A stretch of 34,805 nucleotides of DNA, taken from positions 1 to 34,805 of the forward strand of contig CALLVC010000006.1 of NCBI GenBank assembly GCA_938010785.1, in the 5' to 3' direction. Under the pieces are notes generated by a model. It saw nothing but the letters and a program-made list of their open reading frames with translations. It was not told where the DNA came from and did not search any database. A program made the position numbers and the translations under genes. Shown here piece after piece: positions 1 to 34,805 of this stretch; position 1 is the first letter of the stretch; every line of letters begins with the position of its first letter. This DNA comes from an uncultured Saprospiraceae bacterium (GTDB taxonomy: Bacteria > Bacteroidota > Bacteroidia > Chitinophagales > Saprospiraceae).

Positions 1-98
1 TGCAATAAATTTAAACTAAGCACTAACAAAATGTAATCCATAATATTACCCATCGTAATAAAACCAATAAAAAGACTACAAAATATAATACACTAAAA

Positions 99-106
99 TA
101 CCTTTG
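99..106 (+). promoter_or_regulatory. Bacteroidota -7 motif (TACCTTTG) upstream of ilvD
   Basis: Matches TAnnTTTG, about 70 nt before the ilvD ATG. No clear -33 TTG seen. Confidence 0.5.
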
Positions 107-177
107 AAAAACAATCCCTAATCAATCAACCAAAACAAGACCTTATTTGTAACTAAAAACCACTATTAATACCTAGT

Positions 178-1857
178 ATGTCAAAATTAAACAAGTACAG
201 CAAGACACTTACACAGAACGATGAATTACCTGGTGCACAGGCCATGCTACACGCTATTGGTCTGACTACCAAAGACTTAAAGAAAGCACAAATCGGAATT
301 GTAAGTACAGGATGGGAGGGCAACCCTTGTAATATGCACCTCAATGATTTAGCCAAAGACATTAAAAAAGGGGTCAATAAAGAAGAGTTGATTGGCTTAA
401 TTTTCCATACTATCGGGGTCAGTGACGGGATGTCTATGGGAACTTCTGGAATGCGGTTTTCTCTAGTATCTAGAGATATTATTGCCGATTCTATTGAAAC
501 AGTGGCTTCTGCACAGTGGTATGATGGCATTGTGGCGGTCGTAGGTTGTGATAAAAATATGCCCGGGGCAATGATGGCTTTGGGTCGTCTGAACCGACCA
601 AGTATTTTGGTGTATGGCGGAACCATTCAACCGGGATGTGTGGCGGATAAAAAATTAGACATCGTTTCTGCTTTTGAAGCTTTAGGGCAAAAAGTAGCGG
701 GTGATATTACAGAAAAAGATTTTCGGGCAGTTGTCAAAAATGCTTGCCCGGGCGCAGGTGCATGTGGTGGAATGTACACCGCTAATACCATGTCCTCGGC
801 TATCGAGGCAATGGGAATGAGTTTACCTTATAGTTCTTCTAACCCAGCAGTGAGTAAGGATAAGGCGCAGGAAATGAATAGAGTTGGGAAGGCGATGAAA
901 AACTTATTAAAGAAGGACATCAAACCTAGAGATATTATGACGCGGGCAGCTTTTGAAAATGCCTTGACGTTAATTACCGTTTTAGGTGGGTCTACCAATG
1001 CCGTGCTACACATGATTGCCATGGCAAAATCTGTTGGTGTGCCATTGACCATTGATGATTTCCAAATGATTAGCGATAAAACGCCATTTTTGGCGGACTT
1101 GAAACCAAGTGGTCAATTTGTGATGGAAGATTTATATAAAGTAGGTGGTGTTCCTGCGGTTTTAAAGTTACTTTTAAAAGAAGGATATATCGACGGAACT
1201 TGTATGACCGTAACGGGTAAAACTTTAGCAGAAAACCTAAAAGATTTACCTGGTTTGAAAAAAGGTCAAAAAGTGGTGCATGGTTTTGATGACCCAATCA
1301 AAGAATCTGGTCATTTAAGAATCCTTTATGGTAATTTAGCAGAAGAAGGCTCCGTTGCCAAAATTACAGGTAAAGAAGGCTTAGTTTTCAAAGGAACCGC
1401 TAAGGTATTTGATGGCGAACCTGCTGCCAATAAAGCTATCGTCGGCGGTAAAATTAAAGCAGGTGACGTAATTGTTATTCGCTATTCTGGCCCTAAAGGA
1501 GCACCGGGAATGCCAGAAATGCTGAAACCAACTTCCGCTATTATGGGAGCTGGCTTAGGCAAAAAAGTAGCCTTGATTACGGATGGTCGTTTTTCTGGTG
1601 GGACACATGGATTTGTAGTTGGACATATCACGCCAGAAGCCCAAGTTGGTGGGTTGATTGGCTTGCTAAAAGACGGTGATAAAATCACTATTGATGCTAA
1701 AAAGAATAGTATTAAAGCACACATTACCAAGAAAGAAATCAAAGCCAGAAGAAAAGCGTGGAAAGCACCGAAAAGTCCAGCGACTAACGGTATTTTGCGA
1801 AAATATATGCATAACGTTTCGTCTGCCAGCGAAGGCTGCGTGACGGATGAGTTTTAA
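178..1857 (+). CDS. ilvD: Dihydroxy-acid dehydratase
   Basis: 559-aa ORF with IlvD/Edd family motifs ([60 protein letters not shown]); followed by ilvB and ilvN. Confidence 0.97.
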
Positions 1858-1949
1858 AAATTAATTATTAATTATTTGTTGATTGATTGATTCTTGGGTT
1901 GGCTACCTATACCCAATAATTAATCATTAATAATTAATCAACTATTATA

Positions 1950-3710
1950 ATGAAAGTACAACACAAAGCAGATGCTGCCAAAAACGGTCAAGCTGCAAAA
2001 ACGGACAAGCCAATCCAGACAGAAAGAATTAAAGGCGCGGAAGCAGTCGTCAAGTGTCTAATTGCAGAAGGTATTACGACCATTTATGGGTATCCAGGTG
2101 GAGCTATCATGCCAACTTATGATGCGATGTATAGCTACCAAGACCAGCTGCAACACATCCTAGCACGACACGAACAAGGTGCCATTCATGCGGCAGAAGG
2201 TCATGCTAGAGTCACTCGTCAAACGGCGGCTTGTATTGCGACTTCAGGGCCAGGAGCACTGAATTTAGCAACGGGAATTGCAGATGCTTATCTGGACTCT
2301 GTGCCATTGGTTTGTATCACGGGACAAGTATTTAGTGGGGTTTTAGGAACAGATGCTTTCCAAGAAACGGATGTGATTGGTTGTACCATGTCTATCACCA
2401 AATGGAATTATCAGATTACCAAACCTGAAGAAATTCCTGCAGTATTTGCCAAGGCGTTTTATATTGCCAATACGGGCAGACCAGGACCAGTAGTTATTGA
2501 TATTACCAAAGATGCTCAAAATGGGTTGTTGGATTTTCATTATGAAAAAATGACTAAAATCCGAACTTATTTACCAAAGTTGAAGCCTAAAAAGTCAGCT
2601 TTAGAGGCGGCAGCAAAGCTTATCAATAAAGCTAAAAAACCATATATTTTAGCAGGTCATGGTATCCAAATTGCAGGTGCAGAAAAAGAGTTTGTGGAGT
2701 TGATTGAAAAAACAGGGATTCCTGTAGGCTGTACGATTCATGGTTTAGGTACTTTCCCAAATGACCACCCTTTGCATACTGGTATGTTGGGCATGCATGG
2801 GAATTATGGGCCTAATATCAAAACTAATGAATGTGATGTACTGATTGCTATCGGGATGCGGTTCGACGACCGAGTTACGGGTAATCTGGATAAATATGCA
2901 AAACAAGCTCAAGTCATCCATATTGAAATCGACCCATCGGAAATTAATAAAAATGTCCATGCGCATGTGCCGATTGTGGCAGATGCAAAAGAGGCAATTA
3001 CCAAGTTAATTCCACTTGTTAAGAAGCGTAAGCATACCAAATGGTTGAAAGAGTTTAGAGCAGCAGAAAAGATTGAAAAAGCCAAGGTGATTGATAGAGA
3101 TACCAAAGCTTCCCCTAAAGGAGAAATAAAAATGGGGCAAGTAATCAAAGAAGTTTCTGACCAAACCAAGGGAAAAGCTATTGTCGCTACGGACGTTGGA
3201 CAGCACCAAATGATTGCCGCTCGATATTACAAATACAATACGCCTAACTCTTGGGTTTCTTCTGGTGGTGCAGGTACGATGGGCTATGGCTTACCAGCAG
3301 CCTTCGGTGCAAAATTTGCCGACCCAAAACGAGAAGTCATCTGTGTTTGTGGAGATGGTGGATTTCAAATGACCATTCAAGAATTGGGTATGTGTGCCCA
3401 ATGGAATGTGGGGGTCAAAATTCTTTTATTGGATAATAATTACTTGGGAATGGTGCGCCAATGGCAGCAATTATTCTATGATAGACGCTACTCTTCGGTA
3501 GAATTAGTTAATCCTGACTTTGTTACTATCGCTAAAGGATTTGGGGTCAAAGGTAAAACCATTAGTAAGCCAAAGCAATTGAAAAAAGCCATAAAAGAAA
3601 TGTTGGACCATGATGGGCCATATCTATTACACGTCAGAGTGGAAAAAGAAGAGAACGTTTTCCCAATGGTACCAAGTGGTGCTTCTATTGGGGATATCCG
3701 ATTGGAGTAG
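1950..3710 (+). CDS. ilvB: Acetolactate synthase large subunit (biosynthetic, ThDP-dependent)
   Basis: 586-aa [34 protein letters not shown], and ThDP-binding [12 protein letters not shown]...[16 protein letters not shown]. Confidence 0.97.
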
Positions 3711-3755
3711 TTATGAGTGATGAATTATGAGTGATGAGTGATATATGATAGTAAG

Positions 3756-3895
3756 ATAAAAATAAATTCAGATTCTTTAGAGTCAAAAAATTAAGTGGCT
3801 TACGCTCTTTTTGCCTCTTGGCAAAAGCCAGTGCGGTTTAAAGTGAACCACTTAGTTATCTTATTTCTTTGACGAGAATCTAAATTTATTTTTAT
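3756..3895. repeat. MITE-like inverted-repeat element between ilvB and ilvN
   Basis: ATAAAAATAAATTCAGATTCT (3756-3776) pairs with AGAATCTAAATTTATTTTTAT (3875-3895), 20/21; continues inward with GTCAAA/TTTGAC and AAGTGG/CCACTT. Confidence 0.8.
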
Positions 3896-3912
3896 TGCGT
3901 TTCTTAACAGCC

Positions 3913-3991
3913 CTGGCGGGGGTCGGGGGGTGGAATAAATAATCAAAAAATCATATTTATATCAAAAATTCCTCCCCCCAGCCCCCTCCAG
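3913..3991. repeat. G/C-tract inverted repeat between ilvB and ilvN
   Basis: CTGGCGGGGGTCGGGGGGTGGAAT (3913-3936) opposite ATTCCTCCCCCCAGCCCCCTCCAG (3968-3991), imperfect complement. Confidence 0.7.
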
Positions 3992-4154
3992 AGAAGGAGA
4001 AAGCTCGTGCAAATCTTAAAATTTTATCGAAAAAAGATACTTCATTATTTCTCTTAAAATCCCTAATTTTACATTTTAAATTAAAAAAATGCCTTCCCTC
4101 TTGGAGGATTTTCGGGAAGATAAGCATCAATACATACCTCCCTAATTTTCAAAA

Positions 4155-4688
4155 ATGAAAAAAGAATATACTATATCCGTTTTCTCTGAAGATATGGTCG
4201 GTTTATTAAGCCGTATCGTTACGGTCTTTACAAGAAGACATATCAATATTGAAAGTCTAGTTACCTCGAAGTCTTCTATTGAAGGGATTTACCGTTTTAT
4301 CATTGTGGTAACCGTTACAGAAGATATGGTGGAAAAATTGGTTAAACAATTGGATAAGCAAGTAGATGTCTTAAAGGCATTCTATTATGAATCTGATGAA
4401 ATTGTTTACCAAGAGGTCGCTTTATATAAATTACCTGCTGCGATTTTCCTAAAAGGTAATCACATTGAATCTTTGGTAAGAAAGCATAATGCTCGAATCT
4501 TGGAAATAGAAGAGGATTATATTGTGATTGAAAAAACAGGCTATCAAGAAGAAACAGAGGCCTTATTACGCGTCTTAGAAGAGATTGGTATTTATGAATT
4601 TACTCGTTCAGGTCGAGTCGCAATTACTAAACATCATGAGCCTTTGAATAAATATTTGGCGCAGTTAGAAGAAGAGGAAGTGGCTTAG
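4155..4688 (+). CDS. ilvN: Acetolactate synthase small (regulatory, ACT-domain) subunit
   Basis: 177-aa ORF with N-terminal ACT domain (YTISVFSEDMVGLLSRIVTVFTRRHINIESL) and the C-terminal ALS small-subunit region (YEFTRSGRVAITK). Confidence 0.93.
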   Translation: MKKEYTISVFSEDMVGLLSRIVTVFTRRHINIESLVTSKSSIEGIYRFIIVVTVTEDMVEKLVKQLDKQVDVLKAFYYESDEIVYQEVALYKLPAAIFLKGNHIESLVRKHNARILEIEEDYIVIEKTGYQEETEALLRVLEEIGIYEFTRSGRVAITKHHEPLNKYLAQLEEEEVA

Positions 4689-4766
4689 TCCATAGAAATG
4701 GGGAATTTTTTAGTGAAGTTTGACATAATTATATTGAATTTTAGTGCTTTATTAATATAAATGTCT

Positions 4767-4774
4767 TACTTTTG
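4767..4774 (+). promoter_or_regulatory. -7 motif (TACTTTTG) upstream of rplS
   Basis: Matches TAnnTTTG, about 110 nt before the rplS ATG. Confidence 0.5.
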
Positions 4775-4887
4775 CACTCATTTTATGAGAAACGTATTTT
4801 TGCGTTTCCAATTCCAAAATCTAAAAATAATGTCGGCATAGCGAAAATCTTACCCGACCTCTTTTTTTTAATTAAAATGTTATAGTG

Positions 4888-5247
4888 ATGGATGCACTAA
4901 AATTTGTACAAGAGCAAATGGCTAATAAAAACGAATTACCTTCATTTCGCCCAGGTGATACCGTAGCTGTTTCTCTAAAAATTAAGGAAGGTGAAAAAGA
5001 ACGTATCCAAATTTATAGAGGAGACGTTATTCAAATTAGAGGTAATGGTGCTACGAAAACCTTTACTGTTAGAAAGATTTCTAATGGTGTTGGCGTAGAA
5101 AGAATCTTCCCTTTGAGTTCTCCTGCTATCGCAGACTTAAAAGTACTTAAGCGTGGTAAGGTAAGAAGAGCGAAGTTGTATTACTTACGTGATTTAGTTG
5201 GTAAGAAATCTAGAATCAAAGAGCGTAAGTTTATCAAGAAAAGCTAA
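4888..5247 (+). CDS. rplS: 50S ribosomal protein L19
   Basis: [35 protein letters not shown]...[21 protein letters not shown]...[25 protein letters not shown] is typical L19. The ORF track starts at GTG 4885; ATG 4888 is the likelier start. Confidence 0.97.
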
Positions 5248-5274
5248 TTCACATTAATTATTATATGATACGCG

Positions 5275-5306
5275 AAGGGGCGGACACGGGTTGTGTTCGC
5301 CCCTTT
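5275..5306 (+). terminator. Rho-independent-type hairpin after rplS
   Basis: AAGGGGCGGACAC-GGGTT-GTGTTCGCCCCTT, 13-bp stem with one G-U, followed by T-rich sequence. Confidence 0.8.
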
Positions 5307-5393
5307 GAACTTTTGTTGAATCCGTATTTTCAGAATCTCTAAATGGTTGCTCTAGGGCGAATCGAAATCATAAATCATACATCAAAATTCATA

Positions 5394-5414
5394 CCTGCCT
5401 ACCGGACAGGCAGG
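5394..5414. repeat. Short dispersed hairpin repeat (copy 1)
   Basis: CCTGCCT-ACCGGAC-AGGCAGG; related hairpins at 30612-30627 and 34436-34456. Confidence 0.7.
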
Positions 5415-5532
5415 CATCATAAATCCATCAAAATTGAACGAACACCTCTACTAATCATACAGATATATGATTTAAGATTTGGTTAAAAGCAAACCCTAAT
5501 TTCTATATGGCTCTACCTTCACCAACAAATCT

Positions 5533-7128
5533 CTATAACTTCACCATTCTTTTCATTTCTAGAATATCGCTACCCTGCTTGATCACTACGGTATAAATGC
5601 CATTGACAAGGTTATCATTACTGATTCTAAAGCAATGCGGGCCACAGGTCTCAACTTCTATTGGTATCTCTTGTCCCAAATTATTGATTAACTGGATAGA
5701 AGAAATAGATATGGACGATTCATTTAGGAGGATGGTAAACTCCTGCATAAATGGATTTGGGTAAACTCGTACGGCTGTGGTCAAGGCTTTGTTTATCAGC
5801 AATGGGTTATTCGGTTCGACTTTTTCTATTGCTACTTCTGTCTCCGTTTTATTCACATTTCCTGTAATGGAAAAAGGAGTTGTACAATCTTCAATATGCC
5901 CGCTAAAAATACTACCCGCTTTTGCATGGAAGCCATTTCTCAAATGAATCGCTTCGCTACTATTCGTTTCGATATTTTCTCCAGCCTCCACCACTCTAGC
6001 AGAATACAAATTAGCTCTGCAATAATCCATGTCAAAGGTGGGTCTAATGACAAAAAGCCCATTATTGATATCTGAAGCAATAATGTTTTTGGAAGGAAAA
6101 AAAGGATAAACACCCCAACTTCCTTGATACCCACTATAGTTGGTATTATTAGGCTGTGTATCATAATAACCTGCCTTTACAGGATTAGTAGGGTCTGATA
6201 TATCATAAATTTGTACCCCTTCATGATAATAAGAAATGACCACATAATCATTACCAATAATGAAAGGATTGTGCGCAATACTATTAGTGGCATTGGCGGC
6301 TTCTAAGGTAGATTTTAACGTCCCGATGACCGTCATATCACTTAAATCTGCGGTGTTAACTATTTTGACGGACAACCCATGATTTTCATCTGCCATAGCC
6401 ATCACTGTCCCGTCTTCTGAAAGCCAATTGCTATGATTTAATCCCGCATCTACATACCCCGAAATGCTTCCTAAGGTAATTATAGCACTTAAATCACTAA
6501 GGTCATATACGGTCAATTTACTTCGGTAGATATGGGATGCGTAGGCTATATGGTCTCTCACATACATATCGTGAATATAACCATCAGTTAAATTCATATT
6601 AGCCAGCAAGGTAGGATTAGCAGGGTCCGTCATTATATCTAATACCACAATATTCGCTCTATTAGTGCCAACGGCATAGAGTCGGCCATTTTTTTCATCA
6701 ATAAATATATTATGGCAGCTCGAAAAAAAAATATTGCTATCAAAAACGGTACTAACAGTATTCGGCAGGTCTGACAAATCAAATATTTGCAATCTTCCTC
6801 CTGAATTGTCGGACACTCCATACCCATAATGCAAATAAGTTTTAAAATCTCTCCATAAAGAACGACTAGGAGCTGCTATTCTAGCTATTTCGGTAGGGTT
6901 TTCGGGGTCATTGATGTCTATAAAATGCGTGTAATCTAACGAACCTATAATACCATATTCCTTAAACTCTTCGTCCGTATATCCCCAAATATCATTATAA
7001 GATAATCCGCTCTGCACAGCCAAACTGTTATCATCCCAATTTCCTTTTAAGTTTACATTGCTAGATACTTGAGAAAAGCCACAAACATAAAATAATAAGA
7101 GCAGAATACTTAAGTTCGGTTTTAGCAT
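5533..7128 (-). CDS. Choice-of-anchor B family protein with T9SS type A sorting domain
   Basis: 531 aa; N-terminal signal peptide; NDIWGYTDEEFKEYGIIGSLDYTHFIDINDPENPTEIARI...WRDFKTYLHYGYGVSD (choice-of-anchor B/LVIVD-like); C-terminal VYPNPFMQEFTILL...GIYTVVIKQGSDILEMKRMVKL. Confidence 0.85.
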   Translation of the reverse strand: MLKPNLSILLLLFYVCGFSQVSSNVNLKGNWDDNSLAVQSGLSYNDIWGYTDEEFKEYGIIGSLDYTHFIDINDPENPTEIARIAAPSRSLWRDFKTYLHYGYGVSDNSGGRLQIFDLSDLPNTVSTVFDSNIFFSSCHNIFIDEKNGRLYAVGTNRANIVVLDIMTDPANPTLLANMNLTDGYIHDMYVRDHIAYASHIYRSKLTVYDLSDLSAIITLGSISGYVDAGLNHSNWLSEDGTVMAMADENHGLSVKIVNTADLSDMTVIGTLKSTLEAANATNSIAHNPFIIGNDYVVISYYHEGVQIYDISDPTNPVKAGYYDTQPNNTNYSGYQGSWGVYPFFPSKNIIASDINNGLFVIRPTFDMDYCRANLYSARVVEAGENIETNSSEAIHLRNGFHAKAGSIFSGHIEDCTTPFSITGNVNKTETEVAIEKVEPNNPLLINKALTTAVRVYPNPFMQEFTILLNESSISISSIQLINNLGQEIPIEVETCGPHCFRISNDNLVNGIYTVVIKQGSDILEMKRMVKL

Positions 7129-7322
7129 GATGGTGTTTTGTATTTAGTTCAGGGTCACAAATAAAGTCTACAACTAATCTTTATCATTCTGCCCCATTTG
7201 ACCTAAAAAAAACGCTCATTATATCAACATAAATCCCGTTTTTTTAAATCCAACTGAAACAAAAGTCTTAAAGCTGAAGATGTGTACTTTATTTATCCCT
7301 CGTTTCTAATTCTATTGTAAGC

Positions 7323-8240
7323 TTAAAAAGTAGGACAGCCCATTTTACTCCCCTTAGACCGCTTTCGACCACCAATCAAGCCGTTGTCTAAAAAATTAAA
7401 GGAAATCGTAATCCCTGTAATAAAATACCAGTCGTTTGGATTATTATCTCCTCTCGCCAGTCCCGCAACATTGTTACCAAAATTTGCTGCACCTTGGTTA
7501 CTTAACTGTATCGTTTCTAAAGTCGCTCCCTCTCCTGCAAATGCATCATTGCCAGGATAGGTTAGGCTCACATCATCAATATAATCCGTGAATAATTTTC
7601 TAACCCCAATTTCCAGACCCAAGTTTAGCGTCTCCGTAAGCGTATATTTAAAGCCAATACCAAATGGAATAGCAAACTGATTCAATTTGTAAGGTGTTCT
7701 TTCTGGAAAGGCTTCCAAATTTTGCCCTTCTGTTCCTAAAGGTTGCAAATCGTATAATTGACCATTTAAATCCCCTTGAGGATTAAACTGAAAAAACGAG
7801 ATACCACCAAATAGGTAAGGAGAAAAAGTAGACGTATAATTATAAGGCTGATAACCTAATATATTAAATTCCCCAATCAAACTACCTTCATAAATATCAG
7901 AACGGAAATTAAGGTTTCGGTTAATAATATCTGTGTTTCCAGAGTTGCTATCTGCTCCTGAAATACTTGCATAATTAAAACCTAAACGAACCGCTATCAG
8001 ATGATTGATATTGTATTTGGCAAAGGCACCTGCTGCAATGTTTGTTTCTTTCAATTCTATTTGGCTAGAATTACTCGAAAGCTCTCCTAAATAATTTGCG
8101 CCTCCGACCAAAAGGCCTGCTTCAAAATGTTGTCCCCAAAGGGTCATTGGAAAAAAAAGAAGTATTATTATTAATTGTTTCATATCAAAATGAGGTAATG
8201 AATTTATTTTCAATAGACTTGGTACCTTTTGAAATTTCAT
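7323..8240 (-). CDS. DUF6089-like outer-membrane beta-barrel protein
   Basis: Signal peptide followed by HFEAGLLVGGANYLGELSSN and alternating beta-strand pattern with LGFNYASISGADS, LFGGISFFQFNP, PFGIGFKYTLTETLNLGLEIGVRKLFTDYIDDVS. Start may be the internal Met (MKQLIIILLFFPMTLWGQ). Confidence 0.75.
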   Translation of the reverse strand: MKFQKVPSLLKINSLPHFDMKQLIIILLFFPMTLWGQHFEAGLLVGGANYLGELSSNSSQIELKETNIAAGAFAKYNINHLIAVRLGFNYASISGADSNSGNTDIINRNLNFRSDIYEGSLIGEFNILGYQPYNYTSTFSPYLFGGISFFQFNPQGDLNGQLYDLQPLGTEGQNLEAFPERTPYKLNQFAIPFGIGFKYTLTETLNLGLEIGVRKLFTDYIDDVSLTYPGNDAFAGEGATLETIQLSNQGAANFGNNVAGLARGDNNPNDWYFITGITISFNFLDNGLIGGRKRSKGSKMGCPTF

Positions 8241-8292
8241 TTGGCTGTAATTTTAAAACGTAATTAGTGTAACGATAAAATTAAATAAAATT

Positions 8293-8307
8293 ATACCAAA
8301 TTGGTAT
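8293..8307. promoter_or_regulatory. Perfect palindrome upstream of the DUF6089-like gene (possible operator)
   Basis: ATACCAA-A-TTGGTAT, 53 nt upstream of the annotated start (8240, minus strand). Confidence 0.3.
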
Positions 8308-8371
8308 CTCAAGTGTGTCAGACAACAGCTAAAATGAAAAAAATTGAGGTTTTATGGATGATAATTTAAAA

Positions 8372-8391
8372 ACATGGGGCTTACCCCATGT
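8372..8391. repeat. Perfect short hairpin
   Basis: ACATGGGG-CTTA-CCCCATGT followed by TTATGGGGTTTT. Confidence 0.6.
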
Positions 8392-8422
8392 TTATGGGGT
8401 TTTATAAACTTATACTCCTTCC

Positions 8423-8430
8423 TATCTTTG
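8423..8430 (+). promoter_or_regulatory. Orphan -7 motif (TATCTTTG) with no downstream CDS on this strand
   Basis: Matches TAnnTTTG; next plus-strand landmark is the hairpin at 8666-8695. Confidence 0.35.
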
Positions 8431-8665
8431 TATCATAAAGAAGGAGGACATATAATTAATCTTTACCTAAAGATACCTCAAAAAACTTATAGTTTCCTTC
8501 TTCTTTCTAGAAGAAATTAACCTATAGTAAATATATTATCAAAGGAATCCAGTTAACATATCCAAAAGCTTAAAATGTTGACAATACTTATAAATCAAGG
8601 CTTTTACTTTAAAAATCCCTAACTAAACCTAATTCGGTCTTGATTTATTGAGAGAGTTTAACATA

Positions 8666-8695
8666 AAAGGGCGATGTTTTCAAACATCGCCCTTT
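8666..8695. terminator. Perfect bidirectional terminator hairpin
   Basis: AAAGGGCGATGTTT-TC-AAACATCGCCCTTT, 14/14 bp, followed by ATTTTTTG on the plus strand; about 50 nt past the stop of the minus-strand T9SS gene. Confidence 0.85.
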
Positions 8696-8745
8696 ATTTT
8701 TTGAGTACCTTTTTTGTTTATTGGTAAGCTAAACCTACCTTCTTT

Positions 8746-9609
8746 TTACTTCTTATTAAACAACTTTCCAGATTCCAACAATTCCATTTTGTCCAAATCT
8801 ATTACTTCATAAAAATATAAAGCATTTTCTGGTTGAATATTTACCTGTAACTGGTCTGTTGTCATTATTTGATTGTGGATTAACCTTCCGATATTGTCTG
8901 TTATTTTTACTTGAAGATTGGGTCTCTTTCCATCCATTTTTGCTTCAAATATTATCTGGTCTACAAATGGATTAGGATACACTTTTATCATTTCTCTTCT
9001 TCGGATATCTTCTAAAGAAGTCGTCATTGAGTCTGCTTCGATGGCATTGCAATTCCATCCATCTAAATTATAATTTCCTTGATAACTATATATGGCTGCA
9101 CCTCGTCCAATGTCAACCATCTGTAAATCGTTTCCAGGATTGGTATTCATGGAATTGGGACTTACTACCACAAATGGGTCTTCTTCTTCTATCAGATACA
9201 AAGAAGAAGGACACTCATTATTGATGGAACTAAAAGTCAAGATTAAGGTCTCATCATATTGACCAAATTGGGTTACTCTTTCGCTTAGCCTAATACCAAA
9301 TGAAATATAATCCTTTTCTCTATTTTCAATCGGGCTATTCACTCGTGCATTTAATACCCAAGTCCCCATGTAACTTATCATATTCGTCACCTCAAACCCT
9401 GTGGGTGCAACTACTGTTACTTGGCCAGAACCTAATAAAATTTCTTGACTAGGCGCAATGGACGAATCTGGCTTTACGAATATTCCCCAAAGGTTACTAT
9501 CAGGCATCCATTGTAATTTAGTATGTAGTTGGGCGAAAGCTGTATTTGAATAGAAAAAGCAAATAAATAATAGGGATAAACTTACGCTAAATGTTCGAAC
9601 TAGCATCAT
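8746..9609 (-). CDS. T9SS type A sorting domain-containing protein
   Basis: 287 aa; N-terminal signal peptide (VRTFSVSLSLLFICFFYSNTAFAQ) and C-terminal KVYPNPFVDQIIFEAK...ITDNIGRLIHNQ...YFYEVIDLDKMELLESGKL. Confidence 0.8.
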   Translation of the reverse strand: MMLVRTFSVSLSLLFICFFYSNTAFAQLHTKLQWMPDSNLWGIFVKPDSSIAPSQEILLGSGQVTVVAPTGFEVTNMISYMGTWVLNARVNSPIENREKDYISFGIRLSERVTQFGQYDETLILTFSSINNECPSSLYLIEEEDPFVVVSPNSMNTNPGNDLQMVDIGRGAAIYSYQGNYNLDGWNCNAIEADSMTTSLEDIRRREMIKVYPNPFVDQIIFEAKMDGKRPNLQVKITDNIGRLIHNQIMTTDQLQVNIQPENALYFYEVIDLDKMELLESGKLFNKK

Positions 9610-9911
9610 AAATACAGTTTGTTTTAACCGACGCTGACAAATAGAAAGGGTTAGAATAAATTTTGAAGGGGAAAGGGAAGTGAATTAGTTTTGTAGTGTC
9701 GAAAATGAATAAAAATGTAGTGTTAGGGAGGAAAAGTAGTAGTCTTTATTGCATCTTATAGGGTGCAATTTCAATGCCAATTTTAAAGAAGTTACTAAGA
9801 AAAATGAATAAGTTAGACTTTATTCGGTACACGGTACACGGTTGGCCTTCAGAAAACTTTTCGAGTAAAGTCTATTCTAGTTTTGAAGATTTAAATGGTA
9901 AGTTCTAAACA

Positions 9912-11201
9912 TCATAAAGCTATAAATTGGTTGTCAATGGTCAAACTCAATGGCAGTAACTTTTCTCCTGACCATTCGCCAAATATATTTACTGGATGCC
10001 CTCCACTTGCTGCCAAAATTTTCCATTTAGCTTTTTCATTATGAAATACTGGAATTATTTTTTTGTCTTTATCTAATAATAATAATTGGTCTTTTTCAAT
10101 AATCGGAATTATTCCTTCGAGACTACACGGAAAGGCTATTTGCCATGGATTTGCTGCTAAGTTTTGCGAATAAAAGGTAAGGTATTCTGTAAAAGTCTCA
10201 AAACCTATTATCCGCTTGACTCTTCGGTCTAAAACGAGTTTGTCTTTAACTGCAATCCGTAGTGGAGCATTCGAAGGGTAAAAAACGACTTGGCCCACAA
10301 ATACATTTCCCTTTCTATAATTAGCTGAATAGGGATGTCGCCCAAAAGCAAAATCAAGGATTAGTCCATAACGGTTCGTTTCAAATCCAAGCACCCAAGT
10401 CCTCCTAAAATTTAATTTTTCTTCTACTCCCTCTAATTGTCCAAGTACCATCCAAGTATCTTTGACCGTTTGTCCGTATTGGAATAACTCTTCTTTTTTG
10501 GTACTCACCCCCGCCACACTCAATAAATCTTGCTGAATATTTAAAGGCAATTCATCCATTTTCCTCAAACCGCGAATCAATAAATAATAGGCAGTTAATT
10601 CAGACAATACTTTTGCTGGCCAATCTTCATCCGAACCAATTAGTATGGGGATATTTTTTATCCGCTTCCCTATTGCACTTAATTGCGCATCGTGAATCCG
10701 AGCGGAAATCGAAGTCCAATAAGAGAAAGGTTGTTGTTCTAAAGCTGCTATTCCTTGACGAAGTGTATCCAATAACCAATTTTCTAATTCATCTAAACCT
10801 GACACCATCCTGTCAAGCCGTTTAGAAAAGTTCTTCTGTCGATTTTCTGCATTGGACTGCACTTGTTCTGGTGTTTGGTCTTTGGCTGGAGGTGCTCCTT
10901 TTTGTACCCAATCTGCTACCCATTCTGGCAAATCTTCTGTGCGTGTAAAAACATCCGTTTGGTCGGCCAATAATATAGATAGTGCGATGGCATGTTTGCA
11001 TGGATATTTTCTACTAGCGCAATTGCATTTAAAAGTCTGAGTCTTTTTTTGGAAGGCTACTTTATAATAGGTTAGACCTTTACTCTTACATTCCCCCCAG
11101 AAAACGGAAGCATTCCCTCCTAAGGCTCGCCAAAATTTAGTAGTGGTTAGTTTTTTAGCACGGTCAGCGGTCGCTGAATCGGGAGCAAGTTTTAAGGACA
11201 A
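9912..11201 (-). CDS. SWIM zinc-finger domain-containing protein
   Basis: 429 aa; SWIM motif CxCx(n)CxH in TFKCNCASRKYPCKHAIALSILLA. Confidence 0.85.
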   Translation of the reverse strand: MSLKLAPDSATADRAKKLTTTKFWRALGGNASVFWGECKSKGLTYYKVAFQKKTQTFKCNCASRKYPCKHAIALSILLADQTDVFTRTEDLPEWVADWVQKGAPPAKDQTPEQVQSNAENRQKNFSKRLDRMVSGLDELENWLLDTLRQGIAALEQQPFSYWTSISARIHDAQLSAIGKRIKNIPILIGSDEDWPAKVLSELTAYYLLIRGLRKMDELPLNIQQDLLSVAGVSTKKEELFQYGQTVKDTWMVLGQLEGVEEKLNFRRTWVLGFETNRYGLILDFAFGRHPYSANYRKGNVFVGQVVFYPSNAPLRIAVKDKLVLDRRVKRIIGFETFTEYLTFYSQNLAANPWQIAFPCSLEGIIPIIEKDQLLLLDKDKKIIPVFHNEKAKWKILAASGGHPVNIFGEWSGEKLLPLSLTIDNQFIAL

Positions 11202-11204
11202 TGG

Positions 11205-11296
11205 TGAGTGGTTAGTGGTGAGTTGTAAGTGGTTAATTGTTAGTGGTTAGTGGTGAGTGATTTAAAACTAACCACTAACAACTAACCACTAACAAC
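11205..11296. repeat. Degenerate GTTAGTGG-type tandem/inverted repeat between rnc and the SWIM gene
   Basis: Repeats of GTGGTTAGTGGTGAG followed by inverted ACTAACCACTAACAACTAACCACTAACAAC. Confidence 0.8.
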
Positions 11297-11298
11297 TA

Positions 11299-12045
11299 CT
11301 AAGCTACTGCTGCTGGTTGCATTCCGCTCTTTATACCTAATTGGGATAAAGCTCGTTCGGAAGCAATTTGCTCAGCACTTTTCTTGTTGAAATCATCTGC
11401 AGTTCCTACTTTTTCACCATCTACTAAAACAGCCACTTTAAAGCGGTCTCTTTTTTCGAATTTGTAGCGAGCAAGTACTTTGTAGGACACCGTATGTCCA
11501 TTTTTCTGCGACCATTCCAATAACTGACTTTTGTAATTATCATCCGTTACTTCTAATTCATGGATGTCCAAATACCGACGAAGAATCTTTTTGACAACGT
11601 ATTGCTTCGTTTTGTTGTATCCTTTTTCAACGTAAATTGCGCCGACTAAGGCTTCTACTGCATTCCCCAACATCGACCGACTTAAGCGAGTATTATTATA
11701 CTCTGCTAATAAAACATCTAATCCCATCTTATCACCAATTTGATTTAAGGATTTTCGTTTTACAATTTTAGAACGCATTTTTGTTAAGAAACCTTCATTG
11801 CTGTTTGGATATTTTTTAAATAAATATTCCGCCACAATAGTTCCTAAAACAGCATCGCCTAAATACTCTAAACGTTCGTTGTTTTGAATAGCATATCCTT
11901 TTTGGGAAGAGGTCGATTTGTGGAAAAAGGCCAATTTGTAAAGCCCCAAATTTGATGGGGTGTAGCCAATAATTCCTCTCAATCTGTGGGTAAATGCTTT
12001 GTCTTTGGAAAAATAATAATTGTAAATCTGCTTAATAAAGCTCAC
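11299..12045 (-). CDS. rnc: Ribonuclease III
   Basis: 248 aa; RNase III signature NERLEYLGDAVLGTIVAEYLF and C-terminal dsRBD (DDNYKSQLLEWSQKNGHTVSYKVL...KKSAEQIASERALSQL). Confidence 0.96.
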   Translation of the reverse strand: MSFIKQIYNYYFSKDKAFTHRLRGIIGYTPSNLGLYKLAFFHKSTSSQKGYAIQNNERLEYLGDAVLGTIVAEYLFKKYPNSNEGFLTKMRSKIVKRKSLNQIGDKMGLDVLLAEYNNTRLSRSMLGNAVEALVGAIYVEKGYNKTKQYVVKKILRRYLDIHELEVTDDNYKSQLLEWSQKNGHTVSYKVLARYKFEKRDRFKVAVLVDGEKVGTADDFNKKSAEQIASERALSQLGIKSGMQPAAVA

Positions 12046-12140
12046 ACTAAATAATGTTTTGAATAAAAAGAATCACTGTAAATGATGAGACGCATCCCAC
12101 CAAGCAAGTATGAAAACAAATTAGTATCGGCTTTAAAATA

Positions 12141-12334
12141 TAAGTACGTGGACACAATTATCTTATATTTTATGACTGGCACTTTTCAATTTTGGCACCC
12201 CATCCGCAAGCGGTTCACAAACCGTGTTTGCTCATGTTATTTTTTGTAGCAATAGCTGTACTATTACTACAAAAAATGCCTCGTCTAAATCAAAAATTAG
12301 TCAAAAATTAAATTTAATTATGTCCAAGTACTTA
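12141..12334. repeat. Inverted-repeat element 1 between fabF and rnc
   Basis: TAAGTACGTGGACACAATTA (12141-12160) vs TAATTATGTCCAAGTACTTA (12315-12334), 18/20; contains an inner hairpin ATTTTTTGTAGCAATAG-CTGTA-CTATTACTACAAAAAAT (12239-12277), 16/17. Confidence 0.85.
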
Positions 12335-12335
12335 G

Positions 12336-12453
12336 AATAATTAGATTTTAAGTGTTGATAGCAGTAACCACCAAAGTAGTTGCTAATAGTATTTGTACTA
12401 AAAGCACGCTTAATTTAATTTTTACTGGCTTCTGGTCCTAAAATCTAATTATT
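12336..12453. repeat. Inverted-repeat element 2 between fabF and rnc
   Basis: AATAATTAGATTTTA (12336-12350) and TAAAATCTAATTATT (12439-12453), 15/15; begins two bases after element 1 ends. Confidence 0.85.
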
Positions 12454-12707
12454 ATAAGGTTAAAGCCTACCCTAAATAATGCTTAATTACCCCATTAATC
12501 ATAAAATTCATTATATGATATGGAAATAAAAAAACAATATGACAAACAACTAGTCTAGTTGGATAGATACTATCCAAACCTTTGACATCAATCGTTTCTC
12601 AAAAATACTAGCAGTTTTGAATAACATGGTTTCAATTAAGAAGATATCTTAACCTTAAAGTGTGGAGCTTTTAATTCGGGGAAGTAGGCAGATTGATTAG
12701 AAAAATC

Positions 12708-12853
12708 TAGTTTAAGTATTCAAAATACCCTTTAAACACTTTGCGGTGAATGCGGCTTCACTGCAGAGTGTAAGATTCTGGGCGCTATAGTGAATTTTTT
12801 ATAAAAAAAATTAATTATAGCTACAGAAAAGTTTATTTTAAATACTTAAACCA
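12708..12853. repeat. Inverted-repeat element 3 between fabF and rnc
   Basis: TAGTTTAAGTATTCAAAATA (12708-12727) vs TATTTTAAATACTTAAACCA (12834-12853), 18/20; inner hairpin CACTTTGCGGTGAA/TTCACTGCAGAGTG (12737-12770). Confidence 0.8.
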
Positions 12854-13011
12854 TCCTACAAAAACTAAATGCTCGGTTTCAGCTACTTTATAGCTAAACT
12901 TAAATGGTTAAAATTTCAATAATTGAGGAAGCAAAACCTCCATTTATATCGGTTTTGCTAGAAATAGACCGATTTTACCATTGAAATACTCTGCAATTTA
13001 TAAAAAAATAC

Positions 13012-14253
13012 TTACAATTTCTTAAAAATTACTGAGGCATTGTGGCCTCCGAAACCAAAAGTATTACTTAACATTGCGTTTACAGGCTTTTCCTGTGCTG
13101 TATTAAAGGTAAAGTCTAATTTATTATCAATCTCAGGATCGTCAGTGAAGTGATTAATTGTAGGAGGAATGAATCCCTCTTTTATGGCAAGAATTCCAGC
13201 TACTGCCTCTACGGCACCGGCAGCGCCTAGTAAATGTCCTGTCATGGATTTAGTTGAGCTAATGTTTAGATTATAGGCATGCTCCCCAAAAACATCTTTT
13301 ATCGCCTTAGATTCCGCAACGTCTCCTAAAGGCGTCGATGTTCCATGGACATTTACGTAGTTAATTTCGTCAGGGTTCATTTTTGCGTCAGCTAATGCTA
13401 ATTTCATCACATTTTTTGCCCCTAAGCCATCTGGATGTGGCGCAGTCATGTGATGAGCATCAGCAGACATCCCACCCCCCATTACTTCTGCATATATTTT
13501 GGCGCCTCTTTTCTTGGCGTGTTCGTACTCTTCTAAAATAAGGCAAGCAGCTCCTTCTCCTAATACAAACCCATCTCGGTCTACATCAAATGGTCGAGAA
13601 GCTGTTTTGTAATCATCATTTCTTGTGGACAATGCCTTCATGGCGTTAAAACCACCAATCCCTGTTTGGGAAGTAACTGCTTCTGAACCTCCCGTTACAA
13701 TCATTTTTGAACGCCCCATTCGGATAGCATCCATTGCTGAAAGTATAGCATTTGTTGAAGAGGCACACGCAGAAACCGTCGCATAATTGGGTCCTCTAAA
13801 ACCGTATTTTATAGAAATCATTCCTGGCGCAATGTCAGGAATCATTTTTGGAATCATAAATGGATTAAAACGCGGTGTACCACTTCCAAGTGCATGAGCT
13901 ATTACATTTTCTTCTAGTACATTTAATCCTCCAATTCCAGACCCCCATATTACCCCGACACTATCCATATCCAATTTCTCCAAATCTATTCCACAGTCTT
14001 GGATTGCTTCTTCGGCAACAAAAATGGCAAATTGAGTAAAAAGGTCCATTCTTCGTGATTCCCTTCTGTGAATTAGGGTCGAAGGGTCGAAACCTTTAAC
14101 CTCACAAGCAAATTGAGTTTTAAACTCTGTTGCGTCAAAACGGGTAATCATATTCGCTCCACTCACTCCGTTCTTCAGACCTTCAGAATATTCTTTTAAG
14201 GTATTGCCAATAGGAGTCAAAGCTCCCAAACCGGTTACAACAACTCTTTTCAT
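13012..14253 (-). CDS. fabF: 3-oxoacyl-[acyl-carrier-protein] synthase II
   Basis: 413 aa; MKRVVVTGLGALTPIGN, ATVSACASSTNAI (active Cys), NVHGTSTPLGDVAE and KSMTGHLLGAAGAVEA. Confidence 0.97.
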   Translation of the reverse strand: MKRVVVTGLGALTPIGNTLKEYSEGLKNGVSGANMITRFDATEFKTQFACEVKGFDPSTLIHRRESRRMDLFTQFAIFVAEEAIQDCGIDLEKLDMDSVGVIWGSGIGGLNVLEENVIAHALGSGTPRFNPFMIPKMIPDIAPGMISIKYGFRGPNYATVSACASSTNAILSAMDAIRMGRSKMIVTGGSEAVTSQTGIGGFNAMKALSTRNDDYKTASRPFDVDRDGFVLGEGAACLILEEYEHAKKRGAKIYAEVMGGGMSADAHHMTAPHPDGLGAKNVMKLALADAKMNPDEINYVNVHGTSTPLGDVAESKAIKDVFGEHAYNLNISSTKSMTGHLLGAAGAVEAVAGILAIKEGFIPPTINHFTDDPEIDNKLDFTFNTAQEKPVNAMLSNTFGFGGHNASVIFKKL

Positions 14254-14338
14254 AAGATATTGATGATTTTATAGAGGTTCACAATCAGAAAGCGCTTGCT
14301 TTCTAATTCAGAAAATTAAATGTATTATCTTAAAGCTA

Positions 14339-14386
14339 TAAAACCGCAAAGTATCTACAATAGTATGTAAATACTTTACGGTTCTA
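14339..14386. repeat. Hairpin between acpP and fabF
   Basis: TAAAACCGCAAAGTAT opposite ATACTTTACGGTTCTA, 14/16 complement. Confidence 0.65.
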
Positions 14387-14498
14387 TGAAGAGCAATTAG
14401 ATACTATTTTTTTTGCTTGATTGTATAAAACCTTTACAAGCCTAATTGTTCAATTGCTCCCAATTTTAAGATGTCTTTTGCTGTCTAATCTCTACTGA

Positions 14499-14735
14499 TT
14501 ACTTAGTTTGCTCAGTCAAGTATGTAACTGCATCTCCTACAGTTTGTATCTTTTCTGCGCTTTCATCAGGAATAGAGATATCGAATTCTTTTTCAAATTC
14601 CATAATCAGCTCTACAGTATCTAAAGAATCAGCTCCTAAATCATTAGTAAAGCTTGCTTCTCCAGTAACTTCTGATTCGTCGACTCCTAATTTATCGACA
14701 ATAATTTTTGCTACTCTTTCTTGAACGTTTGACAT
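14499..14735 (-). CDS. acpP: Acyl carrier protein
   Basis: 78 aa; phosphopantetheine site [21 protein letters not shown]; directly upstream of fabF. Confidence 0.97.
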
Positions 14736-15156
14736 ATCAATTCACTTTAGATTAATTAAATGCGCTGCAAAATAAAACATTACTCCTTTGATAACCAAAA
14801 GTTTAAGTTCTTTTTTTTACAACTAAATACCTAAACACCTGATTATTAACTATTAATACATCTACAAAAACAGACAACATAATAGCCTTTGTAGCACACC
14901 AAGTATTTAGTATAATTTTAAATTCGGACTACAATCCTAATAATAGACTGTTTACTTAGGGCCTTGTCACTTATTTTAACATAATCTTAAACTATTAAGC
15001 TAATTATATTTGGTTTGGCACTTTTTTTAACTTTTTTGAAAATCTTTTATTTTTATTACCCCTTTATTCCTTTACTTTTTTTCAATTCTGAAACAGATTC
15101 GTCCACTAATTGAAAAAAAAAACGCGCTTTTCACTTTTAATCTGGAAGAGAAGAAT

Positions 15157-15164
15157 TACATTTG
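15157..15164 (+). promoter_or_regulatory. -7 motif (TACATTTG) upstream of pyk
   Basis: Matches TAnnTTTG, about 110 nt before the pyk ATG. Confidence 0.45.
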
Positions 15165-15273
15165 CCTTTTAATTATTGTACTTTTTACACTTAGTCTTAT
15201 TTTGAGTACCCTAATTATTAGTTTATTACCCTTCTTTTTACCAAGTAATTCCGCTAAACTGTAAAAATAAAGT

Positions 15274-16707
15274 ATGAAAATAGTAGATCATCAAAATACC
15301 AAAATTGTTGCAACTGTAGGACCAGCTTGTAGTTCTTATGATAAATTATTAGAATTAGCTGCTGCTGGTGTAAATATCTTTAGGTTGAACTTTTCCCATG
15401 GTACACATGAGGATCACTTGAAAGTTATCAATCATGTTACCGCTATTAACGAAAAACATAACCTATATATTGGTATCCTTGCAGATTTACAAGGTCCTAA
15501 ATTGAGAGTAGGAAAAATTGAAAATAACAAACTTCCTATTAAAGCGGGTCAGATTCTAACCTTTGTCAACGAAGAATGCATCGGAAATGCGGAGAAAATC
15601 TATATGAGCTATCAACAATTTGCTCAAGATGTGCAAGTTGGAGAAAAGGTTTTAGTAGATGATGGTAAACTAGAATTTGAAGTAGTCGAGACTAATGGCA
15701 CCGATACCGTCAAATTAAAAGTACTCTTTGGTGGAGTCCTTTCTTCTAATAAAGGCGTTAATTTACCCAACACAAAAATATCCTTACCTTCCATGACGGA
15801 AAAGGATGAAAGAGATTTAGCTTTTATTTTAACTCAACCTGTTAACTGGATTGCTTTATCTTTTGTGAGGTCTGGAAAAGACATGAAGCGATTAGCCAAG
15901 AAAATTAAAGCAGCGAAGCACCCTGCCAAAACTATTGCTAAAGTTGAAAAACCTGAAGCCATTGATGCCATTGATGCGATTATCGCTAATTCCAATGCGA
16001 TTATGGTGGCTCGGGGAGATTTAGGTATTGAGGTGCCTATGGAAAGACTTCCTACCTTACAAAAAGATATTGTACGGAGATGTAACCAACGTTCTAGACC
16101 GGTTATCGTAGCAACTCAGATGATGGATAGTATGATTGAAAATCCTTCACCAACCAGAGCAGAAATTACCGATGTGGCTAATGCGGTTTTGGATGGTGCA
16201 GATGCCGTAATGCTTAGTGGAGAAACTTCTGTCGGTAAACATCCTACTTTAGTGGTGCAAAGTATGAATAAGATTATTGCCGAAACTGAAAAGCACTTCT
16301 CTTTTGTCGGAAAACGACCTAAACCAGCTAAAAAATCAAGAACCTTCTTCTCGGATGCTATGTGCCTGAATGCAGCAAAACTGTCTGAAGATATTAATGC
16401 AAAGGCCATTATTGGAATGACTTCTTCTGGATATACTGCTTTTAAAGTATCTAGTTTCCGTCCTAAAGCAGAAATTTTTATCTTTTCTGACCAAGATTAC
16501 ATGTTGGCTACCCTTAATCTTGTTTGGGGCGTAAAGTGTTTCTATTACGATAAGTTCACTACGACCGACGGTACTATCGCTGATGTAACAGAAATTCTGA
16601 AAATGAAAGGAGAACTTGCTAAAGGAGATACCGTTGTCAACCTTGCAAGTATGCCGATACTACAACGTCATAGAACGAATATGATGAAGATTACAGTTGT
16701 AGACTAG
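15274..16707 (+). CDS. pyk: Pyruvate kinase
   Basis: 477 aa; TKIVATVGPAC, FRLNFSHGTHEDH, IMVARGDLGIEVP, ATQMMDSMIENPSPTRAEITDVANAVLDGADAVMLSGETSVGK. Confidence 0.97.
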   Translation: MKIVDHQNTKIVATVGPACSSYDKLLELAAAGVNIFRLNFSHGTHEDHLKVINHVTAINEKHNLYIGILADLQGPKLRVGKIENNKLPIKAGQILTFVNEECIGNAEKIYMSYQQFAQDVQVGEKVLVDDGKLEFEVVETNGTDTVKLKVLFGGVLSSNKGVNLPNTKISLPSMTEKDERDLAFILTQPVNWIALSFVRSGKDMKRLAKKIKAAKHPAKTIAKVEKPEAIDAIDAIIANSNAIMVARGDLGIEVPMERLPTLQKDIVRRCNQRSRPVIVATQMMDSMIENPSPTRAEITDVANAVLDGADAVMLSGETSVGKHPTLVVQSMNKIIAETEKHFSFVGKRPKPAKKSRTFFSDAMCLNAAKLSEDINAKAIIGMTSSGYTAFKVSSFRPKAEIFIFSDQDYMLATLNLVWGVKCFYYDKFTTTDGTIADVTEILKMKGELAKGDTVVNLASMPILQRHRTNMMKITVVD

Positions 16708-16762
16708 GAAATTTAAAATCGAAAATTATAAATGTAAAATCTAAAAGTAGGGCAAAGCACCT

Positions 16763-16787
16763 AGTTCAAGTTCAAGTTCAAGTTCAA
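16763..16787. repeat. AGTTCA tandem repeat
   Basis: AGTTCAAGTTCAAGTTCAAGTTCAA, four consecutive copies after pyk. Confidence 0.9.
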
Positions 16788-16831
16788 ACTTTGAGCTTAA
16801 TCAAATACTTTTTAGACTTTATAATTTATAC

Positions 16832-16869
16832 AAAAACCCGAATGGATATAACTTTCCATTCGGGTTTTT
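16832..16869 (+). terminator. Terminator after pyk (likely bidirectional, convergent genes)
   Basis: AAAAACCCGAATGGA-TATAACTT-TCCATTCGGGTTTTT, 15/15 bp. Confidence 0.88.
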
Positions 16870-16919
16870 CTATTCCAACTTTTAAATGTAGAATTTTACA
16901 TTTGAAATTTTACATTTCT

Positions 16920-19790
16920 TTATTCCCCCGCCATATTCACCTCCATAGCCTTCGTTCGAGAATCATTAATCGCATCATAGACTACCTGATGGATTCGTTG
17001 TCGAAGGCGCATTTTTTTCATCGTGTCATTTCTTGGATTTGGATAAACCCTATTGGATAAGAAGATGTAAATCAACTCCTCTTCTGGGTCTACCCATACA
17101 CAAGTTCCAGAAAAGCCAGAATGACCATACGTTTTATGAGAAGCGGATTTTGAAGCAGTATAATTATAACGAGCTTTGTCAAATCCTAAACCTCGATGAT
17201 TGCCATGCCTAGAGGAAGTGAAATAATCTATTGTCTCTTTGGATAAATAATGTTTACCGCCATATTCACCACCTTGCAACAACATCTGAAATAGAACCGC
17301 CAAATCAGCAGCATTCGAAAACAAGCCTGCATTCCCTCCTACTCCACCTAAAATGGCCGCAGATTCGTCATGTACATACCCTCTTACCAAAGATTTTCTC
17401 CAAAAATCATCTTGTTGAGTAGGAGCTATTACATCAGGTGACAATCTTTCTAATGGCTTATAAGTTAAATTTCTTAAACCTAGTGGCTCGTAAAAATGTC
17501 GCTTCAAATAATCATCTAAATCATAGCCTATTTTCTGTTCTAGCAATTGGTGGATTATATAAAAATTTACATCACTGTATAGATATTTTCTACTTCTATA
17601 TTTCCTCGGCAACATACTCACCTTTTCATAAAGAGAGTCAAGATGGGTCGGGTCTAAATAAAATTCTTCTGCTATTTTTAAAGAATATTTATCCGTCTGA
17701 AACCTACAAAAATAGGGGGTACAATCTTTAGGGTATCCTCGATTATTTAAATAAACCGAAATAGGCATATTCCTTTGTAAGCCTGATTTATGAATAAATA
17801 AATTTTTAAGTAATATATTTTTAATCGTTGATGAAGAAGACAATTCCATTTGTCCTTTTAAAGGAGCTTCTAAATTTATTTCCTCTTCCTCATATAAACG
17901 CATGGCTGCTAAGGTTGTCGCTGCCGTCTTGGTGATAGAAGCCACATCATATAAATCAGATTGCTCCACCCTTTGTACTTTATCATAAGTGTGATGCCCA
18001 AAGGTTTTAGAATAAATGATTTTTCCTTGTTTGGCAACTAATACTTGACCACCAGGGGTAGCCCCACTTCGTATTGCAGACGCAAAAAGACGGTCAATGC
18101 CTTCTAATTTATCAGAAGATATGCCTACTTCCTCAGGCGTTGTATGTTTTAGTCTTAAAATTGGGGTAAGGCTCCTTTTTCCTTTTGGTAACCAACTAGC
18201 CACTTCCATCGGTAAGGCTCCTCGTGCTTCTATAGCACCAAAGAGCAATTGGGGAACAGCCACCTCCGTAATCGCATTGCGCTCAAATACCTGAATGGAA
18301 GTAATAGTAGAATCAATTAAACTTAAATTATAAGGATTCCCATAATTGACAATAATCACTTTACTGTCCTCACTTATTTTATGAATCGAACTTATAAACT
18401 CTTTATGTTTTATTCTATCTAGATTTACATCATCTAATGTTATCAGGTATGCACCACTACGAATTGGATTAAAAGCAAGCCCATTTATTTTTCCATCCTT
18501 TTGGGGTCGATACAAATGACTGCTGCAATTGGCATAATCGAAAAAACTATTCTGAAACTTTCGAAGCTTATTTGGTCCTACATGTACAACTTTAAATTGT
18601 TCAGCATAAGTCTTTTTAAATGGTAAGAGACTGTCTCTATTATTTGTTAAAATGATAGAATGCTCAAACAATTCTTTTGTGTATAATTCTTCAACTTGAT
18701 TATTCCTAATGACATTTCTAGCGTAACTGACCGGTTTGCTGTAGACCTTATCATTTAAGCCTATCCATTTTTTAGCCATCAATAACTGATGCACCTTTTC
18801 ATCAATTATGGACTCACTAATCGTCCCTTCTGCTATTAACGCTTTTAATTTTTCGAAATTGACCGCCAATTCCTTTTCTGGAACCACAAAAGCCGTGGCT
18901 CCTGCATAGAGTAACATCTTCAGAGATACTTCTTCTGTAATTTGTCCAAATATCAATCCATCAAATTGAAGGTGTTTTTTCAAAAAGGTCCTATAAAATT
19001 CAGGGAGCCGATGCGTAATGGAATCTCCCTCGAAAATTTTATCACTTAGCATTACTCCTGACAATCCACCTATTACTAAGGATTTGTATTTATTCAAATA
19101 CCCTTGTTTAATTAAAGTAGAATCAGGAATAGTATCTACATAAAAATCAAAAGCGTTGGCTATGGCTAAGATTTTTTTGTCTTGTAGTCGTTCTACTCTA
19201 TCCGCAGCCCGACTCATTAACGTTACTGATTCCTCACATTGTAATTGAGGAAAATAATTGGTCTTGTTATCGGCTAAGGAATGAATACTTGGAGATAAAC
19301 TTAAATTAATACCTTCTTTCTTAAAATCAGTTACTAACTTCTTTTCTAAAGAACGACTCAAAAATTCCCGATTCAAAGCACTTATGGTTGTACTTTCTGG
19401 GTAATTTGGTAAATCAGATAATTGATTGTTAAAAGAAGTTTGTTCCGCTGATGCTTCGAATAATGGAATGGCCGTAACAGAACGCAATTCGGAAAGCGTC
19501 TCTTGATAGGTACTTTTAGAAATACCACTCATTAGAATACCTCCTGGTTGAAATTCTTCAGCTATTCTAACAGTCGTACTCGGTGTATTAGTGGCTGTAG
19601 AAGTTACTATGAAAAGTTGTCCAATTTTCTCTTTTATTGATAAATGACTTAGCGTTGTATCTGCCCAGGTCTTATCTTCCTCACTGTAGACAGGGGGGTA
19701 GGTAGGCGCTTGATAGGATATGTGCCCACAAGAAATAAAAATGGATATTATCAAAAATCCACTAATAGATTTTGGATGTTTATTTTTCAT
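16920..19790 (-). CDS. Fusion protein: GH3-like N-terminal region (apparently degenerate) plus beta-lactamase-family serine hydrolase
   Basis: 956 aa; lipoprotein-like N-terminus (LIISIFISCGH), GH3-like start (LSIKEKIGQLFIVTS), C-terminal serine hydrolase with SxxK (DVASITKTAATTLAAMRLYEE) and HxG (THKTYGHSGFSGT in context SHKTYGHSGFSGTCVWVDP). Confidence 0.87.
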   Translation of the reverse strand: MKNKHPKSISGFLIISIFISCGHISYQAPTYPPVYSEEDKTWADTTLSHLSIKEKIGQLFIVTSTATNTPSTTVRIAEEFQPGGILMSGISKSTYQETLSELRSVTAIPLFEASAEQTSFNNQLSDLPNYPESTTISALNREFLSRSLEKKLVTDFKKEGINLSLSPSIHSLADNKTNYFPQLQCEESVTLMSRAADRVERLQDKKILAIANAFDFYVDTIPDSTLIKQGYLNKYKSLVIGGLSGVMLSDKIFEGDSITHRLPEFYRTFLKKHLQFDGLIFGQITEEVSLKMLLYAGATAFVVPEKELAVNFEKLKALIAEGTISESIIDEKVHQLLMAKKWIGLNDKVYSKPVSYARNVIRNNQVEELYTKELFEHSIILTNNRDSLLPFKKTYAEQFKVVHVGPNKLRKFQNSFFDYANCSSHLYRPQKDGKINGLAFNPIRSGAYLITLDDVNLDRIKHKEFISSIHKISEDSKVIIVNYGNPYNLSLIDSTITSIQVFERNAITEVAVPQLLFGAIEARGALPMEVASWLPKGKRSLTPILRLKHTTPEEVGISSDKLEGIDRLFASAIRSGATPGGQVLVAKQGKIIYSKTFGHHTYDKVQRVEQSDLYDVASITKTAATTLAAMRLYEEEEINLEAPLKGQMELSSSSTIKNILLKNLFIHKSGLQRNMPISVYLNNRGYPKDCTPYFCRFQTDKYSLKIAEEFYLDPTHLDSLYEKVSMLPRKYRSRKYLYSDVNFYIIHQLLEQKIGYDLDDYLKRHFYEPLGLRNLTYKPLERLSPDVIAPTQQDDFWRKSLVRGYVHDESAAILGGVGGNAGLFSNAADLAVLFQMLLQGGEYGGKHYLSKETIDYFTSSRHGNHRGLGFDKARYNYTASKSASHKTYGHSGFSGTCVWVDPEEELIYIFLSNRVYPNPRNDTMKKMRLRQRIHQVVYDAINDSRTKAMEVNMAGE

Positions 19791-20445
19791 GCTATTGGGA
19801 TAAAACAGAAATAAGAAAATTTAGGGCGTTTGGAATTTACCTACTTCTGTTGTTTTAAAAGTAATCTTTGGATTATTCAATTTATAGTCATGCTAACCTC
19901 ATCTTAATAAAAATGATGGTTAGAGTTTGGTGTTTTGATTCAATAATTTTTTTATTCTTTCTCAGAGGTTGTATAACTCAGATTGGTACTTCTTTCGTAG
20001 GCGCACATTGGAAAATATTTCAGGTAAAATATTCCATGAAGGGATTATGCTTTCAATGATGTCCTTGTGTTTACATCATCACTAATGAAAATTAGCAACA
20101 ATGATTATCTATTAAACTTAAAAAATATATGTTTTGTTTCTTTTATTCATTAATTAAATATATGAATTCAAAAATCATTCCTCTTCTTCGTTTTTTTTGG
20201 AATTAAACTCCTTCTTAACAATCCTATTTCAAAATAAACGTTACTTTTTAAAGCCTGCTCGTTATTATATTTTAGCGATATTTTGTAGCTAGTAACCATT
20301 ACTATTTTTATTCTGGACAATTAAAACACCAAGACTTTTGCCACTAAACTTCTTTTTTAAAATTCTTATTTCTTCAATTAAACATCTAGCCTCTTGGATT
20401 TTAAACGTTATCCAAAGGTGTAATATTTCACCTGTTTGTTTGGTT

Positions 20446-23400
20446 GTGATTTATCCGTTAAAGCCTAGTTATTTCTCCTTTAATAAATCTGCAATTAATC
20501 CACTTTTTATACTGGGAACCCTCCTTTTAAGTGCGATAAATTTTACCATTCAAGCACAAAGTTATTATCCTGTTAAAATTAACCAGAAATGGGGCTTGAT
20601 GGATATTAACGGACAATTAGTCGTCTCTCCTCAGTACGAAGTTATCGGTGCACCAGAAAAATTTGGGTATATTCTAATGCAAAAAAGAGGCAAAATTGGC
20701 GTCTTGGACCATACAGGTAAAGTCTTAATTCCCGCAAAATATGAAGAGGTTAAAATTTTAGGGAAGCATTTTATTTCAGTGACAGAATCAGGTCAGCAAA
20801 AAATAATCAGTTCTAATGGTAAGACTGTTTTAGCCAATCAAAATTATGAACAATTAAAAGTACTCCATCCAGATTATTTAGCCTTTTCTCAAAATGGGTT
20901 ATTCGGTTGTGTAAAGGAAGATGGACAACTGATTACTGCTCCAAATTATGAATCTATTAAAATTCATAAAACCAACTATTTCAAAGTTCAAAATGGCACT
21001 CAGTATGGCTTACTTCATCTAAATGGACAAGTAATTGTTCCTACTCAGTGCGATGAGATACGTGTATTAGATAATGGTTTGGTTTTCTTCTTAAAAGGAG
21101 TACTTTGGGGAGCGATGAATCAAGCAGGGAACGAAACAATTACCCCTAAGTTTACTTCCTATCAAGCTATCAATCAAACCCTTATAAAATTGGAACGCTT
21201 CGGCGAATTTCATTTATTTAATGTCTCCGAAAATAAGATTGTCTCCCAACGTCCTACCCAAGATTTTCTATCTTTTTCTGACCAATATGTGCTTACTAAA
21301 AATGGGGAACAATTTGGTCTGGTCGATTATCTAGGTAATCAAGTTTTAGCTATTCAGTATCAAGAAATTCAAAGTTTTTCAGATGCTGCCTTCCGAGTCA
21401 GAGATGGATGGAAATGGGGGGTAATTAATAATGCGGCTCAGCAAATATTAGCTTATGAATATGATTTTATCGCTCCTATTAGAAAAGGGAAGGCACTAGT
21501 CAAAAAAGGAAATTTCTTTGGCATCATTGATGCCAATGGTTCCATTTTAGTGCCCGCAGAATATAGCAGAATTAACATTTCTGGAGAAAATATTAAAGCC
21601 TTCAAAGGAGAAAAATGGACCCTATTTTATATTGATGAAAATGGTCAACCTCAAAAAGGTCCTAAATTCAACAAACATTTCAAAATCCAGATTCAAGGTC
21701 AAAATCCAAATGCCCAGCTCAATAGATTAAATACAGATGGATTTGATAATAACTATTTACTAGATGATTTTGAATGGTTTTTTGATTTCGCTCAACAAAA
21801 ATGGGGACTTCGAAGGTTATCTGATGGGCAAAATGAAATTGACCCAACTTTTGATTCTGTTCAAATTGAGAGAGATTTAGGCTATACTATTGTAGGTATT
21901 GAAAAACAAGGTCAATATCGTTTTGACCGAACTAATTACCGCTTTAATTACCTTTATGGCATTGTCAATAATAAAGTCGGCAAGTTAGTGACGCACTTAA
22001 AATTATGGGATGTTCGGTCTGATGATTTTCGAGCAGGTTCACTGGTTGCCAGAGTTGTTTTTGATAATGGTAGACATGGGCTGATGCTAAAAAATGGGAA
22101 GTTTGTCAAAAAGGATTACGGCTATATTGGAGAATTTAAAGATGGATTAGCTAAAATTTCTATCAGTGGAAAAGTTTCTGCAAAACTTAAAACCGATAAT
22201 ACCTCTTTGGGGAAATTGCCTGATTACTTAGATGAATTGATTGTTGGCAGTGATATGACTGATTTCACCATCCATGACCAACTATTTGAAGAAGCTGCCC
22301 ACCTAACTTGCGAAGGGTGTTCTTGGGGCTTTATTGATACCACAGCTTTCATTCCCATCCAACCTAAATATGAGGTCGCTCACGATTTCATCAATGATAT
22401 TTGTATCGTACAACACAAAGAAAAATGGAGCATGATTGACCGCTTAGGTAATAATTTATTAGCTAAAAAATACGATGGAATAAAATTCCTTGAAGGCACT
22501 GACAATCAAATCATTAAGCTCTCTGTAAATAGTCCAAAATATGGCCTAATGGACACCTTAGGGCAGTTATTAGTGGATTTAGCATATGAAGATATTGGTC
22601 AATTCCAAGAAAATAGACTTGCTGTAAAAAAAGGCAATCGTTGGGGATTTGTTGCCCCTAATGGCAAAGAAATAATAAGGCCTAAATATCAAAAAGTTGC
22701 CGCCTATTCAGAGGGTTTAGCAGCGGTTCGTTTTCAACGCAAATGGATTTTTATTGACCCTGCTGGAAATACTATTTTGGATGATAATTATCGTGCTGTA
22801 GGTAATTTTGTACAAGGGCTTGCTTGGGTAAAAACAGACCAAGGTGTCGGATATATAGCCCCAGATGGCAGCACCAAAATTTCCTTTGACTATAGTCAAG
22901 CTTTTGATTTCAAAAATGGCATTGCAAGAGTTGTCAAAGAAGGAAAATTCGGCCTAATTGATACCCAAGGCAACTTTATTTTGAAACCTAAATTTACACA
23001 TATTGCTCCATTTGATGAAGATGGTTTAGCGATTGTCCGTTATGGAAATAGAATTACCAACTACGGCATCATCAACCAATCTGGTCAAATGATTACTGAC
23101 CAAAGTTACCGCAAAATCCATCCTTTTAAAGAAGGACGCGCTTTAGTTAAACATAAAGAAGGATATGGTTTTATTGATAAAAACGGGCTACTAGTAATCG
23201 AAGGAAACTATTCTAAAGCGGCTAATTTTACTGAAGGACGTGCTATGGTCCAACGCAATAATCGCTGTGGCTACATTGACCTTGCTGGCAGAGAGATAAT
23301 TCCGCTAACCTATTCTAAATGTTTAGATTTCGATGATGGAAAAGCGGTGGTCTACGAAGGCTTAAGAAAAGGAGGGATTATTGATTTGGCAGGGGAAGAA

Positions 23401-23826
23401 ATTATAGCACCGGGCATTAATCGGTTACTGGGTTTTCAAGAAGGTCGAGGTTTAGTCCGAAAAGATTATCAATTCTATTATATTGATGAATCCGCCAATT
23501 GGCGAGATGGTTATTTTGAAAAAGCAGAACGCTATCAACATGGCGTTGCAGTTGTTAGAAAGAATGGAAAATGGGGTATTATTAATCGAAATGGGTTGAA
23601 CGTTATTTCCCATAAATATGACGATATTGATGACTTTCAAACCGGTTTTGCCAAAGTCCAATTAAAGCAATTTGTCGGATTAGCGGATTTGTCTGGTCGG
23701 CTCATTATACCAGCGGAATATGAGTATATTACCTATGCTGGCGATGGTTTATTTAGAGTGGAGGCTGGTGGAAAAATTGGGTACTTGCGCAAGGATGGGG
23801 CTTGGGTTTGGGATTTGCAGGAGTAG
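20446..23826 (+). CDS. WG (KWG)-repeat protein, secreted/periplasmic
   Basis: Many repeated units such as NQKWGLMDINGQLVVSPQYEVI, NRWGFVAPNGKEIIRPKYQKV, GKFGLIDTQGNFILKPKFTHI. The ORF track starts at TTG 20338; GTG 20446 in the same frame fits a signal peptide (...PLFILGTLLLSAINFTIQAQ) better. Exact start uncertain. Confidence 0.9.
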   Translation: MIYPLKPSYFSFNKSAINPLFILGTLLLSAINFTIQAQSYYPVKINQKWGLMDINGQLVVSPQYEVIGAPEKFGYILMQKRGKIGVLDHTGKVLIPAKYEEVKILGKHFISVTESGQQKIISSNGKTVLANQNYEQLKVLHPDYLAFSQNGLFGCVKEDGQLITAPNYESIKIHKTNYFKVQNGTQYGLLHLNGQVIVPTQCDEIRVLDNGLVFFLKGVLWGAMNQAGNETITPKFTSYQAINQTLIKLERFGEFHLFNVSENKIVSQRPTQDFLSFSDQYVLTKNGEQFGLVDYLGNQVLAIQYQEIQSFSDAAFRVRDGWKWGVINNAAQQILAYEYDFIAPIRKGKALVKKGNFFGIIDANGSILVPAEYSRINISGENIKAFKGEKWTLFYIDENGQPQKGPKFNKHFKIQIQGQNPNAQLNRLNTDGFDNNYLLDDFEWFFDFAQQKWGLRRLSDGQNEIDPTFDSVQIERDLGYTIVGIEKQGQYRFDRTNYRFNYLYGIVNNKVGKLVTHLKLWDVRSDDFRAGSLVARVVFDNGRHGLMLKNGKFVKKDYGYIGEFKDGLAKISISGKVSAKLKTDNTSLGKLPDYLDELIVGSDMTDFTIHDQLFEEAAHLTCEGCSWGFIDTTAFIPIQPKYEVAHDFINDICIVQHKEKWSMIDRLGNNLLAKKYDGIKFLEGTDNQIIKLSVNSPKYGLMDTLGQLLVDLAYEDIGQFQENRLAVKKGNRWGFVAPNGKEIIRPKYQKVAAYSEGLAAVRFQRKWIFIDPAGNTILDDNYRAVGNFVQGLAWVKTDQGVGYIAPDGSTKISFDYSQAFDFKNGIARVVKEGKFGLIDTQGNFILKPKFTHIAPFDEDGLAIVRYGNRITNYGIINQSGQMITDQSYRKIHPFKEGRALVKHKEGYGFIDKNGLLVIEGNYSKAANFTEGRAMVQRNNRCGYIDLAGREIIPLTYSKCLDFDDGKAVVYEGLRKGGIIDLAGEEIIAPGINRLLGFQEGRGLVRKDYQFYYIDESANWRDGYFEKAERYQHGVAVVRKNGKWGIINRNGLNVISHKYDDIDDFQTGFAKVQLKQFVGLADLSGRLIIPAEYEYITYAGDGLFRVEAGGKIGYLRKDGAWVWDLQE

Positions 23827-23952
23827 TTAACGCTTCTATTTTTTCTATCTGCATCATTTAAAATTTTTTATCCCAACAAATACTCCAAAAACTCCGTTCC
23901 AATTTACAAAAAAGTATATCTTTCCCTTTGAAAAAGGAAAAACTAAAAAATC

Positions 23953-24945
23953 ATGTCTAAAAAAATAAACTGGGGCATTATTGGAGCAGGAAAAATTGCA
24001 GGTAAATTTGCTACTGATTTAGCAACTTTACCTGAGGCTCATCTATATGCGATAGCCTCTAGAAGTGAACCAAAAGCAGCAGATTTTGCCCAAAAACATG
24101 GCTTTCAAAAAGCATTTAGTTCCTATGAATCGATGCTACAAGACCCAATGGTCGATGCTGTTTATATTGCCACACCACATGTCTATCACTGCCAGCATAC
24201 ATTGATGGCTTTAGACTATAAAAAAGCAGTGATTTGTGAAAAACCCTTTGCGATGAACACCAGAGAGGTGCAGGAAATGGTGGCTAAGGCCAAAGCGAAG
24301 GACACTTTTCTAATGGATGCTTTGTGGACTTTGTGCTTGCCTCATATCCTAAAAGCTAAAGAAATTGTGGAGAGTGGCCAGCTAGGGAAAATTGTTTCTG
24401 TGAAAGCAGATTTTGGATTTCGAGCACAATTTGACCCTAAAAGTAGATTATTTGACAGGAATTTAGGTGGTGGTTCTCTTTTAGATATTGGTATTTATCC
24501 TTTATTATTCTCGCTATTCTTTCTGGGAAAACCTCAGAAAATCACTGCTGTAGCAAAAATAGGAACCACACAAATAGATGAAGAATGTGCTATTTTCCTT
24601 TCTTATGATTCTGGACAAACAGCAAATTTACATTCAACACTTCTAGCTCGTACACCAACAGAAGCCCATATTTATTGTGAAAAAGGGTTTATTCATATTC
24701 CTACTCAGTTTCACAAACCTGTCTCCGCTATCCATATTTTAGAATATGAAGATTTAAAGGAAACAGTAGTACCTTTTGATAACCAAAGTATTGGATATAA
24801 ATACGAAGCAAGGGAATTGATGCGTTGTCTACAAGACGGCAAAAAAGAAAGTGATTTAGTACCCCTTCAATTTAGTTTGGATTTGATGGAACTACTGGAT
24901 GAAATCCGAAGTCAAATTGGATTGGTTTATCCAAGGCATGATTAA
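23953..24945 (+). CDS. Gfo/Idh/MocA family oxidoreductase
   Basis: 330 aa; NAD-binding INWGIIGAGKIAGKFATDL and CEKPFAMNTREVQEM (conserved EKP), GGGSLLDIGIYPL. Confidence 0.94.
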   Translation: MSKKINWGIIGAGKIAGKFATDLATLPEAHLYAIASRSEPKAADFAQKHGFQKAFSSYESMLQDPMVDAVYIATPHVYHCQHTLMALDYKKAVICEKPFAMNTREVQEMVAKAKAKDTFLMDALWTLCLPHILKAKEIVESGQLGKIVSVKADFGFRAQFDPKSRLFDRNLGGGSLLDIGIYPLLFSLFFLGKPQKITAVAKIGTTQIDEECAIFLSYDSGQTANLHSTLLARTPTEAHIYCEKGFIHIPTQFHKPVSAIHILEYEDLKETVVPFDNQSIGYKYEARELMRCLQDGKKESDLVPLQFSLDLMELLDEIRSQIGLVYPRHD

Positions 24946-24964
24946 ATAGCCTTAATATCTCTCC

Positions 24965-25162
24965 AGGGGTTGTGTAGAAAGTATTTTGACGCTGAAGGAC
25001 GCTGACTTTTTATGACTTTTTATGTTTTCTTGTGTTTCTTGTTCAAAAACATAATTCAAACATAATTCAAACATAGTTTTTCGTAAGAAAACATAATAAA
25101 TCATAATTTCAAACAGCGTCTTTCAGCGTCAAAAAATCAAATAAGACTTTTTACACAACCCC
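24965..25162. repeat. MITE-like long inverted-repeat element between convergent genes
   Basis: AGGGGTTGTGTAGAAAGT (24965-24982) vs ACTTTTTACACAACCCCT (25145-25162), 17/18; subterminal TTTTGACGCTGAAGGACGCTG vs CAGCGTCTTTCAGCGTCAAAA; internal ACATAATTCAA direct repeats. Confidence 0.88.
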
Positions 25163-25168
25163 TACGAT

Positions 25169-26899
25169 TTATAAAATTGCGCCTAACTTCCCTGCCATTT
25201 CATCCAAACTCCCTTCTAAAGTTTGATGCTTTTCCTCTAAAGAGGCAATCTGTTTTTCTTCGTTCGTCAACATATCGTCGAATGAGCCAAAATTAGCATC
25301 TATTCTATTTTTAATATGCTTGATATAAGCATTTAATTTCCCTGTTACCTCTTCTTCTATTTTCAAACGCCCTTTGGCAATCTCTGCACTAAATCCATTT
25401 AATACTTTTCGTCTTTTCAAGCCAACCGATACGCCCGCAAACAATAAACCTATCGTCGAAAGGATTCCTCCAGTGATGTCAAAAACCATCCCGTTGGTGA
25501 CCGTCGCAAGAATAATTCCTATGACTGCGATTCCTCCGCCTGCCGCCATATTGGGCGTTAAATTATCACTATCTGGAAACAATTCTTGGTTGGCAAAATT
25601 CTCAGAACGACTTAGAAAATTCTTAAAAGCTGCTTGTAATTCCTTTAAAATATTACTCCGCTTTTCTGCTATGTCACTAAATATTTCGTGATTATTCTTC
25701 AAAATAGTTTGGCTATTCTGAATCTTTAAATCAATGATTTTTGCCATTTGCTGAATACTCTCTGCCAAGTCCACTACCCCATCGTTCAGCTTAGCTTTTA
25801 AAGTCGTATTTAAATCTGCTTCAAAGTCTTTCGTCAATTGGTCTAACCAGTCCTTGGCAGAATCTCCACTTCTAAATATAGAAGAAAATTGGCGCTTCAC
25901 TAGACTACCAAAAGATAAACCATTCTTTAAGTCATCTTCCGTTTTACGCGTAATATTATCATAGCCATTTAGTAAATTTTCTACTAAAGTTGATACTTGC
26001 TTTTTGGACTTAACTTCCTGTTCTTCAAGTGTTTCTTTGATGTCAAATCGGAATTCCTTATCTGCTAAATTCTGTTCTTTCCGAAGCAATACTCCTTTGT
26101 AAATTCGCTCGTTTATATTCTTAGACGTCTTGATATTATTCTGCAATTTCAAAACGGGTGCTTTACCACCAGTGATATTCGCAGCGATATAGTCTCGGAC
26201 TGGTAAAAATCCACTTTCTGTAAGGTCTCCATCTTGTTCTTGCTTTGCTGATACAGCAAAGACGGTAGGGTCCATGATTCCTTTTTTTGCCGCGTATTCT
26301 TTTACTCCATTGATATTCACATTCAAATCCGCCTCATTCATTAAATCTTTTTGCTGCAAGACAAAAACGATTTTCTTACGCCAATCTTCGTGAATGTAAT
26401 TAAAGAAATCCCAAGCTGATTGCCGATATGGGTTTTTAGCCTCAAAGACAAAAACAATCATATCGGAAGCAGGAATAAAATCTTCTGTTATTTTTTGGTG
26501 GTATTTGATAATAGCATTGGTTCCAGGCGTATCCACTATCGCAATTTCTTTCAATATATCTAAGGGCTGATAAATCTTCTTTAGAAACTCATTGACCGAA
26601 ATAATTTCCTCTTTTTCTCCCCATAAGATTTGTTGAATGGTGTCCGTCATTGGCTGTGGTGCCACTTTACAAATCTCTTTACCTGTTCCCAAAAGCGCAT
26701 TTACAAAGCTACTTTTCCCTGCTTTCACCTCTCCTACTATCACAAACATAAAAGGCTCATTAATCCGATTTCGCAAATCACTGACCGTGCTCGCTAATTC
26801 TTGATGCCCAATTTGAACCGTTAAATCGTGTAGCTGTCTCACTAACTCATCAATCTTAACTCTATAGGTTTTTAATGATTGATTGAATAATTTTTCCAT
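25169..26899 (-). CDS. Dynamin-like GTPase
   Basis: 576 aa; P-loop GEVKAGKSSFVNALLG, G3 DTPGTNAI, long helical region and a hydrophobic hairpin (AAGGGIAVIGIILATVTNGMVFDITGGILSTIGLLFAGVSVGL). Confidence 0.88.
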   Translation of the reverse strand: MEKLFNQSLKTYRVKIDELVRQLHDLTVQIGHQELASTVSDLRNRINEPFMFVIVGEVKAGKSSFVNALLGTGKEICKVAPQPMTDTIQQILWGEKEEIISVNEFLKKIYQPLDILKEIAIVDTPGTNAIIKYHQKITEDFIPASDMIVFVFEAKNPYRQSAWDFFNYIHEDWRKKIVFVLQQKDLMNEADLNVNINGVKEYAAKKGIMDPTVFAVSAKQEQDGDLTESGFLPVRDYIAANITGGKAPVLKLQNNIKTSKNINERIYKGVLLRKEQNLADKEFRFDIKETLEEQEVKSKKQVSTLVENLLNGYDNITRKTEDDLKNGLSFGSLVKRQFSSIFRSGDSAKDWLDQLTKDFEADLNTTLKAKLNDGVVDLAESIQQMAKIIDLKIQNSQTILKNNHEIFSDIAEKRSNILKELQAAFKNFLSRSENFANQELFPDSDNLTPNMAAGGGIAVIGIILATVTNGMVFDITGGILSTIGLLFAGVSVGLKRRKVLNGFSAEIAKGRLKIEEEVTGKLNAYIKHIKNRIDANFGSFDDMLTNEEKQIASLEEKHQTLEGSLDEMAGKLGAIL

Positions 26900-27018
26900 G
26901 GTCTACCTATGTTTTGTGCCTACCTAGGTTAAGTACCTACGGCACTTTAAAATTTTTATTAAGAAAATTACTAAAGTCATTTATATACATCTCAATAGAC
27001 GAAAGAAAACGGAAAAAG

Positions 27019-27669
27019 TCATGCTTGTCTTAAAGATGTTTCCAAAATACTTAGCGTCTCTGGCCCTTTGCAAAAAATTAGGTCCAAGATACTTAAATTT
27101 GATAAATATCCATTTTTTTCTGCGAAAACCTGCTGATATGGAATATTTTGGTAGGTCTTATCTGATGCCCCATCGCCTGTTTTTGGCGTTATTTTGTTTC
27201 TAAAATCACAAATACCATCGAATGGTTCGGTCAAATAGTTTTGAGATAACTGGATGGAAGGCTTAAAGTCTAAAACAAAAAACAATGCATTCAAAACCTT
27301 TAAATTATGCTCAAATAAAAAAGGCGTTTGGTCTTCAAATAAAGGCCGAAAATCATCTACATAATATTCAAAAAAAGGTGCATTCCCATAAGCTGAACAA
27401 ATAGCCGTCCATTGTTTAGTTTGCCAATTTTCCTCATAACTTATCCGCACTTCTCGAATTGACTGCTGCTGATTTTTACCCTTTTCTAATGGTACAGACA
27501 AGCGTAATAAACCATTTGCCGTAGCAATATGTGCTCTATTTCGATAACTTCTTTTTACATAATTTTCATGCTGTTCCAAAATGAGACTTGGATGCAAAAA
27601 GAACTTTGAAAAGTACTGGATGGTAGGGAAATAATGAAGTTCCAATAATATCGGTACGCTTGTATTCAT
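27019..27669 (-). CDS. WbqC-like family protein
   Basis: LLELHYFPTIQYFSKFFLHPSLILEQHENYVKRSYRNRAHIATANGLLRLSVPLEKGK matches the WbqC-like pattern. The ORF track extends to 27783, but the first ~38 aa are low complexity; ATG at 27669 (MNTSVPILLELHYF) is the likely start, next to a TATCTTTG motif. Confidence 0.8.
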   Translation of the reverse strand: MNTSVPILLELHYFPTIQYFSKFFLHPSLILEQHENYVKRSYRNRAHIATANGLLRLSVPLEKGKNQQQSIREVRISYEENWQTKQWTAICSAYGNAPFFEYYVDDFRPLFEDQTPFLFEHNLKVLNALFFVLDFKPSIQLSQNYLTEPFDGICDFRNKITPKTGDGASDKTYQNIPYQQVFAEKNGYLSNLSILDLIFCKGPETLSILETSLRQA

Positions 27670-27673
27670 ACCG

Positions 27674-27681
27674 CAAAGATA
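27674..27681 (-). promoter_or_regulatory. -7 motif (TATCTTTG on minus) almost abutting the WbqC-like ATG
   Basis: Plus strand CAAAGATA; only a few nt from the ATG at 27669, implying a leaderless or very short leader mRNA. Confidence 0.5.
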
Positions 27682-27749
27682 GGTGGGCAGGTGGAAAGGT
27701 GGAAGGGTTAGGAGGCGGAAAGGCGGATAGGCTGAGGGGCGGAAAGGCA
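27681..27749. repeat. Purine-rich degenerate GGCGGAAAGG repeat
   Basis: GGTGGGCAGGTGGAAAGGTGGAAGGGTTAGGAGGCGGAAAGGCGGATAGGCTGAGGGGCGGAAAGGC; inverse-oriented related tract at about 27832-27869, and a similar GGCTGAAAGG tract at about 34137-34163. Confidence 0.75.
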
Positions 27750-27869
27750 AGCGAGCAAAATATAGATTATTGAACAGTCTCAAACTACTCCAAAACGTTC
27801 TTCAAATTCTCTTACAAGATTTCGTTAAATTGCCCCTCAGCCCTTCTGCCTTTCCGCCTCTCTGCCTTC

Positions 27870-28637
27870 TTAAAGCGCCTCAAAATCCGTCGCAGAAGAA
27901 GTTTTTTCTTCTGGAATCAAATCCATTCGCTTATATTTCATAAATAAATTTATCGTTGCTAAAACATCTTTCTCACAGTAGGTGGTTATCCGTTTTAAAT
28001 CATCCTCTTCCCAAAATACCCGACCGACTTCGCTTCCATCTATATCATCCTTCGGTGTGGGGAATCCAAAAACTGCTGCTAATAAACTCAAGGAGGTGTA
28101 GTGCTTATAATCGCCAAATTTCCACAGCGTTAGTGTATCTAGAAAATGCTTGGTTTCCCAAGGTTTTTTACCTGCTATATCTAATGAATTTGGTAGCGGC
28201 AATTGATTGATTAACAACCTTCTACAAATGTAAGGCATATCAAATTCCTTGATATTATGACCACAGAAATACGACTTGGCAGGATTATTATAATATTGCT
28301 CTACCAAACCCGAAAATTCCTGTAGTAGTTTCTTCTCATCTCGGTCTGCAAAAGATTTTAGTCGAATATGCCAATCTCCTTTTTCAGAACTTTTTACCAG
28401 AAATCCAACCGAAATACACACAATTTTTCCAAACTCTGCAAAGATGCCTGCTTTATCTGTGTAAGCTAAGGCAGCTTCTTCCTCTGTAATTTCCTCATCA
28501 TATTTCTTTAAAATACCTCGACATTTCAGTTTCCAGAATTTTTTTAGATTTTCATCTAAATCTTTGTAATCTTTTGTGGTGGAAACACATTCTATATCCA
28601 AGAATAGTATACTCCCTAAATTAACATTATTCAGCAT
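27870..28637 (-). CDS. Predicted 3'-5' exonuclease (PolB-like exonuclease superfamily)
   Basis: 255 aa; ILFLDIECVST (ExoI DxE), CGHNIKEFDMPYICRRLL (ExoII), YCEKDVLATINLFMKY (ExoIII). Confidence 0.85.
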   Translation of the reverse strand: MLNNVNLGSILFLDIECVSTTKDYKDLDENLKKFWKLKCRGILKKYDEEITEEEAALAYTDKAGIFAEFGKIVCISVGFLVKSSEKGDWHIRLKSFADRDEKKLLQEFSGLVEQYYNNPAKSYFCGHNIKEFDMPYICRRLLINQLPLPNSLDIAGKKPWETKHFLDTLTLWKFGDYKHYTSLSLLAAVFGFPTPKDDIDGSEVGRVFWEEDDLKRITTYCEKDVLATINLFMKYKRMDLIPEEKTSSATDFEAL

Positions 28638-28699
28638 TTTACGCGTTTTTAAATAGTGGATAGTTTTCAGTCATAGTATTAAACTAAGGTGCTAAATTA

Positions 28700-28859
28700 A
28701 GAGTATGTCTAAATTTCCATGATTGAGCGAGAGTGAGGAAATTTTATTTTGTACTAGGCAAAAATTTTTAGCATCCTCTTTGGCTGGTCAAAATTTTTAA
28801 CGACGTACAAAACAAAATTTGCCGCTCGCAGCCAATTGATGGAATTTTAGACATACTCT
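28700..28859. repeat. MITE-like inverted-repeat element upstream of the exonuclease gene
   Basis: AGAGTATGTCTAAATTTCCAT (28700-28720) vs ATGGAATTTTAGACATACTCT (28839-28859), 20/21; internal arms AAATTTTATTTTGTAC/GTACAAAACAAAATTT also pair. Confidence 0.88.
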
Positions 28860-29022
28860 AAAAATATTACTTAGTTTTTAACAGACTACAAATCATCCTA
28901 CAATGTAGTAATAAAATTTTCTTTCTGGGTAACTTAGGTGTGTTTAATAAAGAATCGACGAATATAAAGGGGCTATTAATAAGGTGTATTATTCTGAAAA
29001 GTGTATCTTCATAAAATAGCAA

Positions 29023-29101
29023 CCGAGTTGGACAAAAGAAATATCATTGATATACAATCTGGGTTAATGTTTTTTTTCGTTCCTTTTATTGTCCAACTCG
29101 G
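29023..29101. repeat. Inverted repeat in the divergent intergenic region
   Basis: CCGAGTTGGACAA (29023-29035) and TTGTCCAACTCGG (29089-29101), 13/13. Confidence 0.8.
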
Positions 29102-29236
29102 GCTGAATCACAATCTCAAGGCAAATATAAAACTATTTTGATAACAAAACAAATAAAAACAATATTTTGATTACATTATTTTGTATAAAAATCAAATTTA
29201 GACAATAATTTGCCTTTTCGATTCGCTAATATAACC

Positions 29237-29244
29237 TAACTTTG
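29237..29244 (+). promoter_or_regulatory. -7 motif (TAACTTTG) upstream of the coiled-coil protein gene
   Basis: Matches TAnnTTTG; predicts a ~140-nt 5' UTR containing a TTCGATT...GGAATCGAA hairpin. Confidence 0.5.
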
Positions 29245-29390
29245 CGCTTCGATTTTTCCTTCCTTCTAGTCGAAGGAATCGAACTTTTAAAAAACCTGTA
29301 AACTACACAGATTATTAATACACTTGGTTGTTGGTTAAAATGATATACACCTCCCAACTTATTAATTCAATCTATTTAAATTAAACAAAA

Positions 29391-30371
29391 ATGAGTAGTA
29401 GTAATTCAAAATCAAACTTATTCGCCATCGCTATGATTGCTGTTTTAGCACTTTTGGGATTGAGTGGATACTTATTCTATGCTAATCAGGAACTTAAGCA
29501 ATCTTCTGAAAAAATGGCACAGGATATTAACCAAAAGACCATCATTTATGATGAACTGAACGATACCTACAATGAAGCAGTTACCGAATTAGACGAAATG
29601 AAAGGTAACAATGAAGAGTTGAATGCTTTGATTGAAAAGCAAAAAGATGAGTTAAAAGCTAAGAAAAATCAGATTAGTCGTTTACTTCGTACTAGAAATG
29701 ATTTTGATAAGGCTAAAACCGAAATGAGTGAAATGCGACTTCAGTTAGACCAATATGTGGCAGAGGTAAACGAGTTAAAAGCGCAGAATGAAGAATTAAT
29801 GGCACAAAATACTGATTTGGGTAACCAAAATAAATCACTTCAAGCTGATTTAACTGCTAAATCATCTCAAGCAGAAGAATTGGAAACCGTTCGTGCGCAA
29901 TTAGTTTCTGAGAAACAAGATTTGACGGAGAAAAATACCATGTTGGACAAGAAAGTCAATATTGCTTCTGTAATTAAAGTGGCAGATGTAACGGCTACTG
30001 GTTGGAAAATTCGTAACAATGGTAAAGCTGCTAAGAAAAAATATGCTAAAAACGTAGACCGCTTAGAGCTTTGTTTTAATACTTCTGAAAACTTAGTAAC
30101 GGACCCAGGTGAAGAGGATTTCAAAATCCGTATCATCAATCCTTTAGGAGAAACTTTAGCGATTGAAGAAATGGGTTCTGGTGTAATGACAGATGCATCA
30201 ACTAAAGAACAAGTTAGATATACTCAATCACAAACCGTTGATTATCAAAATGAAAGTGGCCAGATTTGTATGAACTGGGAACCTTCTACTGGTTTTGATA
30301 AAGGCTTGTACGCTGTTGAAATTTATAACAAAGGATATATCGCAGGAAGAGGAGAGTTTAGATTGAAGTAA
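29391..30371 (+). CDS. Hypothetical single-pass membrane protein with long coiled coil and C-terminal beta-rich domain
   Basis: 326 aa; N-terminal TM helix (LFAIAMIAVLALLGLSGYLFY), heptad-rich E/K/L region to about residue 190, then NIASVIKVADVTATGWKIRNNGKAAKKKYAKNVDRLELCFNTSEN...GRGEFRLK. Confidence 0.85.
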   Translation: MSSSNSKSNLFAIAMIAVLALLGLSGYLFYANQELKQSSEKMAQDINQKTIIYDELNDTYNEAVTELDEMKGNNEELNALIEKQKDELKAKKNQISRLLRTRNDFDKAKTEMSEMRLQLDQYVAEVNELKAQNEELMAQNTDLGNQNKSLQADLTAKSSQAEELETVRAQLVSEKQDLTEKNTMLDKKVNIASVIKVADVTATGWKIRNNGKAAKKKYAKNVDRLELCFNTSENLVTDPGEEDFKIRIINPLGETLAIEEMGSGVMTDASTKEQVRYTQSQTVDYQNESGQICMNWEPSTGFDKGLYAVEIYNKGYIAGRGEFRLK

Positions 30372-30390
30372 TTTTTTCTTTTCTGATAGG

Positions 30391-30425
30391 AAAAGCCCGA
30401 AGTATTGTTTACTTCGGGCTTTTTT
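30391..30425 (+). terminator. Terminator after the coiled-coil gene
   Basis: AAAAGCCCGAAGTA-TTGTT-TACTTCGGGCTTTT followed by TTT, 14/14 bp. Confidence 0.88.
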
Positions 30426-30611
30426 ATTTGTTCCAATTATAGGTTCTATAAATAACAATCTACGTAAAAAACATAAATAAATTTTAATCAATTAATCTGT
30501 TAGAAAGATAAGGTTTTTAAACCCGTTAAATTGAATAAATTTTTGGAAAAAAATAAGAACATTCCATCAAGGAAAAGATAATTTTTAATTTTTCCGAATT
30601 CATCATTTCTA

Positions 30612-30627
30612 CCTGTCGGTAGACAGG
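30612..30627. repeat. Short dispersed hairpin repeat (copy 2)
   Basis: CCTGTC-GGTA-GACAGG followed by CATCAT, like the copy at 5394-5414. Confidence 0.65.
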
Positions 30628-30665
30628 CATCATTTATAGTTCATCATTAAAAAAATAAATACTCT

Positions 30666-31325
30666 ATGTCAACTTACCCAATCGACGATAAAAATAAAGT
30701 CAAAAGAATCCCTAAAAGAGGGCATTATGATGAAGCTACTATCCACGAAATTCTCGACGCTGGCTTCCTATGTCATATGGGATTCACCCACCATGATATG
30801 CCTTTTGTCATCCCGACTTCTTATGGCAGAGAAGGCAATAAAATTTATTTGCACGGCGCTACGACAAGCCGAATGATGGTCAATATGGAAAAAGGATTAC
30901 CTATCTGCCTGACCGTTACGCATTTGGATGGTTTGGTATTGGCAAGGTCTGCTTTTCATCACTCTATGAATTATCGGTCAGCTGTTTGTTTTGGAACGGC
31001 GAAGAAAGTGGAAGGGGAAGAAAAACTACATGCTTTGAAGGTAATTTCTGACCAAATTTTAAAAGACCGTTGGGAAGAAAGTAGACAACCTTTACCAAAA
31101 GAATTAAAGGCGACTACCGTACTTTGTATGACTATTGACCAAGCTTCCGCAAAAATTCGGACAGGCCCTCCTGGGGACGATAAACCTGATTATGCTTTGC
31201 CTATTTGGGCAGGCGTAGTACCCTGTAAACAAGTATGGGGCGAACCAGAATCAGACCCCGTATTGACGGAAGGAATTGAGGTCGCAGAAAGTGCAAAGGC
31301 TTTGTATGAAAACACTAATCGGTAG
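30666..31325 (+). CDS. Pyridoxamine 5'-phosphate oxidase family (flavin-nucleotide-binding) protein
   Basis: 219 aa; KRGHYDEATIHEILDAGFLCHMGFTHHDMPFVIPTSYGREGNKIYLHGATTSRMM typical of this family. Confidence 0.88.
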   Translation: MSTYPIDDKNKVKRIPKRGHYDEATIHEILDAGFLCHMGFTHHDMPFVIPTSYGREGNKIYLHGATTSRMMVNMEKGLPICLTVTHLDGLVLARSAFHHSMNYRSAVCFGTAKKVEGEEKLHALKVISDQILKDRWEESRQPLPKELKATTVLCMTIDQASAKIRTGPPGDDKPDYALPIWAGVVPCKQVWGEPESDPVLTEGIEVAESAKALYENTNR

Positions 31326-31326
31326 C

Positions 31327-31640
31327 ACTCGAGATAGCTATCGAAATCAGCCTGTTGGGTTCAACGACCTTTAGGTCGAGGTTCATAGAAATGTAAAGTC
31401 TAAAGACCTACCATATGCACAAATGGGGAACTGCCAAAAAAGATGCCGTAGGTATCAAATATGGGTAAAATAATACTAAAGAAAATTCCTTCCTTCTAAT
31501 CGTGCCGTACCCCGATAGCTATCGTGGGGAAACGTGGGTTTGAACGCCATGTTTTGTACCTACGGCACAAATGTCAATCGTTGATACCCTTTGACTACCC
31601 ATTTTCGGTACCTAAAGGCACCTTTTTTAAGCAATTAGCC
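31327..31640. repeat. Intergenic mosaic of short palindromic repeats
   Basis: CGAGATAGCTATCG (31330-31343), CCCCGATAGCTATCGTGGGG (31510-31529), and several GTGCCGTAGGTAC-type units: TGCCGTAGGTAT (31444-31455), GTGCCGTAC (31502-31510), GTACCTACGGCAC (31556-31568), GTACCTAAAGGCAC near 31610. A further unit lies at about 26933-26945. Confidence 0.7.
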
Positions 31641-31706
31641 AAATGTGTGCAACAGTAGGTTTAAAGAATTTGGAACTCGACAGACTACAGTAGGTTCGAC
31701 CAACAA

Positions 31707-31745
31707 AAAAGGGTTGACTTTCCAATAAGAAAAGTCAACCCTTTT
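31707..31745. terminator. Bidirectional terminator hairpin between PNPOx-like and LysM genes
   Basis: AAAAGGGTTGACTTT (31707-31721) and AAAGTCAACCCTTTT (31731-31745), 15/15 bp; A/T tracts on both sides. Confidence 0.85.
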
Positions 31746-31860
31746 AAACGAATTCATCGTTTATCGTTTCCCCTCCCACCCGCTTTGCGGTTCTCTCGCT
31801 TGAAAGCCCACAGGACTTTCACCCTGCGGGGTCGCTCGTTCATCATTCATCGTTAAAAAA

Positions 31861-34104
31861 CTACTCCAAATAAATTTTCATATCAGGAATAACAATTTCG
31901 TTTTTCTCCATTTTATTCAATTTACGCAATAACTCGATTGGTAAATTATACTTATTGGCAATGGTTGCCATTGTTTCATTTTCTTGGACCGTGTGTACTT
32001 TACGATTATTTCTATAGCTAATGGTATTATCTCCCCGCTTCGTATTATTCAAAACACTTTCTGTCTCATAGTCATAAGGTACAGGAACAGGTACATACTC
32101 TGTGCTTCTTTCTGTAGTAGTGGAACCTCCCTTTTCAGTCATTGCTCCTGCATTGGCATTCCCTGCGTTTCCTCCTCCATTAGCATTAATACTAGCATCA
32201 TCAAAACTTCCACTTCCAAGACCACTTGGCTCTTCCTCTGCCTCTATACGCACATTATTTGCACCATTATAAGTATTGGAACTAGTAGGCCCTACTCCAT
32301 CCGCAGGACATAAACAATTTCCTGTTCGTAAGACTTGCCCAATTCGAATGTTGTTATTATCCCCCAATCCATTAATATCTTTGAATCGGTCTAAGGTAAA
32401 TCCATAGGTCTTTGCTAAACTAGTTAAAGTTTCTCCTTTTTGGACTACATGATATTCAATACCAGAGTTCCACATTTTTCCAGTTGGCTTATTGTTGGCC
32501 ACAGTAGCAACACCTCCTTTTGGGGTATTTACATTAGTGGCTACAGGAGGTTGCGTATTGGCTAAAACTTTATTGTTACCGCTTGGAGCATTGGTATAAC
32601 TAGCGCCCATGTCTTCGCTAGGAATCGTGTATGATTCTCCTTTTGGCGTATCTTTACTTGGATTATTAATCGCAGCAATGACCGTCTCAGGAGTTTTAAT
32701 GTATAAACTAGAACATGGCTTAATCTTATCCTGCTTTCCCAATTTATTCCATTTTTGAATTTGGTCCACCGTTAATCCATTTGCTTTCGCAATGCTGTAA
32801 AGGGTTTCTCCTTTTTGCACAATGTGTACGCCATCGTATGCTAACTTATCGCAAGTATCTGCTGGTTTAGTTGCTTTTTTTGCCACCGTAGCAGTTGCTG
32901 GAGTTGGTATATTTTCTGGTACTGCATTCTTATAAATAATAGCTGCCCCTTTTGCAGTTAAGTCTGCTGTTGGTGTATTATCCGCTACTGAGTTGGGCGG
33001 TAATACGTACAAACTCTGACAAGGATGAATTAAATCTTCATTCTCCAATTTATTCCAATCTCTCAACTGCTTCACCGTCAAATTATATTGTCTAGCAATA
33101 CTATGTAAGGTTTGACTAGTTTGTACAATGTGTACTCCTTGATAAGACAAATTGGTACAATCAACACCTTTAGGACGGAAAGTTGCTTCTACTTTTGGTT
33201 CATCATATTCATAAATTAAATCACTTCCTGCTGGTCGATATTCAACCGCTGGCGCTTCGTAAGCCACAGGAAAAATAACTTCTGCTGGTTGATTACGAGG
33301 AGCAGGGGCTGGTTTGTTGGTCGTTGCTGGTTGAAATACCGCTTCTTCCTTTACTGGTTCATACTTCACAGCTAACTCAGCTCGACCACCATTGCAAATA
33401 TTGTCCATATATTCTGCTAATGGGGTATTATTAATTTTGACCAATCGCAAAATATTGCTTTCTGCATCCGCTTGATTGACTCCTGTTTTTTCCTCCACCA
33501 CGCCAATGCCTGGCACGAAGGTCATATCCGTATATGGCTTACAAGTTTCTAAAGGTATTTTTTTGATAATATAGGCATCTGAACAAACTTGTTTTTCTGA
33601 GCCTATGAAATATACCTTAGTTGTAGAATTACTCCCTGCCAGATTATTTTCCATCACGCCTATATCACTTGCCGCATAAGACATATCAAATTGATTGCCG
33701 CGCATGGAAAAATTCTTTGGACTATCTTTTATATACGTAGCTAAGTGTACAGGAGAAACGATATAATTGCTCCCTACTTTACGTACTATATACACCTTAT
33801 CTTTTCTAGAATTGATGGAATTTGCCAACAAATCATCGACTTTTACTTTGCCACAAGTTTTTGTTCCTTTCGGCGCTCTTTTGACTTGCTTAATGCTTTC
33901 TACTCCGATTTCCATGACAATTCGCTCCGAGTCATTCGCTCGCAAACTGTAGGAAATCAATCCGTTACCAGCCATATTGCCATTCAGTCGGTATTCCAAT
34001 CGGTCCATGCAAGCGGCATCGTATCGTATATAGATGTTCTTTGAAAAAAGTGAAAGAGTGCCAAAAATGGCTAAAAGGGTAATTAAACTACTTTTAATAT
34101 TCAT
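31861..34104 (-). CDS. Secreted protein with four LysM domains and an uncharacterised N-terminal domain
   Basis: 747 aa; LysM-like units GVHIVQTSQTLHSIARQYNLTVKQLRDWNKL, GVHIVQKGETLYSIAKANGLTVDQIQKWNKL, EYHVVQKGETLTSLAKTYGFTLDRFKDINGL, KVHTVQENETMATIANKYNLPIELLRKLNKM; N-terminal signal peptide. Confidence 0.9.
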   Translation of the reverse strand: MNIKSSLITLLAIFGTLSLFSKNIYIRYDAACMDRLEYRLNGNMAGNGLISYSLRANDSERIVMEIGVESIKQVKRAPKGTKTCGKVKVDDLLANSINSRKDKVYIVRKVGSNYIVSPVHLATYIKDSPKNFSMRGNQFDMSYAASDIGVMENNLAGSNSTTKVYFIGSEKQVCSDAYIIKKIPLETCKPYTDMTFVPGIGVVEEKTGVNQADAESNILRLVKINNTPLAEYMDNICNGGRAELAVKYEPVKEEAVFQPATTNKPAPAPRNQPAEVIFPVAYEAPAVEYRPAGSDLIYEYDEPKVEATFRPKGVDCTNLSYQGVHIVQTSQTLHSIARQYNLTVKQLRDWNKLENEDLIHPCQSLYVLPPNSVADNTPTADLTAKGAAIIYKNAVPENIPTPATATVAKKATKPADTCDKLAYDGVHIVQKGETLYSIAKANGLTVDQIQKWNKLGKQDKIKPCSSLYIKTPETVIAAINNPSKDTPKGESYTIPSEDMGASYTNAPSGNNKVLANTQPPVATNVNTPKGGVATVANNKPTGKMWNSGIEYHVVQKGETLTSLAKTYGFTLDRFKDINGLGDNNNIRIGQVLRTGNCLCPADGVGPTSSNTYNGANNVRIEAEEEPSGLGSGSFDDASINANGGGNAGNANAGAMTEKGGSTTTERSTEYVPVPVPYDYETESVLNNTKRGDNTISYRNNRKVHTVQENETMATIANKYNLPIELLRKLNKMEKNEIVIPDMKIYLE

Positions 34105-34169
34105 CGATGTGTTTTTTGTGTAACAACGGTTTGAAGGCTGAAAGGTAAAGGGGCTGAAAGGTAGAGTCG

Positions 34170-34177
34170 CAAAATTA
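34170..34177 (-). promoter_or_regulatory. -7 motif (TAATTTTG on minus) upstream of the LysM gene
   Basis: Plus strand CAAAATTA; about 66 nt upstream of the annotated start at 34104. Confidence 0.45.
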
Positions 34178-34435
34178 TACCATTATTTAAACTCTAAATT
34201 TTTAACACCCGTTTATACTCCTTTTTTAGACGTCACTTCCGTTGAAAAGTCTCTCATATTAATGACGACAAGGTACGACAATTTAGTATTTGAACCAACG
34301 ATTTTTTAAAAGATTCTATTATAATGGACTTATAAGTGGCAGATTTACAGGAGGTAAAGGTGGAATTGGTAATTTATTATTGAGAATGGGTGTTTTTTGC
34401 TAGATAGGTTTTTGTTTTGTTCATATTTTTTGAAA

Positions 34436-34456
34436 CCTGCCTATGCCGGCAGCAGG
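34436..34456. repeat. Short dispersed hairpin repeat (copy 3)
   Basis: CCTGC-CTATGCCGGCA-GCAGG with inner palindrome TGCCGGCA. Confidence 0.55.
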
Positions 34457-34487
34457 CACAATTAGGTACAAAGAACACAAAATAGAC

Positions 34488-34647
34488 TAGATAGGATTCG
34501 ACACTGATTTTTCTTTGAAAAATACACGGATAAAACGGTTACTGTACTAGGTTTGCTCTAGGTCAGATGCCCTAAGCGCATGAAAAAGGTGTAAGCTTCT
34601 AAACCACTTTAGCGGATGAGAAGCTAAGAAAAGTCGAATCCTTTCTA
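34488..34647. ncRNA. Candidate structured non-coding RNA, family unknown
   Basis: Closing helix TAGATAGGATTCGAC (34488-34502) with GTCGAATCCTTTCTA (34633-34647), 14/15 bp; internal helices ATTTTTC/GAAAAAT (34507-34523), TACAC/GTGTA (34523-34527/34589-34593), ATGC/GCAT (34567-34581), AGCTTCT/AGAAGCT (34594-34625). No ORF. Confidence 0.4.
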
Positions 34648-34674
34648 TTGTGCATTATGTTTTAACCATTTAAT

Positions 34675-34700
34675 GGAGTAGGCTATTTTTTGCCTGCTCC
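34675..34700. terminator. Hairpin between the candidate ncRNA and the edge gene
   Basis: GGAGTAGGC-TATTTTTT-GCCTGCTCC, 9-bp stem with one G-U/A-C position; directly abuts the minus-strand stop codon at 34701. Confidence 0.55.
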
Positions 34701-34805
34701 CTAATCATTTTGCTTTGAGGTATCTTGTAGGATAGGCGCCAGCTCTATAAAATTACTCGTTCCCTTTTTAGTTGTAATTAAAATAGCTTCTTCTACGCCA
34801 TATAA
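34701..34805 (-). CDS. C-terminal end of a gene truncated by the window edge; possibly a TonB-plug/carboxypeptidase-regulatory-like protein
   Basis: Minus-strand reading frame open from the window edge to TAG at 34701-34703: LYGVEEAILITTKKGTSNFIELAPILQDTSKQND*. YGVEEAILITTKKG resembles the end of TonB plug domains (YGVRAANGVILITTKKG). Only 34 aa visible. Confidence 0.4.
   Translation of the reverse strand, partial: LYGVEEAILITTKKGTSNFIELAPILQDTSKQND

Follow-up and report, generated by a model that had tools for sequence, protein, structure and literature searches.

The 966-nt spacer at positions 12046-13011, which separates the minus-strand gene fabF from the minus-strand gene rnc in an uncultured Saprospiraceae bacterium, is a composite of hairpin sequences of different origin and not a single RNase III leader. 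The explanation that best accounts jointly for our data, to which we assign a probability of roughly 0.8, is that one of these sequences (element 1) is an IS630-type MITE and another (element 3) a structured RNA 3' of fabF. According to this explanation, a long co-directional intergenic region in a Saprospiraceae genus would have collected hairpins from different sources. The stretch of DNA analysed, in the following called the window, comprises 34,805 nucleotides and represents contig C6 of a 617-contig, 6.16-Mb assembly. Its relevant features are as follows:

11299-12045, minus strand: rnc, encoding RNase III, 248 aa (Pfam Ribonucleas_3_3, 4.9e-27; dsrm, 1.8e-13)
12141-12142: left-hand TA of the duplicated target (from the sequence; the TA-only empty site is known from the smpB-side family member)
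12143-12332: element 1, 190 bp, assigned to the MITEs, ends AGTACGTGGACA / TGTCCAAGTACT (from genome copies, TIR and TA matches, the family empty site and likeness to IS630-type TIRs)
12194-12236, plus strand: REP-like palindromic module GGCACCCCATCCGCAAGCGGTTCACAAACCGTGTTTGCTCATG, two hairpins, 43 nt (from core-pattern counts, covariation and absence from some element 1 copies)
12239-12277: inner hairpin of element 1, 17-nt arms, 94% (from an inverted-repeat search)
12333-12334: right-hand TA of the duplicated target (from the sequence)
12331-12458: element 2, imperfect inverted repeat, 48 nt (from an inverted-repeat search; single copy; partly present in sister genome G263)
12684-12859, minus strand: element 3, structured sequence, candidate 3'UTR RNA or sRNA (from synteny, consensus fold, double-sided changes and single copy)
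12908-12987: element 4, short complementary words forming a weak set (from the sequence)
13012-14253, minus strand: fabF, encoding beta-ketoacyl-ACP synthase, 413 aa (Pfam ketoacyl-synt, 5.4e-54)

An initial annotation, made by reading the sequence, had described this spacer as non-coding, as lying between two minus-strand genes and as filled with stacked inverted repeats. All of this was borne out: the spacer contains no ORF of at least 80 aa, the Pfam profiles identify both flanking genes on the minus strand, and the repeats were recovered by an inverted-repeat search with small corrections of their coordinates. The closest relatives of the rnc gene product are the RNase III proteins of uncultured Saprospiraceae. 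Folding of the minus-strand spacer RNA, as suggested in the annotation, yielded -264.7 kcal/mol as compared to -193.6 +/- 7.7 kcal/mol for 20 shuffled sequences (z -9.3). When the spacer is assessed in 150-nt windows, however, its structure is about the same as that of the other intergenic DNA of the window, with mean z values of -2.05 (minus strand) and -1.63 (plus strand) versus -1.69 and -1.48, respectively, and structures stronger than those of the spacer occur at 8551, 11176, 14326 and 16726. Further stretches with inverted repeats or strong structure are located at 8551-8700, 14251-14475, 16726-16950 and 27712-27860. Immediately 3' of rnc, at 11200-11298, tandem GTGGTTAGTGGTGAGT units are accompanied by inverted copies and both strands fold strongly (z about -9); the matching place in a congener (L011) shows a strong hairpin-like match at 4746-4823. 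Scans of the spacer against Rfam, by gathering score and by E-value, returned no credible family.

Judged by its sequence, element 1 is a non-autonomous MITE of the IS630 (Tc1/mariner) type and represents a putative new family of a known kind. The initial annotation placed this inverted repeat at 12141-12334; the repeat is real, while the element proper spans 12143-12332 with one TA outside each end (TAAGTACGTGGACA / TGTCCAAGTACTTA including the flanks, at 12141 and 12334). Its terminal repeats read AGTAC[G/T]TGGACA, the two ends agree at 16 of the first 18 bases, and there is no ORF inside. With its TIRs, its non-coding interior and a length of 190 bp, it falls within the range of the IS630/RUP-type MITEs (about 70-300 bp). 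As is typical of MITEs, it is dispersed: several copies with 73-93% identity are present in other contigs of the same genome, which also contains 17 matches to the exact TIR pattern TAAGTASGTGGACA, as opposed to none for the control read backwards. This pattern, together with the TA, is also matched in five of eight congeners, and all eight have matches to the element 1 region. Nearly all ends found with the TIR pattern adjoin a TA; in element 1 copies C167 and C592, a clean TA is missing at one side. In another genus, an element of genome G207 (locus L207) has the ends TAAGTACGTGGACA and carries the nested module, indicating that the combination of ends and module is not limited to the genus of the window.

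The duplication of the TA target is documented by an exact empty site, which belongs to another member of the family, located beside smpB (a gene identified from its reading frame and not by profile). In the window's own genome (G000), this member is arranged as TA-[element]-TA, whereas in the sister genome G263 both flanks are joined with a single TA (...GATTA-TA-GATTCG) and positions 1-478 and 641-1400 of the query are contiguous. At the fabF-rnc locus itself no single-TA empty site was found: in the three next-closest relatives the sequence around the site has diverged too far, and the spacer of G263 is similar up to the site of element 1 and then continues with a different sequence that has inverted ends of its own (L110 about 2040-2310, ends TTAAGTAATGCGG / CCGTATTACTTAA). 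The presence of other inverted-repeat DNA at this position suggests that it may have been targeted more than once. Insertion of element 1, the largest of the hairpins, between fabF and rnc, apparently a recent event, is thus supported by its family, its TA flanks and its absence from G263, and not by a clean empty site.

A likely transposon relative of element 1 is present in the sister genome. There, contig G263:C186 carries a DDE_3 transposase gene and an upstream HTH frame between two inverted copies of TAAGTAATTGGACA, which lie 1.1 kb apart and connect the ends of element 1 to an IS630-type transposon; they differ from those of element 1 at two of about 12-14 bases. The assembly that contains the window, fragmented and 89% complete, yielded no transposon whose ends match, and inspection by eye recognised no transposase ORFs beside solo TIR matches in this genome. 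We propose that an IS630-type transposase recognising AGTAnnTGGACA ends, possibly of the type encoded in G263, placed element 1 into a TA and thereby duplicated it.

The tip of element 1 is occupied by the REP-like module. Its core pattern is matched 53 times in the own genome, as compared to none for the reversed control; among the congeners there are 21 matches in G219, six in G263, two each in G298 and G299 and none in four others. A search of the wider family with a slightly stricter pattern revealed 23 matches in G186, a genome of another genus. The module is found in several unrelated carriers with different ends, and it is absent at the same point from element 1 copies C592 and C517 and from one copy of a second carrier; the inner hairpin at 12239-12277, in turn, recurs in the second carrier without the ends of element 1. 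In 40 copies of the module, 97.7% of cells pair. In its second hairpin, both sides have changed in 38 cells with zero G-U pairs, and the sequences fall into discrete types (AAAC/GTTT, CCGT/ACGG and GAG/CTC). Discrete types that differ on both sides without G-U intermediates suggest that exchange or selection acted on the DNA. The module might therefore move or be exchanged as a unit of its own, inserting into the tips of other hairpin elements or substituting for them, an idea to which we give rather little credence. The notion that the module invariably caps a larger palindrome does not hold, as only 22 of 51 pattern matches, some of which arise by chance, pass a test of flank complementarity.

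With its dispersal and the covariation of its stems, the module resembles the GTAG- and CGTC-tagged REPs, which are likewise short, dispersed and palindromic, show complementary changes in their stems and in some cases sit inside longer palindromes (PMC3733652). As REPs inside palindromes are already known, the module should be regarded as varying an established theme, unless it proves to move on its own. Unlike these REPs, it consists of two consecutive hairpins and has no constant unpaired GTAG or CGTC end tag across its carriers, TCGTCT or TTGTCT following in some of them only. Nor was a tyrosine transposase flanked by it found: none of the three Y1_Tnp genes of the own genome has the module beside it, and a Y1 transposase was hence rejected as its mover. 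One Y1 tyrosine transposase gene of this genome (L247 1225-2095) is bracketed by other inverted short repeats (GGAGCATCGCTCC... and AAAGGGCATAGCCCT..., with GTCTGTA) in a REPtron-like arrangement.

Elements 2 and 4 each occur once in their own genome and can be traced, in part, to G263 alone. The arms of element 2 (12331-12378/12411-12458, 71%) are the longest in the whole window; G263 retains one arm and the loop (the left arm in minus-strand order) and differs in the other arm. For element 4, the short complementary words described in the initial annotation as a weaker fourth set at about 12908-12987 are present as stated. In G263, its ATCGGT/ACCGAT pair is replaced by ATCAGT/ACTGAT, a double change that keeps the pairing, and its stem GCAAAACC/GGTTTTGC is broken.

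Element 3 is the part of the spacer that shows evidence of selection and the only one that suggests a function as RNA. It is located about 150 nt downstream of fabF and about 640 nt upstream of rnc, occurs once in its own genome and is found at the same place in five genomes of the genus (the window, G263, G219, G300 and G298). The initial annotation had placed it at 12708-12853, and the inverted-repeat search recovered its arms (12710-12733/12828-12851, 24 nt, 88%); its extent is larger, 176 nt including inner hairpins and a GUAGG/CCUAC closing stem. The consensus structure reaches -47.9 kcal/mol on the minus strand versus -36.8 kcal/mol on the plus strand (z -11.4 and -8.8, respectively, relative to shuffled columns), three pairs have changed on both sides, and AATCAATCTGCCTAC, outside the stem, is invariant in the five genomes. 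On the minus strand, G-U pairs fill 26 cells versus seven for A-C mismatches, a count biased towards G-U because the structure itself was predicted from RNA energies for this strand. The earlier claim that G-U pairs favour the minus-strand RNA consequently applies to element 3 across the congeners, three of which strongly favour the minus strand in folding, whereas the window and G263 taken alone show a slight preference for the plus strand. This preference supports an RNA role for element 3 only. Transcription of the spacer being presumed, element 3 would most likely be made as the 3'UTR of fabF, or as a processed or independent sRNA.

It is possible, if somewhat doubtful, that element 3 has no regulatory role and simply terminates fabF transcription or stabilises the mRNA as a 3' hairpin. 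It directly follows fabF, its long stem is succeeded by AUUUUUC in the window, and the outer stem survives as a short hairpin at the same place in two further loci (L012 and L014), the latter of which lacks the inner 107 positions. However, conservation extends beyond the stem to AATCAATCTGCCTAC, 176 nt with inner hairpins exceed what a terminator needs, and a scan for terminator patterns did not call element 3.

That every inverted repeat of the spacer derives from successive insertions of transposable elements, element 3 merely being an older one, is improbable. Repeats of this kind are abundant in the genome, and element 3 itself is a nested hairpin whose interior has been lost in L014. However, it is single copy and its pairing is largely retained over five genomes. 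Moreover, a covariance model applied to 150 family genomes, a sample that includes congener G063 and from which the four congeners keeping element 3 appear to be absent, and to 53 rnc loci detected only the own genome, not the other 149, and the outer stem in L014. Element 3 has no Rfam match above the gathering score. DNA matches in other genera (L112-L115) are short AT-rich or coding sequences away from fabF and were treated as chance.

The initial annotation had also raised the idea of an RNase III self-processing or autoregulation region. In E. coli, RNase III controls its own synthesis through a specific hairpin in the leader of its mRNA; the spacer likewise places stem-loops upstream of rnc and folds strongly as a whole. 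Correspondingly, the fabF-rnc (or rnc) mRNA would carry stems that are cut by RNase III, lowering rnc expression. In contrast to the E. coli leader, these stems either belong to a mobile element or lie at a distance from rnc, and they are not conserved. In 76 Saprospiraceae relatives in which both genes were measured, the fabF-rnc distance ranges from -4 to 950 nt, and in many of them the junction is 20-30 nt or overlapping; relatives with short spacers and normal rnc regulation had been named beforehand as speaking against autoregulation, and our data bear this out for the length of the spacer. No hairpin is conserved upstream of rnc in the relatives, and a search for the Bacteroidota promoter motif in this position gave no consistent site. 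Saprospiraceae fabF-rnc spacers of at least 120 nt tend to carry a little more structure than the remaining co-directional gaps (mean z -2.10 versus -1.55, p 0.02), a weak difference as the control set misses small genes. RNase III has been proposed to target MITE-like RNA elsewhere, namely the NEMIS/Correia elements of Neisseria within mRNAs (PMC2229807); the spacer repeats would be comparable to these as MITE-like inverted repeats located between genes. With element 1 mobile and replaced in the nearest sister genome, elements 2 and 4 not conserved beyond it, element 3 remote from rnc and undetected in other genera, and a spacer whose structure does not clearly exceed that of the remaining intergenic DNA in the window, autoregulation is very improbable. 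The alternative mentioned in the same annotation, that repeats accumulated and happen to sit there, fits most of the spacer, given that element 1 is dispersed and mobile.

Among known systems, element 1 comes closest to RUP (repeat unit of pneumococcus), a 107-bp MITE linked to IS630-Spn1 (PMC2229807). Both are short and non-coding, have IS630-like TIRs, insert at TA and occur in many intergenic copies. Element 1 differs in sequence, host and length (190 bp versus 107 bp), in its nested palindromic module, and in that the matching transposon comes from a sister genome and not from the same assembly. Our literature searches turned up no publication describing these repeats in Saprospiraceae.

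Taken together, an apparently regulatory stack of hairpins in front of the gene for RNase III turns out to be mostly mobile-element sequence. What is new here is a probable IS630-type MITE family in this Saprospiraceae genus, for which we describe an exact empty site as well as a transposon that is likely to be related. If the module really inserts at hairpin tips, this would be relevant to the question of how REP-like palindromes can disperse when they have no transposase of their own. Element 3 remains as the one conserved structured sequence after fabF and is worth an expression test.
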